Below, piece by piece: positions 1 through 64,000 of a stretch of 64,000 nt of DNA. The notes under the pieces were generated by a model that saw nothing but the letters and a program-made list of their open reading frames with translations, was not told the origin of the DNA and searched no databases. Positions within the stretch are counted from its first letter, which is position 1. Each line of letters opens with the position of its first letter. Both the position numbers and the translations under genes were made by a program. Origin of the DNA: Aquimarina sp. Aq78 (GTDB lineage Bacteria > Bacteroidota > Bacteroidia > Flavobacteriales > Flavobacteriaceae); the NCBI RefSeq assembly GCF_900299525.1, contig NZ_OMKA01000031.1, positions 1-64,000 on the forward strand, written 5' to 3'.

Positions 1-1
1 T

Positions 2-439
2 ACGAATTGGAATGGTAAATCAGGCTACATAGGATTTACTTTTAAAATTAGTGGCAATACACATTATGGATGGTTTTATGCTACTGTAGCAAATGATGGA
101 TTATCATATACTATATTGGATTATGCATATAACACTAATGCAGGTCAAGGACTTACAACCAAAAGGCCGGCGGCAGCAGGTCCAGAAAAAGCAGAGAATT
201 TGGTTAAGGTATACCCTAATTCATTTACCGAAACTACAAATATTGACCTGACAAAATTAGGTAAAGAAAGGTTTACTATGAGTGTATACGATCTTTTAGG
301 AAGACGTATTTATCATAAAAAATATGACAGAAATCCTGGGGTACTTCCTTTTGGAGGAGCAATAACCGAAAAAGGAAATTATTTTGTAAAAATAACATCA
401 AAAGGAGCTTCAGAAATACACACGATTGTAAAAAAATAA
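2..439 (+). CDS. T9SS-sorted secreted protein, C-terminal part only
   Basis: This is the 3' end of a gene that enters from the left edge; the frame is open from base 2, so no start is visible. The visible 145 codons have two parts. The first about 45 residues contain HYGWFYATV and a DYAYNT stretch, a beta-rich module often found just before the sorting signal in secreted Flavobacteriia proteins. The last about 80 residues form a type A T9SS sorting domain: VYPNSF, then SVYDLLGRRIY, then GNYFVKI and a lysine-rich end. The usual VYPNP is VYPNS here. The protein is probably exported by Sec and T9SS to the cell surface or medium. Its catalytic or binding part lies outside the window, so the function cannot be named. 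Confidence 0.8.
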   Translation, partial: TNWNGKSGYIGFTFKISGNTHYGWFYATVANDGLSYTILDYAYNTNAGQGLTTKRPAAAGPEKAENLVKVYPNSFTETTNIDLTKLGKERFTMSVYDLLGRRIYHKKYDRNPGVLPFGGAITEKGNYFVKITSKGASEIHTIVKK

Positions 440-473
440 CCTAATAAACCTGGTTATAGATTAGATAATATGA

Positions 474-513
474 AGCGGGTGTCAGTTACCAATACTGCAC
501 ACCCGCTTTTTTA
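474..513 (+). terminator. rho-independent terminator
   Basis: A perfect 9-bp stem, AGCGGGTGT at 474-482 and ACACCCGCT at 499-507, is followed by a run of T to 512. It lies 35 bases after the stop of the T9SS protein and just before the 3' end of the opposing M43 gene, so it separates the two convergent units. Confidence 0.85.
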
Positions 514-529
514 TTTAGAAATAAATTTG

Positions 530-1933
530 TTATCGTTTGATCAGTAATTTTTTAGAATATATTTTACCTTGATTATCGTCAACGATAACATAATAAAGTC
601 CTTCTGCTAATGAATTTACATTAATTTCTGAATTTCTAGACAGTACTTTCTTGTGTACTTGTAGTATTCCTATTGTATTGTAAACTTTAATAGAAACCTC
701 TTCTTTTGATAACACACCGTCTAAGGAAACAGTAAATGTATTATCCGCTGGGTTAGGATGTAATTTAAATAAAGTTTTGCCTGCTACAGCAGAAGAAGTT
801 TGCGTAGTTTCTAGAACTACCTCTTTTTCAGGATGTATCGCTATTTCTGTTCTACTGGTATTACAATCCTCTATTTTTGCAGTAAAACGAGATCCATTTT
901 TGGCTCTGAAACCAGATTTAAGTACTAATTTTTGACCACCCGTATACGTTGCAATTCCTCCATTAGCAATTGTATTTGTAGCTGTCAAAGTATTTGAAGC
1001 TTTTTGAATATCTGTAGTTCCAGATGGAACGTTTTGAGTAACCGTTAAATTTTCTGGACAATTATTACCACAATCTACAACAGCATTTTTAAGATGAGTT
1101 AACGTTGCAATTGCATTACGTATACGTTGCCCTTGACCAGCTGTAAAAAGCGACATGCAATCAGGATGTGTATAAGCCATAATGATTCGCTCATTGGGAT
1201 TATAACTGTCTCCATTGGCATCAGTACCACTAGAAGTCCATGTACATGCCGGATGGTTTACATTAAATCTAAGATGAGGATCTGCCGGAGTATCAGCTAC
1301 ATAATCTCCACAAGTAGTACCGTTGGATCCGTTTACCAATTCGGCACATTGTCCGGTATCACTTCCTCCTTCATTCACAGTTCCATGATGAGTATGCCAT
1401 AAAAATAATACATGCCCCATCTCATGCGAAATAACGCTAGATCTTACTAATGATCCAAAGGGAGCTTTCCAATAACTTCCGGACACCCAGAATTCTGAGG
1501 ATTCTCCAACACCATTTGCTCTGCCTCCAGCACTGGAAGCATCATCAAATATGTACACATCGATCCCATCGGTATGATTATTTACACTATATATTGCGGT
1601 TGTAGGACTGCTATAGTAGGTATCATTGTCGATGTAGTCGATAACATTATCCCAAGCAAATGAAACCCCATGAGGATTAAAATCTTGATTTAGGATATCA
1701 ATTGCCTGATTGGTTTGTGCGACACTTTGGCCACCTGTTGCATTACTTCTTCTAATGACATGTACATATAAGCGTAAACAATAAGAATCAGCAACTTTAG
1801 CACTTCTTAATGCCGAGGCATATGCGTTTTGATTAAAACTTTCTGATGGCGTAAAACAAAATGTCTGTGCTTGTATTTTCGAAATAGCTAATAACGCTAT
1901 TACTACTATTAGGTTTTTTAAAAATGTTTTCAT
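530..1933 (-). CDS. secreted M43-type zinc metalloprotease with T9SS sorting domain
   Basis: The 467-residue protein is a probable extracellular endopeptidase of the M43 (pappalysin-like) family. A signal peptide covers residues 1-23 (cleavage after AQA-type IQAQ). The zinc motif HEMGHVLFLWH is at 170-180, matching HExxHxxxxxH, and a downstream Met-turn (IIMAYTH, about 250-256) completes the metzincin pattern. Cysteines between 197 and 230 are typical of the catalytic domain. Residues about 296-357 resemble the 3-coathanger stack module common in Bacteroidota secreted proteins, and 388-467 form a T9SS type A sorting domain (LHPNPADNTFTV). It is the last gene of the minus-strand cluster, one base after the preceding stop, so translation is probably coupled. 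The natural substrate is unknown. Confidence 0.9.
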   Translation of the reverse strand: MKTFLKNLIVVIALLAISKIQAQTFCFTPSESFNQNAYASALRSAKVADSYCLRLYVHVIRRSNATGGQSVAQTNQAIDILNQDFNPHGVSFAWDNVIDYIDNDTYYSSPTTAIYSVNNHTDGIDVYIFDDASSAGGRANGVGESSEFWVSGSYWKAPFGSLVRSSVISHEMGHVLFLWHTHHGTVNEGGSDTGQCAELVNGSNGTTCGDYVADTPADPHLRFNVNHPACTWTSSGTDANGDSYNPNERIIMAYTHPDCMSLFTAGQGQRIRNAIATLTHLKNAVVDCGNNCPENLTVTQNVPSGTTDIQKASNTLTATNTIANGGIATYTGGQKLVLKSGFRAKNGSRFTAKIEDCNTSRTEIAIHPEKEVVLETTQTSSAVAGKTLFKLHPNPADNTFTVSLDGVLSKEEVSIKVYNTIGILQVHKKVLSRNSEINVNSLAEGLYYVIVDDNQGKIYSKKLLIKR

Positions 1934-1934
1934 G

Positions 1935-2681
1935 TTATTTTTTTAGTAGTTGGTTTTCCTTTTCTAACAGCTCTATTCTCTTATTCATTTGGATAATATA
2001 TAAGGTAAGTTCTTCTATTTTTTGAAGAAGCTTAGCATCCATTTCTCCTAAGAAAATTCCATTTTCTTGTACTTCTGAAGCGCTGGGAATATCCTGTAAA
2101 TGTCCCTTTTGGTTGATATGATTTTCAACTTCTTGAAGAGTAGGTAATTTGTAATCGTCATAGAAAACAAAATCAGACCAAGTCCCAGCTTCTACAACCA
2201 TTTCTCTTGCTCCTATGGATCCTTCAACAGCTAATCTATGCGATCCGGTATTTGTTGTTCCTATTCCTACATTTCCTGTTTCTCCATCTATAGTCATTCT
2301 AGTGATGCCGCAACAGGTATTAGTTCCTCCTATTTGAAAATTCATCCTAGCTGGATAATTGCCAGGTGTAAAGGCACCTGTTGTAGTAACCGCTATTCGT
2401 CCTATTTGTACGTTTGATTGTCCATCAAATCCAGAATAAATGATTGTCCCTAATAGTCTATTTGCCGGAGTAGATGTTGGTGTAGTTGAATTTCCTCCCG
2501 TATTTAAAAAATACAAATGAGGGTGTCCTCCATTAAATAAACCTTGTCTAGTTGTAATATTTAAAGATGGATATTTATTGTTTAACTGATTGATGTATAT
2601 TTTATCATCAACAGTTTGCTGACTGTAGCAAGTCGTTTGAATTGTTATGATTAGTAACAAAATGTTTAATATTCTTTTCAT
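1935..2681 (-). CDS. secreted fibre-like protein, paralogue 3 of 3
   Basis: A 248-residue protein with a signal peptide (residues 1-21, ending CYSQ). The middle is beta-rich and ends in a GNVGIGTTNTGSHRLAVEG motif typical of Bacteroidota tail-fibre or adhesin-like proteins. The C-terminal about 90 residues are a conserved module shared with the next two upstream genes: WSDFVFYDDYKLPTL, GHLQDIPSASEV, GEMDAKLLQKIEELTLY, then a short coiled coil ending in LLKK. In trimeric fibres such a tail would form the oligomerising stalk. There is no T9SS sorting domain, so the export endpoint is unclear. It sits 29 bases after the 2711-3511 gene and one base before the M43 protease, which suggests one transcript. 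Function is not known. Confidence 0.75.
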   Translation of the reverse strand: MKRILNILLLIITIQTTCYSQQTVDDKIYINQLNNKYPSLNITTRQGLFNGGHPHLYFLNTGGNSTTPTSTPANRLLGTIIYSGFDGQSNVQIGRIAVTTTGAFTPGNYPARMNFQIGGTNTCCGITRMTIDGETGNVGIGTTNTGSHRLAVEGSIGAREMVVEAGTWSDFVFYDDYKLPTLQEVENHINQKGHLQDIPSASEVQENGIFLGEMDAKLLQKIEELTLYIIQMNKRIELLEKENQLLKK

Positions 2682-2710
2682 CTGTTATTTTATTAAGTTT
2701 AATTAGACTT

Positions 2711-3511
2711 TTATTTTTTAGATTCTATTAGCTTTTCAAGCTGATCTAATCTTTCCTCAATAGATTTTAATCTTTTGATTTCTTTTTCTTGTTGAATAGT
2801 GTAAAGCGTTAATTCTTCTACTTTCTGAAGAAGTTTTGCATTCATCTCTCCTATCGAAATTCCTTTTTTTAATACTTCTTTTTCTGAAGGAATATCTTTT
2901 AGATGTCCGTTTGTTTTTATATGCTGTTCAACTTCTTCTAAACTCGGTAGTATATAATCAGATTTGAATACAAAATCTGACCAAACATTGGGCTTTACTA
3001 CAACTTCTTTAGTTTTTGTGACTCCATCAATGGCTAAATTTCCTCCAGAAACTCCAAGAGTGTTATTATCTCTTAAAATAAGCCTCATGTCATAGTCGGT
3101 AGTAGGATCATTAGAGAAATCAAAATAAGGAACTCCATTACCTCTTAGTTCAATAGAAGCCCCTTGATCTGTATTTATAATGGCTCCGGTATTTCCCCAA
3201 CTAATGCTTTGCCCTGTAGATAGTTTATTACTCATTTTAATATCACCTCCTTCAAAAGAAAGCAAGTCGTTATTCCTAAGTATTAACCTCATATCATAGT
3301 CGGTAGTAGGGTCATTAGAGAAATCAAAATAAGGAACTCCATTGCCTCTTAGTTCAACAGAAGCACCTTGGTCTGTATTTAGAACAGCTCCTGTGCTTCC
3401 CCATTTGATTTGCTTAGTCACAGTAAGTTTGCCATTAATAATTTGATCTTGAGCCGTAAGGTTAAGTACAGCTATAAAAAAACATAGAATTAAACTTGAT
3501 AATTTTTTCAT
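2711..3511 (-). CDS. secreted fibre-like protein with internal duplication, paralogue 2 of 3
   Basis: A 266-residue protein with a signal peptide (1-20, NLTA-Q). Residues about 34-85 are repeated at about 102-153, exactly 68 residues later; both copies contain TDQGAS.ELRGNGVPYFDF and DYDMRLILR. The C-terminal 95 residues carry the module shared by this gene cluster (WSDFVFKSDYILPSL, GHLKDIPSEKEV, GEMNAKLLQKVEELTLY) and a charged coiled coil to the end. No enzyme motif is visible. It lies between two paralogues (32 bases after one, 29 before the other). A structural surface or fibre role is inferred from the repeat and coiled-coil layout only. Confidence 0.75.
   Translation of the reverse strand: MKKLSSLILCFFIAVLNLTAQDQIINGKLTVTKQIKWGSTGAVLNTDQGASVELRGNGVPYFDFSNDPTTDYDMRLILRNNDLLSFEGGDIKMSNKLSTGQSISWGNTGAIINTDQGASIELRGNGVPYFDFSNDPTTDYDMRLILRDNNTLGVSGGNLAIDGVTKTKEVVVKPNVWSDFVFKSDYILPSLEEVEQHIKTNGHLKDIPSEKEVLKKGISIGEMNAKLLQKVEELTLYTIQQEKEIKRLKSIEERLDQLEKLIESKK
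3065..3412 (-). repeat. tandem internal repeat, 204-bp period
   Basis: Two in-frame copies of a beta-strand unit inside the 2711-3511 gene, 68 codons apart. DNA identity is high, with mainly third-base changes, indicating a fairly recent or homogenised duplication. Confidence 0.8.
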
Positions 3512-3543
3512 CGTTTTGGTTTTAAGAGTTATCGAATGAATTT

Positions 3544-4563
3544 TTATTTGCTAAGATTTTCGACTTTATTTTGAAGAGTAGATATCGTTTTTCTTAAAGT
3601 TTTGAGCTCTTCATCCTGTTGAATTGTATAGAGCATTAATTCCTCTATCTTTTCGAGTAATTTTGCTTGCATATTCCCTACTTGAATACCGTTCTCTAAC
3701 ACTTCTTTTTCACTCGGTATATTGGGAAGATGCCCTTGAGTTTTAATGTGTTTTTTTACTTCATTTAAAGAAGGTAATTTGTAATCAGAACGAAATACAT
3801 AGTCAGGCCATGGTGAAGCTTCTACTACAACCTCTTTGGCTCTAATATTACCATTTACAGCAAGTTTATAACCTCTGGTATTGGTAGTTCCTATACCAAC
3901 AGTTCCATCAGTATCGATAATCCTTAAACGTTCGACTCCTTTGGTTTTTAAAATAAGATCGTTATTATAAGAAGAAAATGCATTTGTAGTTGTGTATACA
4001 TCTTTGTTAAAAATAAACTTTGGCATATCGGTATAGATATGTGCCCAACTACTGTTAAGAGGCCCAACATCTATATATCCAAAAGTTCCATTAACTCGTA
4101 ATGCTCCTCCTGCAAGATTTCCTCTAATGCTTCCATTAATATGGAGTCTAGTTTGAGGATTAGAAATACCGATACCCATATATCCGTTTTCATCTTTAAT
4201 CCTTAAACGTTCAGTTCCTTTGGTTTTTAAGATTAGATCATTGTTGTAAGAAGAAAATGCATTTGTAATAGTGTATACATCTTTATTAAAAATAAACTTT
4301 GGCATATCGGTATAGATATGCGCCCAACTACTGTTGAGAGGACCAACATCAATGTACCCATAGGTTCCGTTAATGCGCAGTGCTCCTCCTGCTAGGTTTC
4401 CTCTGATGTCTCCGTTGATATGTAGTTTGGTTGCTGGATTAGTCACTCCAACGCCTACATTACCACTTAGGCTGTAAATGGTGTTCTGATTGTCGTAATT
4501 GTGTTGTGCATGCAAACACATGGTGATACAGAGTATCACCAATGAAGATAGTACTTTTTTCAT
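3544..4563 (-). CDS. secreted fibre-like protein with 93-residue repeats, paralogue 1 of 3
   Basis: A 339-residue protein with a signal peptide (1-19, CLHA-Q). Two nearly identical 93-residue units begin at about residues 36 and 129, each with a G.G..NP..[KR]LHING motif, a RGNLAGGALR segment and WAHIYTDMPKFIFNKDVY. A third unit starts at about 222 (VGIGTTNTRGYKLAVNG) and runs straight into the shared C-terminal module (PWPDYVFRSDYKLPSL, GHLPNIPSEKEV, LLEKIEELMLY) and coiled coil. The exact period suggests stacked fibre repeats. It is the first gene of the cluster, so the promoter should lie in 4564-4690, but no good TAnnTTTG element is visible on that strand. Confidence 0.75.
   Translation of the reverse strand: MKKVLSSLVILCITMCLHAQHNYDNQNTIYSLSGNVGVGVTNPATKLHINGDIRGNLAGGALRINGTYGYIDVGPLNSSWAHIYTDMPKFIFNKDVYTITNAFSSYNNDLILKTKGTERLRIKDENGYMGIGISNPQTRLHINGSIRGNLAGGALRVNGTFGYIDVGPLNSSWAHIYTDMPKFIFNKDVYTTTNAFSSYNNDLILKTKGVERLRIIDTDGTVGIGTTNTRGYKLAVNGNIRAKEVVVEASPWPDYVFRSDYKLPSLNEVKKHIKTQGHLPNIPSEKEVLENGIQVGNMQAKLLEKIEELMLYTIQQDEELKTLRKTISTLQNKVENLSK
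3901..4458 (-). repeat. two tandem 279-bp coding repeats
   Basis: In-frame repeat with an exact 93-codon period inside the 3544-4563 gene; long blocks are identical at DNA level, so copy number could vary by recombination. Confidence 0.8.
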
Positions 4564-4672
4564 TGAGTATATATTTAAATGGTTAATGTTATAAAGTTAA
4601 AATTTCCCCGTTTCATGACAATGTTTTAAATGTGAAATAAATGTTATAATGATGTTTTATAGGGTGGTTTTT

Positions 4673-4706
4673 TTGTTATTCTAAATTTTTATTCTACATT
4701 TGTAGA
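4673..4706 (+). promoter_or_regulatory. promoter with overlapping MecI/BlaI-type operator
   Basis: TTG at 4673-4675 and TACATTTG at 4695-4702, 19 bases apart, match the Bacteroidota TTG/TAnnTTTG promoter. The -7 element lies inside a perfect 14-bp palindrome, TCTACATTTGTAGA (4693-4706). TACA..TGTA dyads are the known core of MecI/BlaI operators. Repressor binding here would block the promoter of the mecI-M56 pair. Confidence 0.75.
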
Positions 4707-4729
4707 GTTAATTCTAATAACGTAGAGCA

Positions 4730-5101
4730 ATGCAATTATCAAAAACCGAAGAACAACTAATGCAATATCTCTGGAAATTAGATAAAGCCTTTATGAAGGA
4801 TTTATTAGACTCTTTTCCAGAGCCTAAGCCTGCGACTACTACTGTAGCTACGCTCTTGAAAAGAATGATTGATAAAGGTTTTGTAAATTATACGTTATAT
4901 GGAAAATCAAGAGAATATTATCCATTAGTAAAAAAGACAGATTATTTTTCTAAACATGTAAATGGACTGATCAAGAATTTTTTTAATGATTCAGCATCGC
5001 AGTTTGCATCATTTTTTACGTCAGAAACCAACTTATCTACTACAGAATTAGAAGAGCTTAAAAAGATAGTAGATAAACAAATTCAAAAACAAAAGCAATG
5101 A
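4730..5101 (+). CDS. BlaI/MecI/CopY-family transcriptional repressor
   Basis: The 123-residue protein has the MecI/BlaI layout: an N-terminal winged helix (LSKTEEQLMQYLWKLDKAFM, then TTTVATLLKRMIDKGFV as recognition helix and wing) and a C-terminal dimerisation helix. The family binds TACA/TGTA dyads as dimers and is inactivated when the partner M56 sensor is activated. The gene overlaps the M56 gene by four bases (ATGA), so the two are translationally coupled. A TACA-TT-TGTA palindrome sits over its promoter at 4693-4706, which indicates autoregulation. The regulated signal is unknown; no beta-lactamase gene is nearby. Confidence 0.92.
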   Translation: MQLSKTEEQLMQYLWKLDKAFMKDLLDSFPEPKPATTTVATLLKRMIDKGFVNYTLYGKSREYYPLVKKTDYFSKHVNGLIKNFFNDSASQFASFFTSETNLSTTELEELKKIVDKQIQKQKQ

Positions 5102-6990
5102 TTATATATATAATAAAATCATCTCTTTGTTTAGTTCTATTATGGTCATTTTACAGGCTGTTTTTGGAACGAGAAAATATGCATCATTTTAAAAGATTTT
5201 ATCTTCTTTTTAGTTTGATTTTTGCATACACGATCCCTTTAATTACTATTACTTATGAAACAGATATAGTACACAATCAAGAAAACTTACAACAATCTGT
5301 AGATCATTTGATTATAACTGATAATCCGCAGGTAGAAGCTACATCATCAAACTATCTTTCGGTAATAGTATGGATCATTTATGGGGTAGGTGTTTTGATT
5401 TTTGCAGTTAGGTTTATAAAAAATATGTATCATTTGATTAAGAAGGTAAGAAGAAATGAGAACCTGAAAGAGTTCTCGCACATTAATGTACTTCTTACGA
5501 ATTCGATTATTCCACATACATTTTTACATTACATATTTGTTCCTAAAAAAGAGTTTCAGAAAAATGCTATTCCACAAGAAGTATTATTACATGAGAAAAC
5601 ACATGTTCGACAAAAGCATACTCTAGATATTCTGTTTGTAGAGATTTTTCAGATGATTTTTTGGTTCAATCCAATATGGTTTTGGGTAAAAAAATCAATT
5701 AAGTTAAATCATGAATTTCTTGCTGATCAAAAAGTATTGAAGCAACAGTTTTCAATACATCAATATATGGATCTACTCGTTAATTATCCAAACAGTTCTC
5801 ATCAAACTGCGTTAGCGAGCCCTATCAATTATTCATTAACCAAAAAACGAATCGTTATGATGTCACAACAATTTTCTAAAACAAAGACTGCAACTCGGTT
5901 GCTGCTATTTTTACCAATTCTTTTTGCTTGTATTCTTTTATTTAACAATAAGATGGTAGCTCAACAAAAAAGTACTACAATCAGCACTACCGTAGCACCA
6001 ACTCACCCTGATAAAAAAATCAAGATTAGAGTTAGTGGAGAACAAATTAACATTAATGGAATTACCACTGATTTATCTGGTGTGGCTGCCGTTATAGATA
6101 ATGCTACAAAACAGTGGAAAGACCATGAGTTAACAGAGTTTCAATTTAGTGTCAAACTAGAAAACACGAATGATAAGTTTCTCAAAAAACTCAATAAGGT
6201 ATACCGAAAAACAAGGTTGTATAAAGCTAATCCAGATGGACATGATCTTATTCCACCTTCACCTCCGGCACCACCAAAAATGAGAACAAGTGTCGTTCCT
6301 GGACCTCCTCCTTCTCCTAAAGCACATAAAAAATTAAAAGCTCCAAAGCCTCCAAAACCACTTAAGGCACCAAAAGTGTCAAAGCTTCCTAAAGCACCTT
6401 CTTATTCTCATGCAGAATATGAAGAAATTGAAAGAGAAGCAGAGCTTGCTATGCAAGAAGTTGAGGTTGCAATGGAAGTCGCAGAAAGTGAAAGAGAAAC
6501 CTTGATGGAACAAGTAGAAGTAGAAAGAGCCTTGGCAATGGAGCGGGCAGAAGCATCAAGATATGAAGCAGAAGAAGTAAGAGAAATGGCGATGGAACAG
6601 GCTGAGAAAGCCAGAGTAGTTGCTATGGAAGAATCAAATAGGGCTCGGGAGCAATCGTATAAGATAAGAGAAGAAGCAATGAGAAATGCTGAAAGAGCAA
6701 GGTTTGAGGCCGAAAAACAGGTAATGAGCCATACTAAAATGGCTCGAGAAGAAGCTAGACTGGCTATGCAACAAGCCGAGAAAGCAAGAGTGATGGCACG
6801 AGATAATGTTGAGAAATCAAGAAGGCAGGCAGAACAAGCTCGTAGAAAAGCTATGGACGAAGTTAAAAGAGCTCGCAATGTAGTAAGAAAAGAAGCTATC
6901 AAAGAGAGAAAAGAAGCGCGAAAGCGTATACAAGAAGCCAGAAAAGAACAACAAAGAGCTCGGGAAAAAGCACAAAAAGAGAATAATTAA
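5098..6990 (+). CDS. M56-family (BlaR1-like) membrane metallopeptidase sensor with long repeat tail
   Basis: The 630-residue protein has N-terminal membrane segments at about 1-20, 35-53 and 88-106, a cytosolic zinc protease loop with HEKTHVRQKH (165-174) and a downstream NHEFLAD (204-210), and a fourth membrane segment at about 265-285. This is the BlaR1/MecR1 protease core, which relieves MecI repression. What follows is not a penicillin-binding domain: a small beta-rich segment (about 300-375), a Pro/Lys-rich linker (385-435), and a charged helical tail (440-630) built of five 29-residue units. By BlaR1 topology the tail would be periplasmic (inference). It overlaps mecI by four bases and ends 30 bases before a terminator. 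Confidence 0.88.
   Translation: MIIYIIKSSLCLVLLWSFYRLFLERENMHHFKRFYLLFSLIFAYTIPLITITYETDIVHNQENLQQSVDHLIITDNPQVEATSSNYLSVIVWIIYGVGVLIFAVRFIKNMYHLIKKVRRNENLKEFSHINVLLTNSIIPHTFLHYIFVPKKEFQKNAIPQEVLLHEKTHVRQKHTLDILFVEIFQMIFWFNPIWFWVKKSIKLNHEFLADQKVLKQQFSIHQYMDLLVNYPNSSHQTALASPINYSLTKKRIVMMSQQFSKTKTATRLLLFLPILFACILLFNNKMVAQQKSTTISTTVAPTHPDKKIKIRVSGEQININGITTDLSGVAAVIDNATKQWKDHELTEFQFSVKLENTNDKFLKKLNKVYRKTRLYKANPDGHDLIPPSPPAPPKMRTSVVPGPPPSPKAHKKLKAPKPPKPLKAPKVSKLPKAPSYSHAEYEEIEREAELAMQEVEVAMEVAESERETLMEQVEVERALAMERAEASRYEAEEVREMAMEQAEKARVVAMEESNRAREQSYKIREEAMRNAERARFEAEKQVMSHTKMAREEARLAMQQAEKARVMARDNVEKSRRQAEQARRKAMDEVKRARNVVRKEAIKERKEARKRIQEARKEQQRAREKAQKENN
6502..6936 (+). repeat. five 87-bp coding repeats (29-residue hendecad units)
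   Basis: Residues 469-613 of the M56 protein divide exactly into five 29-residue units starting LMEQ, AMEQ, AMRN, AMQQ and AMDE, each readable as 11+11+7 residues, followed by a 17-residue partial unit to the stop. The pattern (A-M-x-x-A-E-x-A-R) predicts a continuous alpha-helical coiled coil. Confidence 0.75.
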
Positions 6991-7020
6991 CAGATCAATT
7001 TTCTGATAATTTTAAGAACG

Positions 7021-7045
7021 AAAACTCCCCTTAGGGAGTTTTTTT
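7021..7045 (+). terminator. rho-independent terminator of the mecI-M56 operon
   Basis: Stem AAAACTCCC (7021-7029) with GGGAGTTTT (7034-7042), four-base loop, followed by T residues to 7045. It lies 30 bases after the M56 stop. Confidence 0.85.
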
Positions 7046-7102
7046 GTGCAACATATCGCTATAAATCAGCGTTATATTTATAATCAATCAAAAAACCCTT
7101 AG

Positions 7103-8206
7103 ATGATGTTAAAACGTTTTTTTATTTTATGCTCCGGCGCAGATGCCGATATATTAGCAGATAGTTCTGATGGAGAACAGAATAAATATGCTGGTATCGG
7201 AGCAACAGTTTTCTTTACTGCAGTAATGGCTTTTATTGCTGCTAGTTATGCCTTATATACCGTATTTGACACTTATTTTGCAGCCATCTTCTTTGGCTTA
7301 ATCTGGGGACTATTGATCTTTAATCTGGATCGATTTATTGTATCTACTATTAAGAAGAAAGATAATTTTATGGATGAACTCTTACAAGCTTCACCAAGAA
7401 TTATTCTGGCCGTTATAATAGCTGTTGTGATTTCTAAACCATTAGAACTAAAGATTTTTGAAAAAGAAATTGATCGTGTTTTGCTTGAACAGAAGAATGA
7501 TTTTACTTTAGCTAATCAAGAGCAAATTGCAACACAATATACTCCGGCTATTGCTGCAATTGATTCTGATATTAATACACTTAAACAGGAAGTAACAACC
7601 AAAGAAACCGAGGTTAACGATCTTTATGAAACCTATATTGCCGAGGCAGAAGGAAGAAAAGGTACAGAGATTATTGGAAAAGGGCCTGTATATAAAGAAA
7701 AACGTGAGAAACATGATGCAGCTTTGGCAGAATTAGCCGAATTGAAAAATGCGAATGCAGAGAAAGTTACTGCTTTAGAAATTCAAAAAACAGAATTGGC
7801 TACCGAATATGATGATCAAGTGGCTACATCACAACCTGTTATTGATAATTTTGATGGATTAATGGCTCGAGTGAGTGCTTTAAATGAGTTACCCTGGTTG
7901 CCTTCATTTTTTATCTTTTTATTATTCCTAGCAATAGAAACCTCGCCTATTTTTGCAAAATTATTTTCACCCAAAGGAGAGTATGATTTTAAATTAGAAG
8001 ATGTAGAAAGTGAAATAAAAACATGGGTTGCACAGAAAGAAGATCAGCGAAAAGTACTATTAGAAACAGATCATACGATTAATGATAGAGTATATGGTGA
8101 TCTTTCTGAAGAAGAGGAATTATATGCATATAAGAAAAAGATTGCTCGAGAAATGATGAAAAAACAGCAAGACGCTTTTTATAAAAAGCAAACAGGAATT
8201 TTATAG
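7103..8206 (+). CDS. DUF4407 domain membrane protein
   Basis: The 367-residue protein matches DUF4407: an N-terminal CSGADADILAD motif, membrane segments at about 31-52, 57-76 and 98-112, a long coiled-coil region (about 120-245) and a fourth membrane segment at 265-285, followed by a charged cytosolic end. The conserved NLDRFIV sits after the second membrane segment. The family occurs widely in Bacteroidota and Actinobacteria and has no established biochemical function. Either of the first two ATG codons could start it. It is monocistronic, between the terminator at 7021 and the convergent LRR gene. Confidence 0.85.
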   Translation: MMLKRFFILCSGADADILADSSDGEQNKYAGIGATVFFTAVMAFIAASYALYTVFDTYFAAIFFGLIWGLLIFNLDRFIVSTIKKKDNFMDELLQASPRIILAVIIAVVISKPLELKIFEKEIDRVLLEQKNDFTLANQEQIATQYTPAIAAIDSDINTLKQEVTTKETEVNDLYETYIAEAEGRKGTEIIGKGPVYKEKREKHDAALAELAELKNANAEKVTALEIQKTELATEYDDQVATSQPVIDNFDGLMARVSALNELPWLPSFFIFLLFLAIETSPIFAKLFSPKGEYDFKLEDVESEIKTWVAQKEDQRKVLLETDHTINDRVYGDLSEEEELYAYKKKIAREMMKKQQDAFYKKQTGIL

Positions 8207-8222
8207 GTTTTCCAGTTTAGAT

Positions 8223-8267
8223 AAAAAAACAGACCTCACAAGCTTATACTATGGCTCGTGAGGTCTG
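8223..8267 (-). terminator. terminator of the LRR gene, probably bidirectional
   Basis: A perfect 10-bp stem, CAGACCTCAC (8230-8239) and GTGAGGTCTG (8258-8267). On the minus strand it is followed by seven T (A run 8223-8229 on plus). It lies between the convergent DUF4407 and LRR genes. The remaining bases to 8460 hold nothing recognisable. Confidence 0.75.
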
Positions 8268-8460
8268 CTCGTTTAACATTGCTCTATATAAAAATGATTA
8301 GTCTATACCATCTGTAGAAAAAAAGGTTGTGAATATGTATTCTTCATCATATGACAGGCATTTTTACAAATTGCATTTGTACTTCTAACTCAACCTCTTT
8401 TCCTGATCATTTACAAATAATAGCTAATAACACAACCTCTTTTCTTTAAGTAGTATCGAT

Positions 8461-10668
8461 TTAGTTTTTAATAAATTTAGTGGTTAATAATCCTTTGCTA
8501 GATTGAAGATGAAGAATGTACTGGCCAACAGGTAATCCTGTAACATCAATCAAAACAGAATTAAGACCCATTAATATATCATTTGTACCTTTTGGAATTG
8601 GAGCAGCAAAAGGATCTTCTCGTATAAGTTCTTCTCTAGGGTCAACGATAAATTTAACGACTACTTTCTTTACAATTTCTCCAGAAAGTCTTAGTATCGT
8701 TACAGTTGCATTTCCTGTAGTTGTAGGATCTTTTGGGGTTATTGCTAAATAATTGCTTGCTGGATTTGGCGAAAGTATAAAGTGATTATCAAAAGCACTT
8801 GTTTTGGTAGGTTTACAACTAGTATTGACGTTACATGTAGAATAACCTAATGTAAATCGTATATAGCTGTTAATCTCGTTTAAAAAAGATACCGAATTAA
8901 CACAAACAAAATTTAGTTTTGGGCATCCATCTAAGTAAAGACGTCTGGCATGATGAACTACGCCAGAGAAATGCTGGTAACTTTGGTAAAAAGAGTGATT
9001 TCCTGTTAGATATGCTTCTCTTAAATTTGGATTGTTGCTAATGTTTAATTTATTTACAGATTTACAATTTCTAATATCAATTTTGGATATTAAGTTTCTA
9101 CTAACATCCACAGTTTCTAAATTAGTATTTGATGTAATATCTAATGTGGTTATTTGGTTATTAGACAATTGTAGTACTTGTAAATTTATACTGCTGTTTA
9201 GAGATATTTGCAATAATTGATTGTTATCAAGAGTAAGATAGCGTAATAGAACTTTATTTCTAAGGTCAATAGAGATTAGTTTATTATTGGCTAGATCTAT
9301 CGTGTTTAATTGATCATTCTTATTAAGGTTTGCAATAGTAATTTGATTGTTTTTAAGAAGAAGAACCTTTAGATTTGTAAAATGCTCAATCCCGGTAATA
9401 TCAGTGATATTTCTATTTTCAAGATTGATATGAGTAACTTTTTCTGCTTCGTCTTCAGAGATTTCATTATCACTGTCAATATCATACTTTGATACGAGTC
9501 CAGCTTTAAAATTTGGATCATTAAAATTAATGATTTTAGAAGTAGGAGCTAAGCTACAATCACTACTGATAACACAATTATAACCTAATGCATTAACTCT
9601 ATTTTGTATGTAGGCAGTATCAGAATAGTATTTGTGTAAGCAAATAAATTCTAGTTTTGGACATTTTTCGACCTTAATATATTTACTTAGGTAACGATGT
9701 GTTAAAAACATGGTTTTTAACTCGCTATTATCGTTCACATCTAGATATACAATTTTACAATTTCTTGCATCTAGCCTAGTTATCTTGTTTTTTGAACAGT
9801 TTAAATTGACCAGATTAACATTTTGAGAAAGATTTATTTCTGTCAAAGCATTAGAACTTATATCTAATCTTTCTAGATTTGGATTCCCAGTAAGATCTAT
9901 AGATGCTAATTTGTTTTTCTCAACGTTTATACGTTTCAATGTTGAGGTTACTGGCAGATTTATATTAGTTAGTAAACTATTTCGGACATCTAAATGGGTA
10001 AGCACTGTATTTTTAGAAGCATCTATAGATGTTAGTAAGTTGTTACCGATATTTAACTCATCTAATTTTGTGTTTTTAGAGACATCTAATGTTGTTAATT
10101 GATTTCCCCATACATATAACCTTGTTAAATTTAGGTTTTTAGTAATACTTAATTCTACCAACTGGTTGCTCCATGCATGAAGTATTGATAACCTAGCGTT
10201 ATGATCTATGTTAAGTCTTTTAAATTTATTACTTATTACTTTTAGTTCAAATAACTCCACATTTTTAGATACATCCAGTTGTGCTAACTGGTTATTATTA
10301 GCATCTATTCGTTCTAATTGTGTACATGTGGATATATTTAGATTAGTCAACTGATTTTGGCTAACATCCAAGTATTGTAGTTTTGTGTTTTTTGTTAGAT
10401 TTAAAGAGGTTACCTTATTCTTAGGAATAGTAAGGTGTTTTAGATTTATAAAGTGCTCTATTCCGGTAAGATTTTCAATATTCTTATTTACAGCTTTTAT
10501 GGATACAGCTTTTTCTGCTTCTTGCTTACTTATATTTACGTCATTATTGGTATTTATTGATGATGCCAGTAAAGCATTTTTAAAATTAGCATCGGGAATA
10601 TGAATATTTTGAGCATGAGAGGTTAGGGTAAGACATAGTAGTATACCCAAAAAGATAATTTTTTTCAT
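8461..10668 (-). CDS. large secreted leucine-rich-repeat protein with T9SS sorting domain
   Basis: The 735-residue protein has a signal peptide (1-19, SHA-Q) and two homologous blocks. Each begins with a PDANF/NDPNF motif and an EF-hand-like loop (NTNNDVNISKQE about 39-50, degenerate; DIDSDNEISEDE about 396-407, canonical), then a TGIEHF cap and 21-residue LRRs of the L..L.V..NQLT.LDVS form (about 11 units in block 1, 6 in block 2). Each block ends in a cysteine-containing C[PS]KL.F[IV]C segment. Residues about 628-735 are a T9SS sorting domain (LSPNPASNYLAI) with an insertion. Such LRRs usually bind proteins or glycans at the surface. Its promoter lies beside paired regulator boxes at 10843-10880. 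Confidence 0.88.
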   Translation of the reverse strand: MKKIIFLGILLCLTLTSHAQNIHIPDANFKNALLASSINTNNDVNISKQEAEKAVSIKAVNKNIENLTGIEHFINLKHLTIPKNKVTSLNLTKNTKLQYLDVSQNQLTNLNISTCTQLERIDANNNQLAQLDVSKNVELFELKVISNKFKRLNIDHNARLSILHAWSNQLVELSITKNLNLTRLYVWGNQLTTLDVSKNTKLDELNIGNNLLTSIDASKNTVLTHLDVRNSLLTNINLPVTSTLKRINVEKNKLASIDLTGNPNLERLDISSNALTEINLSQNVNLVNLNCSKNKITRLDARNCKIVYLDVNDNSELKTMFLTHRYLSKYIKVEKCPKLEFICLHKYYSDTAYIQNRVNALGYNCVISSDCSLAPTSKIINFNDPNFKAGLVSKYDIDSDNEISEDEAEKVTHINLENRNITDITGIEHFTNLKVLLLKNNQITIANLNKNDQLNTIDLANNKLISIDLRNKVLLRYLTLDNNQLLQISLNSSINLQVLQLSNNQITTLDITSNTNLETVDVSRNLISKIDIRNCKSVNKLNISNNPNLREAYLTGNHSFYQSYQHFSGVVHHARRLYLDGCPKLNFVCVNSVSFLNEINSYIRFTLGYSTCNVNTSCKPTKTSAFDNHFILSPNPASNYLAITPKDPTTTGNATVTILRLSGEIVKKVVVKFIVDPREELIREDPFAAPIPKGTNDILMGLNSVLIDVTGLPVGQYILHLQSSKGLLTTKFIKN

Positions 10669-10795
10669 AAGTATGAATGAGTTAGTTTTAGTTTGATAAA
10701 TTATTAAATAGGATTTGTTTTTTAGGCTTTGTATTGAGGATGTTTTTTGATTATCTATATCAAATTTTGTGTAGGTCTGTTGTTTTAATTTGAAA

Positions 10796-10827
10796 CAAAG
10801 ATAAAGGCGAAAACTACACTATAACAA
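10796..10827 (-). promoter_or_regulatory. promoter of the LRR gene
   Basis: Read on the minus strand, TTG (10827-10825) and TATCTTTG (10803-10796) are 21 bases apart, matching TTG/TAnnTTTG. The predicted start of transcription is near 10790, giving a leader of about 120 bases. Confidence 0.6.
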
Positions 10828-10842
10828 GAGGAGTAACTTAGG

Positions 10843-10880
10843 ATTTATAAATCTTGACAGGTATATTTATAAATCTTAAC
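10843..10880. promoter_or_regulatory. paired 16-bp direct-repeat boxes, likely AraC-type operator
   Basis: ATTTATAAATCTTGAC (10843-10858) and ATTTATAAATCTTAAC (10865-10880) are direct repeats with a 22-bp period, two helical turns, as AraC-type regulators usually recognise. They start 15 bases upstream of the -33 element of the LRR promoter. The rest of the 345-base divergent region (10669-11013) shows no gene. A third copy lies at 12779. Confidence 0.6.
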
Positions 10881-11013
10881 CATTGTTTTTAGCTTCAAAA
10901 TGCTTTTTATCAGAGTGTTTGTTTTTTCAAGAAGATTTTATGATTTGTTATTAAAATTATACTCTATTTATATGGTTATCCCTTATATTGTTAACAACTT
11001 TTAACTAGGCATT

Positions 11014-12741
11014 TTGAATATAAAACTGAAGAGCATCTATCGTATTATTTTAATTTTTATAAGCTTGATCTTTCTCCCGAACAAAGGAGTAGGTATGATA
11101 ACAAAAAACAAGATTAGTGAAAAGCAATATTCAGTTTCAGATTCTTTAAATCATAAAACATTTGATGAATTACGATCGCTCTTTATTAAACACTATAAAG
11201 ATTCAGTTTTTATAAAAAAATTATCGAATACATATCTTACCAGAGCAAAGAAAGACAAGGATAGTATTGAGATAGCAAATGGATATCAAATATTCTTTGA
11301 AATGAATATAAATAATCCAAAAGTGGCTTTGGCATACACAGATTCTATGATTGATGTTACCAAAGGCGTAAAAGATGAGTTTTATCCAGCAAGGGGCTAT
11401 CTTTTAAAAGGCTATCTTTTGCAAAAACTAGAACGGTACAATGAAGCTTTAACCTCGTATTTGATTTCAAAAAAACATGCAGAGATCAATAAGAATATTG
11501 GTCATATTATTGCTATAACACATAATATTGCAATACTTAAGACCATCTTAGGAAAAGATGAAGAATCTTTAGAAATCTATAAAAAAAACTTAGACCTCTT
11601 ATCGACTCAGGATACTATTAATAAATTCAGATCACATTATATAGCTACTCTCTGTAAGCTATCGGATAGTTATAATTTATTTAAAAAATATGATACTGCG
11701 CATTTCTATTTGAAAAAAGGGATTACATCTACTCTATCAGGAGATATTCCGCATTTTTATTCTGAGTTACTTTCATCTTATGGGATTAATAGTTATTATA
11801 GAAAAGAATATAGTACAGCACGGGATAGCTTAAATAAATCTCTTTCTCTATCCAAAAAAAGCCCCTATACAAATGTACTTGTTACCTATTTATATTTAGG
11901 AAAAACACTTTTACAACTAGAAAAGGAAGAAGAAGCTATTGGATATTTAAAAAAAATAGACTCTGCGGTACATGTTTCTAACTATATCTTAGAAACCCGA
12001 GAAGCATTTACGTTGCTCATAGATCATTATAAAAAGGAAGACGATAAAGCGAATCAATTAAGAATCATGGAAAAACTGATAAAACTAGATAGTGGTTTTT
12101 CTGTAAAGTATAAAAAGTTACATATAGATATTGAAAAAAAGTATGATAATGTACAACTTATTAAAGACAAAGAAATATTAATAGATAGCATCAAAAATCA
12201 TAGTAAAACAACCATATATCAGTTATGGGCTTTTGGAGGAGTAATCATTGTATTGATAAGTCTAGGATATTTTTATTATTATAAAAAAAGAAAGAAAAAC
12301 TATGAAAAAGTATACCAAGAGAAATTAATACATGCAGAACATCTAAATAAAAAGAAAACACAGAAAACAAAAGATGTTGAACTAGCACCAGAATTAAGAG
12401 ACGATATTTTAAAAAACTTAGAAGAGTTTGAAAAAAATGAAGTCTTTTTAAAAAACGATTTAACATTATCTATAGTTGCCAAAAAACTAAAAACCAATTC
12501 GACATACTTATCCAGGATTATCAATATGGATAAGCAAAAAAACTTCGCAAATTATATTAATGATTTACGTGTTGAATATTGTATAGAGCAAATAAAAAAT
12601 GATAAAAAATTTAGACATTATTCTGTTACATCTATGGCAAAAGAGGTAGGATTTAATAATATTCAGTCTTTTGTTAAAGCATTTTATAAAAAAAATGGTT
12701 GTAATCCTGCTGAATACATAAAAGAGTATGGTGGTGAGTGA
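11014..12741 (+). CDS. membrane-anchored TPR transcriptional regulator with AraC-type HTH
   Basis: The 575-residue protein has a signal-anchor-like N-terminus (residues 7-21), a region of tetratricopeptide-like helices (about 85-390), one membrane segment (404-422), a basic linker, and a C-terminal AraC/XylS HTH domain (about 483-572; SIVAKKLKTNSTYLSRIIN and MAKEVGFNNIQSFVKAFYKK). The TPR part would lie outside and the HTH inside, a one-component design common in Bacteroidota. The start is the TTG at 11014 (or ATT at 11011); the first ATG, at 11095, would remove the hydrophobic N-terminus. It is divergent from the LRR gene and 132 bases before the GG-leader peptide gene; identical boxes flank it on both sides. 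Likely targets are those two genes (inference). Confidence 0.85.
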   Translation: MNIKLKSIYRIILIFISLIFLPNKGVGMITKNKISEKQYSVSDSLNHKTFDELRSLFIKHYKDSVFIKKLSNTYLTRAKKDKDSIEIANGYQIFFEMNINNPKVALAYTDSMIDVTKGVKDEFYPARGYLLKGYLLQKLERYNEALTSYLISKKHAEINKNIGHIIAITHNIAILKTILGKDEESLEIYKKNLDLLSTQDTINKFRSHYIATLCKLSDSYNLFKKYDTAHFYLKKGITSTLSGDIPHFYSELLSSYGINSYYRKEYSTARDSLNKSLSLSKKSPYTNVLVTYLYLGKTLLQLEKEEEAIGYLKKIDSAVHVSNYILETREAFTLLIDHYKKEDDKANQLRIMEKLIKLDSGFSVKYKKLHIDIEKKYDNVQLIKDKEILIDSIKNHSKTTIYQLWAFGGVIIVLISLGYFYYYKKRKKNYEKVYQEKLIHAEHLNKKKTQKTKDVELAPELRDDILKNLEEFEKNEVFLKNDLTLSIVAKKLKTNSTYLSRIINMDKQKNFANYINDLRVEYCIEQIKNDKKFRHYSVTSMAKEVGFNNIQSFVKAFYKKNGCNPAEYIKEYGGE

Positions 12742-12778
12742 GTTATGGGGCTTCAATGCTTGATAAATACCACTAAAT

Positions 12779-12794
12779 ATTTATAAATCTTACC
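12779..12794. promoter_or_regulatory. third copy of the 16-bp box, upstream of the RiPP-like gene
   Basis: ATTTATAAATCTTACC matches the two boxes at 10843-10880 in 14-15 of 16 positions. It lies 80 bases before the start codon of the GG-leader peptide gene. A weak -7-like TACATTTA follows at 12837-12844. Confidence 0.55.
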
Positions 12795-12873
12795 CAGAAC
12801 ATAAAGGGATATGTCTAACAATTAGTGTTTGTTAGTTACATTTACATTATAACAAAGTTCAAATTAACTCATC

Positions 12874-13053
12874 ATGAAAACGAATAAAAAAGTAAAACTC
12901 GAATTAAAAAAAATTAATGTAACCAAACTTACCGATTCTAATATCGCCAGAATAAAGGGAGGAAATAAGGAAGACTTTATTAGAGTTGACGGTACAGTTG
13001 GTAGTTTAATATCTCGTATTATAAATGGCGTGAATCATTCATGTAATAGATAA
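12874..13053 (+). CDS. GG-leader RiPP (class I lanthipeptide-like) precursor peptide
   Basis: A 59-codon gene starting with ATG at 12874 and ending with TAA. The first 30 residues match the Bacteroidota natural-product leader: a lysine-rich start, KLELKKINVTKL, then DSNIARIKGG, the double-glycine cleavage site at 29-30. The predicted 29-residue core starts NKEDFIRVDG and ends NHSCNR, with Thr41, Ser44, Ser48, Ser56 and one Cys57, so at most one thioether ring could form. No lanthionine synthetase, radical-SAM enzyme or C39 transporter is in the window, so it is an orphan precursor here. The box at 12779 suggests control by the TPR-AraC regulator just upstream. It could instead be an unmodified GG-leader pheromone or bacteriocin. 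Confidence 0.75.
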   Translation: MKTNKKVKLELKKINVTKLTDSNIARIKGGNKEDFIRVDGTVGSLISRIINGVNHSCNR

Positions 13054-13074
13054 TAAAATTTTATTATCTATTAC
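13043..13074. terminator. 32-bp perfect AT-rich palindrome over the stop of the precursor gene
   Basis: The 16-base arm GTAATAGATAATAAAA (13043-13058) is followed directly by its exact complement to 13074. The arm includes the last three codons and the stop of the RiPP-like gene. It may act as a weak terminator or as an RNA-stabilising hairpin; GC content is very low. Confidence 0.45.
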
Positions 13075-13094
13075 GAATATTATTTGTAGAAAAT

Positions 13095-13177
13095 AAAAAC
13101 CTTCTTTGACTATTGAAACTTCTTTGATTAAAACTTACGATCAGGATGATAAGCTTCTAGATTCAAAGAAGGTTTTT
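13095..13177 (-). terminator. long-armed terminator overlapping the end of the hydroxyproline operon
   Basis: Inverted repeat of 15 bases: TCAAAGAAGGTTTTT (13163-13177) and AAAAACCTTCTTTGA (13095-13109). The first arm in transcript order lies inside the last codons of the FAD dehydrogenase gene; the second is followed by T-rich RNA. An extra partial copy of the arm lies between them. Confidence 0.5.
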
Positions 13178-14375
13178 GATCAGAAATAATTTCTGAAACC
13201 AGTTTCCCTGTAGAGGTTCCCATAGTCCAGCCCATCATAGCATGCCCTGTAGCAATAGTAAGATTGTTACAAGTATTAGATTTACCGATATATGGTAACC
13301 CATCTGGAGAAACAGGCCTAAGGCCAGATGTAGCTGCCTCTTTTTCTGCATTAGAAAGTTTAATATCGGGATAGTATCGCTGTGTGGCGTTTGCGATAGT
13401 TTCAACTCTTACCTTATTAATCTTATGGTTAATACCCGCTATTTCCATAGTACCGGCAAATCTGGTAAATCCCTGCATTGGGGTTACTGCAATTTTAGCT
13501 TCAGTTAGTATAGCCGGCATGGTTATTCCTAAATCTCTTTCAGAATTTATACGGTATCCTTTTCCGGCTTCTAGTAATAGTTTGATTCCTAGTTTTTTAC
13601 TTAACAAATTTGACCATGATCCTGCCGCTAATACAAACTCATCTGCTGTGTATGATGTATTCTTAGTATGTATCGAAGTAATTTTATTGTTCTGTATACT
13701 AATATCTTCTACCTTTTTATTTTTGTGAATCGTTACCCCCGAAGCTTCAAGGAAAGCTTTCATTTCATCCATAAAGGTTTGTGGGGTGGTATGCCAATCA
13801 CATTCATACAATACTGCTCCTTTTGCTTGCAATTGTACATTGGGTTCCATTTGTTTTAATTCGTCAAATGAAAGCTCTTTTACGGGCAATCCTTCTTTGG
13901 TTGCCATCTTACCAACATGAATTTCTTCTTCGAGCATTTTTTCGGTTTGACAGATCATTAAAAGTCCCTTTTTTTCTAACTGAAACGAAAAATTTTCATC
14001 AGATCTGATTTCAGAATACAAATCTCTACCTAATACTGCAATATCTTTAATGGCAGCAATACCTTGATTTACATTTTTTACCGAGCAAGACTTGTTAAAT
14101 GCCCATGTCCAACGTAAAAAATCTGAATTGAGACGAGGCTTTATAAATAATGGGCTAGTGGGGTTAAACATCCATTTTAGTCCTTTTTTCATTACACCAG
14201 GTGCCGCAAGAGGGATAATATGACTTGGAGAAAGATAGCCCGCATTAACGTAAGAAGCACCAGAATCCATTGCAGATTGATCTATTATAGTAACATGATG
14301 TCCTTCTTTATGTAAATAATATGCAGAACATAATCCTATGATTCCGCCTCCTATGATAATAACTTCTTTACTCAT
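13128..14375 (-). CDS. FAD-dependent D-amino-acid dehydrogenase, probable cis-4-hydroxy-D-proline dehydrogenase
   Basis: The protein is a DadA/DAO-family flavoenzyme of 415 residues from the ATG at 14375 (an upstream in-frame GTG at 14387 is less likely). The FAD-binding motif IIIGGGIIGLCSAYYLH starts at residue 6. DAGS-like DSGASYVNAG and the C-terminal TSGLRPVSPDGLPYIG with GHAMMGWTMG are family signatures. DadA-type enzymes oxidise D-amino acids to imino acids. Next to a hydroxyproline epimerase, a DapA-type deaminase and a semialdehyde dehydrogenase, it most likely oxidises cis-4-hydroxy-D-proline to 1-pyrroline-4-hydroxy-2-carboxylate. It is the last gene of the operon, 80 bases after the epimerase. 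Confidence 0.85.
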   Translation of the reverse strand: MSKEVIIIGGGIIGLCSAYYLHKEGHHVTIIDQSAMDSGASYVNAGYLSPSHIIPLAAPGVMKKGLKWMFNPTSPLFIKPRLNSDFLRWTWAFNKSCSVKNVNQGIAAIKDIAVLGRDLYSEIRSDENFSFQLEKKGLLMICQTEKMLEEEIHVGKMATKEGLPVKELSFDELKQMEPNVQLQAKGAVLYECDWHTTPQTFMDEMKAFLEASGVTIHKNKKVEDISIQNNKITSIHTKNTSYTADEFVLAAGSWSNLLSKKLGIKLLLEAGKGYRINSERDLGITMPAILTEAKIAVTPMQGFTRFAGTMEIAGINHKINKVRVETIANATQRYYPDIKLSNAEKEAATSGLRPVSPDGLPYIGKSNTCNNLTIATGHAMMGWTMGTSTGKLVSEIISDQKPSLNLEAYHPDRKF

Positions 14376-14455
14376 AATTGTATACACTTAGACTAGCTTA
14401 GCGTGGTATTCTGTTATGTTTACTAAGTTTTTTATTATGTTTTATTTAGAATTGA

Positions 14456-15466
14456 CTAAATAACCTGAAACCCATGTGCATAGGGATCATCTTCATCATC
14501 AATAATGATAGTGTTGTATCCATAAACTTTTGCCCATCCTTGAATACTTGGAATGATAGCTTTTATGTTACCTAGTTCTGTTTCTTCTTCGACTCTACCT
14601 ATGAATGTACTTCCAATAAAACTTTCATGAACAAATTCTTCTCCTTGTTGTAGTTTTCCTTTAGCATATAATTGTGCTATTCTTGCAGAGGTTCCTGTTC
14701 CGCAAGGAGAACGGTCAATAGCTTTATCTCCATAAAAAACGGCATTTCTACCCGACGAATCTGGGTTGATAGGATCTCCTGTCCAAAGCATATGACTTAC
14801 ATCTCTGATCGTATCATTTTCTGGGTGGATAAATGCGTTGGGGTATTTTTTGTTAATACGTTCCCGAACCACTTGAGAGTATTGGATTAGCTTACTTGCA
14901 GTAAAATCATGAACCCCGCTAAAGTTTTTTTGAGGATCTACAATAGCATAAAAATTTCCACCATAGGCAACATCAAAAACGAGTTCTCCCAATTCTGGGC
15001 ATTCTATAGTTAAACCCTCTGCTGCCAGATATGATTTTACATTTTTGAGTTTTACCCAATCTACTTTTTTATTTGTTTGCTGGTATTCTATTTCTACCAG
15101 TCCAGCCGGAGCTTCCATTCTAATTTTCCCTGGGGTTTTGGGTTGTATTAAACCTTCTTCTATGGCTATGGTGATGGTTCCAATAGTACCATGTCCACAC
15201 ATAGGCAGACATCCAGACGTTTCTATAAATAGGATAGAAAAATCATTATCGGGGTGGTGTGGTTCGAATAAAAAACTGCCACTCATCATATCGTGCCCTC
15301 GAGGCTCATACATTAATCCTTTTCTTATCCAATCATATGTTGTAAGAAAATGCTGACGTTTTTCGCTCATCGTTTTTCCAATTAGATCAGGTCTGCCCGT
15401 CGTAACAACCCTCACTGGGTTTCCGCAAGTATGAGCATCGATACATTTGAAAGTGGTTCTAGCCAT
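14456..15466 (-). CDS. 4-hydroxyproline 2-epimerase (proline racemase family)
   Basis: The 336-residue protein belongs to the proline racemase family. Both catalytic cysteines are present: Cys90 in LPMCGHGTIG and Cys255 in DRSPCGTGTSARIAQL. Two cysteines separate racemases/epimerases from the trans-3-hydroxyproline dehydratases, in which the first is replaced. In this operon the substrate is most likely trans-4-hydroxy-L-proline, converted to cis-4-hydroxy-D-proline. The start lies inside the end of the DUF885 gene (8-base overlap), which points to translational coupling. Proline racemase activity is the alternative but fits the neighbours less well. Confidence 0.9.
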   Translation of the reverse strand: MARTTFKCIDAHTCGNPVRVVTTGRPDLIGKTMSEKRQHFLTTYDWIRKGLMYEPRGHDMMSGSFLFEPHHPDNDFSILFIETSGCLPMCGHGTIGTITIAIEEGLIQPKTPGKIRMEAPAGLVEIEYQQTNKKVDWVKLKNVKSYLAAEGLTIECPELGELVFDVAYGGNFYAIVDPQKNFSGVHDFTASKLIQYSQVVRERINKKYPNAFIHPENDTIRDVSHMLWTGDPINPDSSGRNAVFYGDKAIDRSPCGTGTSARIAQLYAKGKLQQGEEFVHESFIGSTFIGRVEEETELGNIKAIIPSIQGWAKVYGYNTIIIDDEDDPYAHGFQVI

Positions 15467-17195
15467 TTTTTGTTTTTTCGATATAAGTGTTAATTCTGTT
15501 TTCTAAAATTGAAAGCGTAACAGTACCCTGCTCAAGGACTATTTCATGAAATTCGCGAATGTCAAATTTACTTCCCAATGCAGTTTCAGCTTTTTTACGC
15601 AGTTCTCTAATTTTTAATTCACCAATTTTATATGACAAAGCCTGACCTGGCCATGAAATATATCGATCGGTTTCTGTATGTATTTCATGTAATGATAATG
15701 CTGTATTCGAAGACATAAAATCGATAACTTGTTCACGTGTCCATCCTTTGGCATGAATCCCTGTATCTACTACTAAGCGACATGCACGCCACATTTCATA
15801 GGTTAGTTTCCCAAATTGCTCATAAGGTGTAGTATACATCCCCATTTCCTCTGCCAGAAACTCAGAATATAATCCCCAGCCTTCTCCATATGCAGATAGA
15901 TATAAATCTTTTCTAAACTGTGGTATACTATCACCTAATTCGTTGTTTAAACTGCCTTGCAAATGATGCCCAGGTACAGCTTCATGTACAGTAAGCGATG
16001 GTAGTGTGTATAATGTTCTGCTAGGCAAATCATACGTGTTCACCCAATAATACCCCGGGTCTGTGCTATTAGCTTCTGTCCCTACGTATCGACCACTAGT
16101 GTATTTTGGAGCAATTGCATCTGGTACAGGGGCTACTCCATATGGTTTTCTGGGTAATGTCTTAAAAAAACGAGGCAGCTGTTCATCTGCTCGCTTAGCC
16201 ATATCTCGGGCAATCATAAGCAGTTCTTCAGGCGTTTTTGCATAGAATTGCTCATCGGTACGAAGGAATTTAAAAAAATCTGCAAAACTACCCTGGAAAT
16301 TAAGCTCTTTTATGATGATCTCCATTTGAGCTTTTATTCTGGCAACTTCTTTTAATCCGATATTATGAATCTCGTCTGCAGTATATGTAGTACTCGTGGT
16401 ATAAAAATTTATCTTGTTTTGGTAGTAAGCCTTGCCGTTTGGAGTTTGAGATACACCAATGGCTGTTCTTGTCTTAGGTAAATATTCGGTTTCAAAGAAT
16501 TTTTTTATTCTTTTAAACTGTGGAATAACCTTGTTTTTAATTATTTCTTTCGCGGCATTACGTACCGAATCCTTTTGAGTTTGAGTTAAAATCTCTGGTA
16601 AACTTTTAAAAGGAGAATAAAAATAACTGTTTTTAACACTATCAACGATATGGTCATTATATGTTGATTCATATCCTTTAAAAATGACTCTTGGTTGAGA
16701 AACTCCTTTTTCAAGACCTCCCCGTAAGTTTATAAAATGCTGATCTACAAATTCTGGGATTGCATTAAGTTTGTTCAGATATTTTTTGACCTGCTTGTAA
16801 TTGGCAAATGGCCTAACCATATAATTGAGATTACTATGAAATCCAGAGTCGGATAATAAAGGATTAAGATACCCCTCGAACTCATAAAAATCAACAGTTC
16901 TCTGCAAAGTAAATTTTAATAACTCAAGAGATATTTTATCAGTCTCCTTGAGTAGTGTAGCATCAATACCATTTAGTTCTTCTATCTTTTTTTGTGCAAA
17001 ATCAGCTTCTTTTTTGAAATACTCTTTGGTAAAGAGACCTAGAGGGTATACATCTTCATCATAACCTTTTCTTTCTTCAATTTCTGCAATAATTTGATGT
17101 AATGAAGCTGATGGGTCTTTCTCTTTCTCTTTTTGTTCATTACAACTAAAACAGAAAAGCAATATTAGAATTGCTATGATTTTAAAAAATTTCAT
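15459..17195 (-). CDS. DUF885-family lipoprotein, putative metallopeptidase
   Basis: The 578-residue protein has a lipoprotein signal (LLFCFSC, lipid Cys18) and the DUF885 fold. The zinc-site-like motif HEAVPGHHLQ is at 404-413, and YGEGWGLYSE at 436-445 supplies a further acidic ligand candidate. Family members include predicted carboxypeptidase- or dipeptidase-like enzymes; few are characterised. It is embedded in the hydroxyproline operon (41 bases after the aldehyde dehydrogenase, 8-base overlap with the epimerase). A role in releasing hydroxyproline from short peptides at the envelope is therefore plausible, but inferred from context only. Confidence 0.85.
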   Translation of the reverse strand: MKFFKIIAILILLFCFSCNEQKEKEKDPSASLHQIIAEIEERKGYDEDVYPLGLFTKEYFKKEADFAQKKIEELNGIDATLLKETDKISLELLKFTLQRTVDFYEFEGYLNPLLSDSGFHSNLNYMVRPFANYKQVKKYLNKLNAIPEFVDQHFINLRGGLEKGVSQPRVIFKGYESTYNDHIVDSVKNSYFYSPFKSLPEILTQTQKDSVRNAAKEIIKNKVIPQFKRIKKFFETEYLPKTRTAIGVSQTPNGKAYYQNKINFYTTSTTYTADEIHNIGLKEVARIKAQMEIIIKELNFQGSFADFFKFLRTDEQFYAKTPEELLMIARDMAKRADEQLPRFFKTLPRKPYGVAPVPDAIAPKYTSGRYVGTEANSTDPGYYWVNTYDLPSRTLYTLPSLTVHEAVPGHHLQGSLNNELGDSIPQFRKDLYLSAYGEGWGLYSEFLAEEMGMYTTPYEQFGKLTYEMWRACRLVVDTGIHAKGWTREQVIDFMSSNTALSLHEIHTETDRYISWPGQALSYKIGELKIRELRKKAETALGSKFDIREFHEIVLEQGTVTLSILENRINTYIEKTKNG

Positions 17196-17236
17196 TCTAA
17201 ACAGGTATTAATTTTTTTAGTATTGATTATAAAAAA

Positions 17237-18820
17237 TCAGATTTTAGAATCTGTATGCTTACCATCAACCAATCTTGAAATCCGTAAAGAGTTTTCATTC
17301 TTAAGTTCGTTTGGTAATAAATTATTTGGCCAACTTTGATAGCTAAATGGACGTACCCAACGTTTAATAGAATGAATACCAACTGCTGTAAATCTACTAT
17401 CTGTTGAGGCAGGATATGGACCACCATGTAACATAGAAGGGCATACTTCTACTCCTGTAGGAACACCATTAAAGATGATTCTTCCTACCCTGTTTTGTAA
17501 TGCATCAATAACTGTATTGTATTGTAGCGCTTCTTCGTTTTCTGCTATAATGGTTCCTGTAAGTTGTCCTTCTAAGGTATTGATTATAGTTTCTAATTGT
17601 TCAACATCTTTACATTGCACAACCATAGAGAATGGCCCAAATACTTCTTGATGTAAGGTTGTATTTTCTAAAAATGTTTTTCCTTCTACTGTGGTAACTG
17701 TTTGTCTTGCATAATTCACGGCAATATCACTATCAAGCTCTGCGGTGACAGATAATCCATTTTGTTGCAATGCATTTGTTTTGTTTCTTTCAAAATTTCC
17801 AATAATGTTGGGATGCAACATACATGAAGGTTCAATTTTTACAATTTCTTCAGAAAGTGCTGTTATAAAATTAGTTAAGGCTTCTCCTTTAATACCGATA
17901 AGCAAACCAGGGTTTGTACAAAACTGTCCGGCTCCTACTGTTATTGATTTTGCATAGGTTTTAGCTAAATCGACTCCTTTGGTAATTGTTGCTTCGGGTA
18001 ACAGGACTACAGGGTTTATACTTCCCATTTCTGCAAATACCGGAATTGGTTCTGGTCGTTTTGAAGCCAAATCAAATAGTGCTCTACCTCCTCTAATGCT
18101 TCCTGTAAAACCAACTGCTTTTACTGCAGGATGTTCTACTAATTGAACACCTACTTCAATTCCTGAACTATTAAGATTAGAGAATACTCCATTTGGCATC
18201 CCTGTTTTTATAGCAGCTTTGATAATTGCAGCAGATACTAATTCTCCAGTTCCTGCATGCATTGGGTGTGATTTTACAATCACAGGGCATCCTGCAGCAA
18301 ATGCGGCAGCAGTATCACCTCCAGCTGTAGAATAGGCTAAAGGAAAATTACTTGCTCCAAAAACAACAACAGGTCCTAAAGGAACCAGCATTTTACGAAT
18401 ATCTTGTTTAGGAATAGGGCTACGATCTAAATCGGCAGTATCTATAGAAGCTTCTACCCATGAACCCTCGGCTACCAGATCGGCAAAAGTCCTTAATTGC
18501 CCTATAGTTCTACCTCGTTCACCTTTTGCTCTTCCTTCTGGTAAACCAGTTTCTGACCTATATGTTTCTATTAGAAGATCGTCTAAAGCCAGAATCTCAT
18601 CAGCAATTGCATTTAGAAATTCTGCCTTTTTAGCACCAGAAACCTTTCTGAAAATTTCAAAAGCTTCTGAAGCTAATGATACGGATTTTTCGATTTCTTC
18701 TTCTGAAGCTTCAAAAAATGTATGTTCATTTTCAATATTTAGCTTAGGGTTAAAAGTTGTGTAGGTTTTATTTCCTATAGCCGAGAGCTGATTTCCTATA
18801 TAGTTTTTACCTGTTATCAT
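17237..18820 (-). CDS. 2-oxoglutarate semialdehyde (2,5-dioxovalerate) dehydrogenase
   Basis: From the ATG at 18820 the protein has 527 residues, the usual length of the KGSADH branch of aldehyde dehydrogenases, and starts MITGKNYIGNQ. Catalytic residues are visible: Asn158 in FGASNFP, Lys183 in VIVKSHP, Glu264 in FAEMGSINP and Cys301 in GAGQFCTNPG. It oxidises 2-oxoglutarate semialdehyde to 2-oxoglutarate, the last step of hydroxyproline degradation and also of some sugar-acid pathways. It lies between the deaminase and the DUF885 gene. An in-frame upstream start at 18853 would add 11 residues without family support. Confidence 0.9.
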   Translation of the reverse strand: MITGKNYIGNQLSAIGNKTYTTFNPKLNIENEHTFFEASEEEIEKSVSLASEAFEIFRKVSGAKKAEFLNAIADEILALDDLLIETYRSETGLPEGRAKGERGRTIGQLRTFADLVAEGSWVEASIDTADLDRSPIPKQDIRKMLVPLGPVVVFGASNFPLAYSTAGGDTAAAFAAGCPVIVKSHPMHAGTGELVSAAIIKAAIKTGMPNGVFSNLNSSGIEVGVQLVEHPAVKAVGFTGSIRGGRALFDLASKRPEPIPVFAEMGSINPVVLLPEATITKGVDLAKTYAKSITVGAGQFCTNPGLLIGIKGEALTNFITALSEEIVKIEPSCMLHPNIIGNFERNKTNALQQNGLSVTAELDSDIAVNYARQTVTTVEGKTFLENTTLHQEVFGPFSMVVQCKDVEQLETIINTLEGQLTGTIIAENEEALQYNTVIDALQNRVGRIIFNGVPTGVEVCPSMLHGGPYPASTDSRFTAVGIHSIKRWVRPFSYQSWPNNLLPNELKNENSLRISRLVDGKHTDSKI

Positions 18821-18909
18821 AATTCTAAATGATTTAATGTGAAAATAGATCAATTTCTAATGAAAGAATGATGCCATCTCTATTATTTTTGATTACATCA
18901 TTTTAGAGA

Positions 18910-19836
18910 TTAATCTATTAATTCAATGTTTTTGTATTCGGGTAATTGTGGCCTTGTTTTTAAACCAGTTTCAATAATTTCCAATACTTTTTTACGTTCA
19001 TCTCCAACAAGTGGTAACCTGGGAGGACGTACATGTTCTGTGCCGATTCCGGTAGCTACTTCTGCTAGTTTTATATTTTGCACTAATTTAGGGTTTATGT
19101 CTAACTCCAACAAGGGTAAAAACCAACGATAAATAGCAATAGCTTCTTTAATTCGACCTGCTTTTTGAAGTTCATAAATAGCTACAGTTTCTTCTGGGAA
19201 AGCATCTACTAATCCAGCAACCCAACCATCAGCACCCATTAGTAAACTTTCGAGAGCTAATGTGTCTACTCCACTCAGAATTTTTAACCTGTTGCCAAAG
19301 CGATTTTTAATTCGTGTTATATTAGAAATATCTCTTGTAGATTCTTTTACTGCCTGTATATTATCCAGTGCTAATAGCTCTTCGAACATATCCAAAGAGA
19401 CTTCTATCTTATAGTCGACAGGATTGTTGTAAATCATTATGGGTAGATCAGTACTTTTAGCTACCTCTTTAAAGTAAACTACAGTTTCTCGATCTCCTGC
19501 TTTATATCGCATTGGTGGGAGCATCATCAAACCACTAGCTCCATCTTCTTTTGCTTTTTTTGCAGCTTCAATAGCACCTTTTGTAGTTTGTTCTGCAATA
19601 TTAATAATAACTGGAACTTTGTTTTTAACGATATCAACTGTGGTTCTAACCAAAATTCTTTTTTCGTCATCACTCAATGTACTTGCCTCACCCAAAGTCC
19701 CGCCTAGTATAATTCCGTGTACTCCAGCTTCAAGTTGTGCATTGATATTAATTTCAAACATTTTTAAGTCTAGTGTATCCTCTTTGGTGAATTTTGTAGT
19801 CACTGCAGGCATTACACCTTTCCAATCTATTACCAT
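18910..19836 (-). CDS. DapA-family lyase, probable 1-pyrroline-4-hydroxy-2-carboxylate deaminase
   Basis: The 308-residue protein is a DHDPS/N-acetylneuraminate-lyase-type TIM barrel. The GGTLGEASTLSDDE substrate loop is at about 45-58, Tyr136 is in IMIYNNP, and the Schiff-base Lys164 is in IQAVKEST. In hydroxyproline operons this family deaminates 1-pyrroline-4-hydroxy-2-carboxylate to 2-oxoglutarate semialdehyde, which fits the neighbouring dehydrogenases. It is the first gene of the operon. ATG at 19836 is preferred over TTG at 19854, because a TATCTTTG promoter element lies at 19859-19852 and would overlap the longer reading. Confidence 0.87.
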   Translation of the reverse strand: MVIDWKGVMPAVTTKFTKEDTLDLKMFEININAQLEAGVHGIILGGTLGEASTLSDDEKRILVRTTVDIVKNKVPVIINIAEQTTKGAIEAAKKAKEDGASGLMMLPPMRYKAGDRETVVYFKEVAKSTDLPIMIYNNPVDYKIEVSLDMFEELLALDNIQAVKESTRDISNITRIKNRFGNRLKILSGVDTLALESLLMGADGWVAGLVDAFPEETVAIYELQKAGRIKEAIAIYRWFLPLLELDINPKLVQNIKLAEVATGIGTEHVRPPRLPLVGDERKKVLEIIETGLKTRPQLPEYKNIELID

Positions 19837-19851
19837 ATTTAAAATTTTATT

Positions 19852-19859
19852 CAAAGATA
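19852..19859 (-). promoter_or_regulatory. -7 element of the hydroxyproline operon
   Basis: TATCTTTG on the minus strand matches TAnnTTTG, 16 bases before the ATG of the first operon gene. No clear -33 TTG is seen, as expected for a promoter that depends on an activator such as the divergent AraC protein (inference). Confidence 0.4.
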
Positions 19860-19973
19860 TTATGAAACCGATGAAAGATACATTGAGAAATTATCTATAT
19901 GTGATACTATATTACCTTTTATTGTTAATATATGCATAATTATGATTAATATTGATTCATAGATGAATTAGAA

Positions 19974-20834
19974 ATGAAAGCATTACCTTTTAAAATACCA
20001 AAATCCTCGACTGACACTTTAATTGTACAGGAAGATAAGGAAGTTGTTTTTTATGATAAATTTCATCAACATGAGGAGATACAAATATCAATTATAATAT
20101 CGGGAGAAGGGAGTTTAATTGTTGGAGATACTATAACTGATTATAAGGCTAATGATATTTTGATTTTTGGAAGTAACGTTCCTCATGTATTAAAGAGTGC
20201 TTCTTCTGCAGTAAAGTCTTATATGATCTCACTTTTTTTTACCAAAGAGTCTTTTGGAAATCTATTTTTTAAACTTCCTGAGTTTAATGATTTGTCAGGA
20301 TTTTTTAGAAATTCGGTATATGGGATTAAAGTATTCTCTAAAAAGGAAAAATTAAAAAAACAATTTCTAAAAATTGTTGAGAAAAAAGAAAAACTAGATC
20401 GGTTTACCATTTTTTTGAAGATTTTAAAAATACTGAAAACATCAAAAACCGAAACCATATCATCTTTCATTTCAAAAAGGGCGTATACTGATAATGAAGG
20501 AAAGAGAATGGCTAAAGTTTTTCAGGTGGTGATGAATGAGTTTAATAGAGATTTTTCTCTAAAAGAAGTTGCTGATTTGGCTAATATGACACCAAATGCT
20601 TTTTGTCGATATTTTAAGCAACGAACCAATAAAACGTTCTTTCAGTTTTTGATCGAGGTACGAATTGAGAATGCCTGTAGATTAATATCCAGAGAATCGG
20701 ACATCACCATTTCTGAAGTTTCTTATCGTAGTGGTTTCAAAAACCTCTCTAACTTCAATAGAAAATTTAAGGAGATTAAAGGAATGACTCCTTCAGATTA
20801 TAAAAAAAGATTACATGAGCCAAGTTTTGGTTAA
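19974..20834 (+). CDS. AraC-family regulator of the hydroxyproline operon
   Basis: The 286-residue protein has a cupin-like sensing domain (about 20-95, with FHQHEEIQISIIISGEG) and a C-terminal double HTH (about 178-282; FSLKEVADLANMTPNAFCRY and ISEVSYRSGFKNLSNFNRKF, ending GMTPSDYKKR). It is divergent from the operon across a 137-base gap, the usual place for its dedicated regulator. The inducer is presumably hydroxyproline or a pathway intermediate (inference). Its 3' end overlaps the convergent PhyH-like gene by four bases. Confidence 0.85.
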   Translation: MKALPFKIPKSSTDTLIVQEDKEVVFYDKFHQHEEIQISIIISGEGSLIVGDTITDYKANDILIFGSNVPHVLKSASSAVKSYMISLFFTKESFGNLFFKLPEFNDLSGFFRNSVYGIKVFSKKEKLKKQFLKIVEKKEKLDRFTIFLKILKILKTSKTETISSFISKRAYTDNEGKRMAKVFQVVMNEFNRDFSLKEVADLANMTPNAFCRYFKQRTNKTFFQFLIEVRIENACRLISRESDITISEVSYRSGFKNLSNFNRKFKEIKGMTPSDYKKRLHEPSFG

Positions 20835-22057
20835 TCATGACTTCTTTTAGGATAGGGATATTCTGCTATACTATTATTGGTCTTTGGATGTTTAGGATTA
20901 CCACACACGGGAATAGAAGATTCTTTATGTACATTATATGGGATACCACCACTTTTGGTTGGTAATACAGAAATTGACTCATGTTTGAATATATGAACAT
21001 CTGATCGGGTATATCTTCCTGCCAAAGCCAAACGCACACGATCATCAGAAGTATTTGCATAAGATGCATGAGTGTTTAAAGAAGTAAAAATGATTGCTTC
21101 GCCTGCTTTCATTTCCAGATCTCTAATGATGACATTTTCAAAAAGAGAGGGCACCTTTTTTTTTATCTTTTCGAAAACTAATTGTGCTTTTTTGAAATTG
21201 CCTGTAGTATACCAAATGGTTTTTAAGGTTTTGGTAATTTCTGAGTAGGGCAGGGACATTAAATAACCAGATAAATCATCCTGAATATTAGTTACAATTC
21301 TTTCAAAACGGCCATCACGAAAAGAGCCTTCTATCATGCGTAAGCATCCTGTCTCTTTATTGGTATCTCTTAGAGCAATCCATACAGATAATTGTGCAAT
21401 AGCTGGATGTGTAAGACGAGTGGGTTCTAATTTTGGCTTTTCATCAGATTCTCGAAAAGTACCAGTTTGATGCCAAAATGTACCTTCCTGTCCTGGTTTT
21501 TTTTCAAAAAACTGGGATCTCCAACATAATAAATCATCACCTAAAATACTTTGAAGAGGCTGTGATAATTTGGGATGTTTTAATACATCCCAAAGCCTTC
21601 TGTATTTTGATCCCTGAAAAAAACCTAGATAATTTATAGAGTAATCACCAGATGCTTTTAGCGAATTCAAAATATCTTTACCAAATATAGTAGTTTTATG
21701 AAAGTGTTTTTTAAATAGGTCATCACTTTCATTTGCAAGGTTTTCGGCTTCAATAGTGTCTAATACACGAAATGGCCCATGAATACCACTGTTTATAAAT
21801 TCATCTATTTCTGGTTGCGTAAGATAATGTTGTCCAAATTCTTTTTTTCTTTTACGTCCTAATATATCGAATTCACCTAAATCCTCATCAATATTTGCAA
21901 GTAAATTAAAGTTTTTACCAAATAAGAATCTGATAGGTTTAATGATACATTTGAATATGGTAATTAAAATAGCAGCAGTATGTATTTTTAATTTCTGTAA
22001 CAAATTTAATTTTGTCTTTGTCCAGTAATCATCCAGGCTTTCATAGCCGTCCATCAT
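20831..22057 (-). CDS. phytanoyl-CoA dioxygenase (PhyH)-family protein with altered iron motif
   Basis: The protein has 408 residues from the ATG at 22057; a start at 22135 would overlap the upstream DUF3995 gene by 49 bases and is less likely. The double-stranded beta-helix core of PhyH oxygenases is recognisable: FWHQTGTF (His196), HPAIAQLSVWIAL, ETGCLRMIEGS, GEAIIFTSLNTHASYANTS (His330) and DDRVRLALAGRY with a 2-oxoglutarate-type Arg about ten residues later. The usual HxD iron motif reads His-Gln-Thr, so the acidic ligand is missing. Such a change occurs in iron/2-oxoglutarate halogenases (there Ala or Gly) and in inactive homologues. Substrate unknown. The N-terminal 80 residues include a hydrophobic stretch. 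Confidence 0.75.
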   Translation of the reverse strand: MMDGYESLDDYWTKTKLNLLQKLKIHTAAILITIFKCIIKPIRFLFGKNFNLLANIDEDLGEFDILGRKRKKEFGQHYLTQPEIDEFINSGIHGPFRVLDTIEAENLANESDDLFKKHFHKTTIFGKDILNSLKASGDYSINYLGFFQGSKYRRLWDVLKHPKLSQPLQSILGDDLLCWRSQFFEKKPGQEGTFWHQTGTFRESDEKPKLEPTRLTHPAIAQLSVWIALRDTNKETGCLRMIEGSFRDGRFERIVTNIQDDLSGYLMSLPYSEITKTLKTIWYTTGNFKKAQLVFEKIKKKVPSLFENVIIRDLEMKAGEAIIFTSLNTHASYANTSDDRVRLALAGRYTRSDVHIFKHESISVLPTKSGGIPYNVHKESSIPVCGNPKHPKTNNSIAEYPYPKRSHD

Positions 22058-22086
22058 TAAATTATCTTTTGTGTTCACTTGTTTTA

Positions 22087-22506
22087 TTACTTTGTTATGG
22101 CTATTATCAATCCGATTGATCCCATAATTAGACACAACGGAGAAAAAAAGATAGTGTCTAATCTACCAAATTTTGTTTGTTTTATTCGTTTAAAAAAACC
22201 AACATATTTAAAGTCCCCCAAAGCTCTGAGTATAAAAATAGAAGGGATAATCCATTTTACATATTTCAGGAGCCATTTAGGCAACTCATAAGCTATAAGA
22301 CCAGATTCGAGTACATAAAAAAAACCAAAAACAGTTAGTCCAAGTGCTACTATAGCACTATCAATTTTTTTGGGATTCAATACACGTTCACCACTTTCCT
22401 TAGTTGGTAATGAGGCTTCAAATCCAAATGTTCCTCCGACAACCCAATTAAAATGAATAATCCCAAGGATAAAAAAGATAAGACTTAGTAGAATAGGTAA
22501 TATCAT
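22087..22506 (-). CDS. DUF3995 domain membrane protein
   Basis: The 139-residue protein has four membrane segments (about 1-20, 50-70, 82-98, 118-137), with WVVGG near the end of the first and a middle loop carrying NPKKIDSAIVALGL, matching DUF3995. No function is established for the family. A TATCTTTG-type -7 element lies 44-51 bases upstream on the same strand (22557-22550). It is followed after 29 bases by the PhyH-like gene, so the two may be co-transcribed. Confidence 0.8.
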   Translation of the reverse strand: MILPILLSLIFFILGIIHFNWVVGGTFGFEASLPTKESGERVLNPKKIDSAIVALGLTVFGFFYVLESGLIAYELPKWLLKYVKWIIPSIFILRALGDFKYVGFFKRIKQTKFGRLDTIFFSPLCLIMGSIGLIIAITK

Positions 22507-22573
22507 TGGTATTGATTAATTATATTAACTAGAGGAGACGGTATATATTCAAAGATATAACTCATGTTTGAGA

Positions 22574-23062
22574 CTAAAAAATAATAGGTATTTCAAAACT
22601 TATTGATTCCCCTGCTTCATCACCGTCTCCTTCTCCAGGATCGTTGTGAACTATAAGTTTACCGGTTTTTATATTTTTTGAATCAAATGTTAAGGTGGTC
22701 GAAAACATTACAGGGCCACTTTTCATCCAATCACCATCAGCGCTTAATATACCTTTTGCCAATTCATTTCCTTTGTCGTCAATTAGCTCGATCCATCCAA
22801 GCTCCCCTTCATTGGCATACCAAACCCCTTCAGAATTCACTTTTATTTTGATGGGTGAATTTATTCGATCATTTGGCTTTATGTTTAGTGTTGGGTATTT
22901 AGGTTGTTTTGGTTCCTCTTCTGTTAGTGTAGTATTTTCTTTATCTATTTGTTGAGGTGTAGGGGTTTTATTTTCCTGAGGGGTCGAATTGTTTTTACAA
23001 GAATGCAGAGAAATATGAGCGATACAGATTAGTACTATATAGTTTAAGTTTAAGTTTTTCAT
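22574..23062 (-). CDS. lipoprotein with Gmad2-like Ig domain
   Basis: The 162-residue protein has a lipoprotein signal (ISLHSCKN, lipid Cys at about 22), a Pro/Glu-rich linker (to about 55), and an immunoglobulin-like domain resembling Gmad2: INSPIKIKVNSEGVWYANEG, ELIDDKGNELAKG, ADGDWMKSGPVMFSTTLTF and a C-terminal beta strand ISFEIPIIF. Gmad2 domains occur in spore-germination and other envelope proteins; their ligand is not known. It stands alone between the DUF3995 gene and a 239-base gap. Confidence 0.7.
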   Translation of the reverse strand: MKNLNLNYIVLICIAHISLHSCKNNSTPQENKTPTPQQIDKENTTLTEEEPKQPKYPTLNIKPNDRINSPIKIKVNSEGVWYANEGELGWIELIDDKGNELAKGILSADGDWMKSGPVMFSTTLTFDSKNIKTGKLIVHNDPGEGDGDEAGESISFEIPIIF

Positions 23063-23301
23063 ATCATTATTTATTTACTATGATGTTTTGACTATAAAAG
23101 CATTACTACCTTAGTGCCGGTATTTCTTAGTTATACAATTGTATGAAAATTTAATTGAACTATAGACTCGAGTGATATATAAAATTTCTGAAAAGGAGGG
23201 TAGGTTAAATCATTACTGCCAAAAAGGATAGAATTAATGATAATTTATCATTACCGTTGCTTAATTTCTTTAATTGGTTTTTATTAAAATTTGACTTTAA
23301 C

Positions 23302-23799
23302 TCAAGGTGTAGTTGACAAATCATAGCGATTTTCTATCAAAGGTTTCTCAAAAGCAATTGATTTTTTTGACTCTGTTAATTTAAATCCATGCTTTGTATA
23401 AAGCGAAGCAGCAGCGGATAATTCATGAGTTGTCCATAGATAGGCAGATTGATATCCTTTTTTATAAAAGAAATCCATAAAAAGGGACATTAATTTTTTT
23501 CCAAGTCCTAACCCTCGATATGCTGGTTCGAGGTAGAAATATCGAAGTTGGGCGGTTTTATTCTCTCTGTGCATCAATAAAACAAAACCAACAATCTTGT
23601 CATTATGCTCACATATCCAGGCTCTATCTATTTCGGGATTGTAATTTTTATAAAATTCATGCATTCCCTCCCCCACATAGGTTTCGAATGCTACTCCATA
23701 GTTATATTCTTCACCATATAGTTTGCCATGACGATGAATGATATACCCCAAGTCACCGGGTTTGATAGTTGTTCTGATAGAAATGTCATTAATCTGCAT
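23302..23799 (-). CDS. GNAT-family N-acetyltransferase
   Basis: The 165-residue protein has the GNAT core: FVLLMHRENKTAQLRYFYLEP, then the acetyl-CoA loop RGLGLGKKLMSLFMDFF and a C-terminal YTKHGFKLTESK. It overlaps the upstream MarR gene by 11 bases. In many bacteria these two domains are fused as a MarR-GNAT protein; here they are separate, coupled genes. The acetylated substrate is unknown. Confidence 0.85.
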   Translation of the reverse strand: MQINDISIRTTIKPGDLGYIIHRHGKLYGEEYNYGVAFETYVGEGMHEFYKNYNPEIDRAWICEHNDKIVGFVLLMHRENKTAQLRYFYLEPAYRGLGLGKKLMSLFMDFFYKKGYQSAYLWTTHELSAAASLYTKHGFKLTESKKSIAFEKPLIENRYDLSTTP

Positions 23800-24232
23800 T
23801 TTGATTTCCTTTTTTGGTTAATAAAATTTCTATTTTTTTATATAATAGAATTAATTCTTCTTGCTCTCCTTTGTTAAGATGTTGAATTATCTCAGAAATA
23901 GCATCTGATGAGCGCTGGTTAAGGTTTAAAAATATTTTTTCACCATTTTCTGTGAGCTTTAGGTATGATATTCTATGATCGTCTTGTGATTTTATTTTAT
24001 TGACGATATTTAGGGTAACCAACTTTTTTATCAAGCGACTTAAGTAACCTTCATCAACCTGAATAATCTCTTTTATTTGTCGAGCTGTAATTTTAGGATT
24101 ATGATAGATCTCGTACATAACCCGAACTTCTGAAAGTGAATATCGACTTTCTAATATGTGATTATTGACTACCCCGATGATTCTAGTATAAAAGCGATTA
24201 AACCCACGGATTTTGTTAACTATGTTTTCCAT
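23789..24232 (-). CDS. MarR-family transcriptional regulator
   Basis: The 147-residue protein has the MarR winged-helix fold: YSLSEVRVMYEIYHNPKITA, recognition helix EGYLSRLIKKLVTLNIV and wing SQDDHRISYLKLTENG, with flanking dimerisation helices. It is followed by the GNAT gene with an 11-base overlap. A near-ideal MarR-type operator lies 9 bases upstream of the ATG (24242-24276), which suggests autorepression. Confidence 0.9.
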   Translation of the reverse strand: MENIVNKIRGFNRFYTRIIGVVNNHILESRYSLSEVRVMYEIYHNPKITARQIKEIIQVDEGYLSRLIKKLVTLNIVNKIKSQDDHRISYLKLTENGEKIFLNLNQRSSDAISEIIQHLNKGEQEELILLYKKIEILLTKKGNQNAD

Positions 24233-24241
24233 AGTATAAAT

Positions 24242-24276
24242 ATAATAAATACTTGCCTATAGCAAGTATTTATTAT
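24242..24276. promoter_or_regulatory. MarR-type operator palindrome
   Basis: Perfect 15-base arms ATAATAAATACTTGC (24242-24256) and GCAAGTATTTATTAT (24262-24276) around CTATA. The core TACTTGCC..GCAAGTA resembles the E. coli mar operator sites. It lies just upstream of the marR start codon and could also stop transcripts from the cupin gene. Confidence 0.7.
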
Positions 24277-24318
24277 AAAATATTTTAAACTAATGAGTTT
24301 GCATTTACAATAGATTTT

Positions 24319-24684
24319 TCATGATTCTAATTGTTGTTCTTGGATATTTTTGGTGATTTCGGATTTTACTTTTCCTGTATGCGCTGCTGTTTTGTTTTCT
24401 ATCAGCATGATTTTGCATTCTTCTATTGAGGAAACCCTATGATTAACACCACGTTTTACAATAAACAGATCTCCTTGATTCATGGTAAAAGGATCTTGTC
24501 CTTCTATTTCAAAAAGAAGGCTTCCTTCAATGATATAGAAGAGCTCATCTTCATGTTCATGGTTATGCCAGGGAACTTTATCACCTTTTATTTTTGCCAG
24601 CTTAACGTAAGTATCATTAACTTCTCCAATTATTTTTGGAGAGAAGTAGTCTGTAATGTCCTTAAATTTTTCTATTAGTTTCAT
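24319..24684 (-). CDS. cupin-domain protein
   Basis: A 121-residue single cupin from the ATG at 24684 (three further codons upstream are possible). Motif 1 is WHNHEHEDELFYIIEG with metal ligands His, His and Glu; motif 2 is GDLFIVKRGVNHRV. Such small cupins are often mannose-6-phosphate-isomerase-like or act as dioxygenase or sensor folds. No specific activity can be assigned. It lies upstream of marR on the same strand with an 86-base gap holding the MarR operator. Confidence 0.8.
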   Translation of the reverse strand: MKLIEKFKDITDYFSPKIIGEVNDTYVKLAKIKGDKVPWHNHEHEDELFYIIEGSLLFEIEGQDPFTMNQGDLFIVKRGVNHRVSSIEECKIMLIENKTAAHTGKVKSEITKNIQEQQLES

Positions 24685-24839
24685 ATACTGCATTAATTTT
24701 GAATACTATAATTGATCGTTATTACTTATAAATATTATGGTTTTTACATCAATAGCTACTTGTCCTGATTTCCTTTCAGGGTTGCTTGACTAAAAGAGGC
24801 AATTCTTCCCCGGTGTGTCTTTGTTGTACATAACTTATT

Positions 24840-25244
24840 TCATTTTTGATTTACTTTAAATCCCATACCTTCTTTAATGGTGTTAATTGATAAACAACCC
24901 ATTTCAGCAATTCTGAGTAATTTTTTAAATACTATAGGATCACTGCATTTTTTATAGGATACATCAAGGCGTATGTCTGTAAAACGTTTAGGTAAATCTT
25001 CGCTTTTGATTGCAATTACATCCACTTGAAAACCTTCAATTTCTAAATCTCTAGATTGTGCTGCGGCAAAAAATGTACTACAGAAACAACCTCCAATACC
25101 TGTCAATAAGTATTGCCCACCCATTAATCCATTGCCGCCACCACCTTGGCTTAGAGGACGATCTACAATGACTTTTACGGCCTCATTGTTTAATTGCATT
25201 GCTGTATTTGATATTTGTTCTAGTGTAATTTGAATTGTTTCCAT
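24840..25244 (-). CDS. OsmC-family protein, putative peroxidase
   Basis: The 134-residue protein shows the OsmC/Ohr fold: GGQYLLTGIGGCFCSTFFAAA with Cys53 and Cys55, a beta strand region, and MGCLSINTIKEG with Cys117. The family reduces organic hydroperoxides with a cysteine pair. The first site here is CFC instead of the usual single Cys. It follows the TetR regulator by 22 bases, so the two probably form an operon under TetR control. Confidence 0.85.
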   Translation of the reverse strand: METIQITLEQISNTAMQLNNEAVKVIVDRPLSQGGGGNGLMGGQYLLTGIGGCFCSTFFAAAQSRDLEIEGFQVDVIAIKSEDLPKRFTDIRLDVSYKKCSDPIVFKKLLRIAEMGCLSINTIKEGMGFKVNQK

Positions 25245-25266
25245 TTTATTTTTTTTGATTAAAAGA

Positions 25267-25872
25267 TTATGCTAATTGCTCAATGTAGTTTTTTACAGCT
25301 ATAAGATATTCGTCTAATATTTTATCATCATCATATACTTTTCTAATACCTCTTACGCCTTCAAAGGCACTTATTAGAAAAATAGCTGTTGCCGATGTAT
25401 CAATATTTTTTCTAATTTCACCTTTTATTTTGCCTTGCTCTAATAGATTGATCATAACCAGTTGCCAATTATCGATTATACCCCTGAGCATTTTCCTGAA
25501 TGAATTTTCGGAATATCCAATTTCATTAATTAAGTTGTTTGCTGGACAACCTAAATCTTTTTCCAAATCAGAATAGCCTTCAATACGCTTAATAAAAACA
25601 TCACATAGCAATGGTATTACGGGCGCATCATCAGGGTTTTTGAGAGGGACAACCATCCTTTCATAGACTCTTTTTCTTACGGTAAGATCAATTACTTTTT
25701 CTCCAATATTTTTCTTGCTGTTAAAGTGATGATAAAAAGCACCTTTAGAAAGCCCCGTACCCTTTATAATTTCTGGAATACTGGTCTTGTTATAACCATG
25801 CTTGTAGAATAGCTCAAAAGCATTATTAATGATTAAATTTTGGGTTTCTTTAGATTTTATTTTTTGATCCAT
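25267..25872 (-). CDS. TetR-family transcriptional regulator
   Basis: A 201-residue TetR protein from the ATG at 25872; the in-frame TTG at 25887 would overlap the -7 element. The HTH is KHGYNKTSIPEIIKGTGLSK with GAFYHHFNSKKNI directly after. The C-terminal domain (FEGVRGIRK near the end) is divergent, as usual. It lies upstream of the OsmC gene and downstream of an inverted-repeat operator at 25889-25912, so it likely represses itself and the OsmC gene. Confidence 0.9.
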   Translation of the reverse strand: MDQKIKSKETQNLIINNAFELFYKHGYNKTSIPEIIKGTGLSKGAFYHHFNSKKNIGEKVIDLTVRKRVYERMVVPLKNPDDAPVIPLLCDVFIKRIEGYSDLEKDLGCPANNLINEIGYSENSFRKMLRGIIDNWQLVMINLLEQGKIKGEIRKNIDTSATAIFLISAFEGVRGIRKVYDDDKILDEYLIAVKNYIEQLA

Positions 25873-25876
25873 ATAA

Positions 25877-25912
25877 CAAATATACAAAAAAACATTCTTA
25901 TCAGTATGTTTT
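25877..25912 (-). promoter_or_regulatory. tetR promoter -7 element with adjacent inverted-repeat operator
   Basis: TATATTTG on the minus strand (25884-25877) matches TAnnTTTG. Immediately upstream, AAAACATTCTTA (25889-25900) and TCAGTATGTTTT (25901-25912) form an inverted repeat with 10 of 12 matches, the size and place of a TetR operator. The rest of the 320-base gap up to 26192 shows no gene or hairpin. Confidence 0.6.
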
Positions 25913-26192
25913 TGTTGAAACTCATATTTTAAAAAAATATGTAGATAGAACTATACTATTTTTTTAATTTCTATTAGTAATAATAATTAAGAGTATTTGT
26001 ATTCTTTTACGGTACTATCAAAAAACCTGAATAGAATTGGGATGCACGTTTTTTTGATTGAAGATATTGTGCTTTCTTATAAATTTAAGAATGCTCTTTA
26101 TTAGAAAGGTTAAGAAAATACTTTTGTAATTCGGTGGGTTACATAAAGCTTTTGTATTGTTAAATTCTATTATTCTAAGGTGTTAACCTTAA

Positions 26193-27962
26193 TTATACAA
26201 TTCCCATCTTTTTTAACAGGAATGAGGCATTCATATTTTGACAAACCCCATCTTTAAATTTATAATCAAAGTATAGTTCATCATTTACGATTTGAGCATC
26301 AAAAAATCGATTTTCTACTTGATGTAGCTCTGATGCAATCTCACATAGACTTAAGTCATGGGTTGCTATAATACCTGTTGCTTTTGCTTTAACCAGTTTT
26401 TCTACAAATTTACGGGATCCTGCAGCTTTATCTTTGCTATTGGTACCTTTTAGGATTTCATCAAGAATGATAAAGTACTCGTCTTTTTCGAGGGCATTTA
26501 CAATTTTTTTAAGCTGTGTTAATTCTGAAAAGAAATAAGAAGCATCATCACTTAATGAGTCTGATGTTCTCATACTACTAATCAATTTGATAGGGCGATA
26601 TTCGCATGATTTTGCGCAAATAGGCAATCCTATGTTAGACATCACAATTTGTAAGGCAACGGTACGCAAAAAAGTACTTTTCCCAGCCATATTAGCCCCT
26701 GTGATGATTAAAAACTGCTCTTTGTCTATCGTAATGTCATTATCTATTCTTTTATGAGCATTAAGCATAGGGTGACCCAGTTCTTTGGCTTTGAGTATAC
26801 TATTGTCTGATGTTATCTTTGGATATATATAGTCGGGGTGATTAAAAGTAAAGTTTCCAAGGGAATTATAAGCATCAAAAAAGGCAATAACCTCGAACCA
26901 TTGTGCTACTTTATCGTGATTTTTGGCGATCCATTGTTCGATACGATAACTCTGTAGAATATCCCATAATATTAGTCCATTGGCAAGAACCCCGAACATC
27001 ATATTATTGCGTTGATCAAAAGCATTAAGAATACTGGCAAACTGTTTTAGGGTTTGCGAAGCTTTTTCTCGTTCGCTAATTACCAATTGTTGTTTTTCTT
27101 GTAATAAGACAGCCTCAAAATTTGCATGTTCAATTTTATCTACGAGCTTATAATACTGTTCAAAGGTATCTTTTACTTTATTGGCATTGCTATATAACTT
27201 GTTGATTTTCTTAAGTTGTGTCCCGGTTATTCCCAGGCCAATAAAAAACCAAACCAAAAACATAGTAAAAGTGATTATATCCAGAAATAGTAATGTTAAT
27301 AATATCAACGAAATACCAGAGACTATTGCAGGAAGTATACGCATAATCTTGGGAACAAAAGCGCTGTAATTTTGCAACCACTTTTGTATTAAAGAAACTG
27401 AAACACTTACATTAACCATTGATGCAATGGCACTAAATTCTTGTCTCCATTCGGGGAGTTCTGAGACATTTTTTATAGCTTCTTGTTTTTTCTCAATATG
27501 ATCTATAGCATTGGCGCTAAGTATGGTTGCTAGTTTATTTTTTCCAGCCAGAGTAGTTGTACGGTTGGCATATTGAAAAAAAGACTGCTTTCCAAACAGG
27601 TCGATATCATGACTATAAGGGTGTGTAGCGTCGATATATTCTTTTCCTGGAGTAAGGTTGGTTACGTCTCCTTTAAAAACGTCAAGCTCCAGTGTATTGA
27701 TATCAATTAGTTTTTGCAGTTTATTTTTAGAATACGAGAGATCGGTATGCCGGTTTACTAAAAAAATAAAAGCAACAGTCCCTATAACAATACTACCAAT
27801 GATAATCTGGGTATTAGGGTACCCAAAATATATGCCGGCTACTATCGCCAAAAAAACAAACAGACGTATGGTGCTGGAAATGGTGAGTTGTTTTTTTATT
27901 TTTTTTAGTGATACAGTATGAAGAGAAATTTGCTCTTTATAAAATTGTTGTGGGTTGTTCAT
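26193..27962 (-). CDS. membrane-associated MutS-family ATPase
   Basis: The 589-residue protein has hydrophobic segments at about 33-50, 53-70 and 208-247, a MutS core/clamp-like helical region (120-400) and a MutS-type ABC ATPase: Walker A TGANMAGKST (421-430), signature-like SLSDDASYFFSEL, Walker B YFIILDEILKGTN (496-508) and the IIATHDLSL His switch. The mismatch-recognition domain of true MutS is absent. Such proteins are widespread in Bacteroidota and usually annotated as MutS-related; the role, possibly in nucleic-acid handling at the membrane, is unproven. It stands alone on the minus strand. Confidence 0.85.
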   Translation of the reverse strand: MNNPQQFYKEQISLHTVSLKKIKKQLTISSTIRLFVFLAIVAGIYFGYPNTQIIIGSIVIGTVAFIFLVNRHTDLSYSKNKLQKLIDINTLELDVFKGDVTNLTPGKEYIDATHPYSHDIDLFGKQSFFQYANRTTTLAGKNKLATILSANAIDHIEKKQEAIKNVSELPEWRQEFSAIASMVNVSVSVSLIQKWLQNYSAFVPKIMRILPAIVSGISLILLTLLFLDIITFTMFLVWFFIGLGITGTQLKKINKLYSNANKVKDTFEQYYKLVDKIEHANFEAVLLQEKQQLVISEREKASQTLKQFASILNAFDQRNNMMFGVLANGLILWDILQSYRIEQWIAKNHDKVAQWFEVIAFFDAYNSLGNFTFNHPDYIYPKITSDNSILKAKELGHPMLNAHKRIDNDITIDKEQFLIITGANMAGKSTFLRTVALQIVMSNIGLPICAKSCEYRPIKLISSMRTSDSLSDDASYFFSELTQLKKIVNALEKDEYFIILDEILKGTNSKDKAAGSRKFVEKLVKAKATGIIATHDLSLCEIASELHQVENRFFDAQIVNDELYFDYKFKDGVCQNMNASFLLKKMGIV

Positions 27963-28075
27963 TTTGTACTTATCAAATAAGAATATTGAAAACCTCTCTT
28001 TTAAAAGGATTAGAGATACAAAACTCCTTTATTATCCCTCGAGAAGGTAATTAATGATTCTACTATTTTTTACTA

Positions 28076-28432
28076 TTAAAGATTTTCTAATTCTTGTTTT
28101 ACTTTTTTGGTCAGACCGCTTACTACTAAGTCATAAGAGTGATTGATCAATTCGAGTATCATATTAGTAGGTAAACCACCAGAAAAGTTAACAGTATTCC
28201 AATGTTTTTTACTCATATGGTACCCAGGAGTTATTTCTGGGTGATATTCACGAAGTTCGATAGCACGATCAGGATCACATTTTAGGTTTACACTAAAAGG
28301 CATTCGATCTAATCCTGTTAAAGCAAACATTTTACCCATTACTTTAAAAACCAAAGTGCTTTCATCAAAAGGAAATTCTTCTGTAACTCCTTTTTTTGAT
28401 AAACAATATTCCCTGAATGCTTCGATGTTCAT
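28076..28432 (-). CDS. MmcQ/YjbR-family protein
   Basis: The 118-residue protein matches the MmcQ/YjbR (CyaY-like fold) family: FREYCLSKKGVTEEFPFDES, VFKVMGKMFAL, NLKCDPDRAIELR and GYHMSKKHWNTV near the end. It is usually annotated as DNA-binding, with little experimental support. It is the last gene of a minus-strand run with GNAT and DUF4230 genes (gaps of 9 and 6 bases). Confidence 0.85.
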   Translation of the reverse strand: MNIEAFREYCLSKKGVTEEFPFDESTLVFKVMGKMFALTGLDRMPFSVNLKCDPDRAIELREYHPEITPGYHMSKKHWNTVNFSGGLPTNMILELINHSYDLVVSGLTKKVKQELENL

Positions 28433-28441
28433 TTTAAAAGT

Positions 28442-28846
28442 TTATATATTTAATTTCCCCATCACCCATGAAGGGTTGTCTATACTATCGAACCCAAATT
28501 GTTGATATAGATTATGAGCATCTTTTGTGAGTAGCATCCATCTTCGAATAGCTTGCAGTTCTGGATGATCCATTATTGCTTGCATTAACTGCTTCGAATA
28601 TCCATTTCCCCGTTGTTGTTCGATAATAAATACATCCATTAAATAGGCAAATACTACATGATCTGTTAACACCCTTGTAAAACCTATTTGTCTTTCATCA
28701 AGATACAGTCCAAAACACATCGAATGTTCAATAGTGGTCTTCACTTGTTCTTTAGTTCTTCCTGTTGCCCAATATGAGCGAGTTAAAAACTCATGGATAA
28801 AATTGATATCTAATTTTTCTTTATCGGTAGAAATAACTATGCTCAT
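28442..28846 (-). CDS. GNAT-family N-acetyltransferase
   Basis: The 134-residue protein is a small GNAT enzyme: FLTRSYWATGRTKEQVKTTI, QIGFTRVLTDHVVFAYLMDVF, the acetyl-CoA loop QRGNGYSKQLMQAIM and the C-terminal LYQQFGFDSI. It belongs to the short family with an N-terminal YW.xGR motif common in Bacteroidota. Substrate unknown. It is located 6 bases after the DUF4230 gene. Confidence 0.85.
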   Translation of the reverse strand: MSIVISTDKEKLDINFIHEFLTRSYWATGRTKEQVKTTIEHSMCFGLYLDERQIGFTRVLTDHVVFAYLMDVFIIEQQRGNGYSKQLMQAIMDHPELQAIRRWMLLTKDAHNLYQQFGFDSIDNPSWVMGKLNI

Positions 28847-28852
28847 TGTTCT

Positions 28853-29470
28853 TTATTCTAACTGTTTTGAATCTTGATTATTGTCGTCGATTTTTAAAGC
28901 AGAATAATCTAATGTCCATCCAATAGATTCTGCAAGAGTTTCCATAAGTGAAATAGCTGTCAGGGCTTCCTTTTTTGCAGATTCCATAAGTCCACTCTGG
29001 GGGATTTTATCTTTTATAAATTGCTTAGCTTCTTTGTTAAGATCTGTAAGGTCACCAGAGGTAAAAGGATTTAACCAGCCTTCTTTTTTGTCATAGTACT
29101 TAAAATCAGTTTCTATAGTTAAGAGTTTTGGTTGCGGAAAATGAGTCAGGACAATTCGCTTATTTTTGGTATCACTCTCTAGTGCTATCTGGGATAAATC
29201 AAATCCTACATATGCTTTGGCTTCAATAATGATTAATGCTTTCTTGGTTCCCGATAGTAATTTGAAGAACTTTTCTTTTACGCTTTCATAATGGTAGATT
29301 TCAGCAAAATCACCTTCAACAGTAACTAATTTACAAACGCTTTTAATTTTTTCTTTAAGTACAACAGACTGTGTTCGTACAGATGATTTATTTTTAGCAG
29401 CACTAAATCTTGCAAAAATAAAATATGCTACAATAGCTCCCCCTAAAAGTCCGATAAACAATAACTCCAT
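28853..29470 (-). CDS. DUF4230 domain protein
   Basis: The 205-residue protein has an N-terminal membrane anchor (1-18) and a DUF4230 domain with KLVTVEGDFAEIYHY, ALIIIEAKAYVGFDL and a C-terminal helical part. The family is of unknown function. It starts the small run DUF4230-GNAT-MmcQ. Confidence 0.8.
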   Translation of the reverse strand: MELLFIGLLGGAIVAYFIFARFSAAKNKSSVRTQSVVLKEKIKSVCKLVTVEGDFAEIYHYESVKEKFFKLLSGTKKALIIIEAKAYVGFDLSQIALESDTKNKRIVLTHFPQPKLLTIETDFKYYDKKEGWLNPFTSGDLTDLNKEAKQFIKDKIPQSGLMESAKKEALTAISLMETLAESIGWTLDYSALKIDDNNQDSKQLE

Positions 29471-29518
29471 GGCGTAAAGATATGAAGAATATCGTTTAAG
29501 AAAATAGAGGTATTTATA

Positions 29519-29890
29519 TTAATTTGGGACTAGAGAAAATCCTTCTTTAATCAAACGATCGATATGAGTTTTATCTACTTTTATAGTAATTGTAGGACCA
29601 GAACATACCTCACAGGCTTCACACATTGCCAATTCTTTTGTGATATTTTCAAAATCTTTAAGTTCAATATTTAAGTCTTTTAGGTAGTTGTAAACTTTAT
29701 TTTCTAATGTATTTCCTTCTGAATGTAACCAGGGTTCTTTACATTGTTTAGGCGTTATTTTAAGTTTTGCCAAACTAGTATTGAGATCTGGTTCTTTGGT
29801 ATCATCACCAGAACAGGAGAATGAAAAAGAAGCTAATAAAAAAAGAATACTAAAAATTTTTAATGAGTAAGAGAATGGTGTTGTTTTCAT
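29519..29890 (-). CDS. small lipoprotein with cysteine-rich motif
   Basis: A 123-residue protein with a lipoprotein signal (LASFSFSC, lipid Cys26). The mature part contains ITPKQCKEPW, LKDLNIELKDFENI and CEACEVCSGPTITIKV. The CxxCxxC arrangement could bind a metal or form disulfides. It is not a family that can be named from sequence alone. It stands between DUF4230 and DUF4260 genes with its own gaps. Confidence 0.7.
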   Translation of the reverse strand: MKTTPFSYSLKIFSILFLLASFSFSCSGDDTKEPDLNTSLAKLKITPKQCKEPWLHSEGNTLENKVYNYLKDLNIELKDFENITKELAMCEACEVCSGPTITIKVDKTHIDRLIKEGFSLVPN

Positions 29891-29995
29891 GATTTTTGAA
29901 CTTTTGATCTATTACCTAGATGAAATGTTACCAAAAAAGTTGTCTTTGGATGTTGTTATATTTTAGTTAAAAGTTATATAAGAAATAACTTTGTT

Positions 29996-30352
29996 CTATT
30001 CCTTTTCGCCTATTTCACCTAGATGTGTGAATTTGAACCCTTTTTCATATTTCAAGCCGTATCCCAGAATTCTATCGAAAGCAGCGTGCGAAAAAAGAAC
30101 AACTCCAGAAAGCTGTAATAGTTCGTTAGAGATGTATATTCCTGTAATATATATCAAAACTGCAATCCCTTTATGATGAAATATATTATAACTTAATGCT
30201 CCAATTTTATTATTTATAATGTATCCTAACATTCCGATATCGGGTAGGAGGAATAAAGCCAAAAATAACCACCAAGGATAGGACAGTAAACTAAATAAAT
30301 AGATTCCTAATCCAAGCATTGCAATTTCTTCGAGCTTTAGGGTTGTTTTCAT
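29996..30352 (-). CDS. DUF4260 domain membrane protein
   Basis: The 118-residue protein has about three membrane segments and the DUF4260 motifs LLPDIGMLGYIINNKIGA, YNIFHHKGIAV and FSHAAFDRILGYGLKY. Its histidine- and aspartate-rich motifs in membrane context resemble integral-membrane hydrolases, but no activity is established. It starts two bases after the cyclase-family gene and is the end of the ruvC-hemW-cyclase unit. Confidence 0.85.
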   Translation of the reverse strand: MKTTLKLEEIAMLGLGIYLFSLLSYPWWLFLALFLLPDIGMLGYIINNKIGALSYNIFHHKGIAVLIYITGIYISNELLQLSGVVLFSHAAFDRILGYGLKYEKGFKFTHLGEIGEKE

Positions 30353-30354
30353 TT

Positions 30355-31101
30355 TTACAACATTTTATACAAAACAGGTTTACTTGGGGAGGCGTCGTTT
30401 ACAAAGGGTGCTATCTGAAGATTAAGAAGATATTGCCCGTCTGGGATTTTGGTGTCTACATAAATCATTTCTGTGATTGTAGCATAATGTCGAGTTGCTT
30501 TGGGATAGCCCCAGAAGGCCTTGTGAGCCAATAATTTTCCATCATCTTTTTCTTTATCAACAGATGGCAGATCAATAAGAAGATGTTCTATGTTCAACTT
30601 TTTTAAATACCTGGCAGCTTCCTCTGTAAGAAAAGGCCAGTTGGTATTAGAGTAGTGTTTATTACATTTATCTTCTGTATTAGGAAGCGTTCTTATAATT
30701 AATGCTTCTGGTTGTACAGAGGTTATGGCATTTTTAATATGATCTATGGTAATTATATAATCTTTCCCTTGCTTTTCTGGTAGAATAGAAATGACTTCAG
30801 CTATAAAAAAGTACTGTTTTAATACATCATTGATACTATAGAATTCGGGAGTGATATGGCCAACGCATTCGGTATGAGTACCATGACCATGAGGGTTAAA
30901 ATAAATATTATTAAAGTTGGTTGAAGCACCTTCGGATACTTTTCCGATCCATTCTCCATCTGTTACAGGCTCAATTCTGGGGCGATCGATATACCATGCA
31001 TTCACATTTTCTTGCGATGCTCTTAAAGGAATGGATATATCTAACGGTTTTGAAAGATCAATTTTGTAAGACTGATTATTGTGTTTTATTGTTGTAATCA
31101 T
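30355..31101 (-). CDS. cyclase-family protein (kynurenine formamidase-like)
   Basis: The protein has 248 residues from the ATG at 31101 (in-frame TTG at 31113 possible). The metal motif GHGTHTECVGHI matches the HxGTHxxxPxH signature of the cyclase/KynB family, with the proline replaced by valine. Later motifs LIIRTLPN and HLLIDLPSVDKEKDDGKLLAHKAFWG are also typical. KynB hydrolyses N-formylkynurenine; other members act on cyclic amides or esters. The specific substrate is not clear. It is located 18 bases after hemW. Confidence 0.8.
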   Translation of the reverse strand: MITTIKHNNQSYKIDLSKPLDISIPLRASQENVNAWYIDRPRIEPVTDGEWIGKVSEGASTNFNNIYFNPHGHGTHTECVGHITPEFYSINDVLKQYFFIAEVISILPEKQGKDYIITIDHIKNAITSVQPEALIIRTLPNTEDKCNKHYSNTNWPFLTEEAARYLKKLNIEHLLIDLPSVDKEKDDGKLLAHKAFWGYPKATRHYATITEMIYVDTKIPDGQYLLNLQIAPFVNDASPSKPVLYKML

Positions 31102-31131
31102 ATGTTCTTCCAACTATTTTTAGGGAGAAAA

Positions 31132-32268
31132 TCACTCTAAATTTAGTAAGAAAAGATCACTTGCAATACCATCACTTAAAAACTTTCCTTTTTTGGTTAC
31201 AAATAATGTATCGCTATCTAAACATAAAAGATGAGTATTGATATGTTTTTGAGCTTGTTTAAGGAGGTGTTCTTTGTGTTTTTTTCCGAAATCCTTTTCT
31301 ATTTTTTGCAAGGATACGCCCCAAATGGTACGTAATCCTGTCATGATATATTCATTGTAGGCATCGGTAATAGTTAAGTCTTCAACCTCCCTGGGGAGTA
31401 GATTTTGCTGTAAGGCTTTGATATATTTTACATTGTTATTAATGTTCCAACTTCGTTGTTTTCCGTTATAGGAATGTGCAGAGGGTCCAATACCCAGATA
31501 GCGTTTCCCTTGCCAGTAAGCAGTATTATTTTTACTGAAGTATCCGGGCTTACCAAAATTGGATAATTCATAATGCTTAAAACCTTCTTTTTCTAAGGAC
31601 TCTACGAGGATTTCAAAATGTTTTTGCGCCACATTATCATCAATCGAAGGGATTTCTCCTTTTTCGATCAATTTTGGTAATGCAGTGTTAGGTTCTACGG
31701 TTAAGGCATAGCAAGAGATATGCGGTACTTTAAAATCCAATGCTAATTGGATATTTTGTTTCCATCGATCTATTGACATATTTGGGATACCATAAATCAA
31801 GTCTATCGAGATGTTATCAAAGTAGCGAGTCGCCATAGAGAGGCATTTTTTAGCTTCTTTAGCATTATGAGCACGATTCATCATTTTGAGATCTTTTTCA
31901 AAGAAAGACTGGATACCTATGCTCAAACGATTTACGTTACTTTTGGCTAACAATTCTATTTTCTCTTCGGTAAGATCATCTGGATTGGCTTCGATTGTAA
32001 TTTCTGCTTTATCAGCAACTTGATAATATTTGTAAACTACATCTATAATACGTTGCAACTCATCTATAGATAGTACAGTTGGTGTACCGCCACCAAAATA
32101 TATAGTCTTGATGGTTTCATTGATATTGACTTCTGGTTTTCGCAATTTAATTTCATTGCATAGCGCAGTAATCATGTCATCTTTTTTCTTCATCGAAGTC
32201 GAAAAATGAAAATCACAATAGTGGCAAGCTTGCTTGCAAAAAGGAATATGAATATAAATACCGCTAAT
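31132..32268 (-). CDS. hemW: HemW-type radical SAM heme chaperone, non-AUG start
   Basis: The first ATG (32193) would remove the radical SAM cluster motif. Upstream in the same frame the codons read ISGIYIHIPFCKQACHYC, giving the canonical CxxxCxxC (Cys11, 15, 18) and the normal HemW N-terminus. The only start-like codon before this is ATT at 32268, giving 378 residues; the frame closes at a stop 9 codons further up. Other motifs: YFGGGTPTVL, ISIDLIYGIPN and GPSAHSY. HemW inserts or traffics heme and is often misnamed coproporphyrinogen oxidase. A 15-codon ORF ends four bases before the ATT. It is located downstream of ruvC. Confidence 0.85.
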   Translation of the reverse strand: MSGIYIHIPFCKQACHYCDFHFSTSMKKKDDMITALCNEIKLRKPEVNINETIKTIYFGGGTPTVLSIDELQRIIDVVYKYYQVADKAEITIEANPDDLTEEKIELLAKSNVNRLSIGIQSFFEKDLKMMNRAHNAKEAKKCLSMATRYFDNISIDLIYGIPNMSIDRWKQNIQLALDFKVPHISCYALTVEPNTALPKLIEKGEIPSIDDNVAQKHFEILVESLEKEGFKHYELSNFGKPGYFSKNNTAYWQGKRYLGIGPSAHSYNGKQRSWNINNNVKYIKALQQNLLPREVEDLTITDAYNEYIMTGLRTIWGVSLQKIEKDFGKKHKEHLLKQAQKHINTHLLCLDSDTLFVTKKGKFLSDGIASDLFLLNLE

Positions 32269-32272
32269 ATTG

Positions 32273-32320
32273 TTAGATTTTAGAATTAGGATTTATAGAT
32301 TTGAAATCATCAAAAACCAT
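32273..32320 (-). other. 15-codon upstream ORF before hemW
   Basis: ATG at 32320, 15 codons (MVFDDFKSINPNSKI), stop TAA at 32275-32273, four bases before the ATT start of hemW and in a different frame. It may deliver ribosomes to the ATT by termination-reinitiation, or be chance. Confidence 0.35.
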
Positions 32321-32329
32321 AATTTGTAG

Positions 32330-32887
32330 TTATTTTTTCACCCGTTTTTCGTTCTGTTTTACAAAAGCGGCCCAACCTGTATAGCTTTTACCCACAATAT
32401 CGGCTCGACCCATATTATAAAAATGGCATACCGCTGCAGCAAGACCATCGGTAGAATCCAGATTTTTAGGAAGTGTTTTGAGCTGTAAGAGGTTTTGTAA
32501 CATTTTGGCCACCTGTTCTTTACTTGCATTACCGTTACCTGTAATTGCCATTTTAATTTTTTTTGGAGAATATTCGGTAATAGGTACTTCTCGACTAAGC
32601 CCTGCTGCCATGGCTACTCCCTGGGCTCTCCCCAGTTTAAGCATTGATTGTACATTTTTACCAAAAAAAGGAGCTTCTATCGCAATTTCATCAGGGTGAT
32701 AAGTGTCGATAAGTTCTACCGTACGTTCAAAAATAAGTTTTAGCTTTAAATAGTGATCATCATATTTACCGAGTTGAAGCTCATTTAATTGTAGAAAAGA
32801 CATTTTTTTATTTTGAACTTTAATAAGTCCAAATCCCATAATTGTGGTTCCGGGATCAATACCTAGTATAATTTTTTCGTTACTCAA
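32330..32887 (-). CDS. ruvC: crossover junction endodeoxyribonuclease RuvC
   Basis: The 185-residue protein is RuvC, the dimeric Holliday junction resolvase. Catalytic acidic residues are all present: Asp11 in LGIDPGTTIMGFG, Glu71 in IAIEAPFFGKN, and Asp143 and Asp146 in LDSTDGLAAAVCHF. A TAGTTTTG element (32918-32911, minus) fits the -7 consensus 24 bases before the ATG. It is the first gene of the ruvC-hemW-cyclase-DUF4260 unit. Confidence 0.95.
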   Translation of the reverse strand: MSNEKIILGIDPGTTIMGFGLIKVQNKKMSFLQLNELQLGKYDDHYLKLKLIFERTVELIDTYHPDEIAIEAPFFGKNVQSMLKLGRAQGVAMAAGLSREVPITEYSPKKIKMAITGNGNASKEQVAKMLQNLLQLKTLPKNLDSTDGLAAAVCHFYNMGRADIVGKSYTGWAAFVKQNEKRVKK

Positions 32888-32941
32888 AAGAAAGGATATG
32901 TTTTATACTACAAAACTACGCAATTAAGAATAAGTACAGTT

Positions 32942-33421
32942 TTAATCTATATGTATTACCAAGGGAAGTCTATATAGTGTAGTAACAGGTGTGCTGCGCG
33001 TATGGGCAGGTTTAACCTCTGGCAGAGAACTAATACTTTTTTCTAAACTGTCTTTTAGATCTGGGATTTGTGCTTCTATGTTAGGTGGCAATCTGAAATC
33101 TTCGAGTATAATTTTTCCTTCATTGGTTATAAGTAAAGGAACCCATATCGTATCGTTAATGGCTTCTTTTACTGTAATGGTGTGTTTTATAAGGTAGTTA
33201 TGTATATGTTGTGTGATTGTATTCTGAAAACATTGTTCTAGTTCTTCTTCAGATTTTCGCTTACAAACTGCGAATAGTGGAGGTTGTTCTACTTCGTTCC
33301 AGTTTAGTTTTTCTAGTCCTTCTTTTATGATATCATCTTTATGCTCTTTTTTAAGCACAAAATCTTTACATGAAAACAACGTAAAAGCCAATAGACCTAT
33401 ATACCAATTCCTTACACTCAT
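32942..33421 (-). CDS. lipoprotein with TonB-C-like domain
   Basis: From the ATG at 33421 (an upstream TTG at 33448 is less likely) the protein has 159 residues and a lipoprotein signal (AFTLFSCKD). After a Cys-containing helical segment (AVCKRKSEEELEQCFQNTI) comes a TonB-C-like beta domain (DTIWVPLLITNEGKIIL, then LPEVKPAH and LYRLPLVIHI). The same plan is seen in the 150-residue protein at 36840 and inside the M56 sensor at 34638, so the three belong together. It is the last gene of the second mecI-M56 cluster. Function unknown; energy transduction is not implied, as there is no TonB anchor. Confidence 0.65.
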   Translation of the reverse strand: MSVRNWYIGLLAFTLFSCKDFVLKKEHKDDIIKEGLEKLNWNEVEQPPLFAVCKRKSEEELEQCFQNTITQHIHNYLIKHTITVKEAINDTIWVPLLITNEGKIILEDFRLPPNIEAQIPDLKDSLEKSISSLPEVKPAHTRSTPVTTLYRLPLVIHID

Positions 33422-33478
33422 TATGCGTAGACTATTTCGGATAGCCAAACTACATAAAATTTTTAAGAGAGAGAAGTA

Positions 33479-34648
33479 TTACTTGGTTTTGGTCTTATTT
33501 TGGATTTCTTCTTCCAGCTGAGCTATTCTTTTTTTGACAATCATATTAAAATAATCTTTTTTATCAGTATCAAACTTTTCGAGATAATTGTTGTAATATT
33601 TTAGCTTAATTTCAGGGTCTTGATAGTAAGCATCTGCAAACATTGCTAATTGATAGTGAGCTCTAGTATTGTTAGGATCTTCTTTAATTGCTAGTTTGGC
33701 ATACTGTATCGCTTTTTTCCATTTTTCCTGAAAACGATATATCAATGCAATAGAAAGAAGATCTTCTTCTAGAGGAGTATCTTTTAGTGCAAGTGCTTTC
33801 TTGTAATATTCTAATGCATTGTCATATTTTTTGAGCTGTTGATAAGCATATCCAAGTAATGAATAGGTGTTCGGGGACTTGTTGTTATATTTTAGTACTT
33901 CATTAAAATGAGAAATCGCCTTTTTATATTCATGAGTTTTACTGTAGCACAATCCTAGTTTAGAATGTATAAATTCGTTTTCCTGATTTAGTTTAAGCAG
34001 TTTTTGAAAATAGGGAAGCGCGTTATCATAATCTTTGCGAAATAAAAAATTCTGCCCCAAAACACCAATGAGTTCAACATTTTCAGAATATGAGCGCAGG
34101 CCTATATTTGCTGTTTTCAAGACCATATCATAATTCCTTTTTTTTAGGTAGTTCTTTGAGATTTCAAAACAACTTTTTTGATGCGTACTATCTAGCCGAA
34201 AAGCTTCTTTAAAATAAGAGATCGCCAGTGTGTCTTTCTGCCTTTTTTTAATTACCCCTAATCGATATTGAAAATCAGGATTTTTTGGATGTTTTAAAAC
34301 AAGGTCTGTATACATGCTATCTGCTTTTTTTAGTTTACCAGTGATCATCAATAACTTGGCGTATTCTAATTTTACAGAAGTGGTAAGGTTCGTGGTTTTT
34401 AATACTTGTTTGTAGTACGATAATGCATCTGTATAAGTCCCTTTGGCTCTATGTGATTTTGCGATTTGTAATAGGGTATATTGATCTTTAGGCACTATTT
34501 CCTGATATTTTTTAATCGCATTAGTGTAATCCCCAAAATTATATAAGCTATCAGCTATGGTCAAGGCCGAAGGCTGGGCTTTGGCTTGAATGATTAAACA
34601 AAATACTAGTAGTAATGATAGAACTGTACGCTTTTTTTTATTTGCCAT
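33479..34648 (-). CDS. secreted tetratricopeptide-repeat protein
   Basis: The 389-residue protein has a signal peptide (1-24, QAKA-Q) and about nine TPR units over the whole length, for example YTNAIKKYQEIVPKDQYTLL and YDNALEYYKKALALKDTPL. It is periplasmic or surface-facing. It starts inside the end of the M56 gene (11-base overlap), which strongly suggests joint function with that sensor, for example as a protein-interaction partner in the periplasm (inference). Confidence 0.85.
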   Translation of the reverse strand: MANKKKRTVLSLLLVFCLIIQAKAQPSALTIADSLYNFGDYTNAIKKYQEIVPKDQYTLLQIAKSHRAKGTYTDALSYYKQVLKTTNLTTSVKLEYAKLLMITGKLKKADSMYTDLVLKHPKNPDFQYRLGVIKKRQKDTLAISYFKEAFRLDSTHQKSCFEISKNYLKKRNYDMVLKTANIGLRSYSENVELIGVLGQNFLFRKDYDNALPYFQKLLKLNQENEFIHSKLGLCYSKTHEYKKAISHFNEVLKYNNKSPNTYSLLGYAYQQLKKYDNALEYYKKALALKDTPLEEDLLSIALIYRFQEKWKKAIQYAKLAIKEDPNNTRAHYQLAMFADAYYQDPEIKLKYYNNYLEKFDTDKKDYFNMIVKKRIAQLEEEIQNKTKTK

Positions 34649-36305
34649 TTATTCGTTGGATGTATAAATCTTCATTGTATTTTTCATTCATGTTAGAACG
34701 AAGCATTTTCTTAGCTTCTTCCTGAGTATCGTATCTTTTGAGATACAGATAAAAATATCCGTCTTTTGGATTTTTATAGAATTTCGAGTTTAACCCTCTT
34801 GTTTTTAATTCTTGTAGACGCTCATCCAAATATTTTTTATGCTTAAAGATATTAGTAATCAAATAATATCCTGATTTAATGTACTGAGTTTTCTTATCAA
34901 GAAGTGTTTCTGTTAGTGCAGGAGCGCCTCTATTATTTGTTAGGAGCTTTTTTTGGTTTTCACTTTTATCCTCTTTTATCTGGATTATAATGGGTAATGA
35001 ATATAAAACTGCTACTTTCTTACCTTCGTGTTCCCCGGGGATCATTGGTGGTATTGAGCTAATCACCCTTCTGGCTTCAGTTTCAAGAGCAGCAGATGGT
35101 CCACGAGCCTGAATATCAGTGATTGTTCCTGTGCTGTCAATTTTAAAGCGGACGTATATACGATTTATACCTGGTTTTGCATAAGGTTGTATAGCTTTTA
35201 TATTGAAATTAGTGTTTACAAATTTCTTGATTTCATCAGAAACACATTTTTTTATTAGACTCTTATCTGTGATCTCTTTACATGTTTTTGTTGTAGGGAT
35301 TTTATCGATTAGAATAAATGGAATTCCTTTTTTAGTATTATAATCAGAAGAGCCTTTTTTTTCTGCTTGTAATTGCTCTATTCCTTTTATGGTAGGAGTT
35401 GTAATTTGTTCTTTATCAAAAAAATTATCAGAAGTTTCTTTTTCCGAAAAAGAAGTAAAAACTAGCATGAGAACCAGTACAGGTATAATGGCCAGATACT
35501 TATATTTGGCGATCGATTGTGATTGCGATTTTTGTAACATAAAGATTCGTTTTTTAAGTAACGAATGATCATAAAATTGATTGATAAATTTTATGTTTTC
35601 AGTATCAAAAACACTAGTTAGTAATTGTTCGCAATATTTTCTCTTTCCTAGTATTTTAATGCTTTTTGCATCTGCAATAAATTCGTGAAGAGTGTTTGTC
35701 TTAGATTGGTACACATATACTAGCGGATTAAACCAAAAGATAGTTTTCAAAAATTCAAACCACAATAAATCCAAAGAATGCTTTTCCTTGAGATGAATGA
35801 TTTCATGAGTGATAATCTGTTCTTTTTCTATATCTGATATTTGATCTCCTAAGTATATTGTGTTCCAGAATGAGAAGGCATCTTTGCTATTAATTAATGT
35901 ATAGACAGTATAATTTTCTATGCGATTAAAACCTGAACACTTTTTTAATTGCCTAAGTTTTACAATTTTCCGGATGAATAAAATGAGCATAAAAAAGGCT
36001 CCAATTCCATAACATAACTGCCACCAATTCATATTTCCCGTTGGATCCGAAATGTATAATGCAGAAAAAGCTTCTGCTCCGGTTTGCTGTCCTATAAATA
36101 CTGTTGGTAGCTGAAAGATGTATTCCTTAGGGATATTTTCTCGTATGCTTTTGATCTTTATAAAGGGCAAAATAAAAGAAAGTAGAGAGGTGCTTAATAA
36201 GTACAATCTGTTTAAAGAGAAGAATGTATCTTTTTTATGAAACACGTCATAAAGCACTAAAAACAGGACTTGAGAAATAACAGTTTGTAGTAGATAGTAG
36301 AGCAT
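34638..36305 (-). CDS. M56-family membrane metallopeptidase sensor with TonB-C-like and SPOR-like domains
   Basis: The 555-residue protein has the BlaR1-type core: membrane segments at about 1-19, 33-50, 95-111 and 268-285, the zinc motif HEIIHLKEKH (167-176) and LHEFIADAKS (206-215). The exterior part has two domains: a TonB-C-like module (about 345-443; YAKPGINRIYVRFKID, YSLPIIIQI) and a SPOR-like end (about 478-552; SGYYLITNIFKHKKYLDERL, KDGYFYLYLKRYDTQEEA). SPOR domains bind denuded peptidoglycan, so this sensor may watch the cell wall (inference). It follows mecI by five bases and overlaps the TPR gene by 11. Confidence 0.88.
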   Translation of the reverse strand: MLYYLLQTVISQVLFLVLYDVFHKKDTFFSLNRLYLLSTSLLSFILPFIKIKSIRENIPKEYIFQLPTVFIGQQTGAEAFSALYISDPTGNMNWWQLCYGIGAFFMLILFIRKIVKLRQLKKCSGFNRIENYTVYTLINSKDAFSFWNTIYLGDQISDIEKEQIITHEIIHLKEKHSLDLLWFEFLKTIFWFNPLVYVYQSKTNTLHEFIADAKSIKILGKRKYCEQLLTSVFDTENIKFINQFYDHSLLKKRIFMLQKSQSQSIAKYKYLAIIPVLVLMLVFTSFSEKETSDNFFDKEQITTPTIKGIEQLQAEKKGSSDYNTKKGIPFILIDKIPTTKTCKEITDKSLIKKCVSDEIKKFVNTNFNIKAIQPYAKPGINRIYVRFKIDSTGTITDIQARGPSAALETEARRVISSIPPMIPGEHEGKKVAVLYSLPIIIQIKEDKSENQKKLLTNNRGAPALTETLLDKKTQYIKSGYYLITNIFKHKKYLDERLQELKTRGLNSKFYKNPKDGYFYLYLKRYDTQEEAKKMLRSNMNEKYNEDLYIQRINGK

Positions 36306-36310
36306 AATTT

Positions 36311-36670
36311 CTATTTTTCTTTATCCAATTCTTTTAAGATATGTTCCAGATCTTTGATATCCATATCATTCTTTTTTACGAAAAAAGAGACCATATTTCT
36401 AAAAGACCCATTAAAATAATTGTTCATTAACTTGTTAAGAGATTGATTGCTATACTCTTCCTTTTTAACAAGAGGGAAGTAGATGTAGCCTTTGCCTTTT
36501 TTACGATGAGAAACAAATTCTTTGTTTTCCAGGATTCTGATAATTGTAGAAATAGTGTTGTATGCAGGCTTAGGATCTGGCATTTGCTCAATAATAGAAG
36601 CAACATTGGCTTCTTCTAGTTGCCATAACCATTGCATTACTTCTTCTTCTGCTTTTGTGAGTTGTTTCAT
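36311..36670 (-). CDS. BlaI/MecI/CopY-family transcriptional repressor
   Basis: The 119-residue protein has the MecI winged helix (LTKAEEEVMQWLWQLEEANV, YNTISTIIRILENKEFVSHR) and the C-terminal dimerisation segment. It is first in the operon mecI-M56-TPR-lipoprotein. Upstream are two large inverted repeats built from AACTAA/TTAGTT (36711-36779) around a TATATTTG promoter element, the probable operators. The motif differs from the TACA/TGTA palindrome of the other MecI at 4693, so the two repressors likely control separate targets. Confidence 0.92.
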   Translation of the reverse strand: MKQLTKAEEEVMQWLWQLEEANVASIIEQMPDPKPAYNTISTIIRILENKEFVSHRKKGKGYIYFPLVKKEEYSNQSLNKLMNNYFNGSFRNMVSFFVKKNDMDIKDLEHILKELDKEK

Positions 36671-36710
36671 CTATTTGCTGTTGTATTGTGTTTCCGCAAA
36701 GGCGAAAATG

Positions 36711-36779
36711 ATATAACTAAAAACTTAGTTATATAAAACAAATATAACTAAAAAATTAGTTTAAACTAATTTTTTAGTT
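36711..36779 (-). promoter_or_regulatory. promoter element between two large MecI operator palindromes
   Basis: O1: ATATAACTAA (36711-36720) and TTAGTTATAT (36725-36734) with a four-base spacer. O2: a perfect 34-bp palindrome at 36746-36779, arm AACTAAAAAATTAGTTT, containing two AACTAA..TTAGTT dyads. TATATTTG (36746-36739, minus) between them fits the -7 consensus, so O1 covers the transcript start and O2 the -33 region. Confidence 0.7.
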
Positions 36780-36839
36780 GAAAAGATCAAAAAGTTGATT
36801 GTGTGTATTTAAAAAAGCAGGATTCAGAATTTTTCAGAA

Positions 36840-37292
36840 TTAATCGTTACCCGTGATTCGTTTTTGCGAAGGTAGGTTGATCTCTGTTGCTTGTATTTCG
36901 AATACAATAGGTAGAGTGTATATGTCTTCAAAAACTTCTTTCTCTTCTGTAGAAGTCTTTTCTGATCTGAGAATTGCATACGGAAAAGATTGTAGCGTTT
37001 TTATGGCTTCCAGTTCTAACTCTATAGATGATGATTTTGCCTGGATATCAACTATTCGACCAATTTGATCAATTTTAAATCGGGTGTATACTCGATTAGA
37101 ACCTGGCTTCGCATGGGATGTTATTGCTGCGATATCATAATTAGCATCTACAAATTCCTGAATTGTATTAATGATACAATTTCTTCTTATGCGTTCGTTT
37201 GTTGAATTGTTACATTTTATAGAAGGATTATCTTGAGAAAAGGATGTAGAAAACATTAGTAATCCAATAGATACTATTAAAATGGATCGCAT
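36840..37292 (-). CDS. secreted TonB-C-like protein
   Basis: The 150-residue protein has a signal peptide (1-19, TSFS-Q) and a domain clearly homologous to residues 350-443 of the neighbouring M56 sensor: NCIINTIQEFVDANYDIAA, HAKPGSNRVYTRFKID, GRIVDIQAK and YTLPIVFEIQ. The pre-domain cysteines are also shared. It may be a free-standing ligand or competitor for the sensor domain (inference). It lies upstream of the mecI operators on the same strand, with no visible terminator between. Confidence 0.7.
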   Translation of the reverse strand: MRSILIVSIGLLMFSTSFSQDNPSIKCNNSTNERIRRNCIINTIQEFVDANYDIAAITSHAKPGSNRVYTRFKIDQIGRIVDIQAKSSSIELELEAIKTLQSFPYAILRSEKTSTEEKEVFEDIYTLPIVFEIQATEINLPSQKRITGND

Positions 37293-37462
37293 AATTTTGG
37301 GGTAGTTTTATAATCAATTAATGATTTATTTGTGTTTGCGTGAACAAAAAAAATAAATAAAAGTGTATTAAAATGTATATAAAGAAACTAATAGATGAAA
37401 GGCATAGTTAATTGATATTGGCGTAACAAATCAGAAACATTATCGTCATATAAATAAAGAAC

Positions 37463-37963
37463 ATGGATATAGCATTAATCATCATAGGGTTTTTATTCTG
37501 CCTCCTGGGGTTGGTAGGAAGTTTTCTTCCTGTGTTACCTGGGCCATTTACTTCGTGGATAGGATTATTGATTATTCATCTTACAGATGCAATCCCACAA
37601 AACTGGACTTTTTTAGGAATTACACTAGGGATATCGATAGTAGTTTGGGTTCTTGATTATATTGTACCTGCATTAGGCACAAAACGATTTGGTGGTACTA
37701 AATATGGAATGATAGGTAGCTCTCTTGGTCTTATTATCGGGATCATATTTATGGGCCCCTTCGGTATTATAATAGGTCCTTTTGCTGGCGCATTTATTGG
37801 GGAGCTTATAAAAGACAGTAGCGAATCTTCAAAAGCATTAAAGGCTGCTTTTGGTTCTTTTATTGGTTTTTTGGCAGGTACATTTCTTAAGTTTATCGTA
37901 TCTGTTGGGTTCCTCATCTTCTTTTTTGTAAAAGTATGGGAGAGTTGGGGAGAACTGTTTTAA
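37463..37963 (+). CDS. DUF456 domain membrane protein
   Basis: The 166-residue protein has four hydrophobic segments and the DUF456 pattern: PVLPGPFTSWIGLLIIHLTD, a YIVPALGTKRFGGTKYG loop and glycine-zipper-rich helices (IGIIFMGPFGIIIGPFAGAF). The glycine zippers suggest tight helix packing or oligomers. Function is not established. It is monocistronic, divergent from the TonB-C-like gene. Confidence 0.85.
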   Translation: MDIALIIIGFLFCLLGLVGSFLPVLPGPFTSWIGLLIIHLTDAIPQNWTFLGITLGISIVVWVLDYIVPALGTKRFGGTKYGMIGSSLGLIIGIIFMGPFGIIIGPFAGAFIGELIKDSSESSKALKAAFGSFIGFLAGTFLKFIVSVGFLIFFFVKVWESWGELF

Positions 37964-38188
37964 ATTCTTATATCTATATCATAGCTTTCTGAGCGATAAT
38001 CTTGATCATAAATATTCATTTTGATATATAAGCCTATATATCCTATATAATAATACCCCCATATACCGGTTATCTATAAATATAAGATATGCAAAAGATG
38101 TATTACAGGTTTTGTTGCGTATTTGGTATAAATTTTGTGAAAAAAACAAGTATTTTGCAAAAACACACACAAAACTCAACTTTTTTTT

Positions 38189-39277
38189 ATGGACACGATA
38201 TTTATTTTCTTTTTAGTCTTGGGTATACAATCCCTGATAGTTGCTTTAATCTTACTTTTTTATAAATCCAAAAAACAAAAGGTAAATAGATATTTAGGGT
38301 TTTTTTTCATTTTTCTTAGTATAGAATTGTTTAGCTACGTTTTGATGCGAAATACTGATCAATTTATAGCATCTTATAACCCTTTTCGGTTTAATTTCTT
38401 GAACATGGTTTTTATTTATTTCTATGCTGTAGAGACTGCGGGTATTGAAATCAAGAATAAGTATCGATATTATATTCCTGGTATATTAGAATTTTTTATT
38501 CTGTCTTTGATTTTTGTTAAAGTAAATAATACCCCGGATTTAGTATATTCTCGTAATACCATAATGTTTTTGTATTCTTATATAATTTCTGCCTCGATTT
38601 TTATTGCATATATGTGTATAAGAATACTATTTGTTATTAAGGATCATACTACTTTTTTGCCCTTCTTTTACGCAGATACAAGATATAAATCTCTGTTATG
38701 GTTAAAGATATTCTGTATTGTATTTATTATTTATCATATAATGGCATTGGCATCTGTGATTGTTTTGTCAGAATTTAAGTATATGACAACGATATCTGAT
38801 GGTTTGTCTTTATTGTTATTGTATTATTTTACCATAGGAAGTTTAATACAAATTAACATTGTTAATATCACATCTAAAAACGAGGTAGAATCATCAAAAC
38901 GTAAACAAGAAGAAAATAAGGAAATTTATAAACGAGTTTCCAAAGCAATAGAGCGATGTATGATAGAGAAAAAAGCTTTTCTGGATCCGGATATGACGTT
39001 AAAGGCTTTTGCAAAAAGAGTGGGAGAGTCGAGTCGTCTTATTTCTAAAACTATTAATGAGATGGAGTATAAGAACTTTAACTTGTATCTTAATCATTAC
39101 AGAGTTGAAGAATTTAAAACACTTATAGAATCAGAGAAATATCAAAAATATAGCAATACGGCATTGGCTAAGGAGGCCGGATTTAATTCGAGAGCTTCTT
39201 TTTATAAAAACTTTAAAGATATTGTAGGGATTTCTCCTTCAGATTATTTTGAGAGTTTAAATCAGGATACCATATAG
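38189..39277 (+). CDS. membrane-bound AraC-type regulator, copy 1
   Basis: The 362-residue protein has about seven hydrophobic segments in residues 1-230 and a C-terminal AraC HTH (about 262-355; LKAFAKRVGESSRLISKTIN and LAKEAGFNSRASFYKNFKDI, ending ISPSDYFESL). It is a one-component regulator that would sense at the membrane. The next gene is a close paralogue of the same length, 55 bases downstream. The 225 bases upstream show no recognisable promoter element. Inducer and targets are unknown. Confidence 0.88.
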   Translation: MDTIFIFFLVLGIQSLIVALILLFYKSKKQKVNRYLGFFFIFLSIELFSYVLMRNTDQFIASYNPFRFNFLNMVFIYFYAVETAGIEIKNKYRYYIPGILEFFILSLIFVKVNNTPDLVYSRNTIMFLYSYIISASIFIAYMCIRILFVIKDHTTFLPFFYADTRYKSLLWLKIFCIVFIIYHIMALASVIVLSEFKYMTTISDGLSLLLLYYFTIGSLIQINIVNITSKNEVESSKRKQEENKEIYKRVSKAIERCMIEKKAFLDPDMTLKAFAKRVGESSRLISKTINEMEYKNFNLYLNHYRVEEFKTLIESEKYQKYSNTALAKEAGFNSRASFYKNFKDIVGISPSDYFESLNQDTI

Positions 39278-39332
39278 GTTTTTTTTAGTTCAAAAAATCA
39301 TTTTTTTAACGCATCAATATTTTTTTTAAATA

Positions 39333-40421
39333 ATGGATACTTTATTTATATTCTATTTGGCTTTAGGAATACAATCCTTGATCGTTGCCTTGATTTTATT
39401 TTTTTATAAATCCCAGAAACAAAAAGTAAATAAATATTTAGGGTTTTTCTTTATCTCTCTTTGTATTGAATTGCTGAGTTTTGTGTTGTTGTGGGACATG
39501 GAGGAAATGTTCAAATCTTACAATCCGTTCACATTCAATTTTTTGAATATGGTCCTCGTTTTTTTCTATGCTACAGAGACTGCAGGTATTGAGATTAAGA
39601 ATAAGTATCGATATTATATTCCTGCTATACTAGAATTTTTTGTGTTTTCTATACTCCTTATAAAAGTAATTGGGAGTCCAGACCTTGCGTTTTCTATGGA
39701 GTATATCTTGTTTTTATATTTTGATTTGTTTTCTTCCACTGTTTTTATAATCTATATGTGTGTGAGAACGATACTGGTTATCAAGGATCATAATAAGTTT
39801 TTACCTTTCTTTTATACAGATATAAAATATAAATCTTTAGTATGGTTAGCTGTATTTTGTATGGCATTCATTGTTTATCACTTAATTGCATTTGGTGCTG
39901 TGATTACTTCGTTTGAGGGTGAGTATATACGATTTGTACTTGATGGCTTGGCTTTATTATTGTTGTATTATTTGACCATAGGAAGTTTGACACAAATTAA
40001 CATTGTTAATATTACGTCTGAAAGCGAGGTGAAGTTGTCAAAGCGCAAACAAGAAGAAAATAAGGGAGTTTATAAACGAGTTTCCAAAGTAATAGAGCGG
40101 TGTATGGTAGATGAAAAAGCTTTTCTGGATCAAGATATGACTTTAAAAACTTTTGCAAAAAGAGTAGGAGTGTCAAGCCGTATCATTTCTAAAACTATTA
40201 ATGAAATGGAGTACAAGAACTTTAATATGTATCTTAATCATTATAGAGTTGAAGAATTTAAAACGTTAATAGGATCAGAGAAATATCAAAAATATAGTAA
40301 TACTGCATTAGCAAAAGAAGCTGGTTTTAATTCGAGAGCTTCTTTTTATAAAAACTTTAAAGATATTGCGGGTATTTCTCCATCAGATTATTTTGAGAGT
40401 TTAAATTCTGATGTTGTTTAA
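39333..40421 (+). CDS. membrane-bound AraC-type regulator, copy 2
   Basis: This 362-residue protein has the same length and layout as the preceding gene; the HTH regions are almost identical (LKTFAKRVGVSSRIISKTIN; FNSRASFYKNFKDIAGISPS) and the membrane parts differ more, mainly in the predicted loops around residues 45-60, 110-130 and 190-205. This is a tandem duplication with a diverging sensor and a conserved DNA-binding part, so both may act on the same sites. It is followed by a strong bidirectional terminator. Confidence 0.88.
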   Translation: MDTLFIFYLALGIQSLIVALILFFYKSQKQKVNKYLGFFFISLCIELLSFVLLWDMEEMFKSYNPFTFNFLNMVLVFFYATETAGIEIKNKYRYYIPAILEFFVFSILLIKVIGSPDLAFSMEYILFLYFDLFSSTVFIIYMCVRTILVIKDHNKFLPFFYTDIKYKSLVWLAVFCMAFIVYHLIAFGAVITSFEGEYIRFVLDGLALLLLYYLTIGSLTQINIVNITSESEVKLSKRKQEENKGVYKRVSKVIERCMVDEKAFLDQDMTLKTFAKRVGVSSRIISKTINEMEYKNFNMYLNHYRVEEFKTLIGSEKYQKYSNTALAKEAGFNSRASFYKNFKDIAGISPSDYFESLNSDVV

Positions 40422-40535
40422 TTCTGGAGAGAATTGACTTATATGTTTATTCAATGATAGATACATAGTGTTTATGTTTTTGATGATCTTACTTAAAGTT
40501 TGAATGTCAATGCCTAATTAGCTAAGAAATTAAAA

Positions 40536-40570
40536 TAAAACCGCCTGGAAATATTTCCAGGCGATTCTTT
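40536..40570. terminator. bidirectional terminator
   Basis: A perfect 22-bp GC-containing palindrome at 40542-40563 (arm CGCCTGGAAAT), with TTTTATTTTAA after it on the minus strand and a weaker T-rich stretch on the plus strand. It serves the AraC pair and the convergent M4 protease gene. Confidence 0.8.
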
Positions 40571-40632
40571 CTGCTAAAATCTAAGTTGAGTTAGAAGAGT
40601 TAGCTGATATTCATAACTACACAAATAACTTA

Positions 40633-43512
40633 CTATTTAATAATTACTTTCTTTACATCTTGATTTCCTCTCTTTACAAAGTAAATTCCAGAATTTAATC
40701 TAGATACATCAACCTTTATAGTGTTATTTCCTAAAGTTGATTTTACTTCTTTGTTGTATACTACTTTTCCTAGTATATTAACAATTTTGATTTGAGAAGA
40801 TACATTGTCTAAAGACTTGAAAGATATGTTAAGATCTTTCGATGCTGGATTTGGGTACACATTAAATCCAGTAGTTTTGTTTAGGTTGTTTCCGAATGCT
40901 GAGGCAAAAAAAGTAGCGTCACAAGAACCAATAACTACCCAACCTGTAGCAGTTAATTCATATATGGTACCAAAGTATTTTACTTTAGACCCAACAGGAT
41001 ACGTATTTCCTGGTTGATAATCTGGGATGTTATCGCAGTTATTACCATTGGTGTCTTCTAAAGTAGTAAAGCTTATCACAGCAGAATAAGGAGCATCTAC
41101 CTGATTACCACCAGTTGTTCCACATTGACCACGTTGTTGCCAACCTGTGTTAGTAAACTCAAATAAATACCCCTGGTAAGTAACTTTTGCACCAACTTGA
41201 TATGTCTGACCTGCTTGATATGCCGGTACACCAGCACAAGGATCTGTACCACCATCTGTAGAACAGGTGTATTTTACTCTTGCTTCATATTTGGTATTTG
41301 CTGCTAAACCTGTTAGGTTAGTAGTAGCGCCAGAAACTGTAGAAGTTGTATACGAAGCATCTGCAGCTTTTTTATACTCAAAAGTATAGTTTGATACTCC
41401 ATTTATAACCGTCCAGCTTACTGTTGCAGAATTAATAGTTATATTAGAAGAGTTAACTCCTGTAACGGCGTTACAATCACCTCCACCACCATCTGCAGCA
41501 GTAGTAAATTTCACTACAGTTGAGTATGGTGCAGTCTCACCATTTGCACAAGTATATTTTAAACGTACTTCATATGCTGTATCAACGGTTAATCCGTCTA
41601 ATGTTTTGCTAGTGCCTGTTACAGAAGATGTAGTATACGATGCATCTGTAGCTTTTTTGTACTCAAAAGTGTAGGTAGAGATACCTGTAACTGCGTTCCA
41701 GTTAATTGTAGCACCATTTTTAGTAATGTTAGATGTTGCTACTCCGCTTAAAGCAGAACAGTCACCACCGCCACCATCACAGTTTGCATTACCAGTAAAT
41801 TTAGCACCTACACCTACAGCGTTCATCGCATTAGTCACCACTTTTATTTCGCAAGAATTAGCACCATATAAATCTTTAGCCGCATTAATTACTGCATTTC
41901 GAGCTTGAGCATATTTCGAGCTTCTTGTTAAGTAGTTTGTTAAAGAACGATAAGCAATTTTTCCTGCTTTTTCGATACCAATACCTTCTATATCATAATT
42001 AGTTCCGCTATCATTAGATGCTTTTGCTCCTTGAGATACAATATAGAACCAATGATTCATTACACCACTATTGATGTGTACTCCACAATTATCATTTTGG
42101 GAACTAGGTTGGCACCCTTGAGTTTGTAACCAGTTTGTTCCTCCATACGTATCTGGCTGTCTATGTAATTTAGGATTAGAGAGGTCTCTTTTAAGTCTTG
42201 AGTCTGGATGTTTGTCTCCTAGTTTCCAAACCTTAGCGTCTACCACTTTGTTAAAAGTATAATATTCTACCAAAGCTCCAAACATATCACTATAGGATTC
42301 ATTTAAGGCTCCAGATTCTCCTTGATATACCATGGCTCCAGATTCTTGAGTAACCCCATGTGCCATTTCATGACCAACTACATCTAATGGAGTTACTGGT
42401 GTACCTTGAAGTTGTTTGGTATTTCCAAAATACATCCAGGTACCAGACCAAAAAGCATTATCATCACCATATCGACCTGCTCCATTTACATATATGTTGA
42501 TATTACCTCCTCTATTGTCATAACTAGAGCGGTTAAATTCATTTTTGAACATATCCCAGGTTTTCTCTGCTCCCCAATATGCAGCTGTTCTGTGGTTTTG
42601 CTCTCCACCAATTCTAAAATCTTTAGTTTGACTCGAATAGATAGAACGAGAGTTTGTAGGTTCAATTATTGCAGTTTCTGAAGCATTTACTTGTAGTTGT
42701 GCTCCTTGCATGTCATACAAAGCGAGCTTTCTGTTACCAGATTGTCTCATCTCATATCGACCACCACTTTGTGTAACGGTAATATTTTGAGGGCCATAAT
42801 ACCCGGTATCTGTAGTGCCATCTACGTGATGTATCTTTTCTTCAATAAAAAGGATATCACCAGTTGAAGCATCTACAAAAACTTCTTTACGTCCAAAAGG
42901 CTCAACAGAATACATGTCGAATTTGTATGCTAACCTCAATGCATCGGCATTCATTGCATTGTTTTTAGTGATGTAAACTAATTCGCCTTCACCACTTACT
43001 TTCTCATCATTGAAAGTTTTGTTGTTAGTTCTGGGAGCTCTGGCTTCCCAAACGTATCGTTTTGCTTTGATTACGTCTTTTGCTTTTTGTAATGCTTGAT
43101 CAGAAGATAGCGTACTGCTTTTTGCAAAAGATTTAGCTGGTATTGCTGTAAACCATTCTCCGTTGGCAGAAGTTACCTGCCCATTTTTAACGTGGATTAA
43201 ATACATAGAACTCTCTACAGGAATCCCATTAATAGATTGTTGTAAACGGTAATGGGTAAACCCTAATTTGTCTTTGATAACATCAGAAACGATAACTCCT
43301 TGTCCCGATACTGTACCAAAGTGTTCTGTCATAAAATTCTCTGGGGAAGAGAATGATGATTTTTTTGCTGCGTTTTGAGTAGCATCAAAATCGATAGCAT
43401 TGGGAGCCATTCCATTGCCCCCTTTTTGAACAATGTTATACTTCTCCTGTCCATAGGAAGAAAGCATAAGCATCATTGCAAATGCAATTAAGATGTTTAA
43501 TCTTTTTTTCAT
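40633..43512 (-). CDS. secreted M4 (thermolysin-like) metalloprotease with FN3 and chitin-binding-type modules
   Basis: The 959-residue protein has a signal peptide (1-21), an FTP/PepSY-like propeptide (about 55-230), and an M4 peptidase domain (about 235-570) with HEMAH (381-385), the third ligand Glu405 in GALNESYSD and the active-site His479 in GVHINSG. Two fibronectin type III domains follow (about 584-672 and 680-816). A CBM5/12-like module (PAYQAGQTYQVGAKVTYQG, 757-798) interrupts the second FN3, and another follows (about 826-864). A T9SS sorting domain ends the protein (VYPNPASKDLNISF, 885-959). It degrades proteins outside the cell; the CBM-like parts may bind chitin or other polymers. 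Confidence 0.92.
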   Translation of the reverse strand: MKKRLNILIAFAMMLMLSSYGQEKYNIVQKGGNGMAPNAIDFDATQNAAKKSSFSSPENFMTEHFGTVSGQGVIVSDVIKDKLGFTHYRLQQSINGIPVESSMYLIHVKNGQVTSANGEWFTAIPAKSFAKSSTLSSDQALQKAKDVIKAKRYVWEARAPRTNNKTFNDEKVSGEGELVYITKNNAMNADALRLAYKFDMYSVEPFGRKEVFVDASTGDILFIEEKIHHVDGTTDTGYYGPQNITVTQSGGRYEMRQSGNRKLALYDMQGAQLQVNASETAIIEPTNSRSIYSSQTKDFRIGGEQNHRTAAYWGAEKTWDMFKNEFNRSSYDNRGGNINIYVNGAGRYGDDNAFWSGTWMYFGNTKQLQGTPVTPLDVVGHEMAHGVTQESGAMVYQGESGALNESYSDMFGALVEYYTFNKVVDAKVWKLGDKHPDSRLKRDLSNPKLHRQPDTYGGTNWLQTQGCQPSSQNDNCGVHINSGVMNHWFYIVSQGAKASNDSGTNYDIEGIGIEKAGKIAYRSLTNYLTRSSKYAQARNAVINAAKDLYGANSCEIKVVTNAMNAVGVGAKFTGNANCDGGGGDCSALSGVATSNITKNGATINWNAVTGISTYTFEYKKATDASYTTSSVTGTSKTLDGLTVDTAYEVRLKYTCANGETAPYSTVVKFTTAADGGGGDCNAVTGVNSSNITINSATVSWTVINGVSNYTFEYKKAADASYTTSTVSGATTNLTGLAANTKYEARVKYTCSTDGGTDPCAGVPAYQAGQTYQVGAKVTYQGYLFEFTNTGWQQRGQCGTTGGNQVDAPYSAVISFTTLEDTNGNNCDNIPDYQPGNTYPVGSKVKYFGTIYELTATGWVVIGSCDATFFASAFGNNLNKTTGFNVYPNPASKDLNISFKSLDNVSSQIKIVNILGKVVYNKEVKSTLGNNTIKVDVSRLNSGIYFVKRGNQDVKKVIIK

Positions 43513-43845
43513 AATTGTTGATTTTGAGTTTGTATATTAAGCAGACGAAAGTATTCTAAACGAAGTCTCAGATCAACAAACGCCTGTCCTAAACTATGAT
43601 TAAGACGGCTTATGTAAAACATTAAGACACCTTAATAGTCTCGTTATTAAGGTGTTGTGAAATTTGAGTAGAAAATGAAGGGAAGGTAGGTTTTGGTAGT
43701 TTTTTAAGATAAAACTGTGTTTAGTGCTTGATGTTTTAACACTTTTTGTAAAAATAATGTCTATTCAAAGCATCTGGATTTATTTTTTTGTAAGAATATG
43801 TAGATCAACTTCTTACTTTTCTATATCAATATCAGTACAGAAAAA
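43513..43845. other. 333-base intergenic region with an inverted repeat
   Basis: No gene is seen. An 11-bp inverted repeat, ACACCTTAATA (43627-43637) and TATTAAGGTGT (43645-43655) with a 7-base loop, lacks a T run on either side, so an operator or RNA hairpin upstream of the M4 gene is more likely than a terminator. A weak -7-like element on the minus strand (TACTTTCG) lies near 43547-43554. Confidence 0.4.
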
Positions 43846-44577
43846 TTATTTTAATGTGTAGATGAGTTTTGTGGTGATAGCAGCTGTCTTTTCTCTCGAA
43901 GAAGTGTTTAGTGCACCGCCCCAGGAATGATCTTCTCCAGAATATTTACCAGTTATTTGAAAAATACCCATTTTGGCAAGAGTTAGTTCGCCGAGTGTTG
44001 ATCCAGAATTCTTAGCTATTTTCTCTGCTCTTAATTGTGCATTTTCGGTTGCTTTTGAAATCATTTCGATTTTTAACTCTGCAAGTTTTGTATAGTAATA
44101 CCGAGGTTTTTTTGAAGAAAACTGAACTCCTTTGTTTAATAACATTGTGATCTCTCTGGATATTTTTTCAACCTTTTCAACTTCGTTAGAGTTTATTTTT
44201 ATGGTTTGTGATAGTTGATACCCAGTAAAGCTTTCACCAAGATAATTGCCAGTATTAGAGTAATTTGGTTTTGTGATACGATCGGTTGTTACTGCATCAA
44301 AAACTACAGTCTTTACATCGATACCGTTAGAACTTAAATAATCAGTAACTGTTTTTTTATCTTCTTTAAGGTCTTTGTATGCTTGTTGTAGGTCGATATT
44401 AGCTTTGGTGAACTCTCCTTCCCAAACGATGAGATCCGAAGTGAAATTGGTCGTACCATGTCCCGTAACAGCAATTGTTCTTTTGGGTTTATTGCGATTC
44501 ATATAAGCATTTCCTAAAACTATAGAAGAAACGACAATAGCTAACGAAAATAAAACAGAACTAATATTGGTTTTCAT
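43846..44577 (-). CDS. SIMPL (DUF541) domain protein
   Basis: The 243-residue protein has an N-terminal membrane anchor (about 7-25) and a SIMPL domain: RTIAVTGHGTTNFTSDLIVW, YLSSNGIDVKTVVF, a GYQLSQTIKIN strand and ATENAQLRAEKIAKNSGSTL. Family members are periplasmic or outer-membrane-facing proteins of poorly defined role (BP26, SIMPL). It stands alone upstream of the tRNA-Asp gene. Confidence 0.88.
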   Translation of the reverse strand: MKTNISSVLFSLAIVVSSIVLGNAYMNRNKPKRTIAVTGHGTTNFTSDLIVWEGEFTKANIDLQQAYKDLKEDKKTVTDYLSSNGIDVKTVVFDAVTTDRITKPNYSNTGNYLGESFTGYQLSQTIKINSNEVEKVEKISREITMLLNKGVQFSSKKPRYYYTKLAELKIEMISKATENAQLRAEKIAKNSGSTLGELTLAKMGIFQITGKYSGEDHSWGGALNTSSREKTAAITTKLIYTLK

Positions 44578-44704
44578 TTTTTTAAATTTTACTCAAGGTC
44601 TAAGGTAGGTATAAAAAGGATGTCAAAATCCCCCGAATACAGGGATATTTAACTGCTACATGTTTTAGGTTAGATCTGATAAGAAGAAGATTCTTTCCTA
44701 AATT

Positions 44705-44737
44705 AAAAAAAGCCTCTCCAAATTTATGGAAAAGCTT
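44705..44737 (-). terminator. second terminator-like hairpin after tRNA-Asp
   Basis: On the minus strand AAGCTTTTCCA (44737-44727) pairs with TGGAGAGGCTT (with GU pairs), followed by a run of seven T. It may back up the terminator at 44801. Confidence 0.5.
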
Positions 44738-44800
44738 CTCATCGGTTTACTACTAAACCATTCTCACATTAAACGTGAGACAACACAACATTTTCTTGCT

Positions 44801-44833
44801 AAAAAAAGCCTCAACAAAGATTGAGGCTTTTTT
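44801..44833 (-). terminator. terminator of the tRNA-Asp transcript
   Basis: Stem GCCTCAA (44808-44814) with TTGAGGC (44821-44827), extended by the A and T runs on both sides; on the minus strand it ends in seven T. It starts 10 bases after the tRNA 3' end. Confidence 0.85.
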
Positions 44834-44842
44834 GCAATTTTG

Positions 44843-44916
44843 CGGTCTGGACGGGACTCGAACCCGCGACCCCCTGCGTGACAGGCAGGTATTCTAACCA
44901 ACTGAACTACCAGACC
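44843..44916 (-). tRNA. tRNA-Asp(GTC)
   Basis: A 74-base tRNA, CCA not encoded. The acceptor stem GGTCTGG/CCAGACC is perfect, with discriminator G. The anticodon loop CTGTCAC gives GTC (Asp); the T arm has GGTTCGAGTCC. A textbook promoter lies directly upstream at 44935-44965. Confidence 0.97.
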
Positions 44917-44934
44917 AAGGCCTTATTGCGGATG

Positions 44935-44965
44935 CAAATATACACCTCATTTTATTACCCGCAAA
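44935..44965 (-). promoter_or_regulatory. promoter of tRNA-Asp
   Basis: On the minus strand TTTG (44965-44962), 19-base spacer, TATATTTG (44942-44935): a full match to the Bacteroidota housekeeping promoter. Predicted transcription starts about 12 bases before the tRNA 5' end. Confidence 0.8.
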
Positions 44966-45002
44966 TGTTTTTTTTGTTTTTTTTGCCTTTATAATATTTG
45001 GC

Positions 45003-45932
45003 TTATGTAAATTTCTGTCTTTCAACAAAATAAGTGGTTAATATTTTATCAAAATCTTTTGTGGTATCAGCCTCAACATATTTTATACCATATTGAGCGC
45101 ATTTCATTTTTAGATCATAAAAATAAGAAGATACTGCTTTTTGATAATTATCTTTTATATTATCTGCGTATAGGTTAATATGATCGCCTGTTTCTACATC
45201 TACAAATCGGGTAGGTCGGTTACTAAAGTCAAAATTTAATTCTTTCTCACTATCAAACGTATGAAAGAGAATAACCTCGTGTTTGTTGTATTTAAGATGT
45301 CTAAGAGCTTCAAATAATTTTTCGGGATTAGATGTAGCCTGTAACATATCAGTGAACAAAAAAATCAATGATCGCCGATGTATTTTTTCGGCTATCAGGT
45401 GTAAAAACTTAAAAGTATCTGTATTCTTGCTTTTAGAAGTGCTTGTTATGGTTTTATTTAATTGATTAAGTAACATTTGATGATGCCTCTCACTACCTTT
45501 TTCTGGAGCATAATAATCATATTCATCACTATAAATGCTTAACCCAATGGCGTCACGTTGCTTTTTAAGGATATTCATCAAACAAGCTGTGGCTAAAACC
45601 GAAAAGCTAATTTTATTTAATGAACCTAGACGATGTTCTTTTACATGAGGGTAATGCATAGAAGAAGAATTATCGATAATAATATGACACCTCAGGTTTG
45701 TTTCTTCTTCATATCGTTTGGTAAATAGCTTATCTGTTTTAGCAAAAAGTTTCCAGTCTATATGTTTAGTGCTTTCTCCATTATTATACACTTTATGTTC
45801 TGCAAACTCAGCAGAAAAACCATGAAAAGGACTCTTATGCATACCCGAGATGAAACCTTCTACAACTTGCTTGGCAAGTAATTCCAGATTAGTGAACCCT
45901 CCGGTTTTATTAATCTCTTTTTGAATGTCCAT
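45003..45932 (-). CDS. DUF58 domain protein (VWA-like fold)
   Basis: The 309-residue protein matches DUF58: SPFHGFSAEFAEHKVYNNGE, HIDWKLFAKTDKLFTKRYEEE and a MIDAS-like IIDNSSSMHY in a von Willebrand A-type fold, then SLIFLFTDML. DUF58 genes usually accompany MoxR ATPases; none is adjacent here. The role is probably in envelope or protein-complex assembly, by analogy only. It is located upstream of the tRNA-Asp promoter on the same strand. Confidence 0.88.
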   Translation of the reverse strand: MDIQKEINKTGGFTNLELLAKQVVEGFISGMHKSPFHGFSAEFAEHKVYNNGESTKHIDWKLFAKTDKLFTKRYEEETNLRCHIIIDNSSSMHYPHVKEHRLGSLNKISFSVLATACLMNILKKQRDAIGLSIYSDEYDYYAPEKGSERHHQMLLNQLNKTITSTSKSKNTDTFKFLHLIAEKIHRRSLIFLFTDMLQATSNPEKLFEALRHLKYNKHEVILFHTFDSEKELNFDFSNRPTRFVDVETGDHINLYADNIKDNYQKAVSSYFYDLKMKCAQYGIKYVEADTTKDFDKILTTYFVERQKFT

Positions 45933-46020
45933 AGGTAATATTCTTTTATAAAAAAGCGAAGATCAGTATCCTTAATTTTTTAATGATAACAATATACGTA
46001 TTACAAAATTAGTATTCATA

Positions 46021-46055
46021 AAAAAAGGTTTGACTTATAAGTCAAACCTTTTTTT
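46021..46055 (-). terminator. terminator of trxA
   Basis: A perfect 26-bp palindrome at 46025-46050 (arm AAGGTTTGACTTA) inside A and T runs; on the minus strand it ends in at least six T, 20 bases after the trxA stop. Confidence 0.85.
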
Positions 46056-46074
46056 ATTTTTTAATGATAGTTTT

Positions 46075-46392
46075 TTACATCAAAGAATCTAATGCTTCTG
46101 CATATACATTCTTAGGAGAAACTCCTACTTGACGTCCTACTACTTCTCCATTTTGAAAAACCAATACTGTAGGAATATTTCTTACACCATATTTAGCAGC
46201 AAATTCTTGATTCGCATCAACATCTACTTTACCAACAACGGCTTTTCCGTCATATTCTTCACTAATTTGTTCGATGATAGGGCCTACCATTCTACATGGA
46301 CCACACCAAGCCGCCCAAAAATCAACCAATACAGGTTTGTCACTTTTAAGTACTACCTCATCAAAAGTAGCGTCTGTTATTTCTAGTGCCAT
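46075..46392 (-). CDS. trxA: thioredoxin
   Basis: The 105-residue protein is a classical thioredoxin with the redox pair Cys30 and Cys33 in AAWCGPCRM, the conserved Asp24 in VLVDFW, and the cis-proline in RNIPTVLVF. It reduces protein disulfides in the cytoplasm with thioredoxin reductase. A TAATTTTG -7-like element lies at 46442-46435 (minus). Monocistronic, between dnaE-side genes and the DUF58 gene. Confidence 0.96.
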   Translation of the reverse strand: MALEITDATFDEVVLKSDKPVLVDFWAAWCGPCRMVGPIIEQISEEYDGKAVVGKVDVDANQEFAAKYGVRNIPTVLVFQNGEVVGRQVGVSPKNVYAEALDSLM

Positions 46393-46579
46393 AGTTATTT
46401 ATTGTTTAAAAAATTCTTGTTATTTTAATATTCACAAAATTAGTCAATAATTCTGCCAAAGCTTACATCAGTAATATTTGTTTTGACTATAGGGTTATTT
46501 GATTTTCTGATACCAAATATAATATGAAAGTATTACTTTATAGCAAATTACATCTCAAAAATGATAGGTAGAAGTTGAA

Positions 46580-47266
46580 TTATTTTAGAATTTTAAGTTG
46601 TTTGGATAAATATTGTATTGAAACCAGATGAGAAAATAATACAATAGGAACGACTACAGATGCCAACCACACGAATGGGAAATAGAACAAAGCGACATTA
46701 GGCTGGTCAAAAGCAAACTGCTGAAACTGAAAAGGAAAGGAAAGTATGGCATTTATTACTATAAATAATAATAGTGATAAGCATATCAAATTCCAGCCTA
46801 ATAGAAATTTTGGAGAAAGAATTTTATGTATATACCCAAAATAGTATACAAATGGAGCCGTTATTCCTGCAAGGATATCAAAATTTCTACCCGAAAAAGT
46901 CATGAGCTCTGGTATTGATTTGTGTAAAAATAACCAGTATAAAACTAATTCTACAGGTATCCTTATGGTATGAAGTATTGTGAGTATTTTGATATCAAGC
47001 TGACTAATGAATGTTTCCCCTTTTTTTGTAAAAAACAAGAAAACAACAAGTAATAAAGGAGGGATAATTGCTAGACTAAAGCGAGGAGGTAATGAGGTGT
47101 CTAAATAAAAAGATGAATATCCCAGTATCGCCTGTATACTCGCCCATACTATAATGAGAAACAAAACTCTTTTGGAACTATGAGATGCTATATAAAATAA
47201 AAAGACACTAATGCAAGTGGTGGTGATAAAGATAATTGAAATATAAGGAGCTAAATTTTCTAACAT
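46580..47266 (-). CDS. integral membrane protein of unknown function
   Basis: The 228-residue protein has about seven hydrophobic segments spread over its whole length and few charged residues. Recognisable stretches are PPRFSLAIIPPLLLV, RIPVELVLYWLF and SGRNFDILAGITAPFVYYFG, a pattern seen in Bacteroidota hypothetical proteins. No enzyme or transport motif was recognised. It stands alone; a TACATTTG -7-like element lies upstream at 47362-47355 (minus). Confidence 0.7.
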   Translation of the reverse strand: MLENLAPYISIIFITTTCISVFLFYIASHSSKRVLFLIIVWASIQAILGYSSFYLDTSLPPRFSLAIIPPLLLVVFLFFTKKGETFISQLDIKILTILHTIRIPVELVLYWLFLHKSIPELMTFSGRNFDILAGITAPFVYYFGYIHKILSPKFLLGWNLICLSLLLFIVINAILSFPFQFQQFAFDQPNVALFYFPFVWLASVVVPIVLFSHLVSIQYLSKQLKILK

Positions 47267-47546
47267 AACAGGGTTTTATATCTAACAAGATTGTTGTTTG
47301 TTCTAACACTATGGGTAATTTGTGTTTAATGCTATTTTGAATATACATTCAGAACAAATGTAGCAGCTTTCTAAGCTAAAGTTCTTGCCTTATGGCAAGA
47401 AAATCAGATAGTAAGAAGTTTTGGTGATTTTGTTGGTATAAGAAAACCAGGTTCGATTTAATAGCTATTAAGTACCTGTCTTTTTTTTATAAATTTAATC
47501 AATTATACGCGATAACTTCTATGTGTAAATAGTAGGGTGTTGTGTT

Positions 47547-50500
47547 TTAGTTTAATTTATAATATATGGATTCATCCTCAAGAGCAACAAGTAATTCTGG
47601 AGAGATATTTACTTTTTGTTTTCGACTGGGCATGTGCAGTTTTAACTGTTCGGCCATTTCATAGATTACAAAATTGAGCGTATGATTTCCAGTATGCTCT
47701 GTTAGCAATTCTTTTAAGTCATCTATTCTAGAATCAGAAAGCTCATTAATATCCATTTGAATTGTAAGCTTTCTTGCATAGGTTTCCATTACATCATGCA
47801 GTAATTGAAAACTATTAAATTGTATTCTGGGATCTCCTTTTTTACCAGTATCACGGTTTACCCAACCTTCTTTAATAAAAGCTTTGGAATATACAAAGGT
47901 GCTTTTTACCAAGAAAGGACGATGTTTTAGGTATTCTTCGCCAAAAATTCTGAATTCGTGAGCTGTGTTATAATCTTCTATCATAAAAGTAGCCCAGCCT
48001 TTACCATTTTTGGATGTACGATGTTCTACGTTAGAGATTACTCCTCCAAAAGAGATTTCACGATTAATATTACCTTCGAGATCCGCAAAATTGAGCAAGG
48101 TGCCATTGCAGAAATATTTCATTTCATATTTAAAATCATCTAAGGGATGACCAGAGAGATATATTCCTACGACTTCTTTTTCACGTGCTAATTTTTCCAT
48201 TGTTCCCCATTCTTCGCAAGGCGGCACAATGGGTTCGGGGATTTGTACATCACTAGCTTCTCCAAATAGACTTACTTGTGAAGAGTTTTCACTTTCCTGA
48301 AATTTGGATCCATATCGTACTGCTTTTTCTAAGAAAGTAATACCGTCTCCCTCTTCATGGAAATATTGTCCTCTATGAGTTTCAGAAAAGGAATCAAAAC
48401 CTCCGGCTAAAGCTAAACTTTCAAATGCTTTTTTATTAGCTGCACGAAGATCAATACGTTTGGCAAGGTCAAAGATAGATCTGTATGGTCCATCTTCTTT
48501 TCGGCCTTCTACTATGGTAGCTACAGCACCAGTTCCTACGCCTTTAATGGCTCCCATTCCAAAACGAACAGCTCCATCTTTGTTTACCGAAAACTTACGA
48601 TAGGATTCATTTACATCGGGTCCTAGTACGTCCAGTTTCATACGTTTGCATTCCTCCATAAAGAAGGTAACCTGTTTGATGTCGTTCATATTATTAGAAA
48701 GCACAGCCGCCATATATTCTGCTGGATAGTGTGCTTTTAGATATGCTGTCTGGTAAGCAATCCAGGCATAGCAGGTAGAGTGAGATTTATTAAATGCGTA
48801 GGCAGCAAAAGCCTCCCAATCTTTCCATATCTTTTCTAGTTTATCTTCTGCATGACCTTTTTCTGAAGCTTGCTTTATAAACTTAGGCTTCATCTTATCA
48901 AGAACTGCCTTTTGTTTTTTACCCATTGCTTTACGTAGTACATCGGCTTCACCTTTGGTGAAATTTGCCAATTTTTGTGAAAGCAACATCACTTGCTCTT
49001 GATAAACCGTAATTCCGTAGGTTTCTTTTAAATACTCTTCACAAGCTTCAAGATCATAAATGATTTCCTCTGTACCATGTTTTCTATTGATAAAACTAGG
49101 TATATATTCTAATGGCCCAGGACGATATAAGGCATTCATTGCTATAAGATCGGCAAAAACAGTAGGCTTAAGTTCCTTCATGTATTTTTGCATCCCGGGA
49201 GATTCATATTGGAACACCCCTACAGTTTCTCCTCTTTGGAAAAGAGCATAGGTTTCTTCATCATCAAGAGGGAAGTTTTCGGGATCTAGTTCTACTCCAT
49301 GTTTTGCTTTTACAATCTTAACAGTGTCCTTAATTAGGGTTAATGTTTTTAATCCCAGGAAATCCATTTTTAGTAGTCCTGCATTTTCAACTACTGAGTT
49401 GTCAAACTGTGTACAGTACATTTCAGAATCCTTAGCTAATGCTACAGGGACGAATTTGGTAATATCATCTGGTGTTATGATAACTCCACAAGCATGAATT
49501 CCGGTGTTTCTAACAGAGCCTTCTAATACTCTGGCTTGGTTAAGTGTTTCTGCTTCGAGATCACTGCCTTCGGCGATATTAAGAAGTTCATTAACTTTTT
49601 CTAATTCGTCGCTTCTAAATTTTTTCTTTAATGTAGCTTCGTCCACACCAAAAATCTTTCCGAGTTTTGACATGTTAGGGATGAGCTTTGCAATACGATC
49701 TGCATCACCAAGCGGAAGATCTAATACTCGTGCGGTATCTCGTATTGAAGATTTGGCGGCCATTGTACCATAAGTAATGATCTGTGCTACCTGGTTGGAA
49801 CCGTATTTTTCAATTACATAGTCCATGACACGGCTTCGGCCTTCATCATCAAAATCAATATCAATATCAGGCATACTTACACGATCTGGATTTAAGAAAC
49901 GCTCAAAAAGCAAATCGTATTTAATAGGATCAAGATTAGTGATCCACAGACAATAGGCTACTGCAGATCCAGCGGCCGATCCACGTCCGGGACCTACAGA
50001 GACATCCATATCGCGAGCGGCGCGAATAAAATCTTCTACAATCAAGAAATATCCTGGGTATCCGGTTTTTTCAATTACCTGTAATTCAAAATCCAGGCGC
50101 TCATCGATTGAGGGAGTTATATCTCCATATCGTTTTTTTGCACCTTCATAAGTGATATGTCTTAAATATTTGTTTTCGCCTCGTTTACCTCCATCGATCA
50201 GATCTTCTTCGGATCTAAATTCTTCGGGGATATCAAATGCAGGTAATAATACATCTCTAGCAAGTACAAAAGGCTCAATTTTATCTACAATTTCCTGGAT
50301 ATTTATGATCGCTTCTGGTAGATTTTTGAAGAGGTTTTTCATCTCCTCCTGAGATTTGAAGTAATATTCCTGGTTTGGTAGACCGTATCGATATCCTCTA
50401 CCACGACCAATAGGAGTAGCTTGCTTTTCTCCGTCTTTTACACATAAAAGAATATCATGTGCATTAGCATCTTCTTTTTCGCAGTAATAAGTATTGTTGG

Positions 50501-51932
50501 TAGCAACGGTCTTAATATTATGTTTTTTTGCGAATTGAATTAATACCTGGTTTACTCTATTTTCATCTTCTTGATTATGACGCATAATCTCAATGTATAG
50601 ATCATCGCCAAATTCTTGATGCCACCATAGTAATGCTTCTTCTGCTTGTTTTTCTCCAATATTAAGGACTTTGCTAGGGACTTCTCCGTATAAGTTTCCG
50701 GTGAGAACAATGATGTCCTCTTTATATTGTTTGATAACTTCTTTGTCAATTCTGGGAACATAATAAAACCCATTAACAAAAGCAGTTGAGGACATTTTTG
50801 CCAAATTATGGTATCCGTTTTTGTTTTTGGCTAATAATACAATTTGATATCCGTTATCCTTTCTCGACTTGTCTGTGTGATTTTCGCAAACAAAAAACTC
50901 ACAACCTACAATAGGTTTTATCTCTACACCTTCTGGTTCTTGCCCATTTTCTATTGCTTCGGCATTGGCTGCTTTTATAGCTGCATTGTGATTAGAGATT
51001 CCCTGAACAAAATGAAAAGCTCCCATCATATTGGCATGGTCTGTCATGGCAACAGCATTCATTTTATGCTGTGCAGCTACTTTTATTAAATCAGGAATAC
51101 TGGTTGTTGATTGTAGTACCGAAAACTGGGAATGATTATGCAGGTGGGTAAAGTTAACTTCGTCCAGAGCTGCAATATTATCATCAATCTCTTGCTGGGA
51201 TAAGTCAGAACCTTCTTTTTTAGAAAGTGCTTCTTGAATTTTCTGAGAAGCTTTTTTAAGATTGATATGTTTTAACCCTATTAACTGAATCGTTTCAGGA
51301 TTAGTTTCTGCAAAATTTTGAAAATAATCTGGTTCTACATCAAGTTCCTCGATTGTAAAAACCTGTTTACGAATCAATTCAAAAAAACATCGGGTAGTGG
51401 CTTCTACGTCAGCAGTAGCATTATGTGCTTCGCCAAAGGCAGTTCCAAATAGATGTTGATGAAGTTCTGTAAGTGTCGGGAGTTTAAATTTACCACCACG
51501 ACCACCTTGAATTTGACACAATCCTGCCGTGATTTCGGTACAGGTGTCTAAAACAGGAAGCTCCTGTAGATTATTTTCTACGCCAAGACGATAGAATTCT
51601 GCACCCATAATATTAACATCAAATCCAACATTTTGTCCGACTACAAATTTGGTTTTGGATAGAGCAATATTGAACTTGTCTAATACTTCTTCTAATGTAA
51701 TCCCATCTTGAGTTGCTAACTCGGTCGAGATACCATGAATTTTTTCTGCATCATATGGGATATTAAACCCATCAGGTCGTACAAGGTAATCTTGATGTTC
51801 GATACAGTTTCCCATAGCATCATGTAACTGCCATGCAATTTGTATACATCTTGGCCAGTTATCGGTATCGCTAATAGGGGCGTCCCATCGTTTTGGTAAC
51901 CCGGTGGTTTCAGTATCAAAAACTAAGTACAT
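47547..51932 (-). CDS. dnaE: DNA polymerase III alpha subunit with fused DEDD exonuclease
   Basis: The 1461-residue replicative polymerase begins with a DnaQ-type proofreading exonuclease (1-185; Asp6 and Glu8 in VFDTETTGLP, HNATADVEATTRCF near 175-190). A PHP domain follows (from about 256, FTHLHNHSQFSVLQ), then the palm with catalytic Asp689 and Asp691 in MPDIDIDFDDEGR, the fingers, the helix-hairpin-helix region and an OB fold (about 1290-1370, ISFGGVISNVEHR). N-terminal exonuclease fusion is normal for Bacteroidota DnaE. It stands alone; a TATTTTTG element lies 44-51 bases upstream. Confidence 0.96.
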   Translation of the reverse strand: MYLVFDTETTGLPKRWDAPISDTDNWPRCIQIAWQLHDAMGNCIEHQDYLVRPDGFNIPYDAEKIHGISTELATQDGITLEEVLDKFNIALSKTKFVVGQNVGFDVNIMGAEFYRLGVENNLQELPVLDTCTEITAGLCQIQGGRGGKFKLPTLTELHQHLFGTAFGEAHNATADVEATTRCFFELIRKQVFTIEELDVEPDYFQNFAETNPETIQLIGLKHINLKKASQKIQEALSKKEGSDLSQQEIDDNIAALDEVNFTHLHNHSQFSVLQSTTSIPDLIKVAAQHKMNAVAMTDHANMMGAFHFVQGISNHNAAIKAANAEAIENGQEPEGVEIKPIVGCEFFVCENHTDKSRKDNGYQIVLLAKNKNGYHNLAKMSSTAFVNGFYYVPRIDKEVIKQYKEDIIVLTGNLYGEVPSKVLNIGEKQAEEALLWWHQEFGDDLYIEIMRHNQEDENRVNQVLIQFAKKHNIKTVATNNTYYCEKEDANAHDILLCVKDGEKQATPIGRGRGYRYGLPNQEYYFKSQEEMKNLFKNLPEAIINIQEIVDKIEPFVLARDVLLPAFDIPEEFRSEEDLIDGGKRGENKYLRHITYEGAKKRYGDITPSIDERLDFELQVIEKTGYPGYFLIVEDFIRAARDMDVSVGPGRGSAAGSAVAYCLWITNLDPIKYDLLFERFLNPDRVSMPDIDIDFDDEGRSRVMDYVIEKYGSNQVAQIITYGTMAAKSSIRDTARVLDLPLGDADRIAKLIPNMSKLGKIFGVDEATLKKKFRSDELEKVNELLNIAEGSDLEAETLNQARVLEGSVRNTGIHACGVIITPDDITKFVPVALAKDSEMYCTQFDNSVVENAGLLKMDFLGLKTLTLIKDTVKIVKAKHGVELDPENFPLDDEETYALFQRGETVGVFQYESPGMQKYMKELKPTVFADLIAMNALYRPGPLEYIPSFINRKHGTEEIIYDLEACEEYLKETYGITVYQEQVMLLSQKLANFTKGEADVLRKAMGKKQKAVLDKMKPKFIKQASEKGHAEDKLEKIWKDWEAFAAYAFNKSHSTCYAWIAYQTAYLKAHYPAEYMAAVLSNNMNDIKQVTFFMEECKRMKLDVLGPDVNESYRKFSVNKDGAVRFGMGAIKGVGTGAVATIVEGRKEDGPYRSIFDLAKRIDLRAANKKAFESLALAGGFDSFSETHRGQYFHEEGDGITFLEKAVRYGSKFQESENSSQVSLFGEASDVQIPEPIVPPCEEWGTMEKLAREKEVVGIYLSGHPLDDFKYEMKYFCNGTLLNFADLEGNINREISFGGVISNVEHRTSKNGKGWATFMIEDYNTAHEFRIFGEEYLKHRPFLVKSTFVYSKAFIKEGWVNRDTGKKGDPRIQFNSFQLLHDVMETYARKLTIQMDINELSDSRIDDLKELLTEHTGNHTLNFVIYEMAEQLKLHMPSRKQKVNISPELLVALEDESIYYKLN

Positions 51933-52071
51933 AAAAAGAGGTATTTCAAGAAAATTATCCCTTACAAAGGACTTTCAAAAATAACCAAAATGATACTTTG
52001 ATTTTCGAAAAGTTATCCAGAATTATTAACCATGGTTTTTAGTGTGGTCGATATAAGAAGATAGGGGTATG

Positions 52072-52104
52072 AAAAAAGCGATCATTTCATAAATAATCGC
52101 TTTT
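52072..52104 (-). terminator. terminator of the DUF6252-like lipoprotein gene
   Basis: Stem AAAAGCGAT (52074-52082) with ATCGCTTTT (52096-52104); on the minus strand it is followed by T residues. It lies 44 bases after the lipoprotein stop and upstream of dnaE. Confidence 0.75.
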
Positions 52105-52147
52105 CATGAGCAAAGTCGAGTAAGGTAATTATTTAGGGGTAATTAAA

Positions 52148-52987
52148 TTAATAACCAAAATCAAAGGAGCCTTGTGATACTTGAGAACCACTTCTGGTTT
52201 CAAATTCAAAACTTCCACTAATACATTTGGTCTCGATATCGTGATTGGTAATAACAAGGGTTCCTGACAATGCAGAAGACTTATCATTATTTACTTCATA
52301 AGAGGCGCTATAATTTCCAGATCCGGTTAATGGATATGTGCCTGGTGTTACATCTGCCATAAATACAATGTTAACTTCTTCGGTTTCATTGGTAGCAGTA
52401 ATGAGAATAGAAGCATCATCTACACCAAATAATTTGGCAGTATGATCATCAGTAATCATTTCTGTATTATTAACCATAGCGGTTAAAGAAGCATTAAGTA
52501 AACAAGGGTTAATTTCCTGAGTTACTTCTTCTTCAATTGTGCCATTTTCTAAAGGTAATCTATAAAACCACCCATTATTAAAATCTATTGGATTGCCATT
52601 ATCATCTTTAAGGTCTTTAAAATGAAAATTACCAGAAATTTCATTATTATATATTTCTGTTATTGACACTTCACCTTCGGTTTCTCCGTCTTTAGAAATG
52701 AATTTTGTTTGATTTTTTTGAAAACTAACCTTACTTATGGTTTGAAGAGCTGTCTTATAAGTTCCAACATTAGTAGATGTAGTCGTAAAGCTTATAGATT
52801 TATCTCCCGAGCTTCCTGATATTACCAATGTACCATCATCATAAATAACTGCTTTTTTTATAGATGATCTAAATAACTCACCATCAATTTTTGCTTGTAA
52901 AGCTGGTGTGTTTATTTCGATATCTGTAGAGCATGAAGTTAAAAAAAGGCAGATTACTGCCAATAGAGGGGTAATTTTTTTAATCAT
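52148..52987 (-). CDS. lipoprotein with two DUF6252-like beta domains
   Basis: The 279-residue protein has a lipoprotein signal (CLFLTSCST, lipid Cys19). Two beta-rich halves (about 27-150 and 165-279) share a plan: a short VxGxL/ITATN strand, a VGTYKTA or PGTYPLTGSGNYSASYE motif, and an ISGNFHF or ISGSFEFETR strand near the end. This resembles the DUF6252 family of Flavobacteriia outer-membrane lipoproteins. Function unknown. A clean promoter lies upstream at 53048-53078. Confidence 0.7.
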   Translation of the reverse strand: MIKKITPLLAVICLFLTSCSTDIEINTPALQAKIDGELFRSSIKKAVIYDDGTLVISGSSGDKSISFTTTSTNVGTYKTALQTISKVSFQKNQTKFISKDGETEGEVSITEIYNNEISGNFHFKDLKDDNGNPIDFNNGWFYRLPLENGTIEEEVTQEINPCLLNASLTAMVNNTEMITDDHTAKLFGVDDASILITATNETEEVNIVFMADVTPGTYPLTGSGNYSASYEVNNDKSSALSGTLVITNHDIETKCISGSFEFETRSGSQVSQGSFDFGY

Positions 52988-53047
52988 AGGCTTGGGGCTT
53001 TAGTATGATTTTCTTACGGCAAAACCGTAAAAATATGTTTACACCTA

Positions 53048-53078
53048 CAAACATATAATGAAAATATTAAGAAAACAA
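53048..53078 (-). promoter_or_regulatory. promoter of the DUF6252-like lipoprotein gene
   Basis: On the minus strand TTG (53078-53076), 20-base spacer, TATGTTTG (53055-53048). A small hairpin TTACGG/CCGTAA (53014-53030) falls in the 5' leader. This lies in the 344-base divergent gap before rpsP, which otherwise shows only the rpsP promoter. Confidence 0.65.
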
Positions 53079-53251
53079 CTTTTTCATCGAAAAAAAGCAT
53101 ATTTTATCGATGAAATACACAAAACGGTATTTTTTTCTCATAAAAACTATAATATAAAGGTGTTTTTCCTCATAAAAACAGGGTTTGTGAATCAATTTTC
53201 TATGTATTACTTATGTAAATGATTATTTTACAGAGAATAAACTTCTATTTA

Positions 53252-53284
53252 TTGATTTCAATTGATTAAAAATAATTACCTTTG
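53252..53284 (+). promoter_or_regulatory. promoter of the rpsP operon
   Basis: TTG (53252-53254), 22-base spacer, TACCTTTG (53277-53284). Predicted transcript start near 53291, which places the upstream in-frame ATG at 53296 almost at the 5' end and supports the ATG at 53332 as the true start. Confidence 0.65.
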
Positions 53285-53331
53285 CGGCCTTAATTATGAA
53301 TAGGGTCGAGTACCCAAAAATTAATTTATAT

Positions 53332-53874
53332 ATGCCTGTTAAAATTAGATTACAGAGACACGGTAAAAAAGGAAAGCCTTTTTACTGGATCGTAGCAGCA
53401 GATGCTAGATCAAAAAGAGATGGTAGATTTCTTGAAAAATTAGGAACTTATAATCCTAATGTAAACCCTGCAAGTATTGATTTAGATATTGATGGAGCTG
53501 TAAAGTGGTTACAGAATGGTGCACAACCAACTGATACTGCAAAAGCTATCTTATCTTATAAAGGAGCTTTATTGAAAAATCACCTTGCTGGTGGAGTAAG
53601 AAAAGGTGCTTTAACAGAAGAACAAGCTGAAGAAAAATATCAGGCTTGGGTATCAGAGAAAGAAGGATCTGTTGATGCTAAGAAAGATGCATTAGCAAAA
53701 GCTGAAGCAGCTGAAAAAGCGAAAGCTTTGGAAGCTGAAAAAGAAGTGAATGCTAAGCGTGAAGCTGCTGCAAAAGCAGAAGAAACAGAAGAAACTGCTG
53801 CTGAAGCGGAAGAAGCTGTCGAAGCTACTGCTGAAGCAGAAGTAACAGAGGAAGCTAGCAACGAAGAAGAATAG
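53332..53874 (+). CDS. rpsP: 30S ribosomal protein S16 with Ala/Glu-rich tail
   Basis: From the ATG at 53332 the protein has 180 residues. The first about 80 form S16 (MPVKIRLQRHGKKGKPFYW, DGRFLEKLGTYNPN, GAQPTDTAKAIL). The rest is a low-complexity, highly charged Ala/Glu/Lys tail, as seen in other Flavobacteriia S16 proteins and longer than the about 80-residue E. coli form. An in-frame ATG at 53296 would add a nonconserved 12-residue leader. It is first in the operon rpsP-rimM-methyltransferase. Confidence 0.95.
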   Translation: MPVKIRLQRHGKKGKPFYWIVAADARSKRDGRFLEKLGTYNPNVNPASIDLDIDGAVKWLQNGAQPTDTAKAILSYKGALLKNHLAGGVRKGALTEEQAEEKYQAWVSEKEGSVDAKKDALAKAEAAEKAKALEAEKEVNAKREAAAKAEETEETAAEAEEAVEATAEAEVTEEASNEEE

Positions 53875-53889
53875 TTGTAATTATTCACG

Positions 53890-54414
53890 ATGAAGAAAGA
53901 AGAATGCTTCTATCTAGGTAAAATCGTAAGTAAATTTAGTTTTAAGGGAGAGGTATTGGTTAAACTAGATACCGATGAACCCGAAAGTTATACAAAAATG
54001 GAATCAGTATTTGTTCATTATAACAATAATCTGGTTCCATTTTTTATTGAAAAATGTTCGCTACATAAAAGTGATTTACTACGTATAAAATTTGAGGATG
54101 TAGATTCTGAAGCAGATGCAGACGACCTCATGAAAACAGAGCTATATTTACCACTTACACTATTACCAAAACTTGAAGGAACTCAGTTTTATTACCACGA
54201 AATAATTGGTTTTACTATTATTGATAGTGTTTTTGGAGAAGTAGGAATTATTAAAGCTATTAACGATACAACGGCTCAAGCCTTATTCGAAATTGATCGT
54301 AATGGTACCGAGATTCTTATTCCTATGAATGATGAATTTATTGATAAAATTGATAGAGAATCAAAAACGATTACTGTTCATACTCCCGAAGGACTCATTG
54401 ATTTGTATCTTTAA
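53890..54414 (+). CDS. rimM: ribosome maturation factor RimM
   Basis: The 174-residue protein has the RimM N-terminal barrel (YLGKIVSKFSFKGEVLVKL) and PRC-barrel end (YYHEIIGFTIIDSVFGEVG, ILIPMNDEFIDKID). RimM assists 30S assembly, in particular around S19 and the 16S head. It is 15 bases after rpsP, the classic gene order. Confidence 0.94.
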   Translation: MKKEECFYLGKIVSKFSFKGEVLVKLDTDEPESYTKMESVFVHYNNNLVPFFIEKCSLHKSDLLRIKFEDVDSEADADDLMKTELYLPLTLLPKLEGTQFYYHEIIGFTIIDSVFGEVGIIKAINDTTAQALFEIDRNGTEILIPMNDEFIDKIDRESKTITVHTPEGLIDLYL

Positions 54415-54458
54415 TTTTATTTTATCATCCCGATAAATACCCGGGCTTTTGTTTCTCG

Positions 54459-55187
54459 ATGAATGTTAACAGTATGACTAAGCCTTTTATATTTAAAGAC
54501 TTTACGATCCATCAGGATCGATGTGCCATGAAAGTAGGTACAGATGGAGTGCTACTAGGAGCTTGGGTTCCTATTAGTAATGCTATAACCTCAATTCTTG
54601 ATATAGGAGCAGGAACGGGAGTGATCGCTTTAATGACAGCGCAACGTTCTCAGGCAGAGGTGATTGATGCTATAGAAATTGATGCAGATGCTTATGAGCA
54701 GGCAGTCGAAAATTTTGAGGCGTCGTCCTGGGGAGATAGATTATTTTGTTACCATGCCTCCTTTCAGGAGTTTGTGGCAGAAATTGACGATCAATACGAT
54801 TTGATAATCAGTAATCCTCCATTTTATGCAGAGGATTATAAAACTTCAGATACCAAACGGGATATGGCTAGGTTTGAAGATGCTCTTCCTTTTGAACATC
54901 TTTTAGTCGGAGGATCAAGACTGTTATCGGATAAGGGGCGATTCGCAATGATTATACCATATAAAGAAGAATCACGTATTATTGATATAGCTGCACAGGT
55001 AGCTTTGTTTCCGCAAAAAATCACTAGAGTAAAAGGCACACCAGCTTCAGAGATTAAAAGAAGTCTATTGTTGTTTGGTCGAGATCAAATGGATTTTGAG
55101 GTTGATGAATTGATTATAGAAACGCAACGTCATCAATATACCGATGCGTATATAAAGCTTACTAAAGCGTTTTATTTAAAAATGTAA
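54459..55187 (+). CDS. tRNA1(Val) (adenine(37)-N6)-methyltransferase-like enzyme
   Basis: The 242-residue protein is a class I SAM methyltransferase: SILDIGAGTGVIALMTAQ for SAM binding, AIEIDADAYEQAVENF, and the N6-adenine motif LIISNPPFYAEDYK. FKDFTIHQDRCAMKVGTDGVLLGAW at the start is typical of TrmN6/YfiC. ATG at 54474 is an equally good start, five codons in. It lies 44 bases after rimM and ends at a bidirectional terminator. The tRNA target is by homology only. Confidence 0.85.
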   Translation: MNVNSMTKPFIFKDFTIHQDRCAMKVGTDGVLLGAWVPISNAITSILDIGAGTGVIALMTAQRSQAEVIDAIEIDADAYEQAVENFEASSWGDRLFCYHASFQEFVAEIDDQYDLIISNPPFYAEDYKTSDTKRDMARFEDALPFEHLLVGGSRLLSDKGRFAMIIPYKEESRIIDIAAQVALFPQKITRVKGTPASEIKRSLLLFGRDQMDFEVDELIIETQRHQYTDAYIKLTKAFYLKM

Positions 55188-55195
55188 TTCATAAA

Positions 55196-55221
55196 AAAAG
55201 GAAGATATATATCTTCCTTTT
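55196..55221. terminator. bidirectional terminator
   Basis: A perfect 26-bp palindrome, arm AAAAGGAAGATAT, with T-rich ends on both strands, 8 bases after the methyltransferase stop and between convergent genes. Confidence 0.8.
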
Positions 55222-55294
55222 CTAAATTCAATCACTCTACAGTTTAATTTATATCACCATAAATTAAAACTTTCTTTAAATATCATCAAAGGTT

Positions 55295-55612
55295 TTATCC
55301 CTTCTTAGAGATCCATTTTCCTTCTGCGTCACAGAAAACTTCCATTTCTTTATCACCTTGCTTCAATATTAATCTAAATTCTGAAGCATCTTCTTTGGCT
55401 CCTGCACTTTTTATAGTCGCACCAGCATAATCTTTTGCAACTGCATCAAGAACAGGTTGAGGTAAGTTTTCTACAGCTAGGTCTATATATTTTTCCTGAA
55501 CGGGAGTAACTACTTCTGTATCATCATTAGAAGCTACTTCCTGAGCATTCATGTTTTGAGTTCCTACTAATAATCCAAAAGCTAATACCGGTAATACGAA
55601 TAAATTTTTCAT
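55295..55612 (-). CDS. small secreted PepSY-like protein
   Basis: The 105-residue protein has a signal peptide (1-23, NMNA-Q) and a PepSY-like domain of the Bacteroidota type: LPQPVLDAVAKDYAGATIK, then EFRLILKQGDKEMEVFCDAEGKW. Such proteins are periplasmic and of unknown role, and often respond to envelope or iron stress in other species (family knowledge, not seen here). It stands alone. Confidence 0.75.
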   Translation of the reverse strand: MKNLFVLPVLAFGLLVGTQNMNAQEVASNDDTEVVTPVQEKYIDLAVENLPQPVLDAVAKDYAGATIKSAGAKEDASEFRLILKQGDKEMEVFCDAEGKWISKKG

Positions 55613-55982
55613 TGTTATTATAATTTTAGTTTTAATAAATTTTAATCTGTTATGTGTTTATACATAGAATAATTATGCCAGAAGAAATAAGAGATGTTAG
55701 TTTGATGTATAAATATCTGATAATTAGTTGTTTATAGTTTTTTAGAATTAATACTTTTTCTTTTGCTAGGTCTTATTTGTGTAGAAAAAAGAAGTGAACT
55801 GCGGAAATTATACACAAATTTTTTGGTAAACAGATACGGCTAATTTTAACCTTGGTAGAAAACTAAATTTACTTTGTTATCAAGAATAGATGCAATAAAG
55901 TAACGTATTTGGATAATTTTTTGATCAAAAGATATTAAATGCAATAGCAGAATGATCAATTTCTTTAAAAATGTCAAAAAAA

Positions 55983-56013
55983 TTGCTTGCTTTTTTAGCA
56001 TTACCTACATTTG
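55983..56013 (+). promoter_or_regulatory. promoter of the glutaryl-CoA dehydrogenase gene
   Basis: TTG (55983-55985), 20-base spacer, TACATTTG (56006-56013). It lies inside the longer reading frame that opens at 55952, so the ATG at 56054 is the true start. The rest of the 441-base gap (55613-56053) shows no other gene. Confidence 0.7.
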
Positions 56014-56053
56014 TTTTGCACTTATATGCAGTAATTTAGAAAATATTTTAAAA

Positions 56054-57232
56054 ATGAAACCAGACTTATTCCAGGCACCAGATTATTACCAGATTGACGA
56101 ATTATTGAGTGATGAACATAAAATGGTTCGTGATGCTGCTCGTAGTTGGGTAAAACGCGAAGTATCTCCTATTATAGAAGATTTTGCACAGCGAGCAGAA
56201 TTCCCTACGCAGATTATTAAAGGACTTGCAGAGATAGGAGCATTTGGACCTTATATACCCGAAGAATATGGTGGTGCTGGACTGGACCAGATTAGTTATG
56301 GTTTGATCATGCAGGAGATAGAGCGAGGAGATTCTGGTGTACGATCTACATCTTCTGTGCAATCGTCGTTGGTGATGTATCCAATTTGGAAATACGGTTC
56401 TGAAGAACAACGAAAAAAATACTTGCCTAAACTGGCATCTGGAGAATTTATAGGATGCTTTGGTCTTACAGAACCAGATCATGGGTCAAACCCAAGTGGG
56501 ATGACTACTAATTTTAAAGATAACGGGGATCATTACTTACTTAATGGTGCTAAACTATGGATTTCTAATGCACCTTTTGCTGATATTGCGGTGGTGTGGG
56601 CCAAAAATGAAGAAGGAAGAATCCATGGGCTTGTAGTAGAACGTGGCATGGATGGGTTTACAACTCCAGAAACACATAATAAATGGTCGCTTCGCGCATC
56701 TGCAACAGGAGAGTTAATCTTTGATAATGTAAAAATACCAAAAGAAAATATATTACCAGGCAAAAGTGGGCTTGGTGCGCCGCTGGGATGTTTGGATTCT
56801 GCACGATATGGTATTGCCTGGGGTGCAATTGGTGCCGCTATGGATTGCTATGATACTGCACTAAGATATGCCAAAGAACGTGTTCAGTTTGATAAGCCTA
56901 TTGGAGCAACGCAATTACAACAAAAGAAACTGGCAGAAATGATTACTGAAATCACAAAAGCACAATTATTAGCATGGCGATTAGGAGTATTGCGTAATGA
57001 GGGTAAAGCAACTAGTGCGCAAATCTCTATGGCAAAACGTAATAATGTAGAAATGGCAATTAAGATTGCGAGAGAAGCTAGACAAATTCTTGGCGGAATG
57101 GGAATCACTGGGGAGTATAGCATCATGCGCCATATGATGAACCTCGAAAGTGTAATCACCTATGAAGGAACACACGATATTCATTTACTAATTACAGGAC
57201 TGGATATTACCGGGATGTCTGCTTTTAAATAA
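56054..57232 (+). CDS. acyl-CoA dehydrogenase, probable glutaryl-CoA dehydrogenase
   Basis: From the ATG at 56054 the protein has 392 residues, the normal length. Signatures: CFGLTEPDHGSNPSGM for FAD and substrate binding, the ARYGIAWGAIGAAMDCY helix, and the catalytic Glu371 in ITYEGTHDIH. RSTSSVQSSLVMYPI and the EGTHDI context fit the glutaryl-CoA dehydrogenase branch, which oxidatively decarboxylates glutaryl-CoA to crotonyl-CoA in Lys/Trp degradation. It stands alone behind a TTG-N20-TACATTTG promoter. Confidence 0.87.
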   Translation: MKPDLFQAPDYYQIDELLSDEHKMVRDAARSWVKREVSPIIEDFAQRAEFPTQIIKGLAEIGAFGPYIPEEYGGAGLDQISYGLIMQEIERGDSGVRSTSSVQSSLVMYPIWKYGSEEQRKKYLPKLASGEFIGCFGLTEPDHGSNPSGMTTNFKDNGDHYLLNGAKLWISNAPFADIAVVWAKNEEGRIHGLVVERGMDGFTTPETHNKWSLRASATGELIFDNVKIPKENILPGKSGLGAPLGCLDSARYGIAWGAIGAAMDCYDTALRYAKERVQFDKPIGATQLQQKKLAEMITEITKAQLLAWRLGVLRNEGKATSAQISMAKRNNVEMAIKIAREARQILGGMGITGEYSIMRHMMNLESVITYEGTHDIHLLITGLDITGMSAFK

Positions 57233-57289
57233 GAAGTTCTGAAACCTCTTATATCGAAGTTGTCTGAAAAATAAAAATATATGATTTGT

Positions 57290-57353
57290 CAATCTGAGCC
57301 TGTTGAAGACCATTTATTACCGGTTTTCTAATCATTTCGACAGGCTCAGATTG
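57290..57353. repeat. 18-bp inverted repeat of a dispersed Flavobacteriia type
   Basis: Arms CAATCTGAGCCTGTTGAA (57290-57307) and TTTCGACAGGCTCAGATTG-type (57336-57353) with a 28-base loop. The TTCGACAGGCTCAG core is frequent in intergenic regions of Bacteroidota. It may end or stabilise the dehydrogenase mRNA. Confidence 0.6.
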
Positions 57354-57394
57354 ATATAAACATAAAACTATTCAGATTTTTTTGTGTGAAAATG

Positions 57395-57415
57395 ATCTGA
57401 TTTGACAAATCAGAT
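57395..57415 (-). terminator. stem-loop after the small HTH gene
   Basis: A 10-base perfect inverted repeat, ATCTGATTTG and CAAATCAGAT, around one base, 8 bases after the HTH gene stop. On the minus strand a T-rich stretch follows, so it may be a weak terminator. Confidence 0.4.
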
Positions 57416-57422
57416 TAAGGTT

Positions 57423-57695
57423 TTATCCCACAGAAGTGTGTAATTCTTTTGTACTTCTTTCTTTTGTAAAGAATCCAAATTTAAATCCTACAGCTTTTAC
57501 ATAGACATAACTCTGTAGACTGATGTCATATTCTAAAGGAGCATTTAGCTCCTTCATGATGTTGATGATACGATAGAGTTTTGTTTTTGAAATACCCAGT
57601 CGTTCTGCTAGTTCTACAGGATTTCCTGTAGCTTTCAAACGAATTAGTTGGTCGATTCGATTCATAAGCTCAACGTGTTTGATGATAACATTCAT
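57423..57695 (-). CDS. small HTH-domain protein
   Basis: The 90-residue protein has an HTH (RIDQLIRLKATGNPVELAERLGIS-type, about 13-45: VELAERLGISKTKLYRIINI) and a C-terminal beta part (YDISLQSYVYVKAVGFKFGF). It resembles HTH_11-type wing-helix proteins conserved in Flavobacteriia. Target unknown. A TATGTC-AC-GACATA dyad lies 65 bases upstream of the start (57760-57773) and could be its own operator. Confidence 0.65.
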   Translation of the reverse strand: MNVIIKHVELMNRIDQLIRLKATGNPVELAERLGISKTKLYRIINIMKELNAPLEYDISLQSYVYVKAVGFKFGFFTKERSTKELHTSVG

Positions 57696-58038
57696 AATTG
57701 TTTCTTTAGAGTGAAGATTGAATTATTAGATTAATCAATATATATGGGGTTCATATATTTATGTCACGACATATCATTTTGTTACCTCACATACCTTATT
57801 TTTTTATAGGTAAGATTCTTAGAGTTTGATTAGTGCTAAATATTTTATTTTGAAGACTATAGTTGTGAGTGTGGTATGTCAAAAAAACAAGTGTTTCGAC
57901 ATCTCGTTGCGAGAAGGATGAGATATAAAAAGATTAGGTTTTATAGGGTTATACTAACCTTATTTCAGTGTCCTTTTGAGGTCTGTAAAGTCTAGTTTTA
58001 GGTGAATATAGATAAATAGGTAGTGCTGCAAATAATCT
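57696..58038. other. 343-base intergenic region with a short dyad
   Basis: No gene is seen. The near-palindrome TATGTCACGACATA (57760-57773) has 6-base arms around AC, and the half-sites TATGTC and GACAT recur at about 57877-57902 with a wider spacer. No clear promoter or terminator could be assigned. Confidence 0.3.
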
Positions 58039-58779
58039 CTATTTTTTTTCTAAGGCTGTAAGTAGTCTTGTAGCTTTATCTTTATATGCTCCGTTATAGG
58101 TAATGATTTCTTTAAGCAGTGGAATGCTTTTTTCAGGAGTGTTTAATTTTAAATAAGTGAGTGATAAATACCATTTGGCAATTTCATAATACTTACCACT
58201 ACTTTTAATATCTTTAAACAAAGAAGCCGCTTTTTCTTCCTGATCAATATTTAAATAACTATTGCCCAGATATAATTGTAGTTGGCTATCTAAATTTGGA
58301 TGTTTTTCCAATACAACAGCTACAGAATCATAAGCGCCTTTAGCATAATTTTTTATAATGCTGTGCATTTCATTATTGGTATTACCTCGCATTGCATCTT
58401 CTACAGGAAAGGGCTCATAATAAACACCATATAAATCTTGAGTATTATGCTGATTGGTATATGTATACCAGAATAGCATTCCTACACCCAATAGTATTGC
58501 AATAGATGCTGCAATTTTCCAATAGGAAGGAGAAGATACCGGAGCAGGAGGATGGCTCTGTTCTTCTTTGATAGTAGCACTGATTTGCATTAATTTTTCT
58601 TTAAAATCCAAAGTATCCTTATCACTTAAGGTTTTATGCAAAACTCTGTGTTTTTCAACTTCTTCTTGCAGTTCTGGATTAGCAATTAATTCTTTTTCAA
58701 AAGCTATTGCTTCTTCTTTAGGTAACGTATGTGCAAGATACCCTTCTATTTTTTCGAATATTTCTGGAGTTCTTTCCAT
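58039..58779 (-). CDS. membrane protein with TPR, putative anti-sigma partner
   Basis: The 246-residue protein has a cytosolic N-terminus (about 1-80) of the anti-sigma type (FEKIEGYLAHTLPKEEAIAF, ELQEEVEKHRVLH) without zinc ligands, one membrane segment (about 86-105, WKIAASIAILLGVGMLFW), and a periplasmic TPR-like part (YLGNSYLNIDQEEKAASLF). It follows the ECF sigma gene after one base, the usual place for a sigma-factor antagonist. The role is inferred from layout. Confidence 0.75.
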   Translation of the reverse strand: MERTPEIFEKIEGYLAHTLPKEEAIAFEKELIANPELQEEVEKHRVLHKTLSDKDTLDFKEKLMQISATIKEEQSHPPAPVSSPSYWKIAASIAILLGVGMLFWYTYTNQHNTQDLYGVYYEPFPVEDAMRGNTNNEMHSIIKNYAKGAYDSVAVVLEKHPNLDSQLQLYLGNSYLNIDQEEKAASLFKDIKSSGKYYEIAKWYLSLTYLKLNTPEKSIPLLKEIITYNGAYKDKATRLLTALEKK

Positions 58780-58780
58780 A

Positions 58781-59365
58781 CTATGATCCTTTTTCAGGGT
58801 TTAGTTGTAATTCGAGATAAGCATGATCCTTTTCGATCATTTCGATTAAGTATCGTTTACATTCGAATTTTTTCTTTCGGGTATATCCTTCAGAATATCC
58901 AGTGATACGTGCAATATCTTTCATACTGTTTCCTTGAAAAATTAAGCTCAGTACTTCACGACATGCATCACTTAGTTTTAGGAAATGTTTACGATAGACA
59001 TGCTCTCGTTCTTTATGTTCTATGTCTTGGATAACTGTAGGGGTAATTATTTCTGCATCCTCAGGTAATTTTTCGGTGATGATCATTTTTTTGTTTTTTC
59101 GTAATCTGTTTCTCCACATATTTTTACAAATTCCATAAAAATAGGTTCGTAATGAAGAATGTAAATCCAGAGAATCTGTTTTTAATTTCTGATATACCAA
59201 AATCAAAGCATCCTGAAACACATCTTCTGCATCTTCTTCATTACCTGAGTTTTGTAGAATATATTGCCTTATGTAAGGTAGGTTTTTTCTATAAAACGTA
59301 GTAATGATAACCTCATTTCCGGCGACGATGCCTTCCAGAATTTTGCGATCCTCGGTAGTATTCAT
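58781..59365 (-). CDS. ECF-type RNA polymerase sigma factor
   Basis: The 194-residue protein has sigma region 2 (about 25-95; NSGNEEDAEDVFQDALILVY, SLRTYFYGICKNMWRNRLRK) and region 4 (about 128-180; LSLIFQGNSMKDIARITGYS, GYTRKKKFECKRYL). It would direct RNA polymerase to stress or envelope promoters. It is paired with the membrane TPR protein directly downstream. Inducing signal unknown. Confidence 0.9.
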   Translation of the reverse strand: MNTTEDRKILEGIVAGNEVIITTFYRKNLPYIRQYILQNSGNEEDAEDVFQDALILVYQKLKTDSLDLHSSLRTYFYGICKNMWRNRLRKNKKMIITEKLPEDAEIITPTVIQDIEHKEREHVYRKHFLKLSDACREVLSLIFQGNSMKDIARITGYSEGYTRKKKFECKRYLIEMIEKDHAYLELQLNPEKGS

Positions 59366-59503
59366 AGGTTCATGTACTATAATAACAGATTGTTACCTTT
59401 GGGTGATGTTAAGTTGTTGTAAAAATAACAATTTTAGTTTCTTTGGGAATAATAGAATAACATATAATTAAGAATATAAAATTATAAATAAAAAGGCTAA
59501 CTC

Positions 59504-60181
59504 ATGAAAATATTCGGACATCGTGGCGCGGCTGGCTTAGTTGCCGAAAACACATTAGAATCTATCACCGAAGCTTTGCAGTATAAGGTAGATGGTATCG
59601 AGATTGATGTGCATTGTTGTAAAAGTGGAGAATTGGTAGTTATCCACGATGAAACCTTAAATAGAACCACCAATGGAGCAGGAAATGTGTCAGAATATAC
59701 TTTGAAGGAGTTGCAACAGTTTGAAACAAAAGAAGGGTTTACAATACCGACATTGCGCGAAGTGCTGGATGTGATTAATGGGCAATGTGAACTTAATATA
59801 GAATTGAAAGGCAAAAAGACTGTCCTGCCTATCATTAGATTACTAGAAGAATATATCGAAAATACAGATTGGGAATACGATCATTTTATAATTTCTAGCT
59901 TTGATCATTCACAGTTATTCGAACTAAAAGCAATTACCACTAATTTTAAGATAGGTGTGCTAAGCGAAGTAAATACGATTGAAGTTTTATCTATAGCAGA
60001 AGCATTAGAAGCATTTTCTATACATCCTCCAATTTTCTCACTAACCCAGGATGAGGTGAATCTTGCAAAAGACCAGGGATACAAGATATATGTATGGACC
60101 GTAAATACAGAAACGCAAATGGAACAATCAAAATCATGTAAAGTTGAGGGTATCATCACAGATTTTCCGAATTTTGCATGA
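59504..60181 (+). CDS. glycerophosphodiester phosphodiesterase
   Basis: The 225-residue protein is a GDPD-fold TIM barrel: HRGAAGLVAENTLES with His6-Arg7, EIDVHCCKSGELVVIHDETL with the metal ligands and second His, and CELNIELKG. The C-terminal VWTVNTETQM is family-typical. It hydrolyses glycerophosphodiesters to sn-glycerol 3-phosphate and an alcohol. No signal peptide, so cytosolic. It overlaps the next gene by four bases (ATGA). Confidence 0.92.
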   Translation: MKIFGHRGAAGLVAENTLESITEALQYKVDGIEIDVHCCKSGELVVIHDETLNRTTNGAGNVSEYTLKELQQFETKEGFTIPTLREVLDVINGQCELNIELKGKKTVLPIIRLLEEYIENTDWEYDHFIISSFDHSQLFELKAITTNFKIGVLSEVNTIEVLSIAEALEAFSIHPPIFSLTQDEVNLAKDQGYKIYVWTVNTETQMEQSKSCKVEGIITDFPNFA

Positions 60182-61389
60182 TGGATTATGATTTAATAAT
60201 TGTTGGCGGTGGTGCAGCTGGTTTTTTTACAGCTATTAATGTGGCAGAAAATGACCCAAAACTAAAAATAGCTATTCTAGAACGAGGAAAAGAAGTGTTG
60301 TCCAAAGTTCGTGTATCTGGTGGTGGACGATGCAATGTAACTCATGCAGAATTTATCCCTAATGAGTTAAGCAAAAACTACCCCAGAGGAGAAAAAGAAC
60401 TCAAAGGACCTTTTCATACTTTTATGACAGGTGATACGATGGATTGGTTTGATCGTCGTGGAATAGAACTTAAGATAGAGGATGATGGCAGAATATTTCC
60501 GGTTTCAGATTCTTCAGAAACGATTATCAATTGTTTTTTGTCAGAGGCAAAACGATGTGGAGTTGAAATTTTAAAAAACCATGCGGTTAAAAATTTCTAT
60601 CAAAAAGATGAACAATGGTTCGTAGAAACCAGTCAGGGAAATTTTGTTACTACAACACTAATGATTGCTACCGGGAGTAATCCAAAAATCTGGAAAATAG
60701 TTCAGGATTTAGGACATCAGACTGTCGATGCGGTTCCTTCACTATTTACCTTTAATAGTAAAGACCCAAGAATTGTGAATCTGCCTGGTGTAGTAACAAA
60801 TGCCTCAGTACAGGTTAAGTATTCAAAATTATCGAGTGAGGGCCCATTGTTAATTACACATTGGGGGATGAGTGGCCCGGCAATTTTAAAACTTTCGGCC
60901 TGGGGAGCTATAGAACTCAATGCATGCCAGTATAATTTTGAAATCATAGTGAATTGGCTTCAGAACTATTCACAGCAGGAAATTTTTGAGGAACTTAAAG
61001 TGCTCAAAGATCAACATCCAAAACAGCAAATCTATAAATACACTCAATTTGAATTACCAAAAAGACTTTGGCAGAGTTTAATTTTGGCTTCGGAAATAAA
61101 AAATGATACCCGTTGGGCCGACGTGAGTAAAATTCAGCTTAAAACACTGTCAGAACAGCTTACTCAGGGAGTTTTTAAAGTAAAAGGGAAAAGTACATTT
61201 AAAGAAGAATTTGTAACTGCAGGTGGAATTGATCTTAAAGAAGTTAATTTTAAAACTTTTGAAAGTAAGAAGTGTCAGAATTTATATTTTGCAGGAGAGG
61301 TATTAAATATAGATGCTATCACAGGAGGGTTTAATTTTCAGAATGCATGGACCGGAGCTTTTATTGCAGCAAAAGCGATAACATCCTGA
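60178..61389 (+). CDS. BaiN/HI0933-family FAD/NAD(P) flavoprotein
   Basis: The 403-residue protein has an N-terminal FAD motif (LIIVGGGAAGFFTAINVAE, 6-24), KVRVSGGGRCNVTH (about 43-56), the internal TLMIATGSNPKIW, and the C-terminal ITGGFNFQNAWTGAFIAAKA. HI0933-type flavoproteins include BaiN-like reductases, but most have no assigned substrate. It is translationally coupled to the phosphodiesterase gene; a joint pathway is not obvious. Confidence 0.87.
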   Translation: MMDYDLIIVGGGAAGFFTAINVAENDPKLKIAILERGKEVLSKVRVSGGGRCNVTHAEFIPNELSKNYPRGEKELKGPFHTFMTGDTMDWFDRRGIELKIEDDGRIFPVSDSSETIINCFLSEAKRCGVEILKNHAVKNFYQKDEQWFVETSQGNFVTTTLMIATGSNPKIWKIVQDLGHQTVDAVPSLFTFNSKDPRIVNLPGVVTNASVQVKYSKLSSEGPLLITHWGMSGPAILKLSAWGAIELNACQYNFEIIVNWLQNYSQQEIFEELKVLKDQHPKQQIYKYTQFELPKRLWQSLILASEIKNDTRWADVSKIQLKTLSEQLTQGVFKVKGKSTFKEEFVTAGGIDLKEVNFKTFESKKCQNLYFAGEVLNIDAITGGFNFQNAWTGAFIAAKAITS

Positions 61390-61553
61390 TAGTTTTCCGA
61401 AAAAAAATGAGGTATACTGCTACTATTAGGAACCCAAAAACAGTAATTAAACTATTGGAATTAAGTAATTTGAGTTAGAGAATAGTGTGTTATTATTAGC
61501 GATCGTGAGTAATTTTTCGTATCTTAATAAAGTTTAACTAATACCCCATCACT

Positions 61554-62342
61554 ATGAAAAAAATTACTTTTATTCTTACCCTTATATTTTTATTTAGTAG
61601 TGTTTACTCAGTCAAAGCATTTAGTGAAAAAGATCCCATAAAAAAGTTATTGGTGGATTATATAAATAAAATGAATGCATTAACTCAGGGAACCCAAAAA
61701 GAAGATGTACTGGATTTATTTGACGAAAAATACAGAGGAAATACTGTGTACGTTAATCTATCAGGAACATTAGTGAGAAAAAACTATACTAAAAAAGATG
61801 TCTCTGTTCAATTAAGTGATATTATTGATGATGATAATTATCAATTTAGATTAACCATAGATAAAATAGTTTTCCAAAGTCAGAAAGAAAGAGCAGGAAC
61901 TATTTCTGCAGTTATCAATTTTGAATCATTTGTCGATAAAAAACTCGCCGAAAAAGGAACCATGCTAATGGATGTGGTTGCTATACGGATTAATGGCGGA
62001 TGGAAGATTGTACAAAATAATATGGTTCGGGTCTCTGAAGCAAAAGATATAGGAGAATGTGTTTGCTATTTTTATGAGAAAGGCACTACTAAGTTTATTG
62101 CTGAGGTATATTTCCCGTCTGGACTCGAATATAGCCAGGAGCTTAATGCTTTTCAAGTTATGGTCAAAGACAAAAAGCGCATTGTTAAATCTGATAGTAA
62201 AGAGTATTATTGGAATATAAATACAGGAAAACTTACCTATAAAGGAGGGTTAATCGGGCAAACGAGTAACTCTCGAAAAGCAGTGGAATTTGTACTTAAG
62301 AACCGATATAAAGAATCTTGTGTAAATATTGTATTTAATTGA
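61554..62342 (+). CDS. secreted protein with NTF2-like domain
   Basis: The 262-residue protein has a signal peptide (1-22, SVKA-F), an NTF2/SnoaL-like part (about 27-150; LLVDYINKMNALTQG, INGGWKIVQNNMV) and a second beta-rich part (about 160-262) without a recognised family. Lipobox and sorting domain are absent, so it is probably periplasmic. Function unknown. It ends at a good terminator (62364-62398). Confidence 0.7.
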   Translation: MKKITFILTLIFLFSSVYSVKAFSEKDPIKKLLVDYINKMNALTQGTQKEDVLDLFDEKYRGNTVYVNLSGTLVRKNYTKKDVSVQLSDIIDDDNYQFRLTIDKIVFQSQKERAGTISAVINFESFVDKKLAEKGTMLMDVVAIRINGGWKIVQNNMVRVSEAKDIGECVCYFYEKGTTKFIAEVYFPSGLEYSQELNAFQVMVKDKKRIVKSDSKEYYWNINTGKLTYKGGLIGQTSNSRKAVEFVLKNRYKESCVNIVFN

Positions 62343-62363
62343 ATTTAGTAAAAATACTAAGTT

Positions 62364-62398
62364 AAACACATCCTGCTGAAAAGCGGGATGTGTTTTTT
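62364..62398 (+). terminator. rho-independent terminator
   Basis: Stem AACACATCC-T-GCT with AGC-G-GGATGTGTT around GAAA, followed by six T; 22 bases after the stop of the NTF2-like gene. Confidence 0.85.
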
Positions 62399-62424
62399 AT
62401 ACTAATTTTATCTATTAATTTGTA

Positions 62425-62994
62425 TTAAATAATTGTTTGATCCTTCAAAAAACCTCTCCAGGAGATCTCAATAGCTTGATTGATATGTTTTTCTTGTAAT
62501 TTTACTTGCTCATTCTCATGAATCTTTACTAATGATACCACATTACCAAAGAAGAGCTCTTCCATAATCAGGGTGTTATAAGATTTAAACATCTTTTGTT
62601 TTACCCCTTTTTTAAAATAGCTTTCGATTTCACCATAGTATTGCCTTGCTTTATCCTTTAAGGATTGAGGAATTTCTGGAGAACGTGCAATCTGTTCAGA
62701 AAATATAAAAGCAAGAGGGTTATTGACAAAATAATAAAATAGATTGAGCCACATCACAGTAAATTGTTTCTTTATATCGTCTTCTGGAATATTACGCATG
62801 ACGACCGTACCAAAATCCTGGGTAAGCATCAAATAGAGTTCTGTAATAATCTCTTCTTTGTTTTTGAAATGGTGATATACTGTTCCGTTTGCTACGCCCG
62901 ATTCTTTAATAATTTGAGAAAGAGAAGTGGCATGGATGCCTTGTTTAGTTATTAATTCTAGAGTAGTCTGTAAGACTATTGCTTTTTTACTCAT
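62425..62994 (-). CDS. TetR-family transcriptional regulator
   Basis: The 189-residue protein has a TetR HTH (KQGIHATSLSQIIKESGVAN, GTVYHHFKNKEEI) and a helical ligand domain with YFVNNPLAFIFSEQIARSPE. It lies 26 bases downstream of the TspO gene on the same strand and probably controls that unit. Ligand unknown. Confidence 0.9.
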   Translation of the reverse strand: MSKKAIVLQTTLELITKQGIHATSLSQIIKESGVANGTVYHHFKNKEEIITELYLMLTQDFGTVVMRNIPEDDIKKQFTVMWLNLFYYFVNNPLAFIFSEQIARSPEIPQSLKDKARQYYGEIESYFKKGVKQKMFKSYNTLIMEELFFGNVVSLVKIHENEQVKLQEKHINQAIEISWRGFLKDQTII

Positions 62995-63020
62995 AAAAAA
63001 TCATATTCCTTATTCCTGGT

Positions 63021-63494
63021 TTAATTTAGTTGCCATATGCCAAAATTTAATGCAGTCGCAAAAGCAACCCAAACAACATAAGGGATAAGTAGGTAGGCAG
63101 CGGTAGAATTTACTACGGTAAACCATTTAATGGTAAACAGCAATAGGATAAATAGGGCAATTATATCCAGTAATGCAATCAACGGGTTTTGTAATCCAAA
63201 GAAAAAAATAGACCACGCAGCATTGAGTAACAATTGAAACCCAAAGTGATATAACGCAGTTTTTACCCATTTATGATAAAAGCCTTTGCTCCAAACAATT
63301 CCAGCTGCAATTCCCATCATAATATACAGCAGAACCCACATTGGTCCAAAAATCCAATTTGGCGGAGTAAAAGAAGGTTTGTTTAAAGCAGCATACCAAG
63401 TATTAACAGAGGTTTGAGTAGCAATACTACTCAAAAAACCGATTAAACCACATATCAATACCGCAATACCAATCCGAAATAACTTTTTTTTCAT
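63021..63494 (-). CDS. TspO/MBR-family membrane protein
   Basis: The 157-residue protein has five membrane segments and the TspO signatures WYAALNKPSFTPPNWIFGP, WVLLYIMMGIAAGIVW and FQLLLNAAWSIFFFG. TspO proteins bind tetrapyrroles and cholesterol-like ligands and affect porphyrin handling and stress. It is first in a unit with the TetR gene. Confidence 0.9.
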   Translation of the reverse strand: MKKKLFRIGIAVLICGLIGFLSSIATQTSVNTWYAALNKPSFTPPNWIFGPMWVLLYIMMGIAAGIVWSKGFYHKWVKTALYHFGFQLLLNAAWSIFFFGLQNPLIALLDIIALFILLLFTIKWFTVVNSTAAYLLIPYVVWVAFATALNFGIWQLN

Positions 63495-63750
63495 TGAAAC
63501 AAGTTAGCACAGTACTAAAATAGCAATTTATTTTTACTACCAATGCGCTTAAACCTGCTTTATGCATTAGAACTTTGTGATGAAACTTAAAAGCACATTA
63601 CAGACTCGTGTTTTCTTAGTTTTTGTATTACCTCATTATGGGTAAATCCAGATTAAATTAAAAAACAAAGTGAAGCGATAATGTTTGAAATAATTTTGAT
63701 CTATACTAGATTTTCTAATGCATAAGACGGGTTAAAATATACGATACACT

Positions 63751-63758
63751 TATCTTTG
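63751..63758 (+). promoter_or_regulatory. -7 element before mvaD
   Basis: TATCTTTG matches TAnnTTTG, 19 bases before the mvaD ATG. No clear TTG lies at the expected upstream distance. Confidence 0.4.
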
Positions 63759-63777
63759 CTCAAAATCATTGCATACT

Positions 63778-64000
63778 ATGACGGATTATCCAGAATTTAC
63801 CTCACCTATAGTTTCAAATTTACCTGAAGAAGGTATGGTAACTTGCACCTCACCCAGTAATATTGCTTTAGTTAAGTATTGGGGTAAAAGACCAGTGCAA
63901 TTGCCAGAAAATGCATCGATTAGTTTTACGCTGGATAATTGTAAAACAACAACCAGTTTAACGTATAAAAGACGAGATAGTGTAGAGGAAGGTTTTGATT
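63778..64000 (+). CDS. mvaD: diphosphomevalonate decarboxylase, N-terminal part
   Basis: The first 74 codons of a gene that runs off the right edge. [20 protein letters not shown] and SISFTLDNC match bacterial diphosphomevalonate decarboxylase of the GHMP kinase superfamily, which makes isopentenyl diphosphate in the mevalonate pathway, as expected for Flavobacteriia. The catalytic Asp and the GHMP glycine loop lie beyond the window. Confidence 0.88.

Follow-up and report, generated by a model that had tools for sequence, protein, structure and literature searches.

A repeated box as the predicted operator of a membrane TPR-AraC regulator paired with a GG-leader peptide in Aquimarina

Which protein reads a box that stands before both an LRR gene and a small peptide gene, on either side of a gene encoding a TPR-AraC regulator? 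The question is raised by a 64,000-nucleotide stretch of Aquimarina sp. Aq78 DNA (hereafter the window), in which an earlier note had described three copies of one 16-bp box. Two of these, box 1 (ATTTATAAATCTTGAC, 10843..10858, + strand) and box 2 (ATTTATAAATCTTAAC, 10865..10880, + strand), match the consensus given there exactly and lie 22 bp apart, bearing out the claim of a direct repeat with a 22-bp period before the LRR gene. Box 3 (ATTTATAAATCTTACC, 12779..12794, + strand), which precedes the peptide gene, ends in ACC rather than (A/G)AC, a single mismatch, and the stated consensus holds for the first two copies only. The AraC-type regulator gene does sit between boxes 1/2 and box 3, as had been described.

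The LRR gene (8461..10668, − strand) encodes a surface or secreted protein of 735 amino acids (Pfam LRR_4, E 3.2e-25) and is the predicted target of the paired box. Its orthologues in six related genomes are 81-92% identical. The T9SS label that this protein had received is weak, with a TIGR04183 score of 14 bits vs a cut-off of 23, and its assignment as an internalin or secretion effector was rejected, the NCBIfam matches being generic LRR matches far below cut-off. As for the regulator (11014..12741, + strand; 575 amino acids if translation starts at TTG), Pfam (TPR_12, HTH_18), hydropathy, and an AlphaFold2 model with a mean pLDDT of 85 delineate a hydrophobic N-terminus (residues 1-27), a TPR domain (~42-341), a membrane helix (~404-424), and an HTH region (~459-570), the latter being a C-terminal double HTH of the AraC/XylS type (HTH_18, E 7.2e-11, 42.7 bits, cut-off 33.6). 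Within positions 11014-11028 the window has a CTG where orthologues have their ATG start; the predicted gene must start at one of two codons, this CTG (11026) or a TTG lying 12 bp before it. The peptide gene (12874..13053, + strand) encodes 59 amino acids with a GG-type leader, MKTNKKVKLELKKINVTKLTDSNIARIKGG, that carries the motif LxLxKx5L, followed by a core with one Cys and four Ser/Thr. Its score against the class I lanthipeptide leader model NF038153 is 16.1 bits, below the cut-off of 22. Elsewhere in the window, positions 13128-19854 hold genes for a D-amino acid dehydrogenase and a 4-hydroxyproline epimerase, whose neighbors by eye resemble the rest of a hydroxyproline pathway. Positions 1935-4563 encode three secreted proteins that by eye share a similar C-terminal tail (SDFVF..YKLPSL..EV..HI...GHLPDIPS), which resembles a chaperone-of-endosialidase tail.

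Both candidate target genes are preceded by a −7 element of the form TAnnTTTG/A. In the LRR promoter (TATCTTTG, 10796..10803, − strand), the nearer box center lies 44 bp upstream of this element and the farther one 66 bp upstream, while the putative −7 element of the peptide promoter (TACATTTA, 12837..12844, + strand) lies 53 bp from the center of box 3. Where else in the genome does such a box occur? The box signal resides in exact copies and in their placement. Allowing up to three mismatches, we found the pattern 11 times in the window, which is no enrichment (shuffle mean 8.49, with 11 reached in 22 of 100 shuffles), and the 14-mer with one mismatch is at background level in the whole genome (51 vs 46 for a reversed control). 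The exact ATTTATAAATCTTNNC gave six rows, corresponding to five sites, in the 5.97-Mb Aquimarina genome, vs none for the reversed control. The genome search that the earlier note had proposed, with few hits expected of a meaningful box, thus returned exact boxes at only four places, all of which adjoin a TPR-AraC regulator gene. Besides the pair before the LRR gene and the box before the window peptide, these are a perfect palindrome (C9:5544-5565) between a paralogous TPR-AraC gene, whose product is 51% identical to the window regulator, and another GG-leader peptide gene, and a box (C18:354241) flanked by the gene of a more distant TPR-AraC regulator and by a large divergent gene (at least 2011 amino acids), 43 bp from a relaxed −7 match, TATATTCG. 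This large gene had been taken by eye to encode an RHS protein, a label that was dropped when Pfam gave only a sub-threshold TSP_3 match.

The arrangement is conserved in relatives. A scan of contigs from named genomes returned eight loci, comprising seven full orthologues of the regulator and one HTH-only match; the full orthologues come from Aquimarina genomes and one MAG, and range from 97% identity in A. macrocephali down to 69% in A. sediminis. The 10-bp core ATTTATAAAT before the peptide is intact in all 10 orthologous regulator-peptide gaps, and the paired box before the LRR gene is kept in 9 of 10 orthologous loci, so that aligning the locus in related genomes, another check proposed earlier, came out in favor of the box. 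A. sediminis has neither the LRR gene nor the paired box. In A. longa, the LRR gene is gone but the paired box persists, and no −7 element stands at 44 bp; in the MAG, the LRR gene is truncated and the −7 element at 44 bp is kept. The box spacings of 44 and 66 bp from the −7 element are found in all seven intact LRR genes shown, the window included.

The window contains one copy of a multi-paralog module, in which a regulator is followed by a box and then by a peptide with a GG-type leader and a hypervariable core. The peptide gene, which had been called an orphan, instead belongs to a large family of regulator-paired peptides. Among 15 long TPR-AraC proteins examined in the source genome, nine are encoded by genes followed, on the same strand, by a small gene of the GG type. 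More widely, a GG-type peptide lies beside 84 of 117 distinct regulators (72 by pattern and 12 by eye), these regulators being high-scoring matches to the window protein and not a random sample. Pairing is seen in 75/86 cases in Aquimarina, 9/30 in other genera of the family, and 0/1 at the order level, and a family-wide search found a regulator match at E ≤1e-40 in 30 of 149 genomes. Module peptides have conserved leaders and variable cores, and the strict leader motif LxLxKx5L is present in 24 of 46. At five loci, a gene for a prolyl oligopeptidase comes after that of the regulator or of its peptide (L159, L218, and L240, by Pfam; L215 and L238, by eye); its product could mature or destroy the peptide.

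The predicted operator cores in the regulator-peptide gaps share TTYnnRAA (ATTTATAAAT, ATTCATGAAT, TTTCCGGAAA, and others), and their flanks vary from clade to clade. Core and −7 motif were each defined independently of spacing. In 46 non-redundant modules, the distance from core center to −7 element is 52-54 bp in 20 and 43-44 bp in eight, 28 altogether, vs a mean of 0.27 at 52-54 bp in shuffles and a largest 3-bp bin of six in 500 shuffles. Both motifs are present in 32 of the modules, and 28 of these are phased; under the motifs used, the phased pair is absent from 18 modules, 14 of which have no match to one of the motifs. Outside Aquimarina, only two of seven non-redundant modules are phased. 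Held-out genomes provided 63 regulators, reduced to 34 less than 60% identical to the first set and to each other, of which 33 had enough sequence and 18 of those a peptide. Here the 52-54-bp spacing recurred in 10 of 18 modules, with no other spacing above two; the 43-44-bp class did not recur among these 18 single-box modules. The two classes are one helical turn apart; the boxes are phased with their promoters.

Paired boxes behave likewise and extend the set of candidate targets. The arrangement ATTTATAAAT-N12-ATTTATAAAT, which has the 22-bp period of the LRR promoter, was found in 24 of 66 Aquimarina genomes (48 places in total, vs 0 for the reversed control). In 37 distinct contexts read out of these 48 places, some of them orthologous to each other, a −7 match stands at 43-44 bp on one side of the pair in 32, the LRR promoter included. 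The genes on that side encode LRR proteins (also in G063, beside a 53%-identical regulator), several GG-leader peptides, lanA-like products (in A. atlantica, with LanC, and in G050), a sigma-70 region 2 protein, a NusG-family protein, and small proteins with no Pfam family. The NusG-family gene was seen behind paired boxes at L325 (Pfam), L079, and L331 (both by eye), and is possibly a capsule-type antiterminator. A pair of small proteins of no known family recurs behind paired boxes (L099, L167, L266, L286, L318, and others); the two at L099 had looked HTH-like by eye, but Pfam found no family for them. The lanthipeptide enzymes of the source genome (G000) are split over two loci, each beside a module: one with N and C parts of LanB directly upstream of the C16 module (C16:507149-510134), the other with LanC, HlyD, and a C39 transporter beside the C29 module (C29:53000-59678). 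Five of the eight upstream regions scanned in these two loci have a core at 44 or 52 bp, those of LanC, two peptides, and HlyD among them, and none was found at these distances for LanB, one peptide, or the C34 transporter.

Who, then, would read the box? We compared box flanks with regulator domains in 28 non-redundant modules chosen for showing a phased box, using Mantel and pair tests that only partly remove shared ancestry. Flank similarity correlates with HTH identity (r 0.51) more than with the TPR domain (0.34), and the partial correlations are 0.41 for HTH given TPR and 0.06 for TPR given HTH, which is what is expected if each regulator reads its neighboring box. Residues 549-552 and 555, which rank high as flank predictors, are situated where the second recognition helix begins (modeled at 550-561), and the best predictor, residue 564, lies just after that helix. 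The boxes are thus very probably operators, that is, predicted binding sites, of the adjacent TPR-AraC regulator. With a phased −7 element at both genes, few exact boxes in the genome, and conservation in relatives, the link that the earlier note drew between LRR gene, regulator, and peptide holds up, and the prediction that the LRR and peptide genes share a regulon is well supported.

We propose, with a probability of about 0.7, that the boxes are bound by a TPR-AraC one-component membrane sensor that would control the peptide and LRR promoters. Its TPR superhelix would lie outside the inner membrane, connected by one membrane helix to a cytoplasmic AraC-type HTH. At its own peptide promoter, the regulator would act from a single site ~53 bp upstream of the −7 element; an effector promoter, here that of the LRR gene, would be served by two sites with a 22-bp offset, of which the nearer is 44 bp upstream of the −7 element. 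The upstream, phased position of the boxes makes it likely that the regulator activates transcription.

What the sensor might sense is a separate matter. The TPR profile matches the peptide receptors of the Rap and NprR type (RapJ at 2.4e-10, RapF, RapI), but eukaryotic TPR proteins score better; in Foldseek, NprR comes 16th and Rap proteins appear from rank 25 onward, below designed TPRs and LGN. The resemblance to peptide receptors is unspecific. Core similarity of the peptides follows the TPR domain (partial correlation 0.42) over the HTH (0.13) in 229 related pairs, which are not independent, and in G020 and A. sediminis, where the core is replaced, the TPR domain is down to 70% identity, with the HTH still at 83-89%. 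We give even odds that the TPR domain has the peptide as its ligand, in which case the system would work by peptide autoinduction. Export of the GG-leader peptide by a C39 ABC transporter encoded elsewhere is plausible; the source genome encodes three C39 transporters, at distances from a module of ~0.5, 5, and 11 kb. The module family looks like a chemical-signaling system. In its fullest form, which we put forward tentatively and at somewhat less than even odds, the proposal is that Flavobacteriaceae, and above all Aquimarina, possess private multi-channel peptide signaling: each membrane TPR-AraC receptor would sense the neighboring polymorphic GG-leader peptide, read its own operator code (a common core with channel-specific flanks), and fire the promoters of the peptide and of effectors (LRR surface proteins, other GG peptides, lanthipeptide genes, NusG-like and ECF-sigma-like regulators) from helically phased sites.

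The alternative that survives best, a distinct possibility that we nevertheless consider somewhat doubtful, keeps the same operator and regulon and makes the peptide an output, not a signal: a class I lanthipeptide-type bacteriocin or a relative, with the TPR domain responding to something else, for example the state of the envelope, a protein partner, or a compound of foreign origin. The class I lanthipeptide leader model is indeed matched by 28 of 42 module peptides at E ≤0.1, and the split LanB gene upstream of one module, the LanC, HlyD, and C39 genes beside another, and the paired boxes before lanA-like genes in two genomes all fit such a role. However, Cys is absent from nine of 46 module cores and occurs once in 14; at least nine cores therefore cannot carry lanthionine. 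Around the window module, a Pfam scan and reading of the adjacent genes revealed no LanB, LanC, exporter, or modifying enzyme. That each regulator has its own polymorphic peptide beside it, with a core that tracks the TPR domain and not the HTH, also argues against a mere output.

Two further alternatives concern the box itself. It is improbable that the box is the site of another, unlinked DNA-binding protein acting at these promoters: a core common to all clades could be read by one protein, but the flanks vary by module and track the adjacent HTH after correction for the TPR domain. Still less probably, the box serves the gene upstream of it as a hairpin terminator or RNA element. Several boxes, those at C9 and C34 for example, form perfect inverted repeats ~40 bp past the regulator stop codon, yet boxes also stand before divergent genes where no gene ends (the LRR and GG2 promoters), palindromic symmetry in the window copies is poor outside the core, and a fixed distance to the −7 element is unexpected of a terminator. 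A palindrome-only score was tried and abandoned, most gaps not being separated from shuffles (19 of 72 beat nearly all of them); by this score, the window gap is unexceptional, being matched or exceeded by 12 of 60 shuffles. Chance repetition of an AT-rich word, suggested by the return to background once mismatches are allowed, is hardly credible given the exact copies (5 vs 0), the paired cores (48 vs 0), and the fixed spacing in both training and held-out sets.

How would sensing of the neighboring peptide by the regulator compare with known systems? Peptide signaling is well described in Gram-positive bacteria. In nisin-type autoinduction, a peptide made with a leader governs, by way of a LanRK two-component system, a set of genes to which its own belongs; the proposed module would do the same with a one-component membrane regulator in place of a histidine kinase and response regulator. 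The hybrid two-component sensors of Bacteroides, found beside polysaccharide loci, combine an outer sensor domain and an AraC-type DNA-binding end in one membrane protein, as the window regulator is predicted to do; the latter differs in having no kinase or receiver domain by Pfam and in being paired with peptides. In RRNPP systems (Rap-Phr, NprR-NprX, PlcR-PapR, and others), a TPR receptor gene adjoins a gene for a small exported-type peptide, an arrangement found here for the 84 of 117 regulators. According to passages of PMC10075063, RRNPP receptors are intracellular proteins of 250-500 amino acids, and the propeptide is exported by Sec or PptAB and re-imported. In contrast, the window receptor has 575 amino acids, a predicted topology with a membrane helix (404-424) after a TPR domain placed outside the inner membrane, and an AraC-type output, and the GG-type leader of the modules suggests C39 export rather than Sec/PptAB. 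Module peptides also resemble the class I lanthipeptide precursors of Bacteroidetes, which, in passages of PMC7268733, have an LxLxKx5L leader, a GG end, and a link to C39 proteases. They differ in that most have no adjacent LanB/LanC in the loci read and that some cores have no Cys. Those passages of PMC7268733 name no TPR-AraC regulator, "AraC" and "tetratricopeptide" having 0 occurrences in them. The nearest literature hint that we found is in passages of PMC10352776, where some Bacteroidales RiPP clusters contain TPR and HTH genes. In open-licence PMC articles, we found no description of TPR-AraC regulators with GG-leader peptides as partners, nor any such receptor-peptide-operator system in Bacteroidota.

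The larger finding is the predicted module family with its readable operator code. If this is right, one genome would have at least nine parallel channels, each combining receptor and peptide with a DNA operator that can be read, and cognate pairs and target genes would therefore be predictable from sequence. The code would supply a rule for regulon finding, based on core, flank, and distance to the −7 element, and may offer a regulatory handle on silent lanthipeptide-type genes.
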